Origin: Herbiconiux sp.
GTDB taxonomy: Bacteria; Actinomycetota; Actinomycetes; Actinomycetales; Microbacteriaceae
DNA: 55,144 nt
Direction of reading: 5' to 3'
NCBI RefSeq assembly: GCF_023264855.1
Contig: NZ_JAHFUW010000028.1
Coordinates: forward strand, 1-55,144
Shown: one piece after another, positions 1 to 55,144 of the stretch
How positions within the stretch are numbered: position 1 is the first letter of the stretch
Layout: every line of letters starts with the position of its first letter
The notes under the pieces: generated by a model
What the model saw: the letters and a program-made list of their open reading frames with translations, nothing else
The model's database searches: none
What the model was told of the DNA's origin: nothing
Program-made: the position numbers and the translations under genes

Positions 1-297
1 GCCGCGCGCGGGTCCGCAGCTCGCGCCGTACCCGGGTCCACGGTTCGCGCCGCACCCGAGTCCGCGCGTCGTGCCGCGCCCGGGTCCGCGGGTCTTGCCG
101 CACCCGAGTCCCCGCATGGCACCCCGCCCGTGTCCGCGGCTCGTGCCGCACCCGAGTCCCCGCGTGGCGCCGAACCCGGGTCCGCGGCTCGTGCCGCACC
201 TGAGTCAACCCGTGGCAGCGCACCCACAAGCGGCGCCGCGCCCATCAGCCCTACCGAACCCATCCGCCCCACCGCATCATCCGAGGAGATCTCATGA
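1..297 (+). CDS. 3' end of an unidentified CDS with octapeptide-repeat tail (partial)
   Basis: The first reading frame is open from base 1 to a TGA at 295-297, and this stop overlaps the ATG of ogt in an ATGA junction, as expected for translationally coupled genes. The 98 visible residues are Ala/Pro/Ser/Arg/Glu-rich. They consist of nine 8-residue units alternating between GSAARAAP-like and ESxRxAxP-like forms, followed by a short non-repetitive end. Such a low-complexity tail has no catalytic residues, so the function cannot be read here. Because the next gene is an alkyltransferase, the body upstream could be an alkylation-repair protein such as an Ada/AlkA-type glycosylase; that is a guess from context only. 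Confidence 0.6.
10..225 (+). repeat. Nine tandem 24-nt units (in-frame octapeptide repeat)
   Basis: The units begin every 24 nt from base 10. Each encodes eight residues, and units starting with Gly-Ser alternate with units starting with Glu-Ser (one starts Val-Ser), giving a 48-nt higher-order period. Units differ at several positions, so the array is not a fresh duplication. The length is a multiple of three throughout, so gain or loss of units would keep the frame. Confidence 0.85.
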
Positions 298-824
298 CCG
301 CCACGATCCAGTTCGTCGACACCCCGGACGGCCCGTTCGGCATCATCGCCGATGACGAGGGCCGCGTGCTCGCCTCTGGCTGGACCTCCGACGTCGATGC
401 CCTGCTCGCTCGCCTGACCCCGTCCATCCGGCCGGCCGCCGCCGACGTCGTCCAGGGCGAGACGACGGCCGCCGAGGCCGTCCGCGCGTATTACGCGGGC
501 GACGTGCACGCGATCGACGCCGTCGAGGTGCGGCAGACCGGCGGGGAGTTCCACACGCGCGGCTGGGCGGCCCTGCGCGGCATCGCCCCGGGGCATCCGC
601 TCAGCTACCAGGAGTTCGCCGCCGAGCTCGGCCGCCCCACCGCCGTGCGCGCGGCCGCCAGCGCCTGCGCCCGCAACGCCCCCGCCCTGTTCGTGCCCTG
701 CCACCGTGTCCTCCGCACCGACGGTACCCTCGGCGGCTTCGCCTGGGGCGTGGAGGTCAAGCGCTCCCTGCTGGCCCGCGAGTCCCGCGCCGCCCACGAG
801 CCTTTCGCGTCCGTGCCCGCCTGA
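294..824 (+). CDS. ogt: Methylated-DNA--protein-cysteine S-methyltransferase
   Basis: This 176-residue protein transfers a methyl group from O6-methylguanine (or O4-methylthymine) in DNA to its own cysteine, a single-turnover repair reaction. The C-terminal domain (about residues 88-165) holds the signature PCHRVL with acceptor Cys136, followed by [18 protein letters not shown], the usual substrate-pocket and helix region. The helix-turn-helix around [13 protein letters not shown] precedes it. The length is typical for Ogt. The ATG overlaps the stop of the upstream gene (ATGA), and a GAGGAG ribosome site lies just before it, inside the upstream gene. Transcription probably ends at the inverted repeat after the gene. 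Confidence 0.93.
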
Positions 825-844
825 CCCGGGGCTGTCGAGCGCTC

Positions 845-902
845 GTTCGGTCGCACTTTCGGTCGTAAAATCCGGGCTTTTCGCACAAAAGTGCGACCGA
901 AC
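845..902. terminator. Bidirectional terminator hairpin
   Basis: Perfect 15-bp inverted repeat: arm GTTCGGTCGCACTTT at 845-859 and its complement at 888-902, with a 28-nt loop. It lies between the convergent ogt and the monooxygenase gene, so it can serve both. There is no long U-tract. Confidence 0.7.
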
Positions 903-951
903 AGGGCCCATGAGGCGAGCGGATGCGCGGGGCGGGTGGAAGTGGCGCGGC

Positions 952-2058
952 CTACGCGTCCGCGAGCAGCTCGCGGACGCGCGGGATGACCTGCGTGCCG
1001 TAGAGCTCGATGCTCGTCATGAGGTTCTCGTGCGAGAGGCCGCCGTTGCCGTACTTCAGGTCGAAGCGGTCGATACCCAGCGTCTTCGCAGTGGCCGCGA
1101 TCTTCTGCGCCACCGTCTCGGGCGAGCCCACGTACAGCGACCCCGACCGGATCTCCTGCTCGAAATGCCCGCGCCCCATCGGCGACCAGCCGCGCTCGCG
1201 GCCGATCCGGTTCATCAGCGCCTGGTAGTGCGGCCAGAGCTGCTCGCGCGCCTCCTCGTCGGTGGCCGCGATGTGGCCGGGCGAGTGCACCGCCACCTGC
1301 TGGCGCGGCAGCTCGAACTGGTCGAGCGCCCGGTGGTAGAGGTCGACGAACGGTGCGAACCGCGAGGGCTCGCCGCCGATGATCGCCAGGGCCAGGTTGA
1401 AGCCGTAGCGCGCCGCGCGCACCACCGACTCGGGGCTGCCGCCCACGCCCACCCAGGTCTTCAGCAGCCCGTTCTCGACCGGCGGGAACACGCTCTGGTT
1501 CGTCAGCGGAGCCCGCGTCGTGCCCGACCAGGTCACCGGATGCTGCGACCGCACGGCCGCGAACAGGTCGAGCTTCTCTTCGAACAGCACCTCGTAGTCC
1601 GAGAGCTCGAAGCCGAAGAGGGGGAACGACTCGGTGAACGAGCCGCGCCCGAGCGTGACCTCGGCGCGCCCGTTCGAGAGCGCATCCAGGGTCGAGAAGC
1701 GCTGGAACACGCGCACCGGGTCGTCGGAGGAGAGCACGGTCACCGCCGAGCCGAGGTGGATGCGCGAGGTCTTCGCCGCGACGGCCGCGAGCACGACCTC
1801 AGGAGTGGTGACCGCGAAGTCGGCGCGGTGGTGCTCGCCGAAGCCGATGAGGTCGATGCCCACCTGGTCGGCCAGAACGCCCTGGTCGACGAGGTTCCGC
1901 AGCACCTGGGCGTGCGGCAGCGGGGTTCCTGAGGCATCGGCGGTGACGTCGCCGAAGGTGTCGAGCCCGAACTCGAGAGCCGAAGCGGTCGAGGGGGTCG
2001 AGAGCGGTGCCTGCTCTGCCTGTGCGGACTGCTCTGCCTGCTGGTCATCGTGCGCCAT
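952..2058 (-). CDS. LLM-class flavin-dependent oxidoreductase (luciferase-like)
   Basis: About 368 residues. The protein belongs to the bacterial luciferase-like monooxygenase fold, a TIM barrel that uses reduced FMN and O2. Visible family features are the N-terminal LEFGLDTFGD strand, GFGEHHRADFAVTTPE, the region HLGSAVTVLSSDDPVRVFQ, the segment SNGRAEVTLGRGSF, and the C-terminal YVGSPETVAQKI. The sequence resembles the Atu2307/SP_0267 subgroup, whose substrates are unknown. The reading frame is open further upstream, but that part would overlap the divergent SnoaL gene and looks non-coding, so I placed the start at the ATG before AHDDQQAEQ. ATGs at 2079 and 2073 are alternatives; none has a good ribosome site. 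Confidence 0.85.
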   Translation of the reverse strand: MAHDDQQAEQSAQAEQAPLSTPSTASALEFGLDTFGDVTADASGTPLPHAQVLRNLVDQGVLADQVGIDLIGFGEHHRADFAVTTPEVVLAAVAAKTSRIHLGSAVTVLSSDDPVRVFQRFSTLDALSNGRAEVTLGRGSFTESFPLFGFELSDYEVLFEEKLDLFAAVRSQHPVTWSGTTRAPLTNQSVFPPVENGLLKTWVGVGGSPESVVRAARYGFNLALAIIGGEPSRFAPFVDLYHRALDQFELPRQQVAVHSPGHIAATDEEAREQLWPHYQALMNRIGRERGWSPMGRGHFEQEIRSGSLYVGSPETVAQKIAATAKTLGIDRFDLKYGNGGLSHENLMTSIELYGTQVIPRVRELLADA

Positions 2059-2194
2059 GCGGATCCCATCCATTTCCATGCGTATGTATGAAGTCTGCAA
2101 CGCCGACACGCCATCCGCTATTCCGCCTCCCAGTATCCCGTGCGAGCCCCGTGAGCCCTGGCGCGTCGCCCGGCGGATCGCCCAGGATGGGGGC

Positions 2195-2536
2195 ATGTCC
2201 GCTCAACCGTTCGAGCTGCCCACCGCCATCGACGCCTTCTTCTCCGCCAGCAACGACGAAGACCGTGCACGCTTCCTCGCCGCCTTCGCCGCCGACGCCG
2301 TGCTCGACGACTGGGGCCGCACCTTCACCGGCCTCGACGAGATCGCCCGCTGGAACGAGAGCGACAACATGGGCGTGCACAGTCGCTTCGAGGTGGGCGG
2401 CCTCACCGTCAACCGCGACATCCACGTGGTCGCCGTCCACGTCACCGGCGAGGGCTACAACGGAGGCGGCACCATCGCCTTCCAGCTCGAGGGCGGGCCG
2501 GGCGGGCTCATCTCGCGGGTCGACATCACAGGCTGA
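2195..2536 (+). CDS. SnoaL/NTF2-like protein
   Basis: This 113-residue protein has the nuclear-transport-factor-2/SnoaL-like cone fold. An N-terminal helix (AIDAFFSASNDEDRARFLAAFAADAVLDDWGRTFTG) leads into DEIARWNE and then beta strands ending IAFQLEGGPGGLISRVDITG. Many homologues are small enzymes or ligand-binding proteins of unknown substrate, and no specific reaction can be assigned. It is divergent from the flavin monooxygenase with a 136-bp gap. The stop codon is the first part of a 10-bp tandem repeat. Confidence 0.8.
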   Translation: MSAQPFELPTAIDAFFSASNDEDRARFLAAFAADAVLDDWGRTFTGLDEIARWNESDNMGVHSRFEVGGLTVNRDIHVVAVHVTGEGYNGGGTIAFQLEGGPGGLISRVDITG

Positions 2537-2616
2537 CACCGGCTGGCACAGGCTGGCACCGGCTGGCACAGGCTGACACCGGCTGGCACCCATCACGGGC
2601 TGACTCGGGCTGACAC
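2531..2616 (+). repeat. 10-bp tandem repeat overlapping a stop codon
   Basis: Six uninterrupted 10-bp units of the form GGCTGRCACM run from 2531 to 2590. Two related units follow after a 6-bp interruption, to 2616. The GGC TGA of the first unit is the last codon and stop of the SnoaL-like gene. Further TGA triplets occur in later units. Confidence 0.85.
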
Positions 2617-2697
2617 CGGCCGCGGCATCCGCCATGCTGGAGACGAGGCCCTCACGCAGTGGCGGCCCGCGCACGACGACAGCACGGGAGGCACGCG

Positions 2698-3558
2698 ATG
2701 AGCGGTCGGATTCTGGTGGGGTACGACGGATCGCCTTCGGCCACGGTGGCCCTCGACTGGGCGCTGCGCCGCGCCGAGGCGACCGGGCTCGACGTGGACG
2801 TGCTGTTCGTGGCCGACACCTCGTGGGACTCCGAGGGCTTCACGGCGACTCCGCTGCTGGCGAAGCAGGGCGAGGTGGTGCTGGCCGACGCGGCGTTCCA
2901 CGCCGACTCGAAGGCTCCGCACGTCACGATCACCTCACGCACGCTGCCGGGCAACCCGATCACCGTGCTCTGCGCCGAGGCCGAGTCGACCGGCGCAGCA
3001 CTCCTCGTGGTGGGCTGCTACCGCAAAGACGTCTACGAGCGCCTCACCACCAGTGCCGTGAGCGTGCGGGTCGCCGCCGCGGCGACCGTGCCGGTGGCCG
3101 TCATCCCCGATCTGCCGCCCGTGCACCGCCGGGGAGTGGTCGTCGGCGTCGACGGATCGGGCGGCTCCGACGGCCCCGACGCCATCCTCGCCGCCGCCGT
3201 CGCCGAGGCCCGTCGCCTCGACGAGCCGTTGCGCGTGGTCACGGCCTGGACCCTGCCGCCCTTCGCCACCCCCGACTTCAGCGACGATGCCGCGCTCTAC
3301 GACGCTCTCGAGGAGCGCGCACGATCCGTCGCCGAGGCCGCCGTCGAGCACACCGACACCGCGGGGGTCGAGGTCGTCGCCTCGGCCGTCTTCGAGGCCC
3401 CCGTGAACGCCCTGCTGCACGCGGCGGCCGACGCCTCGCTGCTGGTGATCGGCAGTCACGGCCGGCGCGGCCTCAGCCGCTTCCTGCTCGGCTCGGTCAG
3501 CCACGACGTTCTCGTGCACGCCCCCGCCCCCGTGCTCGTGCTGCGCGTGCGGAGCTGA
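2698..3558 (+). CDS. Tandem-domain universal stress protein
   Basis: 286 residues with two UspA domains (about 1-143 and 146-286), the actinobacterial tandem arrangement. The second domain has the complete nucleotide-binding motif G-x2-G-x9-G-S in GSHGRRGLSRFLLGS and the loop VVGVDGSGGSD. The first has VGYDGSPSATVALDWAL, but its C-terminal motif is degraded (GCYRKDVYERL), so only one ATP site is likely to be fully formed. Such proteins are cytoplasmic and tied to hypoxia, stationary phase or nutrient stress. The ATG at 2698 follows a GGGAGG ribosome site; an in-frame upstream start is unsupported. Confidence 0.92.
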   Translation: MSGRILVGYDGSPSATVALDWALRRAEATGLDVDVLFVADTSWDSEGFTATPLLAKQGEVVLADAAFHADSKAPHVTITSRTLPGNPITVLCAEAESTGAALLVVGCYRKDVYERLTTSAVSVRVAAAATVPVAVIPDLPPVHRRGVVVGVDGSGGSDGPDAILAAAVAEARRLDEPLRVVTAWTLPPFATPDFSDDAALYDALEERARSVAEAAVEHTDTAGVEVVASAVFEAPVNALLHAAADASLLVIGSHGRRGLSRFLLGSVSHDVLVHAPAPVLVLRVRS

Positions 3559-3573
3559 CGGGCTCATCTGAAG

Positions 3574-3601
3574 CCGGGCCACAGGATCGGCCCGGTATCG
3601 T
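3574..3601 (+). promoter_or_regulatory. Terminator hairpin abutting a -10 box
   Basis: CCGGGCC (3574-3580) pairs with GGCCCGG (3589-3595) to form a 7-bp stem ending the stress-protein transcript. A TATCGT -10 box occupies 3596-3601 immediately after it. The next gene starts with GTG six nt later, at 3608, so its mRNA is probably leaderless. Confidence 0.5.
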
Positions 3602-3607
3602 GGTCGG

Positions 3608-4612
3608 GTGTCCGAGAGTCCCGCTGGTTCCACCCCGTACGAGGTGCTCGGCGTCGATCCCGCCGTCGGCCCCGACGAGCTGAAGCGGGCCTACCGGCGG
3701 CTGCTGCGGCAGACGCATCCGGACACCGGGGGAGACCCGGTGCGCTTCGTCGCCGTGCAGCGCGCCTGGGAACGGATCGGCACCCCCGAGGATCGCGCCG
3801 CCTACGACCGCGGCCGGGGCTCGGCCGACTTCGGCTCGGGCGCCGGAGCCCACCCCGCCGGCGCCTCCGGTTCGGCCTCCACCTCGGGTTCGGGCTTCGG
3901 CCCCGCCTCCGGATCGGCCGCCCGCGCGAAGAGCTCCTCGGTCAAGGCCCGCAGCTACGGCCACCCCGGCGGCCAGGAGCGCGAGATCTACCTGAGCCTC
4001 CTGCGCGAGTGGGTGGGCCGCGGCGTCGACATCGCCGACCCCTACGACCCGGCGCTGGTGCGCTCGGCACCGCGCGAGATCCGCGGCTGGCTCGCCAAGG
4101 CGCTCGCCGAGGAGGCCACGGCCGGCATCGTCGGCACCCTCGGAATCGGCTACACCATCTGGAACAACGTGCTCACCGGCCGCACGGTCGACGGCGTCGC
4201 CGAGACCATCGACCACGTCGTGCTCGGGCCTTCGGGTCTCTACGCCGTGCAGTCCGAAGACTGGGGAGCCCCCGTGCGGCTGAAGAAGGACGAGATCGTC
4301 GGCGAGGCCGTGCATCCCGACCACGAACCCCTGCACGAACTCGGCCGCGGCACCCGTGCGCTCGGCCGCTCGCTGGGCGTGCGGTTCACCGGCCGGATCG
4401 TGGTGGTTCCGGATGCCGACCTGGCCGCACCCTTCGAGGTCGTCAGCCGGGGCCGCCTGGCCGGGTCGGTGGTGGTGCGCCGCTCGCTGCTGCCGCAGCT
4501 GCTGCGCAACGGCATCGGCGGCGACTCCGCCACCGCGGCATCCGCCCGCGAGAGCATCGACCGCGCCTTCGAGCTGCGCCCCCGCCTGCAGAGCGGCATC
4601 CGCCTGGCCTGA
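3608..4612 (+). CDS. J-domain protein with NERD-like domain
   Basis: 334 residues. Residues 9-67 form a J-domain with the invariant HPD at 37-39 (RQTHPDTGG), so it should stimulate the ATPase of an Hsp70 (DnaK). A Gly/Ser-rich linker follows (about 70-115). The C-terminal part includes ETIDHVVLGPSGLYAVQSEDWGAPV, which resembles the nuclease-related NERD domain core in layout, though I cannot confirm nuclease residues. There are no zinc-finger CxxCxGxG repeats, so it is not DnaJ itself. The start is GTG, placed six nt after a TATCGT -10 box, which implies leaderless translation. The role of the fusion is unknown; targeting Hsp70 to DNA- or membrane-associated substrates is possible. Confidence 0.75.
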   Translation: MSESPAGSTPYEVLGVDPAVGPDELKRAYRRLLRQTHPDTGGDPVRFVAVQRAWERIGTPEDRAAYDRGRGSADFGSGAGAHPAGASGSASTSGSGFGPASGSAARAKSSSVKARSYGHPGGQEREIYLSLLREWVGRGVDIADPYDPALVRSAPREIRGWLAKALAEEATAGIVGTLGIGYTIWNNVLTGRTVDGVAETIDHVVLGPSGLYAVQSEDWGAPVRLKKDEIVGEAVHPDHEPLHELGRGTRALGRSLGVRFTGRIVVVPDADLAAPFEVVSRGRLAGSVVVRRSLLPQLLRNGIGGDSATAASARESIDRAFELRPRLQSGIRLA

Positions 4613-4661
4613 CCTGTTCCCGAAGAGGCCTGACCCGTCCTCGAAGGAGCACGAGCGCTGA

Positions 4662-4708
4662 CCCCCGAACGCGGGGGCAAAGCGAGCGAGGCTCAGGTCG
4701 TGGCTAGG
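4662..4708 (+). promoter_or_regulatory. Short hairpin and probable -10 box upstream of the channel gene
   Basis: CCCCCG-AACG-CGGGGG (4662-4677) is a 6-bp stem with a tetraloop that may end the J-domain gene. TAGGCT at 4703-4708 matches a -10 hexamer and would give a leader of about 45 nt carrying AAGGAG before the ATG at 4758. I saw no convincing -35. Confidence 0.4.
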
Positions 4709-4757
4709 CTGTGCTTCAGCGGGCGGGCGAGGGCGCCGCCGGTCAGAAGGAGACGCC

Positions 4758-6635
4758 ATGTCAGAACCCGGTCTCGGCGAGCGGATCCGCTACCGCTTCG
4801 ACTCGTACATGTCCCGGGGCACCGTGGCCCTGATGGTGCTGCTCGGCGGGGCGACCCTCGTGTTCGTCACGATCCTGGCCGTGATCGTCTACCTGGCGCA
4901 CGCCTACCCCGACGACGCCGACGGGGTCGACTTCCTCGACCTGCTCTGGGGCAACCTGATGCGCGCCATCGACCCGGGCACGCTCGGGGGCGACAACGGC
5001 TGGGCGTTCCGCGGCTTCATGCTGATCGTCACCATCGGCGGCCTGCTGATCGTGGCGAGCCTGATCGGCATCGTCTCCGGCGCCTTCGACAGCAAGGTGG
5101 CCCAGCTGCGCGAGGGCCGCTCCCGCGTGCTCGAGCGCGACCACACGCTCATCCTGGGCTGGAGCCCGAAGGTGTACGCGGTGATCGGCGAGCTGCTGAT
5201 CGCCAACGAGTCCCGCGGCCGCAGCGCGATCGTGGTGGTGGCCGAGCAGGGCAAGGTCGAGATGGAGGAGCGGATCCGGGCCGAGGTCGGCAAGACCGGC
5301 AAAACCCGCGTGATCTGCCGCAGCGGCGACCCGATGAACCTCACCGACCTCGAGCTCGGCAGCCCGCGCACGGCCCGCAGCATCGTGCTGCTCGCGCCCG
5401 AGGGCGACGACGACCCCGATTCGACGGTCATCAAGACCGCCCTGGCCCTCACGAACAACCCCACCCGGCCGAAGACCGACTACCACATCGTCGCCGAGCT
5501 CGACGATCCCGCCAACCTCGAGGCCGCGCGCCTGGTGGGCCGACACGAGGTGCACTGGGTGCTGGCGGGCGACCTGATCAGTCGCGTCACCGTGCAGACC
5601 TGCCGGCAGAGCGGCCTGAGCGTGGTCTACACCGAGCTGCTCGACTTCGACGGCGACGAGATCTACTTCACCGAGCAGCCGAGCCTGGTGGGCCGCAGCT
5701 ACGGCGACGCGCAGTCGGCGTTCGCGACCTCCAGTGTGATCGGGGTGATCGGTGCCGACGCCTCGGTGGCGATCAATCCGCCGGCCGCCCGCCCGATCGC
5801 CCCCGGCGAGCAGCTGATCGTCATCGCCGAAGACGACAGCACCATCGCGCTGGCACCCCCGACGGCTCCGGATGCGGCGGCCATCGTGGCGCCGGTCACC
5901 CTCGTGCCGGTTCCCGAGCACACTCTCGTGCTCGGCTGCAACGCGAGCCTTCCGATGATCCTGCGCGAGCTCGCCGACTACCTCGCGCCCGGATCGACGG
6001 TCCGCATCGTCGCCGACGCCGTGCCGCCCGCGCTGCCGCACCTGCGCGGGGTCGACGTCGCCTTCATCCAGGCCGACCCCACCAGCCGTGCCGTGCTGGA
6101 AGACCTTCGGGTGCAGCATGTCGACCACATCATCGTGCTCGCCGCCAAAGAGACGCTCACGGCCCAGCGGGCGGATGCGCGCACGCTGATCACGCTGCTG
6201 CACCTGCGCGACATCGGTGAGCGGCTGGGCGTCGACCTCGCGGTCGTGAGCGAGATGCTCGACGACCGCAACCGGGAGCTGGCGGAGGTCACCGACGCCG
6301 ACGACTTCATCGTGAGCGAGAAGCTGGTGAGCCTGATGCTCACCCAGGTGAGCGAGAACCGGCTGCTGGCCGAGGTGTTCGCCGACCTGTTCTCCAGCAC
6401 CGGCAGCGAGATCTACCTGAAGCCCGCCGAGGCCTACATCGCCCAGGGTGCCGAGGTCGACTTCTACACCGTGCTCGAGGCCGCCCGGCGCGCGGGCGAG
6501 ACGGCCATCGGCTACCGCCTGGCGGCCGACGCCCGCGCCGCCGACCGCGCCTACGGCGTGCACGTGAACCCGCCGAAGAGCGCCCGGCTCACCTTCGCCC
6601 CCGGCGACCGCATCATCGTGCTCGCCGAGTCCTGA
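4758..6635 (+). CDS. CASTOR/POLLUX-like ion channel protein
   Basis: 625 residues. Two transmembrane helices (about 23-47 and 86-110) flank an extracytoplasmic segment containing LLWGNLMRAIDPGTLGGDNGW, the pore-loop position in this family. A large cytoplasmic region with repeated RCK-like Rossmann domains follows (starting at DHTLILGWSPKVYAVIGELL, and again at EHTLVLGCNASLPMILREL). This is the layout of the plant symbiosis channels CASTOR and POLLUX and their bacterial relatives, thought to conduct monovalent cations or Ca2+ under ligand control. An AAGGAG site precedes the ATG. The neighbours give no clue to the physiological ion. Confidence 0.87.
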   Translation: MSEPGLGERIRYRFDSYMSRGTVALMVLLGGATLVFVTILAVIVYLAHAYPDDADGVDFLDLLWGNLMRAIDPGTLGGDNGWAFRGFMLIVTIGGLLIVASLIGIVSGAFDSKVAQLREGRSRVLERDHTLILGWSPKVYAVIGELLIANESRGRSAIVVVAEQGKVEMEERIRAEVGKTGKTRVICRSGDPMNLTDLELGSPRTARSIVLLAPEGDDDPDSTVIKTALALTNNPTRPKTDYHIVAELDDPANLEAARLVGRHEVHWVLAGDLISRVTVQTCRQSGLSVVYTELLDFDGDEIYFTEQPSLVGRSYGDAQSAFATSSVIGVIGADASVAINPPAARPIAPGEQLIVIAEDDSTIALAPPTAPDAAAIVAPVTLVPVPEHTLVLGCNASLPMILRELADYLAPGSTVRIVADAVPPALPHLRGVDVAFIQADPTSRAVLEDLRVQHVDHIIVLAAKETLTAQRADARTLITLLHLRDIGERLGVDLAVVSEMLDDRNRELAEVTDADDFIVSEKLVSLMLTQVSENRLLAEVFADLFSSTGSEIYLKPAEAYIAQGAEVDFYTVLEAARRAGETAIGYRLAADARAADRAYGVHVNPPKSARLTFAPGDRIIVLAES

Positions 6636-6650
6636 CCCGAGCCCGCGGCG

Positions 6651-7631
6651 TCAGGTCGTGAGCAGGATCTTGCCGATGTGCGAGGAGGACTCCATCAGGC
6701 GGTGCGCCTCCGCGGCCTCCGCGAGCGGGAAGCGCGCGGCGATGATCGGGCGCACGCTGCCGTTCTCCACCAGCGGCCACACGTTCTCGCGCACGCTCGC
6801 GATGATCTCGGCCTTCTCCTCGGCCGGCCGTGCCCGCAGGCTGGTGGAGCGGATGGTGCCCCGCTTCATCATCAGCGCCCCGAAGTTCAGCGACGCGGAT
6901 CCGCCGCCCTGGCTCGCGATGTTGGCGATGCGCCCGTTCACGCTCAGTGCCCGCACGTTGCGCTCGAGGTAGTCGCCGCCCACCACGTCGAGGATGACGT
7001 CGGCGCCGCCGGCCTCGGCCTTGATGCGTTCCACGAAATCCTCGGTGGTGTAGTCGATCAGGATGTCGGCGCCGAGCTCGCGGCACGTCGCCAGCTTCTC
7101 GGCCGAGCGGGCCGTCACGGCCACCCTCGCCCCGAACAGGGTGCCCAGCTGCACCGCCATCGTGCCGATGCCGCTCGACCCGCCGTGCACGAGCAGCGTC
7201 TCTCCGGCCCGCAGATCGGCCAGCAGGAAGACGTTCGACCACACCGTCGCCACCACCTCCACGAGCCCCGCGGCGTCGATCAGGTCGACGGATGCCGGCA
7301 CCGGCAGCACCTGGGCGGCGGGCACGACCACACGCTCGGCATACCCGCCTCCTCCCAGCAGCGCGCACACCCGGTCGCCCACCTGAAATCCCGAGGCCGC
7401 TCCTGTCTCGCCGTGCACCTCGGCCACGACACCCGACACCTCCAGTCCCGGCCAGGCGGGGCTGCCGGGCGGCGGAGGGTAGGCGCCCTGTCGCTGGGCC
7501 ACATCGGCGCGGTTCAGGCCGGCCGCGGCGACGTCGATCACGAGATCGCCCGGCCCAGGCTCCGGCAGCGACACCTCGCCGATCTCGAGCACGGACGGGT
7601 CGCCGGGTTCACGGATCACGACAGCTCTCAT
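6651..7631 (-). CDS. NAD(P)H-quinone oxidoreductase, PIG3 family
   Basis: 326 residues of the zinc-free medium-chain dehydrogenase/reductase family that reduces quinones or enones with NADPH. Seen are the N-terminal MRAVVIREPGDPSVLEIGEV, GLNRADVAQRQGAYPPPPG (the PIG3 signature region), the cofactor loop HGGSSGIGTMAVQLG, and ending FPLAEAAEAHRLMESSSHIGKILL. The usual zinc-binding cysteines are absent. I chose the ATG at 7631 because TAACGT lies seven nt before it, consistent with a leaderless start. A GTG three codons upstream is the alternative. The gene converges with the channel gene, leaving only 15 bp. Confidence 0.9.
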   Translation of the reverse strand: MRAVVIREPGDPSVLEIGEVSLPEPGPGDLVIDVAAAGLNRADVAQRQGAYPPPPGSPAWPGLEVSGVVAEVHGETGAASGFQVGDRVCALLGGGGYAERVVVPAAQVLPVPASVDLIDAAGLVEVVATVWSNVFLLADLRAGETLLVHGGSSGIGTMAVQLGTLFGARVAVTARSAEKLATCRELGADILIDYTTEDFVERIKAEAGGADVILDVVGGDYLERNVRALSVNGRIANIASQGGGSASLNFGALMMKRGTIRSTSLRARPAEEKAEIIASVRENVWPLVENGSVRPIIAARFPLAEAAEAHRLMESSSHIGKILLTT

Positions 7632-7703
7632 GCCCTCCACGTTACGCGCGCCGCCCGCTCGCTCACCATCCGGCTGGGGGTTAGCCCCTCAGGCATTGCG
7701 GAT

Positions 7704-7740
7704 GACGGTCCCTCAGGTGTGCAATAGCCACACCACCGTC
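7704..7740. promoter_or_regulatory. Nested inverted repeat upstream of the acyl-CoA ligase
   Basis: GACGGT (7704-7709) pairs with ACCGTC (7735-7740), and inside this GGTGTG (7716-7721) pairs with CACACC across seven nt. It lies in the 138-bp divergent gap between the quinone oxidoreductase and the acyl-CoA ligase and could be an operator or an mRNA hairpin. Nothing identifies the binding protein. Confidence 0.3.
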
Positions 7741-7769
7741 GACGGAGACGGTGCCGAAGGAGACGACCG

Positions 7770-9380
7770 ATGGCCCGTTCGACCTACCCCGACGTCGAGA
7801 TCCCCGCCCTGAGCGTGTACGACGCCCTGTTCGCCGGATTCGACGAGGCCGACCTCGACCGCATCGCGCTGATCGACGGCCCCACCGGCGACGAGACGAG
7901 CTACCGTCAGCTGATCGCGCAGGTCGACGCGCTCGCCGGAGCCCTCGCGGCCCGGGGCGTCGCGGTCGGCGACACCATCGGCATCCTCTGCCCGAACGTG
8001 CCCGCCTTCGCGACCGTCTTCCACGGCGTGCTGCGGGCCGGTGGCACCGCCACCACCATCAACTCGCTCTACACCGTCGGCGAGATCGCGAACCAGTTGC
8101 GGAGCGCGGATGCGCACTGGCTGTTCACCGTCTCGCCGCTGTACGCGCAGGCGGCGGAGGCGGCCGCTGCGGTCGGCATCGCCGACGACCACCTCGTGGT
8201 GATCGACGGCGTCGCAGGGCACCCGTCGCTGCGCGACCTGCTCTTCGACCGTGCGGGGCCGCCGGAGGTGTCGTTCGACCCCGCCACGCACCTCGCCGTG
8301 CTGCCCTACTCCTCCGGCACCACGGGGCACCCCAAGGGCGTGATGCTCACCCACAGCAACCTCGTGGCGAACATCCTGCAGTGCTCGGATGCCATTCCGC
8401 TCGGCCGCGACGACCGGGTTCTCGCGGTGCTTCCGTTCTTCCACATCTACGGCATGTCGGTGCTGCTGAACTACGCGCTGCTGAAGCGCGCGAGCCTGGT
8501 GACCATGCCCAAGTTCGACCTCGCCGACTTCCTCCGCACGGTCAGCGAGCACCGCTGCACCTGGATCTTCATCGCCCCGCCGATCGCGGTGGCCCTGGCC
8601 AAGCATCCGATGGTCGGCGAGTACGACCTCTCGAGCGTCGAGGTCGTCTTCTCGGGTGCGGCGCCGCTGGACGGCGCGCTCGCCCGAGCGGTGGCCGAGC
8701 GGCTGGACTGCATCGTCTGCCAGGGCTACGGCATGACCGAGACCAGCCCGGTCACGCACGCCGTTCCGCCTACGGCGACCGGGATCGACCGCTCGGCGAT
8801 CGGCCTGGCCGTGCCCAACACGGAGTGCCGCGTGGTCGACACCGAGACGGGCGCCGACGTCGAGGTTCCGGATGCCGGCCCGAGCGCGCCGGGCGAACTC
8901 CTCATCCGCGGACCCCAGGTGATGCCGGGCTACCTGCACGACGAGGACGCCACGCGGCACACCCTCGACGCCGACGGCTGGCTGCACACCGGCGACATCG
9001 CCACGGTCGACGCCGACGGCGTGTACACGATCGTCGACCGGCTGAAGGAGCTGATCAAGTACAAGGGGTACCAGGTGGCTCCGGCCGTGCTGGAGGCGGT
9101 GCTGCTGGCGCATCCGGATGTCGCCGACGCCGCCGTGATCGGCGTCACCGACGACGACGGGCAGGAGGTGCCCAAGGCGTTCGTGGTGCGCCGCGCCCAG
9201 GGCGATGCGGCGGCCGGCCTCGACGAAGACACCGTCATCGCCTGGGTGCAGGAGCGCGTCGCCCCGCACGAGAAGGTGCGTCTGGTGGAGTTCATCGACG
9301 TCATCCCGAAGTCGACCTCGGGCAAGATCCTGCGCAAAGACCTGCGGGCTCGGGTGGGCCGCCACGCCGCCGTCTCGTGA
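7770..9380 (+). CDS. 4-coumarate--CoA ligase-like AMP-binding acyl-CoA synthetase
   Basis: 536 residues of the adenylate-forming ANL superfamily. It activates a carboxylate with ATP to an acyl-AMP and then forms the CoA thioester. Motifs in order: YSSGTTGHPKG (180-190, phosphate loop), YGMTE (320-324), GWLHTGD (403-409), DRLKELIKYKGYQV (423-436, hinge) and KSTSGKILRKDL, with catalytic Lys519. The overall pattern, including the KGYQVAP hinge, is that of 4CL/firefly-luciferase-like ligases, so aryl or medium-chain fatty acids are likely substrates. AAGGAG precedes the ATG. The next gene is a dienelactone-hydrolase-like enzyme 41 bp on, but the pairing is not diagnostic of a pathway. Confidence 0.92.
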   Translation: MARSTYPDVEIPALSVYDALFAGFDEADLDRIALIDGPTGDETSYRQLIAQVDALAGALAARGVAVGDTIGILCPNVPAFATVFHGVLRAGGTATTINSLYTVGEIANQLRSADAHWLFTVSPLYAQAAEAAAAVGIADDHLVVIDGVAGHPSLRDLLFDRAGPPEVSFDPATHLAVLPYSSGTTGHPKGVMLTHSNLVANILQCSDAIPLGRDDRVLAVLPFFHIYGMSVLLNYALLKRASLVTMPKFDLADFLRTVSEHRCTWIFIAPPIAVALAKHPMVGEYDLSSVEVVFSGAAPLDGALARAVAERLDCIVCQGYGMTETSPVTHAVPPTATGIDRSAIGLAVPNTECRVVDTETGADVEVPDAGPSAPGELLIRGPQVMPGYLHDEDATRHTLDADGWLHTGDIATVDADGVYTIVDRLKELIKYKGYQVAPAVLEAVLLAHPDVADAAVIGVTDDDGQEVPKAFVVRRAQGDAAAGLDEDTVIAWVQERVAPHEKVRLVEFIDVIPKSTSGKILRKDLRARVGRHAAVS

Positions 9381-9421
9381 TGCCGGGTCTGCGTGTCACC
9401 CGGTCGTGATAGACCGGAGGG

Positions 9422-10186
9422 ATGACGACGATCTCTCCCCAGCACCAGACCATGCTCGACACCGTGCCGCTGCCCGCGGGCGCCCGCATCGAGAGCGAGC
9501 GCATCGCCTACGAGGTGCCGGGCGCTCCGGCGGACGGGCAGCTGGTCTGGAACGCCGCGGCCGAGGGCCCGCAGCCCGCGGTGCTCGTGCTGCACGACTG
9601 GTTCGGTGAGGGAGAGTACGTGCGCACACGCGCCGAGATGCTCGCGCGGTCGGGCTACGTGGCCTTCGCCGCCGATCTCTACGGCACAGGCGTGCGGCCC
9701 GATACGAACGAGGAGGCGTCCGGTCTCGCGCACCACTACTACGGCGACCTGCCGGCCCTGCGCGAGCGGGTGCGGGCCGGGTACGACGTGCTCGCGGCCG
9801 ACCTGCGGGTCGATCCCGAGCGGATCGCCGTGATCGGCTACTGCTTCGGCGGTTCCGCCTCGATCGAGTTCGCGCGCACGGGGGCGCCGATCGCGGGTGT
9901 GGTGTCGTTCCACGGCGGCCTCGTCACGCACGATCCCGCCGATGTCGACGCCCTCGAGGCACCGCTGCTCGTGCTCACGGGGGCGGCGGATCCGGTGGTT
10001 CCCGACGAAGCCGTGCTCGCGTTCGAGAACGAGTTGCGCACGAAGCCCGGGCTCGACTGGCAGGTGGTGAGCTACAGCGAGACGCCGCACGCGTTCACGC
10101 AGCCGATGATCCCGAGCTTCCGGCCCAAGGCCAATGCGCGCAGCTGGGCGGCGATGGAGGGATTTCTCGCCGAAGTACTCGCCTGA
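9422..10186 (+). CDS. Dienelactone hydrolase family protein
   Basis: 254 residues with the alpha/beta-hydrolase fold and a Cys-Asp-His triad: Cys141 in GYCFGG, Asp190 in GAADPVV, His223 in ETPHAFT. Family members cleave dienelactones or related esters, but many homologues have unknown substrates. The Cys nucleophile, rather than Ser, supports assignment to the DLH branch. The ATG is directly preceded by GGAGGG with no spacer, which is too close for a ribosome site. TAGACC six nt before the ATG suggests a leaderless transcript instead. Confidence 0.88.
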   Translation: MTTISPQHQTMLDTVPLPAGARIESERIAYEVPGAPADGQLVWNAAAEGPQPAVLVLHDWFGEGEYVRTRAEMLARSGYVAFAADLYGTGVRPDTNEEASGLAHHYYGDLPALRERVRAGYDVLAADLRVDPERIAVIGYCFGGSASIEFARTGAPIAGVVSFHGGLVTHDPADVDALEAPLLVLTGAADPVVPDEAVLAFENELRTKPGLDWQVVSYSETPHAFTQPMIPSFRPKANARSWAAMEGFLAEVLA

Positions 10187-10204
10187 GCGGTCGAGTCGTG
10201 ACAT

Positions 10205-10221
10205 TGTGAACAGTGTCCACA
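10205..10221. promoter_or_regulatory. Palindromic operator-like site before the VOC gene
   Basis: TGTGAACAGTGTCCACA is a 17-bp near-perfect palindrome with one mismatched pair. It sits 34 bp upstream of the VOC ATG. A related site (14 of 17 positions) occurs at 26138-26154 next to a tetR gene, so it may be bound by that TetR protein. Confidence 0.5.
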
Positions 10222-10254
10222 TCGGATGTGCTCGAACGACATCAGGAGATCACC

Positions 10255-10638
10255 ATGGTGACAGCGGTTCACGGATTCAGCGGTTTCAGCGTCGACGACA
10301 TCGACGCGGCGCGCGCGTTCTACGGTGAGGCACTCGGCCTGCCGGTGACGACGAACGAGATGGGCATGCTGGGGATCACCGTGCCGGGTGGTGCCGAGGT
10401 GATGGTGTACCCCAAACCCGACCACGCGCCGGCGGTGTTCACCATCCTGAACCTCGTGGTGGACGACATCGATGCGGCGGTCGACGAGCTCACCGCCGCG
10501 GGCATCGAGCTGGTGCGCTACGAGGGCATGCCGCAAGACGAGAAGGGCGTGATGCGCGGAAAGGCCGCTGATCGTGGGCCCGACATCGCGTGGTTCCTCG
10601 ATCCGGCCGGCAACATCCTCTCGGTGCTGTCGAACTAG
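10255..10638 (+). CDS. VOC (glyoxalase/bleomycin-resistance fold) family protein
   Basis: 127 residues with one vicinal-oxygen-chelate module: GFSGFSVDDIDAARAFYGEALGLPV, then the central strand pair, then ILNLVVDDIDAAVDELTAAGI and DIAWFLDPAGNILSVL. These proteins bind metals or small molecules as dimers. Metal ligands are not all apparent, so the function is unassigned. The start at 10255 is chosen because of CAGGAG upstream; an in-frame ATG at 10213 would place the operator region inside the gene. Regulation by a TetR repressor is suggested by the palindrome at 10205-10221. Confidence 0.85.
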   Translation: MVTAVHGFSGFSVDDIDAARAFYGEALGLPVTTNEMGMLGITVPGGAEVMVYPKPDHAPAVFTILNLVVDDIDAAVDELTAAGIELVRYEGMPQDEKGVMRGKAADRGPDIAWFLDPAGNILSVLSN

Positions 10639-10657
10639 CGCCGCGGGGCGCCGCGTC

Positions 10658-11143
10658 TCAGCGGGGGAGGGCGGCCTCCACGGCGGCGACCACCTCGGGG
10701 GCGTCGGGCTCGGTGCGCGGGCGGAAGCGGCTGACCGTGCCGTCGGGCGCGATCAAAAACTTCTCGAAGTTCCACTGCACGTCGCCGGCCGTGCCGTCCG
10801 CATCCGCGATCTCCACCAGCTCGCGGTAGAGCGGGTGACGGCCCTCGCCGTTCACCTCGCTCTTGGCCAGCAGCGGGAAGGTCACGCCGTAGGTGGCCGA
10901 GCAGAACTCCACGATCTCGTCGGCGGTGCCCGGCTCCTGCCCGTTGAACTGGTTGCAGGGCACGCCCAGCACCGTGAACCCGCGGTCGGCGTACTGCCTC
11001 TGCAACTGCTCGAGCTTCTCGTACTGCGGGGTGAGCCCGCAGCGCGAGGCCACGTTCACGATCAGCACCGCGTCGCCGGCGTAGTCGGCGAGAGAGGTGG
11101 CGGTGCCGTCGATGGTCTGCAGAGGGATGTCGCGAAGAGTCAC
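10658..11143 (-). CDS. Glutathione peroxidase-family thiol peroxidase
   Basis: 161 residues. The peroxidatic Cys35 lies in NVASRCGLTPQY; Gln69 (NQFNGQEPG) and Trp124 (WNFEKF) complete the usual catalytic set. Cys81 (EIVEFC) is at the position of the resolving cysteine of thioredoxin-dependent members, so the likely reductant is thioredoxin or mycoredoxin rather than glutathione, which actinobacteria generally lack. It is the last gene of a tetR-acetyltransferase-gpx run. The start is GTG, six nt after TAGCGT, and the TAG of that box is the stop codon of the upstream gene. It may therefore also have its own leaderless transcript. Confidence 0.93.
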   Translation of the reverse strand: MTLRDIPLQTIDGTATSLADYAGDAVLIVNVASRCGLTPQYEKLEQLQRQYADRGFTVLGVPCNQFNGQEPGTADEIVEFCSATYGVTFPLLAKSEVNGEGRHPLYRELVEIADADGTAGDVQWNFEKFLIAPDGTVSRFRPRTEPDAPEVVAAVEAALPR

Positions 11144-11152
11144 CCCATCACG

Positions 11153-11482
11153 CTACAGCGAGGCGCGCAGCCGGATCGACACGGGGTCGAGGATGTCGTC
11201 GAAGTCGTGGTGCTTCTTCACGTAGGAGTCGACGAACGGGCACACGGCGACGGCTCGAAGACCCGCGTCGCGCACCTGACCCAGTGCACCCTTGATCAGG
11301 ATGCTGCCGTACCCCTTGCCGCCCTCGGCGGGGTCGATCTCGGTGTGCACGAACACGCGCTGCTCGCCGCGATCGACGTACTCGGTGATGCCCACCTCGC
11401 GGCCCTCGGCCACCAGCACGTAGCGGTTGTGCGCGTCATCGGCCACGACCTCGGTCGGGCTCGCATTCGTTTCGTCGCTCAT
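11153..11482 (-). CDS. GNAT-like (NATD1-type) N-acetyltransferase
   Basis: 109 residues forming a minimal acetyltransferase fold. The acetyl-CoA loop is seen in EGGKGYGSILIKGALGQVRDAGL, followed by AVCPFVDSYVKKHHDF, the hallmark of the short NATD1/YjdJ group. The substrate is unknown. The ATG overlaps the stop of the upstream tetR in an ATGA junction. In addition, TAGCCT sits six nt before the ATG, so a second leaderless transcript is possible. It lies between a regulator and a peroxidase, which suggests, but does not show, a stress role. Confidence 0.87.
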   Translation of the reverse strand: MSDETNASPTEVVADDAHNRYVLVAEGREVGITEYVDRGEQRVFVHTEIDPAEGGKGYGSILIKGALGQVRDAGLRAVAVCPFVDSYVKKHHDFDDILDPVSIRLRASL

Positions 11483-12126
11483 GCTCCCAGGCTACGCCCG
11501 TAGAGCGTCAGGAAGGCCTCCGCGCCGGCGACCGCCCGCGCCTCGAGCGCCGCCCTCGGGGCCGTCGCCGCCGACTCGAACAGGGCGCGGTCCAGCGTGG
11601 CGCCGAGCACCAGGAAGGCGAAGTGCTCGCTCGCCAGCGCGGCATCGGGCAGGGCGATCGAACCGAGCGCCGCGTACCGCTCGAGGCGTCGGCGGATGGC
11701 GTCCATCACGAGGGCCGGAGCCCGCCGGTAGTACTCCCGGGCGAGGTCGGGGAAGCGAGCCGCCTCACCGATCAACAGCCGCCGCACCCGCACCACCCGC
11801 GGATTCAGCACCGCCGTGGCGTGATTCAGGGCGAGCTCGCGCAATTCGACCTCGAGCGGGCGCACGCCGACCGGGCCTTCGTGCAGATCGCGCGCGAAGC
11901 CCTCGGCGATGTCGGTGGTCGACTCGACGACCGCCCGGAAGAGCCGTTCCTTCGTCTCGAACAGGTTGTAGACGGTGCGTTTGGAGACGCCCGCCTCGTC
12001 GGCGATCCGGTCAACGTTGGATCCGACGTAGCCGTGCTCGAGGAAGTGCTCCGTGGCGGCGGTCACGATCGTGGCGCGGGACCGCGCGGGTCGCGGATCG
12101 CCGGCCCCACTCGCGGTCTCGCGCAT
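11479..12126 (-). CDS. TetR/AcrR family transcriptional regulator
   Basis: 215 residues. The N-terminal helix-turn-helix domain runs from about 18 to 64 (RATIVTAATEHFLEHGYVGSNVDRIADEAGVSKRTVYNLFETKERLF), with a variable ligand-binding domain after it. AGGAG seven nt before the ATG is a good ribosome site. It is divergent from a DUF998 membrane protein gene across an 83-bp gap with two overlapping dyads, and heads an operon with an acetyltransferase and a peroxidase. Autoregulation and control of the membrane protein are the simplest inference. Confidence 0.92.
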   Translation of the reverse strand: MRETASGAGDPRPARSRATIVTAATEHFLEHGYVGSNVDRIADEAGVSKRTVYNLFETKERLFRAVVESTTDIAEGFARDLHEGPVGVRPLEVELRELALNHATAVLNPRVVRVRRLLIGEAARFPDLAREYYRRAPALVMDAIRRRLERYAALGSIALPDAALASEHFAFLVLGATLDRALFESAATAPRAALEARAVAGAEAFLTLYGRSLGA

Positions 12127-12138
12127 CCGGCTGCTCCT

Positions 12139-12166
12139 GGTGTATTAATTGCACTGACTGGTGTAA
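12139..12166. promoter_or_regulatory. Overlapping dyads in the tetR/DUF998 divergent promoter
   Basis: Three half-sites (GGTGTA, TTGCAC, GGTGTA) alternate in orientation. They make two overlapping imperfect palindromes, GGTGTATTAATTGCAC (12139-12154) and TTGCACTGACTGGTGTAA (12149-12166). The stretch is AT-rich for this genome. A TetR dimer pair, one on each dyad, would fit. Confidence 0.5.
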
Positions 12167-12209
12167 AAAATGCCTGGCTCAAACGTAGCAGCCGACCGAG
12201 GAGGACCCG

Positions 12210-12956
12210 ATGGTGACACCCGAAGCAGCGTCCGGCGCCGACCTGCCCACCTCCGCCGAGCCTTCGGGCGATGTCCCCGACGCCGGGGGCTTCGACCGCG
12301 GTGCCGCCGTCACCCGGTCGATGCTCGGCTGGGGAGTCGTGGCCGGTCCGTTCTACCTGATCTTCGGGCTGATCCTCGCCTTCACCCGTCCCGGATTCGA
12401 CCTCGGGCAGCACGCCCTGAGCCTGCTCCTGCTCGGTGACGCCGGGTGGCTGCAGGGCATCGACCTCGTGCTGAGCGGCGCCATGGTGGTCGTGGCGGCG
12501 TTCGGGCTGGCGCGCACGCCCGCCGCGTCGAGGGCCGGAGCGGTGCTGATCGGGGTCTACGGCCTGTGCCTGGTGCTGAGCGCGATCTTCCCGCCGGATG
12601 CCGTGGCCGGCTTCCCGCCCGGATCGGCCGGCGGGAGCGGCTCGGCGAGCGGCATCCTGCATCTCGCGTTCGGCGGCATCGGCTTCCTCTGCCTCGGCAT
12701 CGCCGGCTTCGTGCTCGGCGCGTGGTTCGCCCGACGTGGCGCCCGCGGCACCGCGTGGGCGGCACGCCTCGGCGGTACCGTCGTCATCCTCGGCTTCGCC
12801 GGCGGTGCCGCGCTCTCGCCGGGCCCCGTCGGCATCGCGCTGCTCTGGCTGGCGGTCGTGGTGGGTTGGGCGCTGCTCGCGTTCGTCTCGGTCGCGGCCT
12901 ACCGCGCGGTTCCGCATCCGCTGCTCGCCCAGCGACCGGCGACGACACCGGCGTAG
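12210..12956 (+). CDS. DUF998 family membrane protein
   Basis: 248 residues with about six hydrophobic helices after a 35-residue hydrophilic N-terminus. The segment TRPGFDLGQHALSLLLLGDAGWLQ is the characteristic DUF998 motif between the first two helices. The family has no established biochemical role. GAGGAGG lies just before the ATG. It is transcribed away from the tetR gene and so is a probable target of that repressor. The gene converges closely on tag. Confidence 0.87.
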   Translation: MVTPEAASGADLPTSAEPSGDVPDAGGFDRGAAVTRSMLGWGVVAGPFYLIFGLILAFTRPGFDLGQHALSLLLLGDAGWLQGIDLVLSGAMVVVAAFGLARTPAASRAGAVLIGVYGLCLVLSAIFPPDAVAGFPPGSAGGSGSASGILHLAFGGIGFLCLGIAGFVLGAWFARRGARGTAWAARLGGTVVILGFAGGAALSPGPVGIALLWLAVVVGWALLAFVSVAAYRAVPHPLLAQRPATTPA

Positions 12957-12971
12957 CGGGCGCCGGCCGGG

Positions 12972-13604
12972 TCAGCGGGGCCAGATGCCGGAGCTGCCCC
13001 GGCGGTGGCTGGCGAGCAGGTGCGTGTCGATCAGGCCGGCGGCCTCCATCAGGGCGAACATCGTGGTGGGGCCGACGAAGCGGAAGCCCTTCGCCCGGAG
13101 GGCCGCGGCCAGCGCGATCGACTCCGGCGAGGTCGTCGGGATGTCGTCGAAGCGGGCCGGCGCCGGGGTCTGCGCGGGCCGGAACGACCAGATCAGGCCC
13201 ACGAGCCCGCCGTCGACCTCCGGATCGGCGCGCAGCGCCACGGTCGCCCGGGCATTGGCGATGGTGGCGGTGATCTTCGCGCGATTGCGGATGATGCCCG
13301 CGTCGCCCAGCAGGCGCTCGATGTCGGCCTCGCCGTAGCCGGCCACGGCATCCGGATCGAAGTCGTCGAACGCCGCCCGGAACGCCGGACGCTTGCGCAG
13401 GATCGTCGCCCACGACAGCCCCGACTGGAACGCCTCGAGGCTCACCCGCTCGAAGAGCTCCTGCTCGTCGCGCACCGGCATGCCCCACTCGGTGTCGTAG
13501 TACTCCCGCAGCAGGGGGTCGACGGATGCCCAGGCCGGCCGGGCGAGCCCGTCGTCTCCGAGCACCACGCCCGAGTCGGCCGGCATCCGATCGTCGAGGT
13601 CCAC
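12972..13604 (-). CDS. tag: DNA-3-methyladenine glycosylase I
   Basis: About 210 residues. It removes 3-methyladenine from DNA. Diagnostic regions: REYYDTEWGMPVRDEQELFERVSLEAFQSGLSW (substrate pocket Glu and Trp), ILRKRPAFRAAFDDFDP, NRAKITATIANARA, and GFRFVGPTTMFALMEAAGLIDTH. The C-terminus keeps His in DTHLLASHRR. The frame is open further upstream but becomes acidic nonsense. I chose GTG 13604, preceded by an AT-rich AATACT box at seven nt; ATG 13586 is the alternative, and neither has a clear ribosome site. It acts in the same repair field as ogt and the AlkA-like gene in this window. Confidence 0.92.
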   Translation of the reverse strand: MDLDDRMPADSGVVLGDDGLARPAWASVDPLLREYYDTEWGMPVRDEQELFERVSLEAFQSGLSWATILRKRPAFRAAFDDFDPDAVAGYGEADIERLLGDAGIIRNRAKITATIANARATVALRADPEVDGGLVGLIWSFRPAQTPAPARFDDIPTTSPESIALAAALRAKGFRFVGPTTMFALMEAAGLIDTHLLASHRRGSSGIWPR

Positions 13605-13661
13605 ACCCTCTAGTATTGGGGAAGCCACTGAATCGACGACACCGCATCGGAGAACCCGCGA

Positions 13662-13823
13662 ATGAACGTGCTCGCTGCCATCGGCGCCATCCTGCTCTTC
13701 TTGTTGGGGATGTTCCTGTTCGGCCTGCTCGAGAACGCCTGGGTCTTCTTCGCCGGCATCCTGTGCGTCTCCGCGTCGCTGTTCATCGTGTTCTCCGTGC
13801 TGCCGACGCAGCGCCGCCACTGA
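13662..13823 (+). CDS. Small two-helix membrane protein, 53 residues
   Basis: A short reading frame divergent from tag. The ATG at 13662 has GGAG nine nt upstream, and TAGTAT at 13611-13616 can serve as the -10 box. The product starts MNVLAAIGAILLFLLGMFLF and contains two hydrophobic segments (about 3-22 and 27-47) split by ENAW, ending in a short basic tail QRRH. This is a plausible double-spanning inner-membrane microprotein. I do not recognise a family. The composition (Phe/Leu/Ile-rich, clean hydrophobic blocks) argues for a real gene. Confidence 0.72.
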   Translation: MNVLAAIGAILLFLLGMFLFGLLENAWVFFAGILCVSASLFIVFSVLPTQRRH

Positions 13824-13862
13824 CCGCGGCCGCTCCGGTCGCAGCGCTCCGCGGCACCGGGC

Positions 13863-14891
13863 TCAGCTGCGGCTGACGACGACCTTCCCGATCGACGTTC
13901 CCGACTCCACCAGGGCGTGCGCCTCGCGCAGTGTCGCCGCATCCAGCGGGGTCAGGATGCGCGTCGCCGTCGTGCGCAGCGCGCCCGACTCCACCAGCTC
14001 GGCCACCGAGTCGAGGATGCGGTGCTGCTCCACCATGTCGGGCGTCTGGTAGGTCGAGCGGGCGAACATGAACTCCCAGTGGAAGCCGAGCGCCTTCGGC
14101 TTCAGCGAGGTCACGTCGAGCACATCGGGGTCGTCGATCGCGACGATCTGGCCGAAGGGCTTCAGCACCTCCACCAGGGCCGGCAGGTTCGCCTTCGTGC
14201 GCTGGGTGCTGAACACCCAGTCGATGCCCTCGGGCGCGAGCTCGGCGATCTGCGGAGCGAGCTCGCGGGAGTGGTCGACCACCAGGTCGGCACCGAGCTC
14301 GGTCACCCACCCCACGGTCTCGGGCCGTGAGGCGGTCGCGATGACCGTCACGCCGGTGAGCGTCTTGGCGAGCTGGACGACCATCGACCCGACGCCGCCG
14401 GCCCCGCCGACCACGAGCAGGGTGCCGTGGGAGTCGCCGGTAAGCCGCAGCTGACGCAGCAGGCCCTCCCAGGCGGTGAGCGAGGTCAGGGGCAGCGCGG
14501 CGGCCTCGGCGAACGAGAGGATGGCGGGCTTCCGCCCCACCAACCGCTCGTCGACGAGCTGGTAGCCCGCGTTGGAGCCCGCCCGCAGCACGCTGCCGGC
14601 GTAGTAGACCTCGTCGCCGGGGGAGAAGAACTCGACCGCCTCGCCCACGGCGGCGACCGTGCCGGCCGCGTCGAACCCGAGGATGCCGTCGCCGATCGGC
14701 TCGGCCTTCGCCCGCCGCTTCACGTCGACCGGGTTCACCGAGACCGCCTCGACGCGCACCAGCAGGTCGTGCGGGCCGGGTGCGGGCACCTCGACCTCGG
14801 CGTCGACGAAGCTGTCCGGAGCGTCGACCGCGCCGGGAGCGCGGTAGATCACGGCGGGCATGGCGGAGGGGATCGGCAGCAGATCGGTCAT
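13863..14891 (-). CDS. Zinc-binding-alcohol-dehydrogenase-family oxidoreductase (zinc-free)
   Basis: 342 residues of the medium-chain dehydrogenase/reductase superfamily, closest in pattern to the quinone-reductase-like adh_fam_1 group. Landmarks are VEAVSVNPVDVKRR, GFDAAGTVAAVGEAV, the NADPH loop VVGGAGGVGSMVVQLAKTLTG, LGADLVVDHS, and the end AHALVESGTSIGKVVV. Catalytic zinc cysteines are missing, so it probably reduces quinones, enones or related carbonyls with NADPH. TAGCGT lies exactly six nt before the ATG, consistent with a leaderless mRNA. It is one of two such enzymes in the window. Confidence 0.88.
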   Translation of the reverse strand: MTDLLPIPSAMPAVIYRAPGAVDAPDSFVDAEVEVPAPGPHDLLVRVEAVSVNPVDVKRRAKAEPIGDGILGFDAAGTVAAVGEAVEFFSPGDEVYYAGSVLRAGSNAGYQLVDERLVGRKPAILSFAEAAALPLTSLTAWEGLLRQLRLTGDSHGTLLVVGGAGGVGSMVVQLAKTLTGVTVIATASRPETVGWVTELGADLVVDHSRELAPQIAELAPEGIDWVFSTQRTKANLPALVEVLKPFGQIVAIDDPDVLDVTSLKPKALGFHWEFMFARSTYQTPDMVEQHRILDSVAELVESGALRTTATRILTPLDAATLREAHALVESGTSIGKVVVSRS

Positions 14892-14933
14892 GCTCCGACG
14901 CTACCGCGCACGCCGCCCGGGCGGCACGCCGCT

Positions 14934-15371
14934 CTAGGCCAGCAGTTCGCCGAGCGCCTTCTCGATGCGGCGCTGCCGCGTGGCATCCGTCTTCGCACCC
15001 TCGATCGAGAGCACGATCCGCCGCTTGTTGCTGTAGGAGAGCGCGGCGAAGGCCGCCGCGGCATCGGCTTCGGCGCCCAGCGCCTCGGCCAGATCGGCCG
15101 GCACCTCCACCTCGCGCGGCTGCTCGTCGAGCTGCACGTCGACCTCGACCGTCTCGCCCGCCGTCACGCCCGCGCCCGCGCGGTTCTCGGCGCTCAGCGC
15201 GATCAGGTACTGCCCTGTGTAGAACACGATCGAGCTGCGGTAGCTGTAGCCGTTGATGGTGACCACCACAGGGATCCGCTTGCCCGCATCCAGGGCCTCC
15301 ACGACGCTCTCAGGCACGGGGATGCCGGTCGCCGTCTTCCCGCTGGACAGGATCGTCGCCTCGAACATCAT
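14934..15371 (-). CDS. DUF1905/YdeI-OmdA-like protein
   Basis: About 145 residues. The N-terminal half is a DUF1905 beta-barrel (FEATILSSGKTATGIPVPESVVEALDAGKRIPVVVTINGYSYRSSI). The C-terminal helical half ends FAALSYSNKRRIVLSIEGAKTDATRQRRIEKALGEL, the bacteriocin-protection (OmdA/YdeI) motif. The molecular function is unknown; homologues are linked with envelope stress or antimicrobial-peptide tolerance. The start at 15371 has CATAAT six nt upstream, giving a leaderless promoter divergent from merR; the immediately following ATG is a second possibility. Confidence 0.83.
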   Translation of the reverse strand: MMFEATILSSGKTATGIPVPESVVEALDAGKRIPVVVTINGYSYRSSIVFYTGQYLIALSAENRAGAGVTAGETVEVDVQLDEQPREVEVPADLAEALGAEADAAAAFAALSYSNKRRIVLSIEGAKTDATRQRRIEKALGELLA

Positions 15372-15411
15372 GACTGAATTATGGGGGTTGCCGGTGGATG
15401 CTGCCACTCGT

Positions 15412-15442
15412 TTGACTTAGAGCGCACTCGAAGTTCTATCGT
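15412..15442 (+). promoter_or_regulatory. MerR-type promoter with 19-bp spacer
   Basis: The -35 box TTGACT (15412-15417) and the -10 box TATCGT (15437-15442) are separated by 19 bp, the stretched spacing used by MerR activators. A dyad ACTTAGAGCG/CACTCGAAGT (15415-15434) fills the spacer. This matches the operator style of AdhR/NmlR-like MerR proteins that control aldo/keto reductases. Transcription would start at or next to the ATG at 15450. Confidence 0.82.
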
Positions 15443-15449
15443 GGCCGAT

Positions 15450-15874
15450 ATGACCCTCACCGCACCGGCGCCGCAGCCTGGATCGAGCGCCCCCGGCCTC
15501 GGCGACCTGAGCATCGCCGAGGTCGCCGAACGGCTCGGCATCTCCGCTCACACCCTCCGCTACTACGAGCGCGAGGGGCTGCTGCTCCGGCCGGTGGGCC
15601 GAGCCTCCTCGAGCCATCGCCGCTACACCGAGGCCGACCTCACCTGGCTCGGCTTCCTCACCAAGCTGCGGCTCACCGCGATGCCGATCGCGCGCATCAA
15701 GGAGTACGCCGAGCTGGTGCGCCGGGATGCCACGGGAGAGGACACCGAACCCGAGCGCCTCGCCCTGCTGCGCGACCATCGCACCGCCGTGCTCGCCCAG
15801 CTCGACCAGATCACCCAGAGCCTGGCCGCGATCGACTTCAAGATCGCGAGCTACGAAGAAAGGAACACCCCCTC

Positions 15875-15878
<4 letters not shown>
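15450..15878 (+). CDS. MerR family transcriptional activator
   Basis: 142 residues. The winged helix-turn-helix starts [29 protein letters not shown], followed by a basic wing ([14 protein letters not shown]) and a C-terminal dimerisation coil ([32 protein letters not shown]). No conserved metal-binding cysteines are seen, which fits the aldehyde/electrophile-responsive AdhR-like branch. The ATG at 15450 falls seven nt after the -10 box, so translation is probably leaderless. The stop overlaps the next gene in an ATGA, which makes a two-gene operon with its likely effector enzyme. Confidence 0.93.
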
Positions 15879-16855
<977 letters not shown>

Positions 16856-16860
16856 ACGAC

Positions 16861-16923
16861 CATCGACCCGTCAGTTCGTGCCGCCATTCCGATGGGATAG
16901 CGGCACAGACTGACGGGTCGATG
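16861..16923. terminator. Composite bidirectional terminator
   Basis: A perfect 15-bp outer stem (16861-16875 with 16909-16923, arm CATCGACCCGTCAGT) encloses a perfect 7-bp inner stem GTGCCGC/GCGGCAC (16878-16884 with 16900-16906). It sits between the convergent aldo/keto reductase and ferritin-like genes. Confidence 0.78.
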
Positions 16924-16940
16924 CGGTGGTGGGGTGCGGC

Positions 16941-17735
16941 TCAGGCGGCGATGCCGCGCTTGTCGAGCGCGTCCTGCACGATGGTGAGGCCGTCCAGGCC
17001 GGGCATGCGCGCGACGTGGGCGTCGATCTTGGCCGCCTCGCGACGGCCCTCGGGGCCGCCCATCAGCTGGCCCATCACGTGCTTGACCTCGTCGTCGCTC
17101 ATCACACCGGAGCCCACGGGTCCCCAGAAGTTCTTCAGCGCGAAGCGGGCGAGCACCTGCGCCTTCTTGCTCTTGCCGAGCCGCTCCCGGGCCTGGGTGG
17201 CGTAGAACGCCACGTGCCGGGCCTCCTGCTTCGCGATGCGGCGCAGCAGCTCGGCCAGAACCGGGTGCCCCTCCATGTCGGCGAGGCGGTTGTAGGCGGC
17301 CACGGCCGACCACTCGTTCACGGCGCCCCACACCATGTGCACGGCGATGAAGCCCGAGCCCACGATGTTGCCGAGCAGCGACTGCTTCACGGGGTCGAGG
17401 CGGTCTTTCCAGCCGAGCTTCAGGCGCGTCGCCTTGAGCTCGTCGAAGTCGACGATGATGTCGTGCTCGGCCAGCACGGCCGCGAGGGCCTCGCCGTGCC
17501 AGAACTCCTCGCGGTTCCACATCGTCATGAAGGCGGTGACGTCTTCATCCTTGTGCGAGGGGGTCACCAGCATGTCGCGCAGGTAGCAGACCGTGTGGTA
17601 CTCGATGTCGCACATGTAGCGCAGCGAGCGCAACGTGCCCTCGGGCAGCGGGTTCTCCCGGAAGTCGGAGAAGTCCAAGTCCTGCCAGGCGACCTTCGTG
17701 GAGGTCTCGGTGTATTTGTCGATGTCGAATGCCAT
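16941..17735 (-). CDS. Ferritin-like diiron protein (FLP1), candidate oxygenase/desaturase
   Basis: 264 residues, mostly helical, ferritin-like. The four-helix-bundle ligand set is complete: Glu45 (DIEYHT), Glu77-x-x-His80 (EEFWH), Glu141 (NEW) and Glu171-x-x-His174 (EARH). This E/ExxH/E/ExxH pattern builds a carboxylate-bridged diiron site as in acyl-ACP desaturases, aldehyde-deformylating oxygenase and similar O2-activating enzymes. It is the last gene of a leftward operon after the acyl-CoA reductase (10-bp gap). It shares the motif VTPSHKD and overall layout with FLP2 upstream. In the ether-lipid setting it could oxidise or desaturate a lipid chain; action on fatty aldehyde is an alternative. 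The substrate is inference only. Confidence 0.8.
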   Translation of the reverse strand: MAFDIDKYTETSTKVAWQDLDFSDFRENPLPEGTLRSLRYMCDIEYHTVCYLRDMLVTPSHKDEDVTAFMTMWNREEFWHGEALAAVLAEHDIIVDFDELKATRLKLGWKDRLDPVKQSLLGNIVGSGFIAVHMVWGAVNEWSAVAAYNRLADMEGHPVLAELLRRIAKQEARHVAFYATQARERLGKSKKAQVLARFALKNFWGPVGSGVMSDDEVKHVMGQLMGGPEGRREAAKIDAHVARMPGLDGLTIVQDALDKRGIAA

Positions 17736-17745
17736 GGCGTGTCGG

Positions 17746-20133
17746 TCAGCGCGGCTCGTGGCCGGTGGACCGATCTCCTTCCTCGGGTACAGCGGATGCG
17801 ACGGGCGAAGCGGATGCGGGGGACTGCTTGTCGTGCAACAGGCTCAGGTTAGCCGGAAGCACCTGACGATCGGATGAACGACGGGTCCAGTCCTCCACCG
17901 TCCACTTTGTTCGTTGCGCATGCCGATACAGTTCGGTGTCCGGGTTGACCACGGTGGCGTTTCCCAGCAACTGCAGCCACGCGACATCCGCGAGGCTGTC
18001 CCCGTAGCCGTACGACTGGGTGAGGTTCGCGCCGTGCGCGGCCGCGTATTCGCGCAGCCACGCGGCGCGCGCCTCGTCCACCAGCGGGGGAGTCGCGAGG
18101 TAGCCGGTCATCACGCCCTTCGAGGCGTGCATCTCGCCGGCCACGATCTCGTCGAAGTACGGTGCGAAGGGCTCGGCGGCCGAGCTCGTGGCGCCCGTCA
18201 CCAGCACGGTGCGGTGACCCGCCGCGCGGTGCTGGGCCACGCGGTCCAGCGCATCCGGAATCGCCCGGCTGAGCATCGCGGCGCCGAACTGGCCCTTCAC
18301 GAGCTGCTGCAGGTCTTCGACCCGGATGCCCTTGTAGCGGCGCACCAGGGTGCGGATGAACTCGCCGCGATCGCGGTGGTCGGCCCGCAGGTACTTCGGC
18401 ACCGAGAACATCAGCGAGGCGAACTCCTGCGGCCACTGCGCCTTCGGGATGAGCGCGAGGCGCACCCAGAGGTACTGCTCCACGAGGTTCGACTCCACCA
18501 CGGTGCCCTCGAAGTCGAACACGGCCAGCACGTCGCTGCGCACGGGGAGCGCGCGTTTGGCCCGCGCGCGGCCGGCGGGCCGGTTCGCGTAGGCCTTGGT
18601 GAGCCCGGTGATGGAGGGGAAGTGGATGTTCTGGAAGTAGTCGTGCCAGTCGATCTCCACCACGTCGAAACCGCGGTCGGCCTTCAGCTCATCGGGCAGC
18701 GAGGCGTGCAGGGCGCGGGTGTTCTTGTCGTCGAAGATCAGCTCGGTCTGCACGTAGGCGCGGTAGAGCTCGGCGAAGTAGCGCAGTTGGTCGAGGCCGC
18801 GCTGGCGCTGGTGCAGGGTCTGCGTCCAGGTGCGCGTGCGGGTGGTGGAGGGCAGTCGCGCCACCAGCCCGTCGGTGCCCGCGGTGAGGCGCTCCTGCAG
18901 CCGGAGTGTGCGCTCCACCGAGCGGCCGCCGGGGAAGCGCCACGAGGGCACCTGGATGGGGCCGTCGACGTGCGGCATCGGGTTCGTGGTGAAGAACTCT
19001 TTGACGTTCTCGTACATCGTGTGGAACGGCAGCGGGTTGCGCGCGCCGGAGACCACCTGGTAGTAGTTCGGCTCGTCGACCTTCGCCGGGGTGACGGCGG
19101 CGGCGAGGATGGCGTTCACCACGAAGTCGACCGGGATGACGTCGAGGATCGAGTCGGGCACGCCCGGGAACTCGGGCAGCTGACCGCGGCCGTAGGCCAT
19201 GATCAGCGGGTCGGCCACCTTGAAGCCGTCGAGCCAGCCGGGGAACGGATGGCGCAGGGCGCTCTCGATGATCGAGGGGCGCACGATCGACAGGCGGTGC
19301 CCGGCGGTGCCCCAGAGCTCTTCGGCGGCGCGCTCGGCGAACGCTTTGGTGAGCGTGTAGACGTCGGTCCAGCCGAGCGACTCGGCGCGGATGCGGCCGT
19401 AGTCGATGAGGCGCTTGGTGACCCATTCGATGCGGGCGGCCTCGGCATCCTGCGCCACGGCCTGCGGGCCGACCTTGCCGAGCTTGGCGCGGGACTTCGC
19501 GAGCAGCGAGCGCAGCACCTCGGGCTGGCGCGAGGCCATCTCTACGCGGCGTCGGGCGGAGCGGGCGGCGTAGTTCTCGGCACGCCAGTCGATCTCGTGC
19601 GTGAGCGACGCCTCCTGAGAGACGCCCTTGCGCATGCCGCCGACGTACGCGGTGGAGACGTGCACCACGTGCGGGTCGCTGCCGGAGGCGAGCAGCGCGC
19701 CGTAGATGCCGGTGGCGCCGTCGACGTTGGTCTGGAACGCTTCGTCGATCGGCGGGTCGAAGCTCACGGTGGAGGCGCCGTGGATGACCACGTCGATGTC
19801 GCCGGGAAGTTCGCCCGGGTTCGCCAGGTCGCCCTGCACCACGCGGAGGCGCTCGCGGATGACCCGCTCGACCTCCTCGTCGCCCACGCTCTCGCGCCAG
19901 CTGCGGAACACGGGCTTCTTCAGCAGCGTGGTGAGGCGCGATTCGCCGCTGGCGCTGGACTTGGGGCGGATCAGCAGCGAGACCGTGGTGTCGGGATGCG
20001 ACGACAGCAGCCGTTCGAGCACGGCCTGGCCCACGAAGCCGGTGGCGCCCGTGAGCAGCACGTGCGAGGAGCCCAGGGAGTGGCCGGGCATCGCAGTGGG
20101 CGTCTCGGGGTCGGTCGGGGTGGGCTCGGTCAT
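17746..20133 (-). CDS. Fatty acyl-CoA reductase fused to a HAD-IB phosphatase-like domain
   Basis: 795 residues. The N-terminal part (about 20-470) is an extended short-chain dehydrogenase of the alcohol-forming fatty acyl-CoA reductase type: nucleotide loop TGATGFVG (28-35), Ser160 in HVSTAYVGG, Tyr259 and Lys263 in YTLTK, then IVRPSIIESALRHPFPGW as in plant and animal FARs. A FAR_C-like region follows. The C-terminal part (about 530-750) is a HAD-IB domain: Asp540 in VFDFEGT, Thr646, and Asp712/Asp716 in GDSLAD. The second Asp of HAD motif I is Glu542, an unusual change. The ATG at 20133 overlaps the FLP2 stop. The frame continues upstream but only as a shadow of FLP2. The product should be a fatty alcohol; the role of the HAD part is unknown. 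Confidence 0.85.
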   Translation of the reverse strand: MTEPTPTDPETPTAMPGHSLGSSHVLLTGATGFVGQAVLERLLSSHPDTTVSLLIRPKSSASGESRLTTLLKKPVFRSWRESVGDEEVERVIRERLRVVQGDLANPGELPGDIDVVIHGASTVSFDPPIDEAFQTNVDGATGIYGALLASGSDPHVVHVSTAYVGGMRKGVSQEASLTHEIDWRAENYAARSARRRVEMASRQPEVLRSLLAKSRAKLGKVGPQAVAQDAEAARIEWVTKRLIDYGRIRAESLGWTDVYTLTKAFAERAAEELWGTAGHRLSIVRPSIIESALRHPFPGWLDGFKVADPLIMAYGRGQLPEFPGVPDSILDVIPVDFVVNAILAAAVTPAKVDEPNYYQVVSGARNPLPFHTMYENVKEFFTTNPMPHVDGPIQVPSWRFPGGRSVERTLRLQERLTAGTDGLVARLPSTTRTRTWTQTLHQRQRGLDQLRYFAELYRAYVQTELIFDDKNTRALHASLPDELKADRGFDVVEIDWHDYFQNIHFPSITGLTKAYANRPAGRARAKRALPVRSDVLAVFDFEGTVVESNLVEQYLWVRLALIPKAQWPQEFASLMFSVPKYLRADHRDRGEFIRTLVRRYKGIRVEDLQQLVKGQFGAAMLSRAIPDALDRVAQHRAAGHRTVLVTGATSSAAEPFAPYFDEIVAGEMHASKGVMTGYLATPPLVDEARAAWLREYAAAHGANLTQSYGYGDSLADVAWLQLLGNATVVNPDTELYRHAQRTKWTVEDWTRRSSDRQVLPANLSLLHDKQSPASASPVASAVPEEGDRSTGHEPR

Positions 20134-21125
20134 CCGGTCGGGCCGCCTTTCAGGCTGTCGGTCGTCGTGGTCGTCGTGGTCGTAGGGGTCTTGGCGGTCG
20201 TGTTCGAGGGGGAGGTGCTCGTGCTGTGGGGCAAGGCGTTCTTCGCCGTGGCGGCCGCCCGCCCGAGCCACCGGCCGGTCGTGGCCGTGGGGGTCGATCC
20301 ACCGCGCAGGGCCTTCGCCCGTGCGGTGCGCACGAGCCGGAGCTTCTCCAGCCCGGGCAGACCCTGTACCTTCTCGTCGATCCGCACGGCGAGCGCATCG
20401 TCGATGAGTGTTTCGTAGAAGAAGGCCGTTTCGGATTTCGGCAGGCTCGCCGCGCCGATCGGCCACGCGGCCCGCGGCAGGCTCCGGCGGCTGAGCGAGC
20501 GGGCGCGCGGAGAGCTCTCGAGGCGGTTCACCGCGTCGACCTCGACGAACAGCCGGTGCCGCTTCTTCACCTCCTGCACGTGGTCGAGCACGGCGAGCAG
20601 CACCGGATGCGGGTCGATCTCGGCGAGCTTCGTGTAGGCCGACTCGGTGATCCACTCGTCGATGGTGACGGATGCCATGTGCAGGCCGATCACGTCGGGG
20701 CCGATCGAGTTGGCGCGGAACGACTCCACGATCGGGGTGGCGCGCTCGGCCAGCTCCAGCGCGAGGCCGCGGAAGCGCGACAGCGGCAGAGGCTCGGTCA
20801 CGTCGAGGCCGTGCGCGCGGGCGATCGCCTCGAAGGAGTCGGCGATCCAGAACTTCTCGAAGGCCCAGGTGGTGAGGAAGGCGGTGACCCGCGCGTCTTT
20901 GTGGGTGGGCGTCACCAGCACGTTGCGCAGGTAGGTCATGGTGCTGCGCTCGAGCTCGCGCATCGTGGCGAGCACGCGCACGGTGGCCGGCTCCAGCGGC
21001 CGGGCGGCGAAGGCCTCGAGGTCGATCTCCGAGCGGTAGCTGCCCACGGCGGTGCGCGCGAACTCGCGCACGTCGAATCGGTCGGGAACCGAATCTCCGA
21101 CGGATGTGGTGTGCTCTCCGGTCAA
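20130..21125 (-). CDS. Degenerate ferritin-like protein (FLP2), probable pseudoenzyme partner of FLP1
   Basis: 331 residues, aligning with FLP1 over the bundle (for example YLRNVLVTPTHKDARVTAF and DEWITESAYTKLAEI). Glu59, Glu157 and His190 are retained, but the helix-2 ExxH is Lys91-x-x-Ile94 and the last-helix Glu is Lys187, so a diiron site cannot form in the normal way. The lysines could replace the metal with salt bridges. The C-terminal 40 residues are Ser/Thr-rich, including eight consecutive Thr. The start is TTG at 21125, six nt after GGAGGG; no nearby ATG or GTG fits. First gene of the leftward operon. It is likely a structural or regulatory partner of FLP1. Confidence 0.75.
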   Translation of the reverse strand: MTGEHTTSVGDSVPDRFDVREFARTAVGSYRSEIDLEAFAARPLEPATVRVLATMRELERSTMTYLRNVLVTPTHKDARVTAFLTTWAFEKFWIADSFEAIARAHGLDVTEPLPLSRFRGLALELAERATPIVESFRANSIGPDVIGLHMASVTIDEWITESAYTKLAEIDPHPVLLAVLDHVQEVKKRHRLFVEVDAVNRLESSPRARSLSRRSLPRAAWPIGAASLPKSETAFFYETLIDDALAVRIDEKVQGLPGLEKLRLVRTARAKALRGGSTPTATTGRWLGRAAATAKNALPHSTSTSPSNTTAKTPTTTTTTTTDSLKGGPTG

Positions 21126-21182
21126 CGGAATCCCTCCGCGTGGGCGGCGTACATGAGGTGGTGATGGGGCGCGCAGGTCGAT

Positions 21183-21207
21183 CGCTACGCACTCCGTAGC
21201 GTATCGT
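21183..21207. promoter_or_regulatory. Operator palindrome and -10 box of the lipid divergon
   Basis: CGCTACG (21183-21189) and CGTAGCG (21195-21201) form a perfect 7-bp dyad around CACTC. The box TATCGT (21202-21207) directly follows, seven nt before the ATG of the reductase gene. A protein on the dyad would block the spacer of the rightward promoter, and being in the 89-bp shared gap it could affect both operons. No clear -35 is visible. Confidence 0.5.
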
Positions 21208-21214
21208 AAGCATC

Positions 21215-22051
21215 ATGGCGACGGCTCTCGTGACCGGTGGCACATCCGGTATCGGTGCCGCATTCGCTCGTGCACTCTCGTTGCGGGGCTACGACCTCGT
21301 GCTGGTGGCGCGCGACGAATCCCGGCTCCGCAGCATGGCCGACGAACTCGAGCGCGAGGGGGCGACCCGCGTGGAGATCATCTCGGCCGATCTCTCGGTG
21401 CGCGCCGACGTCGACCGGGTCGCGGCGCGGCTCGAGTCGGCCGACGACCCGATCGACTTCCTGGTGAACAACGCCGGCTTCGGCATCCACGGCTCCCTGC
21501 TCGAGCGTGACGTGTCCATCCATGAGCGCGCTCTCGCGGTCATGTGCCTGGCCGTGCTCGTTCTGGGCGGCGCCGCGGGGCGGGCCATGAAGGCGCGGCA
21601 CAAGGGCACCATCCTCAACGTCTCGAGCGTGGCGGGTGCCATCGCCACCGGCAACTATTCGGCGGTCAAGGCCTGGACCACGTCGTACACCGAGGGGCTC
21701 GCGGTCGAGCTGCGCGATTCGAACGTGACGGTCGCGGCCGTGCTGCCGGGCTGGGTGCGCACGGAGTTCCACGAGCGGGCGGGCATCCGCACCAAGTCGA
21801 TCCCCGAGTTCCTCTGGCTCGACGCCGACGCCCTGGTGGAGGAGTGCCTGCGGGACGTCGCCCGCGGCGCGGTGCTGTCGGTGCCGTCCAAGCGCTTCAA
21901 GGTGCTGTTCTTCTTCACGCGACACCTGCCCAGGCGGGTGATCCGCTGGATCTCGGGGCGCATCTCCTCCAGTCGCAACAAACCGGCCGCACCGGCTGCT
22001 CCGAACAACGACGCAGCGGCACCCGCCGCGGGATCGAAGGCGAAGCGATGA
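21215..22051 (+). CDS. Short-chain dehydrogenase/reductase, candidate alkyl/acyl-DHAP reductase
   Basis: 278 residues, classical SDR. Cofactor loop TGGTSGIG (7-14), NNAG (85-88), catalytic Ser137/138 in NVSSVAG, Tyr148 and Lys152 in YSAVK. A cationic C-terminal extension with an FFFTRHLPRRVIRW segment could associate with membrane. Animal ether lipid synthesis uses an SDR (DHRS7B/PexRAP) to reduce acyl- or alkyl-DHAP, and the neighbours (PlsC, AGPS-like) make that the best guess here. The motifs alone cannot tell it from other lipid SDRs. The ATG is seven nt after TATCGT, so the mRNA is probably leaderless. The stop overlaps plsC (ATGA). Confidence 0.85.
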   Translation: MATALVTGGTSGIGAAFARALSLRGYDLVLVARDESRLRSMADELEREGATRVEIISADLSVRADVDRVAARLESADDPIDFLVNNAGFGIHGSLLERDVSIHERALAVMCLAVLVLGGAAGRAMKARHKGTILNVSSVAGAIATGNYSAVKAWTTSYTEGLAVELRDSNVTVAAVLPGWVRTEFHERAGIRTKSIPEFLWLDADALVEECLRDVARGAVLSVPSKRFKVLFFFTRHLPRRVIRWISGRISSSRNKPAAPAAPNNDAAAPAAGSKAKR

Positions 22052-22833
22052 CCGACAAGCATCCGCACCTGATCAGGGCCCCGAAAGACCGCTTCACCTC
22101 CGGCGTGATGGCGGGCATGCGCTTCGTGGCGCAGCGGATGGTGCTGAAGCCCGTCGTCTGGTCGATCACGCGGGTGAGCGTTCGCGGCCACGACGCGGTC
22201 AAGGGCGTGCACGGCGCGTTCATCGCCGTGGCGAACCACTCCAGCCACCTGGACGCCCCGCTGATCATGTGCGCGCTGCCGCGCCGGCTCGGCCGGTACC
22301 TGGCCGCCGGGGCCGCCGCCGACTACTTCTTCGACATCTGGTGGCGGCGCATCCTCACCTCCCTGTTCTTCAACGCCTTCCCGATCGACCGCACCGGCAC
22401 CGCCGAGAAGCGCGGCGTGTCGAAGAAGCTGCTCGCCCGGGGTGTGCCGCTGCTGGTGTTCCCCGAGGGAACCCGCTCGAAGACCGGCGAGATGGCCGAC
22501 TTCAAGGCCGGGGCCGCCGCCCTGTCGATGGCCTGCGACGTGCCCTGCGTGCCGGTTGCGATCGTGGGGGCATCGCTCGCCATGCCGCGCGGCCGCAACT
22601 GGCCGCTTCCCGGCCGCCCGCCGGTCGCCGTCGTCTTCGGCGCCCCCATGCTCGGCCTGCCCGGCGAGACCGCTGATGAGTTCTCGGCCCGCATCGCCAA
22701 GGAGGTGCGCCGCCTGCACTCCACCGGATCGGGCACCGCGGCGATCCCTGCGCTGCCCACGCACGCACGCACCAGTGACTTCACCACCTACACCCGCACC
22801 GACAGCTCGAACTCCGCGAAGGGAGCCGCATGA
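22048..22833 (+). CDS. PlsC-type 1-acyl-glycerol-phosphate acyltransferase family protein
   Basis: 261 residues. The acyltransferase block I NHSSHLD (63-69) has the His-x4-Asp catalytic pair, block III is FPEGTRS (138-144), and block IV is VPVAIVGAS. It transfers an acyl chain from acyl-CoA or acyl-ACP to a glycerol-3-phosphate derivative at the membrane. The gene is coupled by ATGA overlaps on both sides to the SDR and to the AGPS-like gene, so in this locus it could acylate DHAP at the start of the pathway or 1-alkyl-glycerol-3-phosphate at its end. One PlsC cannot obviously do both. The last 35 residues are low-complexity. Confidence 0.9.
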   Translation: MTDKHPHLIRAPKDRFTSGVMAGMRFVAQRMVLKPVVWSITRVSVRGHDAVKGVHGAFIAVANHSSHLDAPLIMCALPRRLGRYLAAGAAADYFFDIWWRRILTSLFFNAFPIDRTGTAEKRGVSKKLLARGVPLLVFPEGTRSKTGEMADFKAGAAALSMACDVPCVPVAIVGASLAMPRGRNWPLPGRPPVAVVFGAPMLGLPGETADEFSARIAKEVRRLHSTGSGTAAIPALPTHARTSDFTTYTRTDSSNSAKGAA

Positions 22834-24563
22834 CCGACGTCAAGCACATGAAGTGGTGGGGCTGGGGCGTCGAGGGCGTCGGCTTCCACTTCGAGGACAA
22901 GCCCGAGTTCGTTCCCTTCGTGCAGAAGGCCGTGGCACTGGACGTCCGCACCCCTCCCGTGCCGCCGCTGTCGTTCGACGAGCTGACGATCGCACCGTCG
23001 CGCATCTCGCCGTCGTTCGAGGCCGAACTCGTCTCCATCGTCGGCGAGGAGAACGCGCACACCTCCGACGAGCTGCGCGTCATCCACACCTACGGCAAGT
23101 CCATCCGCGACCTGCTGCGCATCCGCCGCAACGAGATCGCCCGGGTTCCCGACATCGTGGTCTACCCGGCCGACGAGTGGGACGTGCAGCAGATCGTCGA
23201 CGCCGCCGTCGCCGAGGGCGCCGTCATCATCCCCTTCGGCGGGGGCAGCAACATCGCCGGCTCGCTCGAGCCGCTGCCCGACGAGCAGCGCACCATCGTG
23301 TCGCTCGATCTCGGCCGCCTCGACCGCGTGCTCGACATCGACGAAGGATCGGGCCTCGCCCGCATCCAGGCCGGTGCGCAGGGCCCCTCGATCGAGGAGC
23401 AGCTGGGCGCCAAGGGCTGGACGATGGGGCACTTCCCCGACTCCTTCACGCACTCCACGGTCGGTGGCTGGGTCGCCACCCGCTCCTCGGGCATGCAGTC
23501 CGACAAGTACGGCGACATCGCCGACATCTGCCGGGGACTGCGGATGGTGCGGCCGGGCGAGATCGTCGAACTCCGTCCCCTGCCCTCTACCTCCACCGGG
23601 CCATCCGTTCGCGAGATGATCATCGGCTCGGAGGGGCGTCTCGGCGTCATCACCGAGGTCACCGTACAGGTGCACCGCACGCCAGCCGTGCGGGAGGTGC
23701 AGGCGTACTTCTTCCCGAACTGGGAGGCGGGCCTCGCTGCGATGCACGAGATCTCGGAGTCCGACGCCTCGCCGTCGATCACCCGGGTGTCGGATGCGCG
23801 CGAGAGCGGCTTCTCGCTGGCCACGCGCAAGGCGTCCAAGGGCGTCTCCGGGGCCGCGCAGAGCGTGCTGATGTCGGTGCTGAAGCGTCGCGGCTGGGTA
23901 CTGGAGGACATGTGCCTCTCGTTCATCGGCTTCGAGGGCTCGGCCTCGCACGTCGCCTACGAGAAGAAGCTCGTGGGTGCGATCGTGAAGAAGCACGGCG
24001 GTCTCGGCGTAGGTAAGGGTCCGGGCGCCCTCTACGACCAGAAGAAGTTCGACACGCCCTACCTGCGCGACTTCCTGCTCGATCGGGGAGCGGCGGCCGA
24101 CGTGTCGGAGACGGCCGCGCCGTGGTCGCGCCTGCAGGAGGTCTACGACGCCACGCGTGCCGCAGCGGACCGCGCCTACGAGGCGCTGGGCGTGCACGGC
24201 TGGATCATGTGCCACCTCTCGCACTCGTACCACTCGGGTGCCTGCCTGTACTTCACGTTCGCGTTCGTGCACGGCGACGACCCGATCGCGCAGTACGAGG
24301 TGGTGAAGTTCAGCATCCAGCAGGCGTTCCAGGATGCCGGCGGCACGCTCTCGCACCACCACGGCGTCGGCGTCGAGCACTCCCCGTGGATGGAGCAGGA
24401 CATCTCGCCGGCCGGCGTCGCCCTCATGCAGGGCCTCTTCGACTCGGCCGACCCGAAGCACCTCTTCAACCCCGGCAAGGTCCTGGGCCCCCAGGTCACC
24501 GCGGCCGACGTAGCGTCCCTCGTGGAGAAGGCCCCCCGCGCCGCCAAAGTCCCCGCGACCTAA
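22830..24563 (+). CDS. FAD-binding oxidase, alkyl-DHAP synthase (AGPS) homologue
   Basis: 577 residues of the vanillyl-alcohol-oxidase flavoprotein family. AGPS-specific features are visible: MKWWGWG at the N-terminus, the FAD loop PFGGGSNIAGS (135-145), PDSFTHSTVGGWVATRSSGM (203-222) ahead of DKYGDI, HSYHSGACLYF (465-475) and SLSHHHGVG-like TLSHHHGVG (506-514). AGPS swaps the acyl chain of acyl-DHAP for a fatty alcohol, making the ether bond. The fatty alcohol can come from the FAR encoded in the divergent operon. Similar flavoproteins can be lactate or glycolate oxidases, but those lack the KWWGWG and SHHHGVG contexts. Last gene of the rightward operon, ended by a 19-bp hairpin. Confidence 0.87.
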   Translation: MTDVKHMKWWGWGVEGVGFHFEDKPEFVPFVQKAVALDVRTPPVPPLSFDELTIAPSRISPSFEAELVSIVGEENAHTSDELRVIHTYGKSIRDLLRIRRNEIARVPDIVVYPADEWDVQQIVDAAVAEGAVIIPFGGGSNIAGSLEPLPDEQRTIVSLDLGRLDRVLDIDEGSGLARIQAGAQGPSIEEQLGAKGWTMGHFPDSFTHSTVGGWVATRSSGMQSDKYGDIADICRGLRMVRPGEIVELRPLPSTSTGPSVREMIIGSEGRLGVITEVTVQVHRTPAVREVQAYFFPNWEAGLAAMHEISESDASPSITRVSDARESGFSLATRKASKGVSGAAQSVLMSVLKRRGWVLEDMCLSFIGFEGSASHVAYEKKLVGAIVKKHGGLGVGKGPGALYDQKKFDTPYLRDFLLDRGAAADVSETAAPWSRLQEVYDATRAAADRAYEALGVHGWIMCHLSHSYHSGACLYFTFAFVHGDDPIAQYEVVKFSIQQAFQDAGGTLSHHHGVGVEHSPWMEQDISPAGVALMQGLFDSADPKHLFNPGKVLGPQVTAADVASLVEKAPRAAKVPAT

Positions 24564-24576
24564 ACCCTCTCGACAA

Positions 24577-24621
24577 GTCGCAAATGGCCCCTAAAACCCA
24601 GGTTTAGGGGCCATTTGCGAC
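24577..24621. terminator. Bidirectional terminator, perfect 19-bp stem
   Basis: GTCGCAAATGGCCCCTAAA (24577-24595) pairs perfectly with 24603-24621 across a 7-nt loop. The stem ends in A/T pairs next to the loop. It lies between the convergent AGPS-like and tetR genes and isolates the lipid operon from the regulator. Confidence 0.82.
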
Positions 24622-24636
24622 CTCTCGGTTAGAGGC

Positions 24637-25206
24637 TCAGGGGTGCTCGGGTGGGGTGAGGGCCGGCCAGAGCAGGGTGAGTAGGCGATCGGCCCACTCC
24701 TCGTCGGGCTCGCCGCCTCGGATGACGTGACCGACGGCCGAGCCCAGGAGCACACTCACGACGAGCTTCACGTCCAGGCCCGCACGGAGGTCGCCGCGGG
24801 CGACCGCCTCGTCGAGGAAGGCGACCAGCTGGTGGCTGCGCATCCGGATCATGTCGCGCAACTGTTCGGCGAACGGACCGCCGTCGTCGATCAGGATGGC
24901 GGCGACCGTGCCGCGGCCGACGATGTCCTGCACGCGGATGCGCGCGGCGCCGAGCAGCCAGTGCAGGGTGTCGTAGGTCGACATGCCGCTGGGCAGCGTG
25001 ACCTCGGTGGTGGCCACGTCGATGGCCGCGCCCAGAAGCGCTTCGCGGTCTTCGTAGCGGCGATAGATGGTGGTCTTGGCGACTCCGGATGCCGTGGCCA
25101 CGGCCTCCACGTTCACCGCGTTCGGCCCCTTGTCGCGCAGGATCTGCAGCGTGGCCGCGACGATGCGCGCGTCGGCGCCGACCTGGGAGTGGTCGCCGTC
25201 GCTCAT
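24637..25206 (-). CDS. TetR family transcriptional regulator
   Basis: 189 residues. Helix-turn-helix in residues 14-60 (RIVAATLQILRDKGPNAVNVEAVATASGVAKTTIYRRYEDREALL), followed by a TetR_C ligand domain with GRGTVAAILIDDGGPFAEQL. TACAAT lies six nt before the ATG, a near-consensus -10 box, so translation is leaderless. It converges on the AGPS-like gene and could regulate the lipid divergon, but I find no copy of the divergon palindrome in its own promoter, so the target is open. Confidence 0.9.
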   Translation of the reverse strand: MSDGDHSQVGADARIVAATLQILRDKGPNAVNVEAVATASGVAKTTIYRRYEDREALLGAAIDVATTEVTLPSGMSTYDTLHWLLGAARIRVQDIVGRGTVAAILIDDGGPFAEQLRDMIRMRSHQLVAFLDEAVARGDLRAGLDVKLVVSVLLGSAVGHVIRGGEPDEEWADRLLTLLWPALTPPEHP

Positions 25207-25242
25207 GCCTTGATTGTATTTGCTGCGCGGCTCTGCTGGCTG

Positions 25243-25301
25243 CCGGGAGGGTCGTGCTGCGCGCGGCCCTCCCGGTCCGCGCCGCCGCCTCTGCGGCGCG
25301 G
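25243..25301. terminator. Two adjacent GC hairpins between tetR genes
   Basis: CCGGGAGGG (25243-25251) pairs with CCCTCCCGG (25267-25275), and CCGCGCCGC (25277-25285) pairs with GCGGCGCGG (25293-25301). Both stems are perfect 9-mers. They lie in the 244-bp gap 25207-25450, where I see no gene, and probably end the upstream (leftward) tetR transcript. Confidence 0.55.
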
Positions 25302-25450
25302 GGCGACATGTTCGCGTGCGGTCGCTGTCGCGGCCGCGCGCTCACCCTGGGTCGTCCGGGCGCGGCCCGAGACATTCCTCTCGTTCCCGAGTGCCTCTGC
25401 GAAAGCTGGCCCCACTCAGGTCTCGGCCTCGCGGAGGGTGCGGCGGCGGC

Positions 25451-26098
25451 TCAGAGGCCGCGGTCGACCATGTCGAGCAGGCGCTCGGTGGCGAAGGCGA
25501 TCATCCGGTCGTCGAGGCCGCGGAGGGGGCCGTCGATCACGAGCATGCCGAGGCCGTGCACGGTCGCCCAGGCCAGGAACTCGGCATTCGGGCGGCGGTC
25601 CGGCGGCAGCACCCCGGCCTCGAGCAAGGCGTCGAGGGCGATTCCGACGAGCTGAAAAGGAGTCCGGCCCCGGCGGCCGGCCTTGCTCGGATCGGCGGCG
25701 CGCTGCAGGTTGTCGGGCACCGAGAACGCCGTGCGGAACAGGCCCGGCTCCTCCCGCGCGAAACCGATGTAGCCCAGACCGACCGCGCGCAGCATCATCC
25801 GGGCGTCGGCGACGTCATCCCCGGTCGACGGATGCGCGTCGAACTCGGCCTCGATCCGATCGGCCGCGAACCCCAGGCAGGTGTCCGACACGGCATGCAG
25901 CAATGCGTCGCGATCGGCGAAGTGCCGATACGCGGCGTTGGGGGAGACGCCTGCCCGCCGGGTCGTCTCGCGCAGCACCACGGCGGCTGGGCCACCCTCG
26001 CGCGCCAGCTCCACCCCGGCCTCCACGAGCGCCTCACGCAGCCCGCCGTGCCGGTAGGTGTCGCGTCCCCGCGCCGTCGCCGTCGCCCCGTCGTCCAT
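25451..26098 (-). CDS. TetR/AcrR family regulator with WHG-type C-terminal domain
   Basis: 215 residues. The DNA-binding domain occupies about residues 18-66 (REALVEAGVELAREGGPAAVVLRETTRRAGVSPNAAYRHFADRDALL). The C-terminal domain contains FLAWATVHGLGMLVIDGPL, the motif naming the WHG group. A palindrome TGTGGACAGCGTACACA lies 40 bp upstream of the start, the right place for autoregulation. A closely related palindrome is in front of the VOC gene at 10255, so the two may be one small regulon. Confidence 0.9.
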   Translation of the reverse strand: MDDGATATARGRDTYRHGGLREALVEAGVELAREGGPAAVVLRETTRRAGVSPNAAYRHFADRDALLHAVSDTCLGFAADRIEAEFDAHPSTGDDVADARMMLRAVGLGYIGFAREEPGLFRTAFSVPDNLQRAADPSKAGRRGRTPFQLVGIALDALLEAGVLPPDRRPNAEFLAWATVHGLGMLVIDGPLRGLDDRMIAFATERLLDMVDRGL

Positions 26099-26137
26099 AG
26101 GTTTCCTGCCTGGCCTGGCTCAGCCCTGTCGTTCCCT

Positions 26138-26154
26138 TGTGGACAGCGTACACA
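26138..26154. promoter_or_regulatory. Operator-like palindrome upstream of tetR
   Basis: TGTGGACAGCGTACACA fits the pattern TGTGnACAnnGTnCACA. Compared with the reverse complement of the site at 10205-10221 it agrees at 14 of 17 positions, including both TGTG/CACA ends. Confidence 0.5.
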
Positions 26155-26209
26155 TCACGCATCTCGATGCGTCGGAATGGACTTCGGAGAACCCGCGTTT
26201 CCGGTGCCG

Positions 26210-28255
26210 CTACTCGGCGCCGGCGATCGCGTTGAGCACGAGCACCGCCGAGTCGTTGGCGCCGATGGCGTACTCGCTGGTCTCGTCTTCGGCGCAGAGC
26301 TGGCCGGTGGCGATGTCCTCGATCTCGCCGACCAGGGCGCGGGAGGCCTGCAGCTCGATCTCGAGGGCACCTATGGCGGCACCACCGGCGGCTGCGCCGC
26401 CGCGCGAGGCCTGCAGCTCGAGCAAGGCGTCGCTGAGCTTCTCGCGGTCCTCGAGCGAGATGGCGGCGTCGGACAGGGCCCGGTCGCGCTCGTCGGCCAG
26501 CACGCCGATCTCGCTGCGGGCGGCGACCAGTTCCTCCTCGAGCTCGGTGACCCGGGCACGCGCCTCGGCGAGCTCGGCGATGATCGCGGCGTCGTCCGAT
26601 CCGGTGCCTTCGGAGACGGTTCCGGATGCTGCGACGGAGGCCGCAGAGGCGGCAGAAGCCGCCGCCACCGCCGCGGCCTCCGCCGCGGTGGCCGCTTCGA
26701 CGCGCTGCTGCGCCTCGGCCAGCGATTCCTCCAGCGTGGCCTCGCGCTCCTGCGCGCCGGCCAGCGAGCCCTCCAGCTCGGCCACCCGCTGCTGCGCCGC
26801 GTTCAGCGCCTCGGCACTTGCGGCGGCGGCCGCCTCGGATCCCTCACCCTCCGAGCTCAGCCCGGCCAGCGTAGCCGCGTGCTCGGAGCGGATCGCCTCT
26901 TCCGCCGCGGCGTGCTCGGCGCGCAGGCGCTCGATCTCGGCGGCGTGCTCGCTCAGCAGGCGCTCCGTCTCGCCGGACACCTCCTGCGCCGCCAGAGCCT
27001 GCTCGGACTGCAGACCCTGGTTCTCGACGGCCAGGGCATCCAGCGCCGCGGCGTGCTCGACCTGAAGGCGCTCGGTCTCATTGGCCAGCAGCTCGTCTTT
27101 GGCGGCGATCTCGGCGCGCAGCTGCTCGTGCTCGGCCGCGAGGCGCTCCTCGACGCTCTCGCGCTCGCTGTGCAGTTGCTCGACCTGGGCGGCCGCGGCC
27201 GCGCGCAGCTCCTCCTCCGCCGCCGCGTGGGCAGCATGCAGCTGCTCGACTTCGGCGGCGTGCGCAGCCACCAGTCCCTCGAGTTCGGCGGCGTGCGCCG
27301 CGCGCAGCTGCTCGTCGTGCAGGCGCAGCTGCTCCGACTCCGAGGCGTGGCCCGCGCGCAGCTGGTCGGCTTCGGCGGCGTGCGCTCGGCGCAGCTCCTC
27401 CACCTGGGAGCCGTGGGCGCCCGTGAGCTGCTCCACCTGCACCGCGTGCGCTGCGGTCAGCTGGTCGACCTGCGCCGAGTGCGCGGCCTGGATCTCGCCC
27501 AGCTGCGCAGCATGTGCCGCGTGCAGCCCGGCGATCTGGTTCTCGTAGCCGGCCGACGAGGCGCGGTGCTCCTCGGTGAGCCGGGTCGACGTGGCGGCCA
27601 GCTCGGCCTGCAGCCGCCCGGTCTCATCGGCCAGCTGCGCCTGCAGTGCGCCGGTCTCGGCGGCCAGCTGGGCGGTGAGTGCGGCCGTCTCGGCCGCCAG
27701 GCGCTCGTGCAGGGCGGCCAGTTCGGCCTCGCGCCCGGCCAGCGCCGCGGCCGTGGCATCCAGTCGCGCCTGCGTGTCTTCGTAGCGGGCCGTCATGTCG
27801 GACAGACGTGCCTGGGTCTCGGCGAGGCGGCGCTCGGCATCGGTGCGGGCATCGTCGCGCAGGCGACGGTCGTCGATGACGAGACCGAGGTTCGCCCGGA
27901 TGATCTCGAGCGGATCGTTCTCGCCCTCCACGTCTTCGGCCGGCACGATCACAGGCGGCTCGTAGGCGGGGCGCGCCGTGGGGTCGACGAAGTGGTGACG
28001 GTACAGGTCGTCGACGATCGCTTCGTAGCGCTCCCGGAACTCTGGGGTGCCGATCTTCACCGAGGCGCCGATGAAGCGCAGGGCGGTGCGGTCGCGCCCG
28101 GTGAGCTCGTAGCCCTCGGGTTCGGGGGCGGCCGCGCCGAAGGCGGGTGCTCCGGATGCCGGTGCTCCGAAGGCCGGGCCTCCGGTCGCGGGCTCGCCGG
28201 ATGCGGTGCCCGCGGTCTCGTTCTGGGGGGCTTCGGTCGGGGTGGCGTCAGACAT
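26210..28255 (-). CDS. Long coiled-coil protein with hendecad repeats
   Basis: 681 residues. Residues 1-47 are Ala/Pro/Gly-rich. Residues 48-135 are a small globular region of unknown family (LTGRDRTALRFIGASVKIGTPEFRERYEAIVDDLYRHHF). From about 136 to 640 the protein is almost entirely Ala/Glu/Gln/Leu coiled coil. Ten 11-residue repeats of consensus AAHAAxVEQLx lie at 246-362, broken by one 7-residue unit. An Ala-rich break comes near 525-545, and a short non-coil tail ends it. No transmembrane or signal segment is present. Filament-forming actinobacterial proteins such as Scy and FilP share this kind of hendecad coil, so a scaffold or cytoskeletal role is possible. I do not recognise an orthologue. 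AGGAG precedes the ATG at 28255. Confidence 0.8.
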   Translation of the reverse strand: MSDATPTEAPQNETAGTASGEPATGGPAFGAPASGAPAFGAAAPEPEGYELTGRDRTALRFIGASVKIGTPEFRERYEAIVDDLYRHHFVDPTARPAYEPPVIVPAEDVEGENDPLEIIRANLGLVIDDRRLRDDARTDAERRLAETQARLSDMTARYEDTQARLDATAAALAGREAELAALHERLAAETAALTAQLAAETGALQAQLADETGRLQAELAATSTRLTEEHRASSAGYENQIAGLHAAHAAQLGEIQAAHSAQVDQLTAAHAVQVEQLTGAHGSQVEELRRAHAAEADQLRAGHASESEQLRLHDEQLRAAHAAELEGLVAAHAAEVEQLHAAHAAAEEELRAAAAAQVEQLHSERESVEERLAAEHEQLRAEIAAKDELLANETERLQVEHAAALDALAVENQGLQSEQALAAQEVSGETERLLSEHAAEIERLRAEHAAAEEAIRSEHAATLAGLSSEGEGSEAAAAASAEALNAAQQRVAELEGSLAGAQEREATLEESLAEAQQRVEAATAAEAAAVAAASAASAASVAASGTVSEGTGSDDAAIIAELAEARARVTELEEELVAARSEIGVLADERDRALSDAAISLEDREKLSDALLELQASRGGAAAGGAAIGALEIELQASRALVGEIEDIATGQLCAEDETSEYAIGANDSAVLVLNAIAGAE
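27170..27520 (-). repeat. Ten in-frame 33-nt (hendecad) repeats
   Basis: They encode units of the AAHAAEVEQLH type. Six come first (residues 246-311), then a 7-residue stutter LHDEQLR (312-318), then four more (319-362). The His at position three of the unit is kept in nine of ten. Eleven-residue periods favour a right-handed or straight coiled coil, unlike heptads. Confidence 0.85.
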
Positions 28256-28356
28256 GATGCTCCTACTGGCCTCGCTGGAGGGGGTGCGGCCGCTCGCCAG
28301 CGGCTCGGCGGTGTGATCGGGGTGGCGGTCGTCGTCGTCGTGACCGTGAGTCAAGG

Positions 28357-28764
28357 TTAGTAGTCGTCCCTGACACCGCGCAGCCGTTCGATCTCACGAC
28401 GGTCGCGTTTGGTCGGACGACCGGCGCCGCGATCGCGTACCGGCACCGAGGCGACGGCTTCGCGGGGCGGCGGAGGAGGCGTCAGATCCACGAAGTTCTG
28501 GGCGGCGACGGTGGCGGAGCCGCGCTTGACTGCCAATCCGCTGACTTTCAGGATGCGGTCGAAGCCGCTGATCCTGGCGCGCACCTCGTCGCCCGGGCGC
28601 ACGGTCTGGGCGGCCTTCGCACGTTCGCCGTTCACCCGTACGTGGCCGGCCCGGCAGGCGGCCGTGGAGAGCGAGCGCGTCTTGTACACCCGCACCGCCC
28701 ACAACCAGCTGTCGATGCGCACACCCGCGCCTGCGCCCGCACCTGCCACTCCCTCACTCGCCAT
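28357..28764 (-). CDS. S4-domain RNA-binding protein (Hsp15-like)
   Basis: 135 residues. The S4 domain spans about 15-62 (RIDSWLWAVRVYKTRSLSTAACRAGHVRVNGERAKAAQTVRPGDEV). The C-terminal part is basic and ends GRPTKRDRREIERLRG, the usual tail of the Hsp15 family. Hsp15 of E. coli binds stalled 50S subunits carrying nascent chains. A Gly/Ala-rich N-terminal stretch precedes the domain. The ATG at 28764 is chosen over an earlier one in a Pro-rich frame; AAGGCT lies six nt upstream. It diverges from the helicase gene, with both probable -10 boxes in the short gap. Confidence 0.88.
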   Translation of the reverse strand: MASEGVAGAGAGAGVRIDSWLWAVRVYKTRSLSTAACRAGHVRVNGERAKAAQTVRPGDEVRARISGFDRILKVSGLAVKRGSATVAAQNFVDLTPPPPPREAVASVPVRDRGAGRPTKRDRREIERLRGVRDDY

Positions 28765-28832
28765 CTGCCCAGCCTTGCACAGCGGCCTGGGGGCCGGGGG
28801 AGGATGTCGCACGCCGCGCCTAGGCTGGGGTG

Positions 28833-31373
28833 GTGCCGATCCTGACCCCCTCCCGCCCGGCGATGCCGGCTCCGTTCGATCCGGATGCCGCCTACGACGC
28901 CTTCGCGAGCTGGGCCGCCGAGCGCGGCACCCCCCTTTACCCTGCGCAGGACGAGTCGATCATGGCGATCGTCGCGGGGGAGAACGTCATCCTGAGCACA
29001 CCGACGGGCACCGGCAAGTCGCTCGTCGCGGTCGGGGCGCACGCGGTGGCGCTGGCCCAGGGCATCCGGAGCTACTACACGGCTCCCATCAAGGCGCTGG
29101 TGTCGGAGAAGTTCTTCGCGCTGGTCGAGATCTTCGGCGCCGAGAACGTGGGCATGGTCACGGGCGACTCCTCGGTGAATCCGGATGCGCCCATCATCTG
29201 CGCGACGGCCGAGATCTTGGCGAATCTCGCTCTCCGGCACGGGCCCGACACCCCGGTGGGCCAGGTCGTGATGGACGAGTTCCACTTCTACGCCGAGCCG
29301 GATCGCGGCTGGGCCTGGCAGGTGCCCATCCTCGCCCTGCCGGCCGCGCAGTTCGTGCTGATGTCGGCCACGCTCGGCGACGTCGACTGGCTGGCCCTCG
29401 ACCTCTCCCGCCGCACCGGCCGTGAGACGACGGTCATCACGGGCGTCGAGCGCCCCGTGCCGCTCAGCTACAGCTACGCCACGACCCCCATCCAGGAGAC
29501 GGTCGAAGAGCTGCTCGCCACCCAGCGCGCGCCGATCTACATCGTGCACTTCTCCCAGTTGGCGGCCGTCGAGCGGGCTCAGGCCCTGTCGAGCATCAAG
29601 GTCGCCTCCCGCGAGGTGCGCGACGAGATCGCCGAGCTGATCGGGCCGTTCCGGTTCACCACGGCCTTCGGCAAGACGCTGTCGCGCCTCATCCGCATGG
29701 GCATCGGCGTGCACCACGCCGGCATGCTGCCGAAGTACCGCCGTCTCGTCGAACGGCTCGCCCAGCGCGGGCTGCTGAAGGTCATCTGCGGCACCGACAC
29801 CCTGGGCGTCGGCATCAACGTGCCCATCCGCACGGTGCTGCTCTCGGCGCTCACCAAGTACGACGGCATCCGGATGCGCCAGCTCACCGCGCGCGAGTTC
29901 CACCAGATCGCGGGTCGCGCCGGCCGGGCGGGCTACGACACCGCCGGAACCGTGGTGGTGCAGGCCCCCGAGCACGAGACCGAGAACCTCAAGGCCCTCG
30001 CCAAGATGGGCGACGACGTCAAGAAGAAGCGCAAGTTCATCCGCAAGAAGGCGCCCGAGGGCTTCGTCTCGTGGGGCGAGCCCAGCTTCGAGAAGCTGAT
30101 CGCGGCCACACCCGAGACGCTCACCTCGCACCTCACGGTGACGCACGCGATGGTGCTCAACACGATCGCACGCGGCGGAGACGTGTTCACGAACCTGCGC
30201 ACCCTGCTGGAGGACAACCATGAGCCGCGCGCCAAGCAGCGTGACCTCATCCGGCAAGCACTGGCCATCTACCGCACGCTGCGCACCGCCGAGGTGGTGG
30301 AGCAGGTGACGGATGTCGCGACCGGGCAGGTGCACATCCGGCTCACGGTCGACCTGCAGCCCAACTTCGCGCTGAACCAGCCGCTCTCGCCGTTCGCGCT
30401 CGCCGTCTACGAACTGCTCGACGAGGAGTCGCCGACGTTCGCGCTGGACGTCGTGTCGGTCACCGAGGCCATCCTCGACGACCCGCGTCCCGTGCTCTCC
30501 GCCCAGCAGTTCGTGGCCCGTGGCGAGGCCGTGCAGGCGATGAAGGCGGAGGGTATCGAGTACGAGCAGCGGATGGAGCTGCTCGACGAGGTCACCTACC
30601 CCAAGCCGCTGCTGGGGCTGCTCACCGAGGCCTTCGACACCTACCGCGCCACCCAGCCGTGGATCGGCGACTTCGACATCTCGCCGAAGTCGGTCATCCG
30701 CGACATGTACGAGCGGGCGATGTCGTTCGGCGAGTACATCGCGTTCTACAAGCTCGCGCGCTCGGAGGGCCTGGTGCCGCGCTACCTCTCCGATGCGTAC
30801 CGCACTCTTCGCTCCACGGTGCCCGACGAGCTGAAGAACGACGACCTGCTCGACCTGATCGAATGGCTCGGCGAGCTCGTGCGGCAGACCGACTCGAGCG
30901 TGCTCGACGAGTGGGAGGCGATGGTCGACCCGGAGGCCGTGGCGGCGAGGGCGCTTCTGGAGGATTCGGATGCCGCGCCCATCGTGCCACCCGCCCCGAA
31001 GCTGCTCACCTCGAACCCGCGCGCCTTCACGGTGCTGGTGCGCAACGAACTGTTCCGCCGGGTGCAGCTCGCCGCCCGCGAGGCCTGGGACGAACTCGGC
31101 GAGCTGGATGCCGCCTCCGGTTTCGACGCCGACCGGTGGGTCCGCGCGATGGACGACTACTACGACGAGCACGACTCGGTCGGCATCGGCCCGCACGCCC
31201 GCAGCGCCGCGCTGCTCATCCTGGAGCAGGAGCCGACCGTGTGGAAGGCGCGGCAGATCTTCGACGACCCCGCCGGCGACCACGACTGGGGCATCACCGC
31301 CGAGATCGACCTCGCCGCCTCGAACGAGGCGGGAGTCGCGGTGGTTCGCGTTGTAGCGGTGGATCGGCTGTAA
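28833..31373 (+). CDS. Ski2/Mtr4-like superfamily 2 helicase, DUF3516 type
   Basis: About 846 residues. Helicase motifs: Walker A TPTGTGKS, DEFH (motif II), MSATL (motif III), GTDTLGVGINVP (motif V) and QIAGRAGRAG (motif VI), together the pattern of Ski2-like RNA helicases. The long C-terminal part (about 420-846) is the actinobacterial DUF3516 region, with no resemblance to the Mtr4 arch that I can see. The role is presumably RNA unwinding in turnover or ribosome metabolism. The GTG at 28833 is six nt after TAGGCT, so a leaderless start is likely; GTG 28830 and ATG 28863 are alternatives. Three hairpins follow the gene. Confidence 0.9.
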   Translation: MPILTPSRPAMPAPFDPDAAYDAFASWAAERGTPLYPAQDESIMAIVAGENVILSTPTGTGKSLVAVGAHAVALAQGIRSYYTAPIKALVSEKFFALVEIFGAENVGMVTGDSSVNPDAPIICATAEILANLALRHGPDTPVGQVVMDEFHFYAEPDRGWAWQVPILALPAAQFVLMSATLGDVDWLALDLSRRTGRETTVITGVERPVPLSYSYATTPIQETVEELLATQRAPIYIVHFSQLAAVERAQALSSIKVASREVRDEIAELIGPFRFTTAFGKTLSRLIRMGIGVHHAGMLPKYRRLVERLAQRGLLKVICGTDTLGVGINVPIRTVLLSALTKYDGIRMRQLTAREFHQIAGRAGRAGYDTAGTVVVQAPEHETENLKALAKMGDDVKKKRKFIRKKAPEGFVSWGEPSFEKLIAATPETLTSHLTVTHAMVLNTIARGGDVFTNLRTLLEDNHEPRAKQRDLIRQALAIYRTLRTAEVVEQVTDVATGQVHIRLTVDLQPNFALNQPLSPFALAVYELLDEESPTFALDVVSVTEAILDDPRPVLSAQQFVARGEAVQAMKAEGIEYEQRMELLDEVTYPKPLLGLLTEAFDTYRATQPWIGDFDISPKSVIRDMYERAMSFGEYIAFYKLARSEGLVPRYLSDAYRTLRSTVPDELKNDDLLDLIEWLGELVRQTDSSVLDEWEAMVDPEAVAARALLEDSDAAPIVPPAPKLLTSNPRAFTVLVRNELFRRVQLAAREAWDELGELDAASGFDADRWVRAMDDYYDEHDSVGIGPHARSAALLILEQEPTVWKARQIFDDPAGDHDWGITAEIDLAASNEAGVAVVRVVAVDRL

Positions 31374-31457
31374 CAGTCACCACGGCCACGGCGCTACCTC
31401 TTGCCACCTTCACTTCCACCGCGAAGCACGGTGACAGGCCCTACTCGACGACCCAAG

Positions 31458-31580
31458 GTGAGCGTGTGGCCGAGGGATGCGACCGAAGGCCGCGTCCCTC
31501 GACCGCGCGCTCACATGTCGCGCTGCGCCGGGCAGGGACCGGCGCAGCCCGGTCACGCCGAGCGAAGCCCGGCGCGACCG
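31458..31580. terminator. Three consecutive hairpins between convergent genes
   Basis: Hairpin 1 (31458-31514) is long: GTGAGCG pairs with CGCTCAC, CGAGGGA with TCCCTCG, with mostly paired connecting bases and a 3-nt tip. Hairpin 2 (31523-31547) has the perfect 9-bp stem CTGCGCCGG/CCGGCGCAG. Hairpin 3 (31550-31580) has CGGTCACGCC/GGCGCGACCG with one G-U-type mismatch. They fill most of the 211-bp gap between the helicase and TRIC-family genes. They could be stacked terminators or a structured RNA. No gene is evident in the gap. Confidence 0.6.
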
Positions 31581-31584
31581 GCAG

Positions 31585-32295
31585 CTAGCTCAGCCGGGGC
31601 AGTTGCCAGTCGAACACGATGGCGAGGATACGCAGGGCGGCGCAGGTAGCGAACCCCAGCGTCATGCAGACCCATGGGGGCAGACGCAAGCGTGCGGCGA
31701 CGTAGACCACCAGCGAGGCGGCGGCCGCTGCGGAGGCGTAGACGCTCGAGGTGAGGACTGTGGGGACGTGGCCCAGCAGGAGGTCTCGGGTGATGCCTCC
31801 GCCGACCGCCGTGAGGGTGCCGAGGATGACGACGACCCAGCCGTTCGCGTTGTGGTCCAGGGCCTTCTCGGCTCCTGTGATGGCGAAGAGGGCGAGGCCC
31901 AGGGCGTCCAGGACGGCGAAGAGGTCGTCGGGAGCCGTCGCCTGCGTCGCCACCAGGGCGATCGCGGCGACCGAGCCGAGCAGCGCCACCAGGATGCGGG
32001 AGGGCGAGCGGAACGCGAACGGCGGGGTGTCGCCGAGCAGCAGGTCGCGCAGGATGCCGCCCACCAGCGACGAGACGCAGCCCACCACCAGCACGCCGAA
32101 GACGTCGAGCCCGGCCTCCGCGGCCAGACGTGCGCCTTCGAACGCGAACAGAAGGGTGGCCACGAGGTCGGCGACGGTGAACAGCACGGTCGTGCGTGCA
32201 CCGTGGCGCGACCAGCGCGAGGGCGGGGATACCTCGTTCGGCGGGATCGCCGCGCTGGAGGGCGTCGTGCCGCTCGCCGGATCGATCGCGCTCAT
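31585..32295 (-). CDS. TRIC (UPF0126) cation channel family protein
   Basis: 236 residues, seven predicted hydrophobic helices. Two halves are inverted repeats, each with the glycine-rich pore motif: [18 protein letters not shown] and [19 protein letters not shown]. These GG(I/T)xRDLLLG segments are diagnostic of bacterial TRIC channels, homotrimeric K+-permeable channels. A 35-residue hydrophilic N-terminus precedes the first helix. The ATG overlaps the stop of the upstream acetyltransferase gene, so it is the third gene of a leftward operon. The longer upstream frame is a shadow. Confidence 0.92.
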
Positions 32296-32791
32296 CCGGT
32301 CACCCGTTCGAGGCAGATCAGGCCCTCCCGGTCGTCCCAGGAGTCCGTTCGCACGAACCCGGCGCGTTCGTAGAGGCGGATGGCGCCCTCGCGCCACTCC
32401 CACACCGAGAGTCGCACGCCGCCGTCGCCACGGCGGTGCGCCCGTTCGGCGGCCGCATCGAGCAGGGCGGTGGCGACGCCCAATCCCCGCGCGGCCGGAT
32501 CGACCCAGAGTCGCTTCACCTCGGGGAGCGCACCGTCGGAGCCGGCCGCTGTCAGCACGACGCAGCCCACCGGTTCGCCATCGGCCGTGCGGGCCAGCAG
32601 CAGCGAGCAGTCGGCGAAGGCCGCGGCCGTGTTCTCGACCTCGGTGCGGTACCGCTCGGGCAGATCGGCCGCCGTCTCGACTGCACGGCCCTTCTCCTGC
32701 TCGGTCTGGCGGTGGTAGCCGAACAGCAGCGACGCTACGGCCGCGTCGACAGGAGTTCCGGGCGACCACAGCTCGAGCACGATCGTCGAGG

Positions 32792-32795
<4 letters not shown>
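32292..32795 (-). CDS. GNAT family N-acetyltransferase
   Basis: 167 residues. The acetyl-CoA site is in [28 protein letters not shown], and the C-terminal strands include [13 protein letters not shown]. Preceding residues [11 protein letters not shown] form the usual beta4 region. The substrate cannot be inferred. It is joined by ATGA overlaps to the reductase upstream and to the channel gene downstream, forming a tightly coupled three-gene unit of apparently unrelated functions. Confidence 0.92.
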
Positions 32796-33715
<920 letters not shown>

Positions 33716-33732
33716 GGGCGGCTCCTGTCGAG

Positions 33733-33794
33733 GACGGCGGCGGAGGGGAGTGGGACGGCGGCGGAGGGGAGCGGGACGGCGGCGGAGGGAGCGG
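33733..33794 (+). repeat. Three 20-21-bp tandem repeats in an intergenic gap
   Basis: Units starting GACGGCGGCGGAGG at 33733, 33754 and 33775, the first two 21 bp and the last 20 bp. They lie in the 249-bp gap 33716-33964 between the reductase and FolP2-like genes. A minus-strand frame through the rest of that gap has a CxxC string (CARCGRRF) but no start or ribosome site, so I do not call a gene there. Confidence 0.75.
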
Positions 33795-33964
33795 TTCGGA
33801 GGCCGAGGGGGAGCGGCCCGGTTCACTCCAGCGACTCTCAGGCGATCCTCGCCCATAGTGCACGAGCTCGGCCTGAAACTCGCTGGGGTGAACGCGAACA
33901 CCGGGCAGAAACCGGCGCCCGCACCGGGCACAGGGTGAAAGCCGCAGGGTGAAAGAGGGCGCGA

Positions 33965-34855
33965 CTACACGTTGTGCACCGCCTCGACCGGCTCGCGGAA
34001 TCCGAGAACCGCCTCCAGCATCCGCATGGCGCTCACGCTGGCCGGCACGTCGTGCATCCGCACCACGCGGGCGCCGAGCATCGCGCACACGGTCGCGGCC
34101 ACCAGCGACCCCTCGCGGCGCTCGGACTTCGGCGCACCGAGGCTCTCGCCGATGAAGTCCTTGTTCGACACGGCGGCCAGCGTCGGCAGGCCGATCGAGG
34201 TGATCTCGTCCATCCGCCGGGTCAGTTCGAGCGAGTGCAGCGTGTTCTTGTTGAGGTCGTGCCCCGGATCGATGAAGAGCCGGTCGTCGCCGATCCCGGC
34301 CGCCAGGGCCCGGTCGATGCGCTCTTCGAGGAACGCCCGCACCGAGGTCACGACGTCGTCGTACCAGGGGCTCGGATACGGCTTCCGCGGCTCGGCGAGA
34401 CTGTGCGTCAGCACGAGCGAGCCGCGGGACGGGGAGTCGGCCACGGCCGCCGCCATCTCCGGATCGCTCAGTGCGGTGGTGTCGTTCACCACGTGGGCGC
34501 CGGCGGCCAGGCACGCGGCCGCCACGTCGGCTCGGAAGGTGTCGACCGAGATCACGACGTCGCTCGCGGCCGCGACGGCCTGCACCACCGGAAGCACCCG
34601 GTCGAGCTCTTCGGTCGCCGAGATCTCGGGCCCGGGCGCGAACTTGGCCCCGCCGATGTCGACCCAGTCGGCACCCTGTTCGGCGGCGAGCAGCGCGGCG
34701 TCGACCGCGCGGTCCAGCGCGAAGGTGGCGCCCCGGTCGTAGAACGAGTCGGGCGTGCGGTTCACGATCGCCATCACGGCGATGCGCCGGTCGAAGTCGA
34801 TCGTGCGGTTTCCGAGGGTGCGCACCGGATGCCGGAGCTCGGGTGTGAAGATCAT
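33965..34855 (-). CDS. FolP2-like dihydropteroate synthase homologue
   Basis: 296 residues, TIM barrel of the pterin-binding family. The strand IAVMAIVNRTPDSFYDRGATF replaces the usual ILNVTPDSFSDGG, as in mycobacterial FolP2. Other landmarks are DWVDIGGAKFAPGPEISATEELDRVLPVV, ISVDTFRADVAAACLAAGAHVVNDTTALSDP, and FIDPGHDLNKNT. FolP2 of Mycobacterium leprae is reported to lack dihydropteroate synthase activity, so the enzyme here may not act in folate synthesis, and no other folate gene is nearby. The ATG at 34855 has CATGAT six nt upstream. It diverges from a NUDIX gene. Confidence 0.85.
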   Translation of the reverse strand: MIFTPELRHPVRTLGNRTIDFDRRIAVMAIVNRTPDSFYDRGATFALDRAVDAALLAAEQGADWVDIGGAKFAPGPEISATEELDRVLPVVQAVAAASDVVISVDTFRADVAAACLAAGAHVVNDTTALSDPEMAAAVADSPSRGSLVLTHSLAEPRKPYPSPWYDDVVTSVRAFLEERIDRALAAGIGDDRLFIDPGHDLNKNTLHSLELTRRMDEITSIGLPTLAAVSNKDFIGESLGAPKSERREGSLVAATVCAMLGARVVRMHDVPASVSAMRMLEAVLGFREPVEAVHNV

Positions 34856-34913
34856 GTTTCCATCATGGTCTGCCGGTGCGGTGAGCCCCGCCACCTCGTG
34901 AGAAGGTGGAGGT

Positions 34914-35915
34914 ATGACCGAGGTTCCCTTCCACCCCGTGGCGCCGCGCGACAGCGGGGATGCCTGGGTGGAAGGCCCCGACGGCCGCCGCTACTGGGGC
35001 CGCTACGGCGCCGCCGGGCTGCTCGTGCACGACTCGACGGCCGGCATCCTGCTGCAGCACCGTGCCGAATGGAGCCACTTCGGCGGCACCTGGGGCCTGC
35101 CCGGCGGGGCGCGGCACGAGGGCGAGTCGGCGGTCGACGGCGCCATCCGCGAGGCCGAGGAGGAGGCCGGGGTGCCCTCTGACGCCCTCGAGATCGCCTT
35201 CACCTCCACCTTCGACCTCGGCTTCTGGTCGTACGTGACGGTCGTCACCCGGGCTGCCCGCTCCTTCGACCCCGTGATCGGCGACGCCGAGAGCCTCGAG
35301 CTGCGCTGGGTGCCGGTCGAGGAGGTCGATGCGCTTCCGCTGCATCCGGGCTTCGGATCGGCGTGGCCGGCCCTGCGCGACAGGCTCGGGGAGAGCATCC
35401 GCGTGGTCGTCGACGCGGCGAACGTGGTGGGCTCCCGGCCGAACGGCTGGTGGAAGAACCGGCTGGGCGCCGCAGAAGCCCTGATCGAGCGGATCGGCCG
35501 GCTGAGCGCATCCGGGATCGACTCGGCCGAACTCGAGCTCGGCGACGGTCTCGCCGCGAGCCGCAGCTGGCCGCGGTTCGGCGTGGTGGTCGAGGGGCAG
35601 GCGAAGTCGGCGGGGTCGTCGAAGGCTCCGGATGCCGGCACGGAGGTCTTCGCGGAGACGGCGGGATCGACGGCCGAGGGTGCTCTCGGCGACCTCACGA
35701 CGATCGAGAGCGACGCCTCCGGCAGCCTGGTCGACGTGGTGCGGGCCGAGGGCAGCGGTGACGACGAGATCGTCGCCGAGGTCTCCCGTGCGCCGCAGGG
35801 CACGACCGTCCTGGTGGTGACCGCCGACCGCGAGTTGAGCGAGCGGGTGCGCGCAGTCGGAGCGGCCGTGCGCGGCCCGGGCTGGCTGCTGCAGCTGCTC
35901 GACGCCGAGGGCTGA
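34914..35915 (+). CDS. NUDIX hydrolase fused to a NYN/PIN-like domain
   Basis: 333 residues. The N-terminal part has a complete NUDIX box, G65-x5-E-x7-REAEEEAGV (65-87), which hydrolyses a nucleoside diphosphate linked to another group. The C-terminal part starts VVVDAANVVGSRPNGWW (164-180) and ends with VVTADRELSERVRAVGA, features of a NYN/PIN-like nuclease fold with acidic residues at the strand ends. About 70 residues between are Ala/Gly/Asp/Ser-rich linker. The combination recurs in actinobacteria as far as I recall. A role in cleaning nucleotides coupled with RNA or DNA cleavage is speculative. A GGAGG site precedes the ATG. Confidence 0.83.
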   Translation: MTEVPFHPVAPRDSGDAWVEGPDGRRYWGRYGAAGLLVHDSTAGILLQHRAEWSHFGGTWGLPGGARHEGESAVDGAIREAEEEAGVPSDALEIAFTSTFDLGFWSYVTVVTRAARSFDPVIGDAESLELRWVPVEEVDALPLHPGFGSAWPALRDRLGESIRVVVDAANVVGSRPNGWWKNRLGAAEALIERIGRLSASGIDSAELELGDGLAASRSWPRFGVVVEGQAKSAGSSKAPDAGTEVFAETAGSTAEGALGDLTTIESDASGSLVDVVRAEGSGDDEIVAEVSRAPQGTTVLVVTADRELSERVRAVGAAVRGPGWLLQLLDAEG

Positions 35916-35983
35916 GGAAATGCCGTCGGGCGTGCGGCGCCTGCCCGCCGATGTCGGCGCCCTCGCGTAGTGTTCAGCGCACG

Positions 35984-36949
35984 ATGACCGTTCTGATCCC
36001 ATCCGCCGCGCCCGCGGATTCCGGTGGAGAGCCGCTCGAGATGCTCTACGAGCCGCGTCAGCCGGTCGATCTGCGGGCCACCCTCGGCCCGCTGCGGCGT
36101 GGGGTCGGCGACCCCTGCCTGCGCTCCGACGACGGGGGCATCTGGATGGCCGTCCGCATCGAGACGGCGGGCGGCGAGGCCGTGGCGTCACTGCATCTCA
36201 CGGGCATCCGCGGTGCCGTGCGGGTGCGCGCCTGGGGGAGGGGAGCGGCCGCCGCCCTCGACACCGTTCCGTCCCTGCTCGGTTCCGGTGACGACTGGAG
36301 CGATCTCGACACCTCCCGTTCGGCGCTGCTCGCCGACTCCGCCCGGCGTAACCCCGGCCTCCGCCTCTGCCGCACCGGCCGGGTTCTCGATGCCCTGGCG
36401 CCGGCCGTGATCGAGCAGAAGATCACCTCGGTCGAGGCGTTCCGGGCCTGGCGCATCCTCGTCACCCGCTACGGCGACCGGCCGCCGGGTCCGGTGCCCT
36501 CAGCGCTCCGCGTGGCGCCGACCGCAGCGCAGTGGCGGCGCATCCCGTCGTGGGAGTGGCATCGCGCGGGCGTCGATCCGCGCCGCTCCCGCACGGTGCT
36601 GCAGGCGGCAGAGGTGGCGCGGGGGCTCGAACGCACGGCGACGCGCGATCCGGGCGAGGAACTCTGGTGCCTGCTGCGCACCGTGAACGGGGTGGGGGTG
36701 TGGACGGCGGCCGAGACCGCCCAGCGCTCGCACGGCGATCCGGATGCCGTCAGCTTCGGCGACTACCACCTCGCCTCCACGGTGGGGCTGGCCCTCACCG
36801 GCCAGAAGCTCGACGACGACGGGCTGGCCGAACTGCTCGAACCCTGGGCCGGGCAGCGGCAGCGGGTGGTGCGCCTCGTGCTGGCCAGCGGCTTCCGCGC
36901 CGAGCGGCACGGACCGAAGATGACGATCCAGGATCACCGCGGCCACTGA
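35984..36949 (+). CDS. HhH-GPD DNA glycosylase, AlkA-like (3-methyladenine type)
   Basis: 321 residues. Features of the helix-hairpin-helix glycosylase family: APAVIEQKITSVEAFRAWRILVTRYG, the hairpin region TVNGVGVWTAAETAQRSHGD, and SFGDYHLAS, where the Asp of GDYHL takes the catalytic position. The N-terminal beta domain resembles the AlkA/OGG N-domain. It excises damaged bases. It is the third alkylation-repair gene of the window with ogt and tag, but each has its own transcription unit. I used the ATG at 35984; an upstream in-frame start adds residues without a ribosome site. Confidence 0.85.
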   Translation: MTVLIPSAAPADSGGEPLEMLYEPRQPVDLRATLGPLRRGVGDPCLRSDDGGIWMAVRIETAGGEAVASLHLTGIRGAVRVRAWGRGAAAALDTVPSLLGSGDDWSDLDTSRSALLADSARRNPGLRLCRTGRVLDALAPAVIEQKITSVEAFRAWRILVTRYGDRPPGPVPSALRVAPTAAQWRRIPSWEWHRAGVDPRRSRTVLQAAEVARGLERTATRDPGEELWCLLRTVNGVGVWTAAETAQRSHGDPDAVSFGDYHLASTVGLALTGQKLDDDGLAELLEPWAGQRQRVVRLVLASGFRAERHGPKMTIQDHRGH

Positions 36950-36971
36950 GGCCCGCGGCCGTCGCGTCGGC

Positions 36972-38174
36972 TCAGTACCAGTGCGGGCTGCGCGCCAGCC
37001 AGGCCGACCAGGCGCCGCAGGGCGTGTCGTAGCGGCCGGCGATGTAGTTCATGCCCCAGATGATCTGGGTGGCGGCGTTGGTCACGTAGTCGTCGCCCAC
37101 CGAGGCCATCTTCGAGGCGGGAAGCGACTGGGGGATGCCGTAGGCGCCGCTGGAGTCGTTGTAGGCGTTGGCGCGCCATCCGGATTCGCCGTTCCAGAGC
37201 TGGATCAGGCACGAGAACTGGTCGCCGCCCCAGCCGTACGACCCCATGATGCTCGAAGCGTAGTTCTGGGCTTCGGCGGGCGACATGATCTCGCCGCTGC
37301 CGGGAACCCAGGCGCTGCCCGGGGCGTCCGTCTCGGCCTGCGCCGCCCGCTGGCGGGCCAGCTCTTCCGCCTTGGCGGCCTCGCCGGCGCGGTAGGCGGC
37401 CTCGACCTCGACGGAGGTGTTCTTGAGTGACGCGAGCTGGGCCACCAAGGTGTCCTTGTTGGCCTTCTCCTCGGCCACCTGGGCATCGGCCGCGGCCTGC
37501 GCGTCCTTCGCCGTCTCGAGCCGAGTGGAGGCCTCCGTGGCCAGGCGATCGCGTTCGGCTTGAGCCTTCGCCGCCTGGTCGGTGAGGTTCTGGGCGGTGT
37601 TCTGAGCGGCGACCGCCGCATCACGGATCTGCCCGGTCTGCTCGGTGAGCTTCGTCATCGTGCCGAGCTGGTAGAGCAGCGAGTCGGAGTCGCCCTGGTT
37701 CAGGATCAGGTTCAGGGTCGAGTCGCCACCGGAACGGTAGAGCTGCGCGGCCAGCTGCCCGACCTGTGTCTGCGACTGCTCGGCCTTGGCGGTGGCGTCG
37801 GCCGCCTGCACCGCGAGCAGCGCGGCGGCCGTGGTCGCGGCGTCGAGGTCGCGCTGGGCCTGGAGGTACTCTTCTCCGCGCTGCAGCGCCTCGTTTGCCT
37901 TGAGCGCGGATTCGGCTTCGAGACCGTCGAGTGTGGAGTTGATCCTGTCGACCTGCTTCGCGGCCTCGGCCTCGTTCTGCTTGGCGGCGTTCACCTCGTC
38001 CCAGCTGGGGTAGTCGTCGCGCACCAGCGTCGCCGGGGAAGCGGCCGGCACGGACGCGGTCGCGAGGCTCGCGGGGCTCGACACAGGTGCTGCCGAGGCG
38101 GGCAGCGCGGGTGTGGCCACGAGCGCGGCGATCGCGAGACCGGCGGCCCAGGCACGGGTGGGCGGCTTCCACAT
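36972..38174 (-). CDS. Secreted coiled-coil protein with lytic-transglycosylase-like domain
   Basis: 400 residues. A signal peptide covers about 1-29 (WAAGLAIAALVATPALPASA). Residues 55-280 form a coiled coil of the PcsB/NlpC-partner type (AKQVDRINSTLDGLEAESALKA and onward). Residues 295-400 are a transglycosylase-like domain with Glu330 in WNGESGW, then SGAYGIPQSLPASKM and MNYIAGRYDTPCGAW. Two cysteines (322, 386) may form a disulfide. It should act on peptidoglycan outside the membrane, probably under control of the coil. TACCCT seven nt before the ATG suggests a leaderless start. It converges with the glycosylase gene. Confidence 0.9.
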   Translation of the reverse strand: MWKPPTRAWAAGLAIAALVATPALPASAAPVSSPASLATASVPAASPATLVRDDYPSWDEVNAAKQNEAEAAKQVDRINSTLDGLEAESALKANEALQRGEEYLQAQRDLDAATTAAALLAVQAADATAKAEQSQTQVGQLAAQLYRSGGDSTLNLILNQGDSDSLLYQLGTMTKLTEQTGQIRDAAVAAQNTAQNLTDQAAKAQAERDRLATEASTRLETAKDAQAAADAQVAEEKANKDTLVAQLASLKNTSVEVEAAYRAGEAAKAEELARQRAAQAETDAPGSAWVPGSGEIMSPAEAQNYASSIMGSYGWGGDQFSCLIQLWNGESGWRANAYNDSSGAYGIPQSLPASKMASVGDDYVTNAATQIIWGMNYIAGRYDTPCGAWSAWLARSPHWY

Positions 38175-38364
38175 GGCCTCTAGGGTATGTGACGAAAGTG
38201 AAAGTTGTGGAGTGCGAATGCGCGCGTCCCGATTACCCCGCTTCTCGGCACGGTGCGGAAAATTCATCCGCACTTCGGAATAAATACCCAGATCTATGCA
38301 TTTGTATTGATCATGCGCGCTCGTCGCGCCCTTCTCGCCTCACCACGACACGAAATGAGACAGC
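38175..38364. promoter_or_regulatory. AT-rich divergent promoter region with a stem-loop
   Basis: This 190-bp gap separates the transglycosylase and YceI genes. GTGCGGA (38253-38259) pairs with TCCGCAC (38267-38273) around AAATTCA. Downstream, about 38280-38312 is markedly AT-rich for this genome, the likely YceI promoter, though no unique -35/-10 pair stands out. Confidence 0.45.
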
Positions 38365-38919
38365 ATGACTGACACCATCGAGATCCCCGGTTACAAGGCC
38401 GGCACCTGGACCGTCGACCCCTCGCACTCCGAGGTCGGCTTCAGCGTTCGCCACATGCTCATCAGCAAGGTCAAGGGCACCTTCGACACCTTCGACGCCA
38501 CCTTCGTCACCGGTGAGGACCCGCTCGACACGACCGTCACGGCCACCGCTCAGGTCGCCTCGGTCAACACCAACGACAAGAACCGCGACGGCCACCTCGC
38601 CACCAACGACTTCTTCAACGCCCCCGAGTTCCCGGAGATCACCTTCGTGTCGACGGGCGTGCGCAACGAGGGCGGCGACTTCAAGGTCGACGGCGACCTC
38701 ACCATCAAGGGTGTCACCAAGCCCGTCACCTTCGACTTCGAGTTCGGCGGCTTCGGCGCCGACGCCTACGGCAACTACAAGGCCGGCTTCGAGGCGAAGA
38801 CCGAGATCGACCGCAACGAGTTCGGCGTGAACTGGAACGCGGCGCTGGAGACCGGCGGCGTTCTGGTGGGCGACAAGGTCACCATCACGCTCGACGTGCA
38901 GGCCGCCCTCCAGGCCTGA
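38365..38919 (+). CDS. YceI family polyisoprenoid-binding-type protein
   Basis: 184 residues, lipocalin-like beta barrel. Family landmarks: AGTWTVDPSHSEVGFSVRHMLISKVKGTF, DGHLATNDFFNAPEFPEITF, GDLTIKGVTKPVTF, and EIDRNEFGVNWN. Members bind isoprenoid quinones or other lipids in a hydrophobic pocket. There is no signal peptide, so unlike E. coli YceI it is cytoplasmic. The long intergenic region upstream suggests regulated expression. A 14-bp hairpin follows the gene. Confidence 0.94.
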   Translation: MTDTIEIPGYKAGTWTVDPSHSEVGFSVRHMLISKVKGTFDTFDATFVTGEDPLDTTVTATAQVASVNTNDKNRDGHLATNDFFNAPEFPEITFVSTGVRNEGGDFKVDGDLTIKGVTKPVTFDFEFGGFGADAYGNYKAGFEAKTEIDRNEFGVNWNAALETGGVLVGDKVTITLDVQAALQA

Positions 38920-38951
38920 TCCCCGGCCGGTTCCCGGCTGCGCAGTGATCG

Positions 38952-38988
38952 GATCGCCGGTCGGAGTCTCTGATTCCGGCCGGCGATC
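38952..38988 (+). terminator. Terminator after the YceI gene
   Basis: GATCGCCGGTCGGA (38952-38965) pairs with TCCGGCCGGCGATC (38975-38988) with a single wobble and a 9-nt loop. The remaining gap to 39110 carries no visible gene; two TCTCCACAG strings in it are not convincing DnaA boxes. Confidence 0.7.
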
Positions 38989-39110
38989 TGCTGTCCGGGG
39001 CTGTGCGGAGCCTCCGCGAGACCTTCTCCACAGGCGGTCCCCGTCCTTGATCTCTCCACAGATGCCTTCTGCCGCGTCCCTGCGTCCGGGCGGACGACGA
39101 CACTGGCCGC

Positions 39111-40205
39111 ATGACCACGATCGACACCCGGCCACGCGCCGGATCCTCCTCCCTCGCTCTCCTGCACGACATCGACACGGTGCTGGGCCTCCGTCCCCGC
39201 CAGAGCCTCGTGCTGCGGGTGCGCCGGCGGCGCAAGCCCATCGCAGTGCTGCGGCTCGATCTGCCACAGCCGCCGGGGCTCCGCACCGACGCGACGTGGC
39301 GGCTCGAGCATCTCCGATTCGCCCATGTGCTCACGGGCCTGCTGGCCCGAGTGCAGCAGGCGGCCGCGGTGACCGTGGTCGTCTACGGGGAATGGGCCGA
39401 ACCGGAGCGCCGGCTCGTCGAGGTGGTGAGCGGGTGCCTCGAAGCCGCGGGCTTCCCGGTCGAGGCCGCGGTCTGCGTGGCCGGGGACCGATGGGCATCG
39501 GTGCTCGGTGCCGCCGCCGACAGGCCGGACTGGCGGGATGTGCCGGCGCCGCGCCGGCAGCCGGCGGTGACGCCCGGGCGTGCGGGGCCGCATCGGGGCC
39601 CGTTCCTGGCCATCGACCCGATCGATCCGGAACGGCGGCTGCGTGCGCTGGCCACCCTCGAGGCCTCGTTCGCGGGCGCCGACGAGACACCGGGCGGGCC
39701 GGATGTCGCGGAGGCGCTGCTCGACTGGCGAGGGGCCCTGAGCGACCATGGCGGGCTGCCCGCCGATCCTCGTGCGATCAGGCTGGCCTGGGTGCTGCGT
39801 CACAAGCGCATCCGCGACGGAGTGCTGCTGCAGTGCGCGTGGGGGTTCGAGGCGGCGATCCTCGCTCTGCACGACTCACCGCCGCCGGCAGACCGCGATG
39901 ACCCGGGCGGAGCGGCGCCCACGCCGGGGTACGCGAGCTTTCTCGGCGACGGCCGGGAGCCTCCCGAGGCGGCACGACTGCGGCGAGCCGTTGAGGTGCT
40001 CCGGCGCGTGGTCGCCTGTGCGCCGGAAACCCTCACGGCGCCTCCGCTGGCCATCCTGGCCTGGCTCGAATGGTGCCGGGGCCGCGGCAGCGTCTCAGCC
40101 GCCTATCTGCAGGCCTGCCTTCGGATCGATCCCGACTACGAGCTCGCCCGCCTGTTCCGGCCGCTGCTGGCATCCGGGCACGTTCCCGAGTGGCTCGGCC
40201 GATGA
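39111..40205 (+). CDS. DUF4192 domain-containing protein
   Basis: 364 residues. Diagnostic segments for this actinobacterial family are DIDTVLGLRPRQSLVLRVRR near the N-terminus, RFAHVLTGLLARVQQAAAVTVVVYGEW, ADPRAIRLAWVLRHKRIRDGVLLQCAWG, and the C-terminal PPLAILAWLEWCRGRGSVSAAYLQACLRIDPDYELARL. Its function is not known. There is no membrane segment. The ATG lacks a ribosome site and is preceded by GACACT at six nt. Confidence 0.87.
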   Translation: MTTIDTRPRAGSSSLALLHDIDTVLGLRPRQSLVLRVRRRRKPIAVLRLDLPQPPGLRTDATWRLEHLRFAHVLTGLLARVQQAAAVTVVVYGEWAEPERRLVEVVSGCLEAAGFPVEAAVCVAGDRWASVLGAAADRPDWRDVPAPRRQPAVTPGRAGPHRGPFLAIDPIDPERRLRALATLEASFAGADETPGGPDVAEALLDWRGALSDHGGLPADPRAIRLAWVLRHKRIRDGVLLQCAWGFEAAILALHDSPPPADRDDPGGAAPTPGYASFLGDGREPPEAARLRRAVEVLRRVVACAPETLTAPPLAILAWLEWCRGRGSVSAAYLQACLRIDPDYELARLFRPLLASGHVPEWLGR

Positions 40206-40248
40206 CTCTCCTGATGGCGCGCGACCTCGTCGACGAGTGGTTCGGGCT

Positions 40249-40299
40249 CGCCCGGTCCGCGGACCGGGCGGGAGCTTCCGGATGCCGGTCAGTGACCGG
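40249..40299. terminator. Two hairpins between DUF4192 and oxidase genes
   Basis: CGCCCGGTCCG/CGGACCGGGCG is a perfect 22-bp palindrome at 40249-40270. CCGGTCA-G-TGACCGG at 40285-40299 is a second dyad that contains the stop codon of the leftward oxidase gene. Either could end transcription from both sides. Confidence 0.55.
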
Positions 40300-41695
40300 T
40301 GAGCGGGCTCAGCAGCCGGGCGGCGAGCGAACGACGGCCGGTGACCGACTCCTCGAGATCCGCCGCGGTGGTGCCGACGAGGCCGAGGTTCGCTCCGAGG
40401 AAACGCAGCGGCTCGCGTTCCCATTTGGGCGAGAGGTGATTCACCCAGGGCAGCGCGGTGTTCTCGGTCGAGCGACCGGTGATCAGGTCGGCCAGTGTGC
40501 GGCCCGCCAAGTTGGTGGTGCTCAGTCCATCGCCCACGTAGCCGCCGGCGAAGCCGAGCCGGGTGCGCGGGTTGAAGCTCACCGAGGCGTGCCAGTCGCG
40601 GGGAACACCGAGTGGCCCTCCCCACCGGTGGGTGACCTCGGCGTGCCTCGCCGCCGGGAAGAGGTCGCCGAGGGTGTTCTCCAGATGGTCGAAAACCCGG
40701 TCGACCCGGTCGTACTCCGGCTTCACGGCGCTGCCCCAGTGGTAGCGGGCGCCGCGGCCACCGAAGGCGAAGCGGTTGTCGGCCGTGCGCTGGCCGTAGA
40801 TCAGCAGGTGACGGTAGTCGGAGAAGGTCGTGCCGTGCTCGATGCCCAGCTCGTCCCAGGTCTCGTCCGGAAGCGGTTCGGTCGCGATCATCAGCGAATA
40901 CAGCGGCATGATCCGGCGGCCCACTCCCGGCAGCTGCGATCCGTAGCCCTCGGTGGCGATCACCAGATCGTCGCAGGAGATCAGCCCCTCCCCGCCGGCG
41001 CTGCGGAACAGCACGCGTCCGGGGGCCCAGTCCACCACTTCCGTCTGCTCGGCGATCACGACGCCGAGGCCCTCGAGCACCCGGGCAAGCCCGCGCACCA
41101 GCTTCGCGGGATGCAGGCGGGCGCACGACGGGTCGAAGCTGGCGGCGAGCGAGGAGGTCGACGCGATCGCCCGCGAGCGGTCGTCGTCGTGGGCGCCGGG
41201 CGTCACGAGCTCCAGCGGATCCACCCCGAAGGTGCGGGCGGCGTCGACCTCGGCGGCGGCCGAGGCACGCTGAACGGTGTCGCGGGCGAACACCAGGGTG
41301 CCGCCCTTCACGAAGTCGCAGTCGATGCCCTCGGTGGCGGCCACCCGGCCCACCTCGTCGACCGTGTCGATCATCGCGAGCCGCATCGCGCGGGCCGCAT
41401 CGTCGCCGTACAGTCGCCGCAGGGCCTCGGTCGACTTCGGGAACAGTGCCGAACACCAGCCGCCGTTGCGCCCCGACGCGCCGAAGCCCACCGTCTCCTT
41501 CTCGACCACGGTGATGGCGAGGCCCGGATCGGCCTGCTTGAGGTAGTAGGCCGTCCACAGGCCGGTCAGGCCTCCGCCGATGATGCAGACGCCGGTCGAG
41601 ATGTCACCGCGCAGGGCGGCACGGGGTTCGAGCGCGTCCGTCCCGGAGGCGGCGAGCGAGTCGAACCAGAACGAGACGTCGCGGTAGCCGGTCAT
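40289..41695 (-). CDS. FAD-dependent amine oxidase of the DAO/PuuB type
   Basis: 468 residues. The dinucleotide motif VCIIGGGLTGLWTAYYLKQADP binds FAD, and ETVGFGASGRNGGW is the second flavin contact typical of gamma-glutamylputrescine oxidase (PuuB) and related enzymes. TRLGFAGGYVGDGLSTTNLAGRTLADL is the C-terminal FAD-binding end. It oxidises a primary or secondary amine to an aldehyde plus H2O2. Its operon partners are an aminotransferase and an Lrp regulator, consistent with polyamine or other diamine breakdown. No glutamylpolyamine synthetase is visible here, so the exact substrate is open. Confidence 0.87.
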   Translation of the reverse strand: MTGYRDVSFWFDSLAASGTDALEPRAALRGDISTGVCIIGGGLTGLWTAYYLKQADPGLAITVVEKETVGFGASGRNGGWCSALFPKSTEALRRLYGDDAARAMRLAMIDTVDEVGRVAATEGIDCDFVKGGTLVFARDTVQRASAAAEVDAARTFGVDPLELVTPGAHDDDRSRAIASTSSLAASFDPSCARLHPAKLVRGLARVLEGLGVVIAEQTEVVDWAPGRVLFRSAGGEGLISCDDLVIATEGYGSQLPGVGRRIMPLYSLMIATEPLPDETWDELGIEHGTTFSDYRHLLIYGQRTADNRFAFGGRGARYHWGSAVKPEYDRVDRVFDHLENTLGDLFPAARHAEVTHRWGGPLGVPRDWHASVSFNPRTRLGFAGGYVGDGLSTTNLAGRTLADLITGRSTENTALPWVNHLSPKWEREPLRFLGANLGLVGTTAADLEESVTGRRSLAARLLSPLTGH

Positions 41696-41712
41696 CCGAT
41701 CCGTGGCCCGTG

Positions 41713-43149
41713 TCAGAGCCTGGTCCAGGCTTCGCTGAGCACGCCGCGGAGGATCTGCTCGATCTCGTCGAACTCTGCCGGGCCGATCGTCAGCGGGGGA
41801 GCGAGCTGGATGACGGGGTCGCCCCGGTCGTCGGCACGGCAGTAGAGGCCGGCGTCGTAGAGCGCCTTCGAGAGGAAGCCGCGCAGCAGGCGCTCCGACT
41901 CGTCATCGTCGAACGTCTCCTTGGTGGTCTTGTCCTTTACCAGCTCGATGCCGAAGAAGTAGCCGTCGCCACGCACATCGCCCACGATCGGCAGGTCATT
42001 CAGCTTCTCGAGGGTCTGACGGAAGATCGGGGAGTTCTGCTGCACGTGCTCGTTCAGCCCCTCCTCCTCGAAGATGTCCAGGTTCTCCAGTGCCACGGCG
42101 GCCGACACCGGGTGACCGGCGAAGGTGTAGCCGTGGTAGAAAGCGGTCTGCCCGTGCTTGAACGGCTCGTACACCTTCTCGTTCACGATGGTGGCGCCGA
42201 TCGGCGAGTAGCCGCTGGTCATCGCCTTCGCGCAGGTGATCATGTCGGGTTCGAAACCGTAGGTGTCGCAGGCGAAGTAGTTGCCGATCCGGCCGAAGGC
42301 GCAGATCACCTCGTCGCTGACCAGCAGCACGTCGTACTGGTCGCAGATCTCGCGCACCCGCTGAAAATAGCCGGGGGGAGGAGGGAAGCAGCCGCCGGAG
42401 TTCTGCACGGGCTCCAAGAACACCGCGGCCACCGTCTCGGGGCCCTCGAACAGGATCATCTCCTCGATGCGGTTGGCGGCCCACAGGCCGAAGGCCGCTT
42501 CGGTGCCCTCGAAGCCCATCTCCTTGGCACGGTAGTAGTTCGTGTTCGGCACGCGGAAGCCGCCCGGGGTCACCGGCTCGAACATCTCCTTCATCGCGGG
42601 GATGCCCGTGATGGCCAGGGCGCCCTGCGGCGTGCCGTGGTAGGCGATCGAGCGCGAGATCACCTTGTGCTTGGTGGGCCGGCCCTGCAGCTTCCAGTAG
42701 TACTTGGCGAGCTTGAACGCGGTCTCCACGGCCTCGCCGCCTCCGGTGGAGAAGAACACACGATTGAGGTCGCCGGGCGCCAGGTGGGCCAGGCGGTCGG
42801 CGAGCTCGATGGCGGAAGGGTGGGCGTACGACCAGATCGGGAAGAAGGCGAGCTCCTCCGCCTGCTTGGCGGCGACCTCGGCGAGGCGGCGGCGGCCGTG
42901 GCCGGCGTTCACCACGAACAGGCCCGAGAGGCCGTCGATGTACTTCTTGCCGGCCGAATCCCAGATGTGGTGGCCTTCGCCCTTGGTGATGATGGGCACC
43001 CCGGCGCCGGACTCCATCACCGACTGACGGGAGAAGTGCATCCAGAGATGGTCTTTGGCCATCCGCTGCAGCTCCGCTTCGGAGCGCGAGGCGCGGGCAG
43101 CGCTCCCGGACGGGAACGAAGCAGTGACGGGCTGTTCTGTCGTGGTCAT
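41713..43149 (-). CDS. Class III aminotransferase (putrescine/omega-amino-acid type)
   Basis: 478 residues, PLP-dependent fold-type I. Lys308 in CAKAMTSGYSPIGA is the Schiff-base lysine, Asp279 in VSDEV holds the pyridine nitrogen, and FFSTGGGEAVETAFKLAKYY is the phosphate-binding region. The sequence pattern (KDHLWMHFSR start, NAGHGRR) resembles putrescine- or beta-alanine-pyruvate transaminases of the SpuC type. Together with the neighbouring FAD oxidase it suggests deamination of polyamines to semialdehydes. The ATG overlaps the stop of the lrp-type gene (ATGA) and the oxidase follows 17 bp after the stop. Confidence 0.92.
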   Translation of the reverse strand: MTTTEQPVTASFPSGSAARASRSEAELQRMAKDHLWMHFSRQSVMESGAGVPIITKGEGHHIWDSAGKKYIDGLSGLFVVNAGHGRRRLAEVAAKQAEELAFFPIWSYAHPSAIELADRLAHLAPGDLNRVFFSTGGGEAVETAFKLAKYYWKLQGRPTKHKVISRSIAYHGTPQGALAITGIPAMKEMFEPVTPGGFRVPNTNYYRAKEMGFEGTEAAFGLWAANRIEEMILFEGPETVAAVFLEPVQNSGGCFPPPPGYFQRVREICDQYDVLLVSDEVICAFGRIGNYFACDTYGFEPDMITCAKAMTSGYSPIGATIVNEKVYEPFKHGQTAFYHGYTFAGHPVSAAVALENLDIFEEEGLNEHVQQNSPIFRQTLEKLNDLPIVGDVRGDGYFFGIELVKDKTTKETFDDDESERLLRGFLSKALYDAGLYCRADDRGDPVIQLAPPLTIGPAEFDEIEQILRGVLSEAWTRL

Positions 43150-43613
43150 CGTGTACCCCAGTTGTAGAGCTGCTTGTGCAGCTTCAGATAGACGAAGGTC
43201 TCGGTCGACTGAACGCCGTCCAAGGCCCGGATCTCGGAATTGAGTAGAGCGATCAGGTCATCGTCGTCTTCACACACGACCTCGGCGAGGATGTCGAAGG
43301 TGCCGGCCGTCAGCACCACGTAGTCGACGGCGGGCATCCGGGCCAGCGCATCGGCGACGAGACGGGTGTCTCCCGACACCTTGAGGCCGATCATCGCCTG
43401 GCGGGAGAAGCCGAGCTGCAAGGGATCGGTCACGGCGACGATCTGCATCACGCCGGAGTCGGTGAGCTTCTGCACCCGCTGGCGCACGGCGGCCTCGCTG
43501 AGCCCCACCGCCTTGCCGATCTCGGCATAGGAGCGGCGGCCGTCGTCTTGCAATTGCTCGATGATCGCTTTCGAGATGTCGTCGAGCTGCGAGTTTCGCG
43601 GTTTCGGGCTCAT
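43146..43613 (-). CDS. Lrp/AsnC family transcriptional regulator
   Basis: 155 residues. N-terminal helix-turn-helix (LDDISKAIIEQLQDDGRRSYAEIGKAVGLSEAAVRQRVQKL) and C-terminal RAM ligand-binding domain (IGLKVSGDTRLVADALARMPAVDYVVLTAGTFDILAEVVCED). It is the first gene of the operon and so likely its local regulator, with an amine or amino acid as effector. The upstream gap is AT-rich and suited to Lrp binding. The start has AGGATCGAGAC before it. Confidence 0.94.
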   Translation of the reverse strand: MSPKPRNSQLDDISKAIIEQLQDDGRRSYAEIGKAVGLSEAAVRQRVQKLTDSGVMQIVAVTDPLQLGFSRQAMIGLKVSGDTRLVADALARMPAVDYVVLTAGTFDILAEVVCEDDDDLIALLNSEIRALDGVQSTETFVYLKLHKQLYNWGTR

Positions 43614-43760
43614 GTCTCGATCCTGTCAGTTCAAATAGCTATCAGCAAGCGGATCCGAAGCAAAACACGTTTCGGTCTGATGAAATCGTCATTTCGAGGG
43701 AGGCGCGCCCGAGGTGCCGGAACACAGCTGCGGCCCACCGGAGGCCGCTAGCCTGGCGGC
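43614..43760. promoter_or_regulatory. Divergent promoter region of the lrp-type and FHA genes
   Basis: This 147-bp gap has an AT-rich core (about 43630-43700) with a short dyad GAAAT-CGTC-ATTTC and a CCGAA/TTCGG dyad, possible Lrp-type sites. On the right, TAGCCT (43749-43754) lies six nt before the FHA ATG and is its probable -10 box. Confidence 0.45.
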
Positions 43761-44840
43761 ATGGGGAGTCTGCGATTCGTTCCCGCCGACGAGAACGGTC
43801 CTGCAGAGCACTGGGTGGTGCTCGCGGCATGGCCGGGACTCGTGCTGCTGCCCGGCGGCGCACCGGGCGAGATCGTGCAGCAGGTCTGGGATGCCCTCGG
43901 CGCGGAAGACCCCTCGCTGGAGGCTGTCGTGTCGAGCATCCCCCTGCGGGGTGCGACGCAGATCGACTCCTTCGCCGTCGTCCGCTTCACAGAAACGGAG
44001 TCGGCAGACGCCACCTCGTGGACGGCGACCGTGGTGGTGCGCGGCACCGCGGCCGTCGACCTGCTCTCGGTGGGCGGAAGCCGCCGGTTCGGGTCGGGCG
44101 GGGCGCAGCCCTGGGCGCTCGCCGAGTTCGCCGCCGTGACCGGGGTCACCATGGGTGAGACGCCTCCGGTGCCCGAATCCAGGCTCCGGCTGCCCGAAGG
44201 GGCGCGGCGTCTGGACCACGGCGTCGCCCGGGCCAGCCGCGTGCTCTGGGTCGACTCGGCCGAGCGCCTCGCCGACGGCGTGGTCGTGGCATCCGTTCCC
44301 TCGCCCGGCCCCGGCGGTGCCGCACCGGAGAACGACGACACGGTGATGCAGCTGCGCCCGCCGCTCGCGCCCGATCCCCGAGCCGCACCCGAATCCCGGG
44401 CCGAAGCCCGGGCTCCCGCCGAACACGAACCCCAACCCTCTGCAGAGGAGGCGAGCACGGAGGTCCCGCCGGCGCCGCGCTATGTCTTTCGCATCGGAGA
44501 CGGCCCCCGCACCGACCTCGCCGGCCCAGTCGTGATCGGCCGTCGCCCGCAGCCGCGGCTCGGCTACTCCACGGAGTCGCCCGTGCTCATCGCCGTCGAA
44601 TCGCCCGAGGGCGAGGTGTCGCAGAACCACGTCGAACTCGCACCCGTGGGCCGCACCGTGGTGATCACCGACCTCCGTTCCACGAACGGCACCCGGGTGT
44701 CGGTGGCCGGTTCGGCGCCGCGGCGACTGCGGCAGGGGGATTCGGTGGTGGCAACAGGGTCGGCTATCGTCGAAATCGGCGACGGAAACGTTATCCACAT
44801 CTCGTCGCGAGACCGAGAAAACACCGAGACCACCGTTTAG
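43761..44840 (+). CDS. FHA-domain protein
   Basis: 359 residues. The first 175 or so residues are a domain of unknown family. A Pro/Ala/Glu-rich linker follows (about 180-240). The FHA domain occupies about 240-345: VVIGRRPQPRLGY, SQNHVEL, and TDLRSTNGTRV carry the Arg, Ser-x-x-His and Asn that bind phosphothreonine. It is the first gene of the phosphatase/kinase cluster, so it probably reads phosphorylation made by the kinase two genes on. TAGCCT six nt before the ATG indicates a leaderless mRNA. Confidence 0.87.
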   Translation: MGSLRFVPADENGPAEHWVVLAAWPGLVLLPGGAPGEIVQQVWDALGAEDPSLEAVVSSIPLRGATQIDSFAVVRFTETESADATSWTATVVVRGTAAVDLLSVGGSRRFGSGGAQPWALAEFAAVTGVTMGETPPVPESRLRLPEGARRLDHGVARASRVLWVDSAERLADGVVVASVPSPGPGGAAPENDDTVMQLRPPLAPDPRAAPESRAEARAPAEHEPQPSAEEASTEVPPAPRYVFRIGDGPRTDLAGPVVIGRRPQPRLGYSTESPVLIAVESPEGEVSQNHVELAPVGRTVVITDLRSTNGTRVSVAGSAPRRLRQGDSVVATGSAIVEIGDGNVIHISSRDRENTETTV

Positions 44841-44871
44841 GATTCCCGGATAGCTGTCAGGAGTTGGTCCA

Positions 44872-45693
44872 GTGACCCAGATCGGTCGAACGAGTGCGCG
44901 CGCGAACGTCACCCGCGATGGTGCGGAGCCGCGGCGCGTCACCCTGTCGTGGGCCGCGCTCACCGACAAAGGCAACAAGCGCGCCGGCAACGAAGACAGC
45001 TCGCTCTCCGACGTGCCCCTCTTCGTGGTGGCCGACGGCATGGGCGGCCACTCGGCGGGTGACATCGCGAGTGCGGCCGTGGTGGAGCGACTGGGTGCCA
45101 TCACCGACGCGGTGACGGATGCGAGCGCCATCGAGGCGGCGCTCGCCACGGCACTGCTGGACATCGACAAGGTGGGCGACGAGTCCGTGCTGGGCACGGG
45201 CACCACCGTCACCGGCGTCGCGCTCGCCGAGATCGACGACGACCTCGGCTGGCTCGTCTTCAACATCGGCGACTCACGCGTCTACCTGCTCGAGGGCGAG
45301 GTGCTGCGCCAGCTCACCGTCGACCACTCGGTGGTGCAAGAACTCATCGACGCCGGCCTGATCACCCGGGAACAGGCCGAGCACCACCCCGACAGCAACG
45401 TCATCACCCGCGCGGTCGGCTTCCATGAGAAGCCGGTGCCCGACTACGTCACCCTTCCCGTGGTCGCCGGGCAGCGCATCCTGGTGTGCTCCGACGGGCT
45501 CACCAAAGAGCTCACCGACTTCGGCATCCGCCATTACCTCAGCACCACTCCCACCGCCGAGCGCGCCGTGGCCGAACTCGTGGCGGCCTCCCTCGCCAAC
45601 GGCGGGCGGGACAACGTCACCGTCGTGGTGGTCGACGTCGAGTCCGACGAGGTCGGCGCCGGCGCGTCGGCGCGTGCCTCCTCCGGAGCCTGA
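44872..45693 (+). CDS. PP2C-family Ser/Thr protein phosphatase
   Basis: 273 residues. Metal-binding motifs are present: AGNEDS with Asp42, VADGMGGHS with Asp55, NIGDSRVY, SDGLT and GGRDNVTVVVVDV. It dephosphorylates phospho-Ser/Thr with Mn2+ or Mg2+. No transmembrane segment is present, unlike mycobacterial PstP, so it is cytosolic. The start is GTG with AGGAG upstream. It lies 31 bp after the FHA gene and 8 bp before the kinase, and should counter that kinase. Confidence 0.94.
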   Translation: MTQIGRTSARANVTRDGAEPRRVTLSWAALTDKGNKRAGNEDSSLSDVPLFVVADGMGGHSAGDIASAAVVERLGAITDAVTDASAIEAALATALLDIDKVGDESVLGTGTTVTGVALAEIDDDLGWLVFNIGDSRVYLLEGEVLRQLTVDHSVVQELIDAGLITREQAEHHPDSNVITRAVGFHEKPVPDYVTLPVVAGQRILVCSDGLTKELTDFGIRHYLSTTPTAERAVAELVAASLANGGRDNVTVVVVDVESDEVGAGASARASSGA

Positions 45694-45701
45694 CCCACCC
45701 G

Positions 45702-47120
45702 ATGGCACGTCGACTCCCTTCCGCTCCGCCCGCACTGGCCGGGTTCACGGCCGTGCGCGTGCTGGGCTCGGGGGGTTTCGCCGACGTCTTCCTGTTCGAG
45801 CAGAACATGCCGCGCCGCCAGGTCGCCGTGAAGGTGATGCTGCCCGAGGTGGTGAACGAGCAGGTGCGACGGATGTTCCAGGTCGAGGCCGACCTGATGG
45901 CCACCCTGAGTGCGCATCCGTCGATCCTCACCGTCTACGAGGCCGGTGTCTCCTCCGACGGGCGGCCCTACCTGGTGATGGAGCTGTGCTCCTCCTCGCT
46001 CGGCCAGGGGTATCGTCGGCAGCCGCTTCCGGTGCCCGAAGTGCTGCGGATCGGCGTGAAGATCGCCGGGGCCCTGCAGACGGCGCACGACCAGGGCATC
46101 CTGCATCGCGACATCAAGCCCTCCAACATCCTGCTCACGGCCTACGGGTCGCCGGTTCTGTCGGATTTCGGGATCGCGTCGTCGACCCGCGGATCGGCGG
46201 CCACCGCGGAGGCCGTCGGCCTGTCGATCCCGTGGTCGGCCCCCGAGGTGATCGACGAGTCGACGCAGGGAACCGTCGCGTCGGAGGTCTGGGCGCTCAG
46301 CGCCACGCTGTACTCCCTGCTGGCCGGCCGCTCGCCGTTCGAGGTGACCGGCGAGACCTCGGCACCGGGCGATCTGGCCCGCCGCATCGCCAAGACGAAA
46401 CTGCCGCCGATCGGCCGCGACGACGTGCCGGTCTCGCTCGAACGGCTGCTCCAGCGCGGTCTCGCGAAGAATCCGGCGCAGCGGCCGGAGTCGGCGCTGG
46501 CCGTGCTGCGCGAGCTCCAGGCGGTGGAGACGGAGCTGGGCTTCACCCCCACGGCGGCCGAGGTCGCCATGGCGGAGTGGGCGGCCGATTACGCGCGCGA
46601 CCCGGGCGAGCGCACCGTGCTGCGCAGCGCGACTCCGGCGGTGCGCCGGCGCCGTCGTTCGACCACGGCCGCGCTCCGGGCCGGGGCCACCGGATCGGGC
46701 GACTCGCAGATGCCGATGACCGCAGGCTCCGCGCTGGAGCGCAGCGACACCGGAACCGGGGTCGCCCGTGCCAACCGCCGGTGGCGCGGCTGGCTCGTCG
46801 GCGTGGCCGCAGTCGTCGCGCTCGCCGCGGCCGCCGGTGTCGTGCTCTCGCAGCAGACAGCCGGAGTGGGCATCCCGCGGGTCGGTGACATCGCCGCCTC
46901 CTCCAGCGCCGGTCGCATCCTGTTCAGCTGGGACGACCCGGGCCTGCGCGACGGCGACAGCTATCGCGTCAGCACGGCCGGCGGCGAGAGCTCGGTGCAG
47001 CGCGGTCGTGAGTTCGCGGCCTATCCCACCGACGACGCCACGGTGTGCATCACCGTCGCCGTCGTGCGCTCGGGCAAGTCGGGGGAGGCCAGCTCCGAGA
47101 AGTGCGCGGCCGCCGAATGA
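45702..47120 (+). CDS. Transmembrane Ser/Thr protein kinase (Pkb2-like)
   Basis: 472 residues. The kinase domain (about 14-275) has the glycine loop VLGSGGFADVF, Lys44 (VAVKVM), the catalytic loop HRDIKPSN (135-142), DFG (155-157) and SAPEV. A transmembrane helix lies near 370-392 (GWLVGVAAVVALAAAAGVVL). The short outer part contains a domain with Trp/Cys (ILFSWDDPGLRDGDSY) and no PASTA repeats, so the extracellular signal differs from PknB. The ATG at 45702 follows GGAG inside the end of the phosphatase gene. A longer in-frame extension only shadows that gene. The stop overlaps the next gene (ATGA). Confidence 0.93.
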   Translation: MARRLPSAPPALAGFTAVRVLGSGGFADVFLFEQNMPRRQVAVKVMLPEVVNEQVRRMFQVEADLMATLSAHPSILTVYEAGVSSDGRPYLVMELCSSSLGQGYRRQPLPVPEVLRIGVKIAGALQTAHDQGILHRDIKPSNILLTAYGSPVLSDFGIASSTRGSAATAEAVGLSIPWSAPEVIDESTQGTVASEVWALSATLYSLLAGRSPFEVTGETSAPGDLARRIAKTKLPPIGRDDVPVSLERLLQRGLAKNPAQRPESALAVLRELQAVETELGFTPTAAEVAMAEWAADYARDPGERTVLRSATPAVRRRRRSTTAALRAGATGSGDSQMPMTAGSALERSDTGTGVARANRRWRGWLVGVAAVVALAAAAGVVLSQQTAGVGIPRVGDIAASSSAGRILFSWDDPGLRDGDSYRVSTAGGESSVQRGREFAAYPTDDATVCITVAVVRSGKSGEASSEKCAAAE

Positions 47121-50100
47121 CGGCCGGTTCTCTCCTCGCCCGGGCGCGGAACCGCATCCGGTCCCATCGTGCCGGCGCTCTCACGGCGACCGCCGGCACG
47201 GCCGTCGCCGCGCTGGTGGTGGTGACGGCGGTCGTCTCGACCGGGTACACCGCGCAGAAGGTCGAACTCGACGACGCGACGGTGTGGGTGAGCAGCGACC
47301 TGCACCAGGCGGTCGGCCGGGCCAATCCACCGCTCGCCGAGCTGAACACGGCGCTGCGGATGGAGTCCGGCGCGCTGGACGTGAGCCAGTTCGGCCAGAC
47401 CGTCGTGGTGAGCGACCTCGGGCGCTCCGAAGCGCGCCTGATCGACACCGCTTCGGCCGCGGTGACCGACACCGTGGCGCTGCCCGCCGGCGACGTCGAC
47501 GTGCAGCTGTCCGGCACCCTCGCGGTCATCACCTCGCACACGTCGGGCGACGTGTGGATGCTCCCGAGCACCTCGCTCGCCCGGTTCGACGCCACCGCGC
47601 CACCCGATCTCACTCTCGGCGAACACGGCGACACGGTCGTCTCGGCCGCCGGCACCGTCTATGCGGTCTCGCCGGCCACCGGTTCGGTGTTCGCCGTCGA
47701 CCCGGCCATCGGCGCCGAGGGCTCGACGACCTGGCCGATCGGCGTCGAGGCCTCCGACGACGTCTCCATCACCGCCGTCGGCGACCGGTGGGTGGTGCTC
47801 GATGCCGACTCCGGAACGCTCTTCACGCAAGACGGCAGCGTCGTGGTCGAGGCGCTCGCCGGAGTCGCATCCGATGATCCCTCCACCGATTCCGCCGGCG
47901 ATCCCGGCGCGGCCGACGGCAGGGCGCCGGTCGCGCTGCAATCGCCGTCGCCCGACGCCTCGGCCGACGTTCTGGTGGCCACCTCGGCCTCCCTTCTGGC
48001 CGTGACGCTGAGCGGCGGTGCGACCCAGACACTCGACGACGGTCATCGGGGCCTCCCCGCGACGCCGGCACGGGCCGACGGATGCTGGTACGCGGCCTGG
48101 TCGGACGGCCGCTCCTGGAGCCGCTGCGACGGCGATCCGGTCGTGGGAACCCTCTCCGGAGCCGTCGCCACCGACGACCTGGTGTTCCGCACCAACGGCA
48201 CCGGAGGCATCCTGCTGAGCGACACGGTCTCCGGTCGCTCCTGGGACGTCGTGCGCGAGAACGCGCCGATCGACGACTGGGATCTGCTGCTGCCCGACAG
48301 CACCGACGACGAGAGCGCCGAGGAGGCGGTCACCGACCAGCCGGCCCAGGTCGACCCCGCCCAGCGCCCGCCGGTCGCCACCGACGACGATCTCGGCGCG
48401 CGACCCGGCCGCAGCACCGTGCTGCCCGTGCTGCAGAACGACTACGACCCCAACGGCGACGTCGTGGTGATCGATTCGGTGCAGCTGCCGGAGGGCGCCG
48501 ACTGGACGATCGACAGGATCCAGCAGAATCAGCAGCTGCAGCTCACTCTGCCCGAGACCGTGCGTGGCGAGATCGGTTTCGGCTACACCATCTCCGACGG
48601 CCGGGGCGGCCGCGCCGAGGCCACGGTGCGGGTCACGGTGCGCGATCCGTCCGAGAACTCCGCTCCGGTCCAGAGCAGTTCGACCACGGCCGACGTCGGG
48701 CTCGGCGGCCGCACCGATCTCGACATCCGATCCGACTGGTTCGATCCCGACGGAGACGCATTCTTCGTGCTCTCCGCCGGTGTCCAGGCCCCCGATACCG
48801 TCACCTCCACCCCGGAAGGGGTCGTCACCTTCACGGATTCCGGCCAGTCCACCGGAACCAAAGAGGTGTCGGTGACGGTCAGCGACGGCAGCTCCGCCAG
48901 CACGGGCATCCTGACGGTGCGCACCCACCCGGTCGACGAGGTTCCTCTCGTCGCCGAGGGCTTCGTGGTGCTCGCCTCGGCGGGGCAGGAGGTCGAGGCC
49001 GATCCGCTCGAGCACGTGCGCGGGGCCTCCGCCGACTCCACCGCGGCGCTGCGCCTCACCAATGTGCCGGCGAAAGACGGCTACACCCTCTCGCCCGACT
49101 ACTCCGGCGGCACGGTGCGCATCACGGCCGCCTCGGCCGGCGACGGCATCCTCGACTACGCGGTGTCCGACGGCGCGCGCACCGCGGCCGGCACCATCCG
49201 GGTGATCGCGACCTCGCCGCCGGATGCGAACACGCGGCCGGTCACGGTTCCGCACTCGGCCTTCGCGCGCCAGAACACGAGCGTGCTGGTCGACGTGCTG
49301 GCGGGCGACTTCGACCAGGCCGGCGGCGTACTGATCGTGAGCCAGGCCGACCAGCAGGCCGAGGCCCAGGGGGCGCGCGTGGAGGTGATCGACCAGCGGA
49401 TGATCCGGGTCACCCTGAGCCGGCCGCTGGACACCGGCACGATCACGTTCGGCTACACCGTCACGAACGGCCTCGCCGAGGCGCGCGGTTCGGTGACCGT
49501 GATCGCGATCCCGGATCCGCTGGTGCACCAGCCGCCCATCGCCGTGGCCGACAGCGCCTCGGTGCGGGTGGGCGACGTCGTCGACATCCCCGTGCTCGCC
49601 AACGACGTGCACCCCGACGGCGACGCGCTCACCCTGAATCCCGATCTCGTGCAGGGCCTCGGCGACGGTTCCGGTCTGCTCTTCGCCTCCGGATCGCGCC
49701 TGCGCTACCTCGCGCCGAACACACCGGGCGACTTCACAGCCGTCTACCGGGTCGATGCGCCCGACGGGCAGTGGGCCACCGCCGCCGTCACCATCAGCGT
49801 GCGCGAGGCCGACCCCGCCGCGAACGCCGCTCCGGTACCCCCGCTGGTGACGGCGCGGGTGATCGCCGGCGAGACCGTGCGCATCCCGATTCCGCTCACC
49901 GGGATCGACCCCGACGGCGATTCGGTGCAGTTCCTCGGCATCGACTCGGTGCCCGACAAGGGCACGGTCGGCAGCACCGGAGCCGACTGGATCGACTTCG
50001 AGGCGGGGGAGTACTCCAGCGGCACCGACACCTTCCGCTACACCGTGATGGACAGGCTCGGCTCGCGCGTCACGGGCGCCATCCGGGTGGGCATCAGCCC

Positions 50101-53100
50101 GCGCCTGGAGGGTGCTCGCAACCCGGTCGCGACCGCCGACGACGTTCTCGTGCGGCCCGGCAAGACCGTCTCGGTGCGCGTGCTGCAGAACGATTCCGAT
50201 CCAGACGGCAGCCCCCTGCGGGTGACCGCCGTCGAGCCCGTGGGCGGCGGGTCGGCCGATCTCCCGAGCGGCGAGGGCCCGGATGCCGACGCTCCGGATG
50301 CGGATGCCGCTGCCGCCGCCGCGGAGAACGGGGGCGGCAACGGAGCAACCGCCACCGTCGTCGACGACACGCTCCGCTTCGTCGCTCCCGCGGAAACCGG
50401 CCGCTACGGCTTCATCTACACGATCGCGAACGAACGCGGCGGCACGAGTTCGGCCTTCGCCACCCTCGAGGTGAGCCAGGATGCACCGCTGTCCCGGCCC
50501 CAGGTCTCCGACACGGTGCTCTCCCTCACCGACATCCTCGACAAGCAGAGCGTCGACGTCGACGTGCTCGCCGACGTCTTCTTCGCCGAGGGTCCGGCGA
50601 GCCAGCTCTGGCTCTCGGTGCTGCCCGCCTACTCCCAGGTCGCCAAGGTGGTCGACGGGCGCATCCGGGTGCAGGTGCAGGATCGGCAGCAGGTCATCCC
50701 GTTCACCGTCGCGCATCCGGACGATCCCAACATCCGCTCATCCGGCTTCCTCTGGGTGCCCGGGCAGAACGACGCGCTGCCGCAGCTGCGCACGGGCGCG
50801 CCGAAGCTCACGGTCGAATCGGGCGCGACCCTGCGGATCGCCGTGAATGACTACGTGGTGGCGGTCGACGGGCGGCAGGTGCGCGTCGCCGACACCAACT
50901 CGGTGCGGGCCACCCACGCCGACGGCGCGAGCCTGGTCGACGGATCGGGCACCCTCGTGTTCACGAGTGCCGACAAGTACTTCGGCCCGGCGTCCGTCTC
51001 GTTCCAGGTGGCCGACGGCGACGGGCCCACCGCCCGCACGGCGACCCTGGTGCTGCCGATCACCGTCACCCCGCGCGCCGACCAGCCTCCGGTGTTCAGC
51101 GGCGCCGTGATCGAGTTCGAGCCGGGCCAGCAGAAGGCGATCGACCTCTCCAAGCTCACCACCTCGGCCTCCGGCGGATCGGGCGCGCTGACCTATCAGG
51201 TGCTGGAACCCCGCCCGGCCGGCTTCTCGGCGGTGCTGCTGGGCTCCACGCTCACCATCACGGTCGACCCGGGCACCAAGAAGGGGAGCCAGGGCGCCTA
51301 TTCCATCGGCGTCGCCGCCGGCGCCGTGGCCGGCCAAGCGGGCCGGATCGAGATGACGGTGGTGCCCTCGACGAAGCCCCTGGCGATTCCGGCGACCGAC
51401 ACCGTGGTGGCCCCGCGAGGCGCCACCACCCCGATTGACGTGCTGGCCAACGACGACGCCACGAACCCGTTCCCGCAGATCCCGCTCACCGTGGTGTCCG
51501 TGCGCGGAATCGACTCGGCGTCGTTGCCGGCCGGTGTGGCGATCGCGCCGAGCGCCGACAGACGGGTGCTGCAGGTGACCGTCGCCCAGGATGCCGCTCC
51601 CGCCGATCTCACGGTGCAGTACCAGGTTCTCGACGGCACCGGCGATCCCGAACGGGCGGCCTGGGGAACCGTGCGGATCGCCGTGCAAGACCGGCCGGGA
51701 CAGGTCACCGGCGTCGCCGTCACGGCCTTCGGCGACCGCACCGTCACGGTCTCCTTCTCGCCCGGCGTGGCGAACAACGCACCGATCACCGGTTTCGAGG
51801 TGACCGCCCGCACGCCGGGCGGAGCCGGCGGCGTGACCCGCTGCGCGAGCACCCGCTGTGTCGTCGCCACACCGGGCAACGGTCCCGGCAACGCGGTGAA
51901 CCTCTCGGTGACCGCCCGCAACGCCCTCGGGCTCTCCGATCCGGTGGGCTACTCCGTGCCGGTGTGGTCCGACCTGCTGCCCTCCGCCCCGGCCGCGCTC
52001 ACCGTCGCTCCGCTGGACGGAGCCCTCGCCGTGACCTGGGGGGCCTCCTCGGTCGGCGCCGGGGGATCCGAGGTGAGCCAGTACGACGTCGCCGCGAACG
52101 GCCGGCTCGTCGCCACGCTCGACGCGGCCGGCCCCGGATGCGGCGGCTCCGGCTGCAGCACGACCGTCGGCGGGCTCGCCAACGGCTCCTCGGCCGAGAT
52201 CACGGTCACGGCCCGGAACGGCGCCTACCCGGCTCTGGCCGTGTGGCCCTCCGCGACGGCGAGCGGCACTCCTTACGGGGCGCCCCTCGCCCAGACGATC
52301 ACGGCGGTGGCGAACCTCGACGCCGGCCCCGGCACGGTGACGGTGCGCTGGCCGGAATTCGGGGGCAACGGCAACGCGGTGGCCGGCTACATCGTGCAGC
52401 AGCTGACACCCGGTGCCGGTGCGGCTCCCGGCGGCGCCCAGTCCTGCACCGTCTCCACGCCCGCACCGGGTGCCGTCACGCTGCCCCAGACGGGCGGAGA
52501 GGTGCTCGCCCAGCAGGTGCTCGGAGCCGAGGCGCGCGCTGCCACCTTCACGGGCCTGACGGGTGTCGACACCGCCTACCCCTTCGTGGTGTGGGCCTAC
52601 AACGCGGCCGGTTGCGCGGCCTCGGGCGTGGTCTCGGCCGTCGCCTACCCGAGCCCGGGCGTCATCGACGCCGGTGCCCTGCAGGCCGGCCTGCAGATGG
52701 TGCGGCAGGACCCGACGGTGGAGGTGCAGGTGACGTTGGTGCCGACATCCGGAACCGTCTCGAACCCTCGGTACTACGTGCAGGCGGTCGATCAGACGGG
52801 AGCGCCCGCCGGATCGCCCACGGCGATGAGCGTGCCCGGCTTGCCGCGGGCGGTGACGCAGGGCCTCTTCGGCGAGCCGTTCCGGTTCCAGATGCAGGCC
52901 TGCAACGTCTGGGGTGGCACCGAGGTCTGCGGCCCGTACTCGTCGACCATGCAGGCACCCGAGCCCTCGCTGACCTTCGCGTTCGGCACGGCGCCGCGGT
53001 ACGACGGCACGAGCTGGGGCTGGACGGACGACCCGCCGAACGGCGCCCTGGTGCCCACGTACTACTGCGGGTCGAAGGCCGCGGGCGCTCCTGCGCGCGA

Positions 53101-53215
53101 CGAGGCGGGCCGCAGCGTCACGGCCACCTCGTGCACCCCGACCACGCCGGTGGCCGCGGGCGACGCCTGGCTGCTGGTCGCGATCGGCGCTTACGACTAT
53201 GTGTACTTTGGCTAG
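47117..53215 (+). CDS. Giant surface protein with beta-propeller-like, Ig-like and FN3 domains
   Basis: 2032 residues. One membrane helix lies near 19-43 with a basic N-terminus, so the rest is outside, anchored at its N-terminus. Residues about 50-395 look like a beta-propeller. About nine tandem Ig/cadherin-like domains follow, with motifs such as VLQNDYDPNGD, VLANDVHPDGD and LTGIDPDGD; their acidic loops suggest Ca2+ binding. The C-terminal 520 residues hold about three fibronectin type III domains, with cysteine pairs (CASTRC, CGGSGC). No LPXTG or second helix is seen. It is coupled to the kinase gene by ATGA. In bifidobacterial PFNA clusters the equivalent protein is called Fn3. A partner of the cell envelope or of other cells is likely. 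Confidence 0.88.
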   Translation: MTAGSLLARARNRIRSHRAGALTATAGTAVAALVVVTAVVSTGYTAQKVELDDATVWVSSDLHQAVGRANPPLAELNTALRMESGALDVSQFGQTVVVSDLGRSEARLIDTASAAVTDTVALPAGDVDVQLSGTLAVITSHTSGDVWMLPSTSLARFDATAPPDLTLGEHGDTVVSAAGTVYAVSPATGSVFAVDPAIGAEGSTTWPIGVEASDDVSITAVGDRWVVLDADSGTLFTQDGSVVVEALAGVASDDPSTDSAGDPGAADGRAPVALQSPSPDASADVLVATSASLLAVTLSGGATQTLDDGHRGLPATPARADGCWYAAWSDGRSWSRCDGDPVVGTLSGAVATDDLVFRTNGTGGILLSDTVSGRSWDVVRENAPIDDWDLLLPDSTDDESAEEAVTDQPAQVDPAQRPPVATDDDLGARPGRSTVLPVLQNDYDPNGDVVVIDSVQLPEGADWTIDRIQQNQQLQLTLPETVRGEIGFGYTISDGRGGRAEATVRVTVRDPSENSAPVQSSSTTADVGLGGRTDLDIRSDWFDPDGDAFFVLSAGVQAPDTVTSTPEGVVTFTDSGQSTGTKEVSVTVSDGSSASTGILTVRTHPVDEVPLVAEGFVVLASAGQEVEADPLEHVRGASADSTAALRLTNVPAKDGYTLSPDYSGGTVRITAASAGDGILDYAVSDGARTAAGTIRVIATSPPDANTRPVTVPHSAFARQNTSVLVDVLAGDFDQAGGVLIVSQADQQAEAQGARVEVIDQRMIRVTLSRPLDTGTITFGYTVTNGLAEARGSVTVIAIPDPLVHQPPIAVADSASVRVGDVVDIPVLANDVHPDGDALTLNPDLVQGLGDGSGLLFASGSRLRYLAPNTPGDFTAVYRVDAPDGQWATAAVTISVREADPAANAAPVPPLVTARVIAGETVRIPIPLTGIDPDGDSVQFLGIDSVPDKGTVGSTGADWIDFEAGEYSSGTDTFRYTVMDRLGSRVTGAIRVGISPRLEGARNPVATADDVLVRPGKTVSVRVLQNDSDPDGSPLRVTAVEPVGGGSADLPSGEGPDADAPDADAAAAAAENGGGNGATATVVDDTLRFVAPAETGRYGFIYTIANERGGTSSAFATLEVSQDAPLSRPQVSDTVLSLTDILDKQSVDVDVLADVFFAEGPASQLWLSVLPAYSQVAKVVDGRIRVQVQDRQQVIPFTVAHPDDPNIRSSGFLWVPGQNDALPQLRTGAPKLTVESGATLRIAVNDYVVAVDGRQVRVADTNSVRATHADGASLVDGSGTLVFTSADKYFGPASVSFQVADGDGPTARTATLVLPITVTPRADQPPVFSGAVIEFEPGQQKAIDLSKLTTSASGGSGALTYQVLEPRPAGFSAVLLGSTLTITVDPGTKKGSQGAYSIGVAAGAVAGQAGRIEMTVVPSTKPLAIPATDTVVAPRGATTPIDVLANDDATNPFPQIPLTVVSVRGIDSASLPAGVAIAPSADRRVLQVTVAQDAAPADLTVQYQVLDGTGDPERAAWGTVRIAVQDRPGQVTGVAVTAFGDRTVTVSFSPGVANNAPITGFEVTARTPGGAGGVTRCASTRCVVATPGNGPGNAVNLSVTARNALGLSDPVGYSVPVWSDLLPSAPAALTVAPLDGALAVTWGASSVGAGGSEVSQYDVAANGRLVATLDAAGPGCGGSGCSTTVGGLANGSSAEITVTARNGAYPALAVWPSATASGTPYGAPLAQTITAVANLDAGPGTVTVRWPEFGGNGNAVAGYIVQQLTPGAGAAPGGAQSCTVSTPAPGAVTLPQTGGEVLAQQVLGAEARAATFTGLTGVDTAYPFVVWAYNAAGCAASGVVSAVAYPSPGVIDAGALQAGLQMVRQDPTVEVQVTLVPTSGTVSNPRYYVQAVDQTGAPAGSPTAMSVPGLPRAVTQGLFGEPFRFQMQACNVWGGTEVCGPYSSTMQAPEPSLTFAFGTAPRYDGTSWGWTDDPPNGALVPTYYCGSKAAGAPARDEAGRSVTATSCTPTTPVAAGDAWLLVAIGAYDYVYFG

Positions 53216-53229
53216 CGGAGAGGTGATCC

Positions 53230-54228
53230 ATGACGGACACGGGTAGCACGACGAGCAGCACCATGACGGCCGAGCAGGCGGCGCGGTTCGCCGATGTCTT
53301 CGACCGGCTCACGGCCAACGTCGAGCGCACCCTGCACGGCAAGTCGCACGTGATCCGGCTGGCGCTCACCGCCATGCTCAGCGAAGGCCACCTGCTGCTC
53401 GAGGATGCTCCGGGCACCGGCAAGACCTCGCTCGCCCGAGCGCTCGCCGACAGCGTGCGGGGCACCAGCAGCCGCATCCAGTTCACCCCCGACCTGCTGC
53501 CCGGCGACATCACGGGCGTCAGCGTGTACGACCAGCGCACGGGCGTCTTCGGCTTCCATCCCGGGCCGGTGTTCGCCAACGTGGTGCTCGCCGACGAGAT
53601 CAACCGGGCCAGCCCGAAGACCCAGTCGGCCCTGCTCGAGGTGATGGAGGAGGGGCGGGTCACGGTCGACGGCACCCCGCATCCGGTCGGCCAGCCGTTC
53701 ATGGTGATCGCCACCCAGAACCCGATCGAGCAGGCCGGCACCTATCGGCTGCCCGAAGCGCAGCTCGACCGCTTCCTGATCAAGACGAGCATCGGCTACC
53801 CCGATCATGCGACCACCCTGCGCATCCTGCAGGGCGCCACCGAGAAGGCGCACGGCGACCCGCTGCCCCCCGTGGTGACGGCCGAGGGCATCACGCTGCT
53901 CGCCGCCGAGGCGCGCACGGTGCACGTCGACGCCACGATCAACGACTACGTGTCCCGGCTGGTGCAGGCCACCCGCGACGCCTCCGAGACGCGGCTGGGG
54001 GCGAGCGTGCGCGCTGCGCTGGCGCTGATCCGGGCCGCGAAGACCTACGCGGCCTCCGACGCGCGGCACTACGTGGTTCCGGATGACGTGAAGTCGCTCG
54101 CCGGTCCCGTGCTCGCGCACCGCCTCGTGCTCGACCCCGAGGCCGAGTTCGACGGGGTCACGCCGCTCGGCGTGATCTCGCAGATCCTGCTCGACGTCCC
54201 GCCGCCCGGGGACGTCTCCGCCGCATGA
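53230..54228 (+). CDS. MoxR-family AAA+ ATPase
   Basis: 332 residues. Walker A DAPGTGKTSLA (59-69), Walker B LADEINRA (120-127), then PKTQSALLEVMEEGRVTVDG, sensor 1 TQNPIEQAGTYRLPEAQLDRF, and a C-terminal lid domain. MoxR ATPases remodel or insert cofactors into partner proteins, usually with DUF58 and von Willebrand or transglutaminase proteins. The gene is 14 bp after the surface protein and overlaps DUF58 by ATGA. GAGAGGTG precedes the ATG. Confidence 0.95.
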   Translation: MTDTGSTTSSTMTAEQAARFADVFDRLTANVERTLHGKSHVIRLALTAMLSEGHLLLEDAPGTGKTSLARALADSVRGTSSRIQFTPDLLPGDITGVSVYDQRTGVFGFHPGPVFANVVLADEINRASPKTQSALLEVMEEGRVTVDGTPHPVGQPFMVIATQNPIEQAGTYRLPEAQLDRFLIKTSIGYPDHATTLRILQGATEKAHGDPLPPVVTAEGITLLAAEARTVHVDATINDYVSRLVQATRDASETRLGASVRAALALIRAAKTYAASDARHYVVPDDVKSLAGPVLAHRLVLDPEAEFDGVTPLGVISQILLDVPPPGDVSAA

Positions 54229-55144
54229 CGGGGGAACGGCGAACCGTCGCCGTGTCGGCCGGCGGCTGGATCGTGGCGGGTCTCGCGGTGGCCGGCATCG
54301 GGCTCGGGATCGCCTTCGGCTGGCTCGAGCTGCTGGTGATCGGAGTCGCCTGCGCGGTTCTGGCCATGGTCTCGGCGCTGTTCCTCTTCGGCCGCGCCTC
54401 GGGCCGGATCGGGATCGAGGTGCTCGAGGGCTTCGTGGTGGCCGGCGGGTCGGCCACCGTCGCGGTGAAGGTGCACAACGACACCGCCCGGCGGCTCCCG
54501 GCCCGGGCGGCCGAGCTCGCGGTGGGGGAGCGGGTCGAGCACGTCGTGCTGCCGCCGCTCGCGCCCGGCGAGACCCGGCAGGTCGTGATCGCCGTGCCCA
54601 CCGAGCGCCGCGGTGTCATCCGGCTCGGCCCCGTCACCGTGCTGCGGCGCGATCCGATCGGTCTCGCCCGCCGCGAGTCGGTGCGCTCGGGTGCCGCGGA
54701 GCTCTTCGTGCATCCGCATTCGGTGGCCTTGGAACTGCGCAACACGGGCCTGCTGCGCGACCTCGAGGGCATTCCCACCGCCGACCTCACCGACAGCGAC
54801 ATGTCGTTCCACGCCCTGCGCGGGTACCTGCCGGGCGACGACCGGCGCCACATCCACTGGAAGAGCACCGCCAAGACCGGCGACTTCCTGGTGCGCCAGT
54901 TCGAGCAGACCCGGCGCAGCCATCTGATCGTGATGCAGTCGCTGGCCGCCGCCGACTACGCCTCCGACGAGGAGTTCGAGCTGGCCGTCAGCGTGGTGGC
55001 GTCGATCGGTGTCAGCGCGATCCGCTCCGGCATGTCGGCGTCGGTGTACGCGGGATCGCACGACTCGCGATCGGCCCGTGGCGCGACCTCCGCGCGCGGC
55101 CCGGCGGGCGGCCCGGCGCCCCGGGCGGCTCGAGCCGGTCGCGC
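54225..55144 (+). CDS. DUF58 domain protein (partial, runs off the window)
   Basis: 306 residues are visible. Two transmembrane helices (about 14-31 and 34-55) open the protein. The DUF58 signature is FHALRGYLPGDDRRHIHWKSTAK, near residues 197-219, followed by a vWA-like strand LIVMQSLAA. DUF58 proteins are membrane partners of MoxR ATPases. The end is Gly/Pro/Ala/Arg-rich and the frame continues past the window. By analogy with the bifidobacterial cluster the next gene should be a transglutaminase-like protein. Confidence 0.92.
   Translation, partial: MTGERRTVAVSAGGWIVAGLAVAGIGLGIAFGWLELLVIGVACAVLAMVSALFLFGRASGRIGIEVLEGFVVAGGSATVAVKVHNDTARRLPARAAELAVGERVEHVVLPPLAPGETRQVVIAVPTERRGVIRLGPVTVLRRDPIGLARRESVRSGAAELFVHPHSVALELRNTGLLRDLEGIPTADLTDSDMSFHALRGYLPGDDRRHIHWKSTAKTGDFLVRQFEQTRRSHLIVMQSLAAADYASDEEFELAVSVVASIGVSAIRSGMSASVYAGSHDSRSARGATSARGPAGGPAPRAARAGR

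Follow-up and report, generated by a model that had tools for sequence, protein, structure and literature searches.

A conserved six-gene block in aerobic actinobacteria as a putative ether-lipid locus with a soluble diiron candidate for plasmalogen formation

A divergent block of six genes in the window (the whole 55,144-nt stretch of DNA that was analysed, from the soil actinobacterium Herbiconiux sp.) encodes enzyme types that match those of the animal peroxisomal pathway of ether lipid synthesis, i.e. FAR1, AGPS, acyl/alkyl-DHAP reductase and acyltransferases, with the AGPS active-site residues conserved. It is very likely that the block produces 1-O-alkyl phospholipids. On balance, the evidence leans towards a locus that follows the animal-type (DHAP) route to ether phospholipids, and probably to plasmalogens, with FLP-cat, one of two ferritin-like proteins, as the vinyl-ether former. 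Unlike the animal pathway, the genes form a divergent bacterial operon, the FAR carries a HAD domain, and two soluble ferritin-like proteins stand in place of the membrane protein PEDS1. The six genes lie where the original prediction had placed them:

16941 to 17735, minus strand: FLP-cat, soluble ferritin-like diiron protein, probable oxidase/desaturase (264 aa)
17746 to 20133, minus strand: FAR-HAD, fusion of a fatty acyl-CoA reductase and HAD-IB (795 aa, ATG at 20133)
20130 to 21125, minus strand: FLP-deg, paralogue of FLP-cat lacking the metal ligands, probable partner subunit (331 aa, TTG start)
21126 to 21214, no strand: divergent intergenic gap, presumed shared promoter region, whose length of 89 bp, taken from gene coordinates, depends on the correctness of the FLP-deg TTG start
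21215 to 22051, plus strand: SDR, presumed acyl/alkyl-DHAP reductase (278 aa)
22048 to 22833, plus strand: PlsC-type acyltransferase (261 aa)
22830 to 24563, plus strand: AGPS, alkyl-DHAP (alkylglycerone-phosphate) synthase homologue (577 aa)
24637 to 25206, minus strand: TetR-family regulator, convergent with AGPS (PF00440 and PF16859)

Overlaps of 4 bp join FLP-deg to FAR, SDR to PlsC, and PlsC to AGPS. Judged by sequence comparison, the block is real and widely conserved. Named loci were limited to the best 80 of 288; 60 of these had the complete set, and their FLP-cat was 70-97% identical to that of the window. Since these 80 loci were retrieved with the FLP-cat protein family as the sole query, the presence of all six genes in 60 of them indicates a grouping beyond chance. 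A search of plasmids with FLP-cat matched one record. The TetR gene is a possible local regulator whose membership in the block is unsure; TetR homologues were found in 32 of the 106 loci examined, at most 1 kb from AGPS in 22 of the 32.

The flavoprotein is, by its sequence, a bona fide alkyl-DHAP synthase homologue. The best match among solved relatives was Dictyostelium ADPS (2uuu, 388 bits), and mammalian 4bby scored 295 bits, compared to 86 bits for D-lactate dehydrogenase and at most 86 for lactate/glycolate enzymes generally. These scores exclude a glycolate or lactate oxidase; a closer likeness to such enzymes, which the original prediction had named as evidence against itself, was thus looked for and the reverse was found. 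The Pfam domains are FAD_binding_4 (111 bits) and FAD-oxidase_C (138.7 bits), and the protein contains the strings SHHHGVG and KWWGWG described earlier. We take the active-site residues of guinea-pig AGPS to be R419, R515, Y578 and H615-617. Their counterparts in the alignment are R319, R413, Y474 and H509-511, each conserved with at most one exception among 79-80 rows.

The other three enzymes of the putative core also have clear family assignments. FAR-HAD matched NAD_binding_4 (PF07993, 166.5 bits, E 8.1e-49) and HAD (PF12710, 101.8 bits, E 8.5e-29), while the C-terminal 'Sterile' domain PF03015 scored 32.0 bits against a cut-off of 35.4. Its TGxxGxxG and YxxxK motifs as well as the HAD motifs D540 and GDxxxD are conserved, the HAD D+2 position being Glu in 78 of 82 sequences. 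The SDR matched adh_short (PF00106, 135.3 bits, E 2.4e-39) and conserves TGxxxGIG, NNAG and YxxxK. For PlsC, the match was Acyltransferase (PF01553, 80.9 bits, E 9.2e-23), with HxxxxD and FPEGxR invariant across all 43 rows.

The original prediction had two ferritin-like proteins, one of them a diiron 'FLP1' of unspecified gene. Both proteins are present but they are not equivalent, and the diiron protein can be only that of 16941-17735. The FLP-cat ligands (E45, E77xxH80, E141 and E171xxH174) are complete in 81 of 81 sequences. In FLP-deg, which is 32% identical to FLP-cat, the E77 site is Lys and the E171 site Lys or Arg in all 62 sequences, while the H80 site is never His (I, L, M or V instead). 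The lost ligands rule out FLP-deg as a catalyst. Its structural model has a pLDDT of 84.9 with a low-confidence C-terminal tail, and a Pfam scan of it matched no family.

FLP-cat is predicted to adopt a desaturase/R2-type fold along nearly the whole chain, and its top ten structural neighbours are all acyl-ACP desaturases, at 12-19% identity in the structural alignments. Its score against FA_desaturase_2 (PF03405) was 21.2 bits, below the gathering cut-off of 22.7; therefore, we do not file it as a member of the soluble acyl-ACP desaturase family. It also differs from castor stearoyl-ACP desaturase and DesA2 in being paired with a ligand-less paralogue. The FLP profile had no significant match among sequences of solved structures, and hmmscan at E up to 1 found no PF10520 (CarF/PEDS1/TMEM189) in either ferritin-like protein. 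A dead ferritin-like paralogue is retained beside a live one in yeast ribonucleotide reductase (Rnr4) and in methane monooxygenase (beta subunit). The FLP-deg/FLP-cat pairing is of the same kind, though the enzymes differ and the heterodimer here is presumed.

We infer the following enzymatic steps, in this order. FAR-HAD would make a long-chain alcohol by reducing acyl-CoA or acyl-ACP, and DHAP would be acylated by the PlsC of the block or by another acyltransferase. AGPS would then replace the acyl chain by the alcohol, giving alkyl-DHAP, which the SDR would reduce to 1-O-alkyl-glycerol-3-phosphate; PlsC would acylate sn-2. With O2, FLP-cat would remove two hydrogens, presumably at alkyl C1'-C2', to form a vinyl ether that would yield dimethylacetals (DMA) on acid methanolysis. 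The catalytically dead FLP-deg would most likely form a heterodimer with FLP-cat and aid substrate handling or docking. That the FLP pair is a soluble O2-dependent vinyl-ether desaturase is a reading we somewhat favour.

The ferritin-like proteins and AGPS largely travel together. Among 74 genera, counted with one genus of weak FLP match omitted, 16 had both FLP and AGPS (at least 49% identity), three FLP alone, two AGPS alone and 53 neither (P 2e-11, ignoring kinship). Across 296 Actinomycetes, FLP homologues occurred in 35 genomes, and FLP tracked FAR-HAD (30 of the 35) more closely than AGPS of at least 49% identity (21 of the 35); when the nine most distant FLP matches were dropped, a hand count gave AGPS in 21 of 26. 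Conversely, 14 of the 35 AGPS orthologues in this class sample came without FLP, 12 of them from one genus. AGPS orthologues without FLP were also seen in G084, G073, G090 and G087.

The exceptions form a pattern of their own. The FLP pair stands with neither an AGPS orthologue nor FAR in three Agromyces, two Leifsonia and G039, which all fall within a single supported clade. This clade is not an unrelated subfamily, as it is nested within block-bearing clades with support 100/99. Five further genomes (G063, G097, Actinopolymorpha, Haloactinopolyspora and one MAG) have FLP-cat and FAR without an AGPS orthologue. A strict tie between FLP and AGPS is ruled out by these two groups and by the class sample, where AGPS accompanies FLP in 21 of the 35. 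The ether core and the FLP pair are at separate loci in G070, the pair lies away from AGPS and FAR in Naasia, and G087 has the core with zero FLP matches; such separability fits a core pathway with an optional late step. The aerobic ether-lipid pathway originally proposed is supported through the identity of AGPS. The part given to the FLP pair is complicated by the clade that keeps it without AGPS or FAR and by the AGPS genomes without FLP.

Published lipid data bear on the product. Passages of PMC5945732 give about 22% dimethylacetals for Subtercola vilae DB165 (i-16:0 DMA 17.0%, a-15:0 DMA 3.2%, a-17:0 DMA 1.9%) and at most 4% for Agreia, and describe Frondihabitans as without them; the dimethylacetals of Subtercola and Agreia, named in the original prediction, are thereby confirmed in print. 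S. vilae DB165 carries all six genes (locus L096). Co-occurrence of the block with dimethylacetals, a comparison proposed earlier, was covered for Subtercola: within the best 80 of 288, every one of the eight loci labelled Subtercola has the six genes. The Subtercola block also contains two additional genes, a LarA homologue (LarAH) and a second PlsC, and therefore the dimethylacetals of this genus are not attributable to FLP with any certainty.

Counting against vinyl-ether formation, no dimethylacetal was listed when the same species of Subtercola were analysed again by MIDI (PMC9287328), and none is listed for Glaciihabitans tibetensis (PMC7033078), whose genome carries the six-gene block. 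In Kineococcus rubinsiae, a peak that MIDI called C14:0 2-OH was anteiso-15:0 dimethylacetal by GC-MS, according to an excerpt of PMC7472656. MIDI can thus misname dimethylacetals, a caveat to their absence from the G. tibetensis list. The MIDI values of 2OH-C14:0 agreed with the a-15:0 DMA values available from the published record for S. boreus (10.4 against 11.0) and S. frigoramans (9.9 against 10.3), but disagreed for S. vilae (15.6 against 3.2) and S. lobariae (3.9 against 9.7). An anteiso-15:0 aldehyde/DMA is reported for Frigoribacterium faeni and F. adelgis in part of PMC12823222.

The known plasmalogen enzymes were sought as well. No CarF (PF10520) match came from 99 related genomes or from 296 members of the class; this search had no positive control, the control genomes likewise giving no match. 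Subtercola G022, assigned to this genus by 88.9% DNA identity across 12.5 kb, had no match either. The anaerobic PlsA/PlsR (reductase) route would give a matching end product, and its PlsA presumably carries HGD-D (PF06050). HGD-D was absent from the window's genome and from S. vilae DB165, while the E. coli and M. jannaschii controls matched. It was also absent from S. lobariae and three S. boreus-labelled genomes, so the anaerobic route is rejected as the dimethylacetal source in these Subtercola. HGD-D genes occurred in two of 22 genomes, both Subtercola (G022 and RYN_59), as an adjacent pair in each, and the anaerobic route may operate there. The aerobic bacterium Myxococcus xanthus (CarF/PEDS1, AGPS and ElbD) has a proposed vinyl ether in the consulted part of PMC9131029; the candidate desaturase here differs in being a soluble diiron protein. 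In aerobic bacteria where the known enzymes were not detected, FLP-cat, a predicted iron enzyme with the build of a plant fatty-acid desaturase, is the leading candidate for the missing plasmalogen-forming step.

Several other readings were weighed against a vinyl-ether-forming FLP-cat. The block might make alkyl ethers only, with the FLP pair desaturating or hydroxylating acyl or alkyl chains elsewhere along their length and the Subtercola dimethylacetals coming from other genes. The likeness of FLP-cat to acyl-ACP desaturases and the clade with FLP pairs but no AGPS point this way, as do anteiso-C15:1 A in Lacisediminihabitans profunda (2.7%) and G. tibetensis (1.5%) (PMC7033078) and the C18:1 content of four Subtercola strains out of five, 11.8-76.7% by MIDI (PMC9287328). 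Still, C18:1 is merely 0.8% in S. vilae (PMC9287328), the other fatty-acid tables of these genera show, in the portions available, mostly saturated branched chains, and FLP is linked to ether-lipid genes. Nor would this reading have a vinyl-ether source, HGD-D being absent from S. vilae and CarF unmatched (in the search without a positive control); we regard it as unlikely.

We give less credit to the idea that Subtercola dimethylacetals arise through LarAH and the second PlsC, by a pathway of FAR/ADH/LarAH/PlsC type rather than AGPS and FLP. In Subtercola and Labedella these two genes do separate FAR from FLP-cat, FAR-ADH-LarAH are consecutive in 18 of 20 FAR loci examined from other genomes, and in the five genomes with FLP-cat and FAR but no AGPS orthologue FAR is accompanied by LarAH and PlsC. 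To our knowledge, LarAH has no connection to ether bonds. Moreover, dimethylacetals are reported for Frigoribacterium (part of PMC12823222), yet the Frigoribacterium-labelled loci L107 and L113, which are MAGs other than the reported F. faeni and F. adelgis strains, have a plain block with no space for LarAH between FAR and FLP-cat. It is very doubtful that FLP-cat acts as an oxidase on the fatty aldehyde or alcohol made by FAR, in the manner of aldehyde-deformylating oxygenase or R2lox, with the dimethylacetals then reflecting aldehydes. A stress or iron-handling passenger role with zero lipid chemistry could draw on the sole Pfam match above cut-off, a short Rubrerythrin stretch (23.5 bits, cut-off 22.8); the desaturase/R2 fold across nearly the entire chain and the ligand-less paralogue retained next to FLP-cat make such a role highly improbable.

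Plasmalogens among aerobic bacteria were called exceptional to myxobacteria in the consulted text of PMC9131029, and the accessible parts of the papers publishing dimethylacetals for Subtercola, Agreia, Frigoribacterium and Kineococcus name no responsible gene. We found no report of this block or of a ferritin-like plasmalogen desaturase in titles and abstract openings of the openly licensed literature, which mostly excludes subscription taxonomy journals. The block offers a concrete gene set for the dimethylacetal puzzle in aerobic actinobacteria, and in FLP-cat a soluble candidate catalyst for vinyl-ether formation, for which the known aerobic enzyme is a desaturase of the membrane. We see an even chance that it represents a third, independently evolved plasmalogen route, in which a desaturase-like soluble diiron protein and its metal-less paralogue would act in aerobic actinobacteria with no detected CarF/PEDS1 or anaerobic reductase. 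Given the MIDI misnaming in K. rubinsiae (from the excerpt of PMC7472656), other aerobic actinobacteria may make plasmalogens that have gone unnoticed. If true, the third route would account for the dimethylacetals published for aerobic members of the Microbacteriaceae.

The gene coordinates bear out the divergent six-gene locus of the original prediction, with two three-gene operons 89 bp apart in the window at 16941-24563:

16941-17735, minus strand: ferritin-like protein, FLP-cat (operon 1)
17746-20133, minus strand: fatty acyl-CoA reductase with HAD domain, FAR-HAD (operon 1, middle gene)
20130-21125, minus strand: second ferritin-like protein, FLP-deg (operon 1)
21215-22051, plus strand: SDR (operon 2)
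22048-22833, plus strand: PlsC acyltransferase (operon 2)
22830-24563, plus strand: AGPS homologue (operon 2)

Every assignment was backed by Pfam except those of FLP-deg (zero matches) and FLP-cat (a weak match only). In FAR-HAD, HAD motif I (residues 540-544) reads D-x-E-G-T. Of the 82 aligned sequences, 78 have Glu in place of the second Asp; the nucleophile Asp is conserved, as is GDxxxD. A TetR regulator at 24637-25206 is convergent with AGPS; of the 106 loci inspected, 32 had a homologue of it, in 22 cases no more than 1 kb from AGPS.

The closest solved relatives of the AGPS protein were Dictyostelium ADPS (388 bits) and mammalian AGPS (295 bits), compared to 86 bits at most for lactate and glycolate enzymes. 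The homology claimed originally thus held on the very comparison that had been named as able to refute it. In the alignment with solved relatives, R319, R413, Y474 and H509-511 lined up with guinea-pig AGPS residues R419, R515, Y578 and H615-617, which we take to form its active site; each was conserved, with one exception at most, in the 79-80 aligned sequences covering that position. It is very likely that the block makes alkyl ether phospholipids.

The two ferritin-like proteins were found to be unequal. The ligand alignment comprised 81 FLP-cat and 62 FLP-deg sequences, those of the window included, with seven FLP-deg rows left out for a stop in the extended reading. FLP-cat residues E45, E77, H80, E141, E171 and H174 were present in 81 of 81 sequences. 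At the corresponding sites, the 62 FLP-deg sequences had Glu (62), Lys (62), one of Ile, Leu, Met or Val, then Glu (47), Asp (8) or others (7), Lys (54) or Arg (8), and His (45) or Gln (17). Given these counts, FLP-cat is the sole possible diiron enzyme of the pair, and FLP-deg, by its residues, looks like a dead partner subunit. The diiron protein predicted for the locus, an "FLP1" named without a coordinate, therefore stands for FLP-cat and falls for FLP-deg. FLP-cat also evolves more slowly: in two Herbiconiux loci its identity to the window's protein was 94-95%, compared to 67% for FLP-deg. The window's genome is that of a Herbiconiux: its FLP-cat shares 97% identity with the Herbiconiux gentiana protein, and genome G011, from the same genus as the window, is identical across 15 kb to a locus labelled Herbiconiux. 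Having two such proteins seems to be the derived condition, since only one ferritin-like protein was detected in each of 12 genomes (seven Jiangella, Actinopolymorpha, Haloactinopolyspora, genomes G063 and G097, and one MAG).

Known vinyl-ether enzymes were searched for as well. The domain HGD-D (PF06050), presumably that of anaerobic PlsA, matched in two of 22 genomes, both Subtercola, and had no match in S. vilae DB165; the controls E. coli and M. jannaschii were positive. The CarF/PEDS1 family (PF10520), in searches run without a positive control, gave no match in 99 relatives (Subtercola genome G022 included) or in 296 Actinomycetes. According to PMC9131029, CarF occurs only in myxobacteria, Alphaproteobacteria and a few Leptospira. 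We chose FLP-cat/FLP-deg as the candidate plasmanyl desaturase, at about an even chance, because FLP-cat, judged by its predicted ligands, is the only gene of the block outside the known alkyl-ether steps with a cofactor site suited to O2-dependent desaturation. The block is taken as a variant of aerobic plasmalogen synthesis; FLP-cat is not a member of CarF/PEDS1, nor was it filed with the soluble acyl-ACP desaturases (PF03405).

A profile search of genome contigs with the FLP-cat alignment gave 288 relatives, of which the best 80 were examined. All six genes lay within the fetched stretch in 60 of these 80 loci, with a nearly always identical layout (exceptions were the rearranged L094 and L128, in broken pieces). 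Genera represented among these 60 loci included Herbiconiux, Subtercola (eight loci), Salinibacterium, Rhodoglobus, Lacisediminihabitans, Labedella, Glaciihabitans, Plantibacter, Protaetiibacter, Homoserinibacter, Arenivirga and Phytoactinopolyspora. Among the remaining 20, three (L066, L085, L121) were split or cut by contig ends, L124 had FAR and PlsC without AGPS, and 16 had no FAR or AGPS within the fetched stretch. AGPS was located elsewhere in the genome in seven Jiangella and in Naasia. All six genes were also found on a 2.35-Mb plasmid record of Streptomyces sp. NBC_01450 (NZ_CP109481.1, about 1074753-1082732; L215), a sign of horizontal transfer. Two record names look doubtful: the FLP-cat of L066, "Corynebacterium-like bacterium B27", resembles those of Herbiconiux, and that of L141, an "Acidobacteria" MAG contig, falls among Microbacteriaceae.

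For co-occurrence, AGPS orthologues were defined by at least 49% identity, excluding the AGPS-like proteins of up to 41% that are common in the class. The 99 relatives represent 74 genera (genus g45, with a weak FLP match, was left out): 16 had FLP and AGPS, three FLP alone, two AGPS alone and 53 neither. The 296 Actinomycetes contained 35 genomes with FLP homologues, 65 with FAR-HAD and 35 with AGPS. FLP occurred with FAR in 30 of 35 (Fisher P 4e-18 with kinship ignored; 4e-7 by genus, 115 genera), FLP with AGPS in 21 of 35 (4e-14; 4e-5) and AGPS with FAR in 31 of 35 (1e-19; 3e-7, on the same terms). Nine of the 35 FLP matches were markedly more remote (E 1e-111 or weaker), all nine in genomes lacking an AGPS orthologue; with these set aside, a hand count gave 21 of 26.

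The exceptions bear on the proposed function. The FLP pair is kept in three Agromyces, two Leifsonia and genome G039, which have neither FAR nor an AGPS orthologue (loci L112, L119, L131, L136, L139 and L041). In the FLP tree their FLP-cat proteins group as a single clade (support 100/99) within the block-bearing genomes. This counts genuinely against a function dependent on this AGPS, unless the pathway was lost in that lineage and the pair put to a new use. FLP-cat and FAR occur without an AGPS orthologue in G063, G097, Actinopolymorpha alba, Haloactinopolyspora alba and MAG DX1.bin79; Actinopolymorpha has an AGPS-like protein at 36% identity. AGPS without FLP was observed in genomes G084, G073, G090 and G087, and in 14 of the 35 AGPS genomes among the 296 Actinomycetes.

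The FAR-HAD family has a second partner set: a zinc alcohol dehydrogenase, a LarA homologue (LarAH) and usually PlsC. Among 20 FAR loci hand-picked from the 65 FAR-positive genomes, 18 had FAR, the dehydrogenase and LarAH in this order, followed by PlsC in 15; the other three were at contig ends. The Actinomycetes loci concerned are L216-L229, L242-L245 and L189-L191. In Subtercola and Labedella, LarAH and a second PlsC are combined with the AGPS block; for example, in S. vilae both lie inside it (L096:7564-9662). The Subtercola LarAH scored 512 bits against NCBIfam LarAH14/15/16, short of the 740-bit cut-off. Haloactinopolyspora has both LarC and LarE nearby, and the MAG has LarC. LarA homologues are of the nickel-pincer type, and we know of no nickel-pincer enzyme in lipid synthesis.

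The originally suggested link between dimethylacetals (DMAs) and Microbacteriaceae is in print, in PMC5945732, for Subtercola and Agreia. S. vilae DB165, whose genome (L096/G116) carries all six genes, has i-16:0 (17.0%), a-15:0 (3.2%) and a-17:0 (1.9%) DMAs; three further Subtercola have DMA sums of about 21-29%, Agreia 4% or less and Frondihabitans none. The last negative is soft, since the same paper names C14:0 2-OH as a major acid of Frondihabitans. Anteiso-15:0 aldehyde/DMA is given for Frigoribacterium faeni and F. adelgis, and not for two other species, in PMC12823222. In Kineococcus rubinsiae the MIDI peak "C14:0 2OH" was anteiso-C15:0 DMA by GC-MS, and plasmalogens were suggested (PMC7472656). 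Such misnaming may explain why the portion of PMC9287328 at hand lists 2OH-C14:0 and no DMA for the Subtercola species of PMC5945732; these values agreed with the published DMA values in only two of four species. The same portion gives C18:1 (summed feature 8) as 11.8-76.7% in four of five Subtercola strains and 0.8% in S. vilae; these values differ from those of PMC5945732, and an ordinary chain desaturase would fit them equally. The block is also present in Glaciihabitans tibetensis (L104), for which the lists available from PMC7033078 give C14:0 2-OH at 4.2% and no DMA, and no DMA is named in the available part of PMC10713820 for a Salinibacterium and an Agromyces, strains known here from that paper alone. 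Judging by PMC7472656 and PMC9287328, the MIDI "C14:0 2-OH" may be misnamed anteiso-15:0 DMA in aerobic actinobacteria, so plasmalogens may be hidden in published fatty-acid tables.
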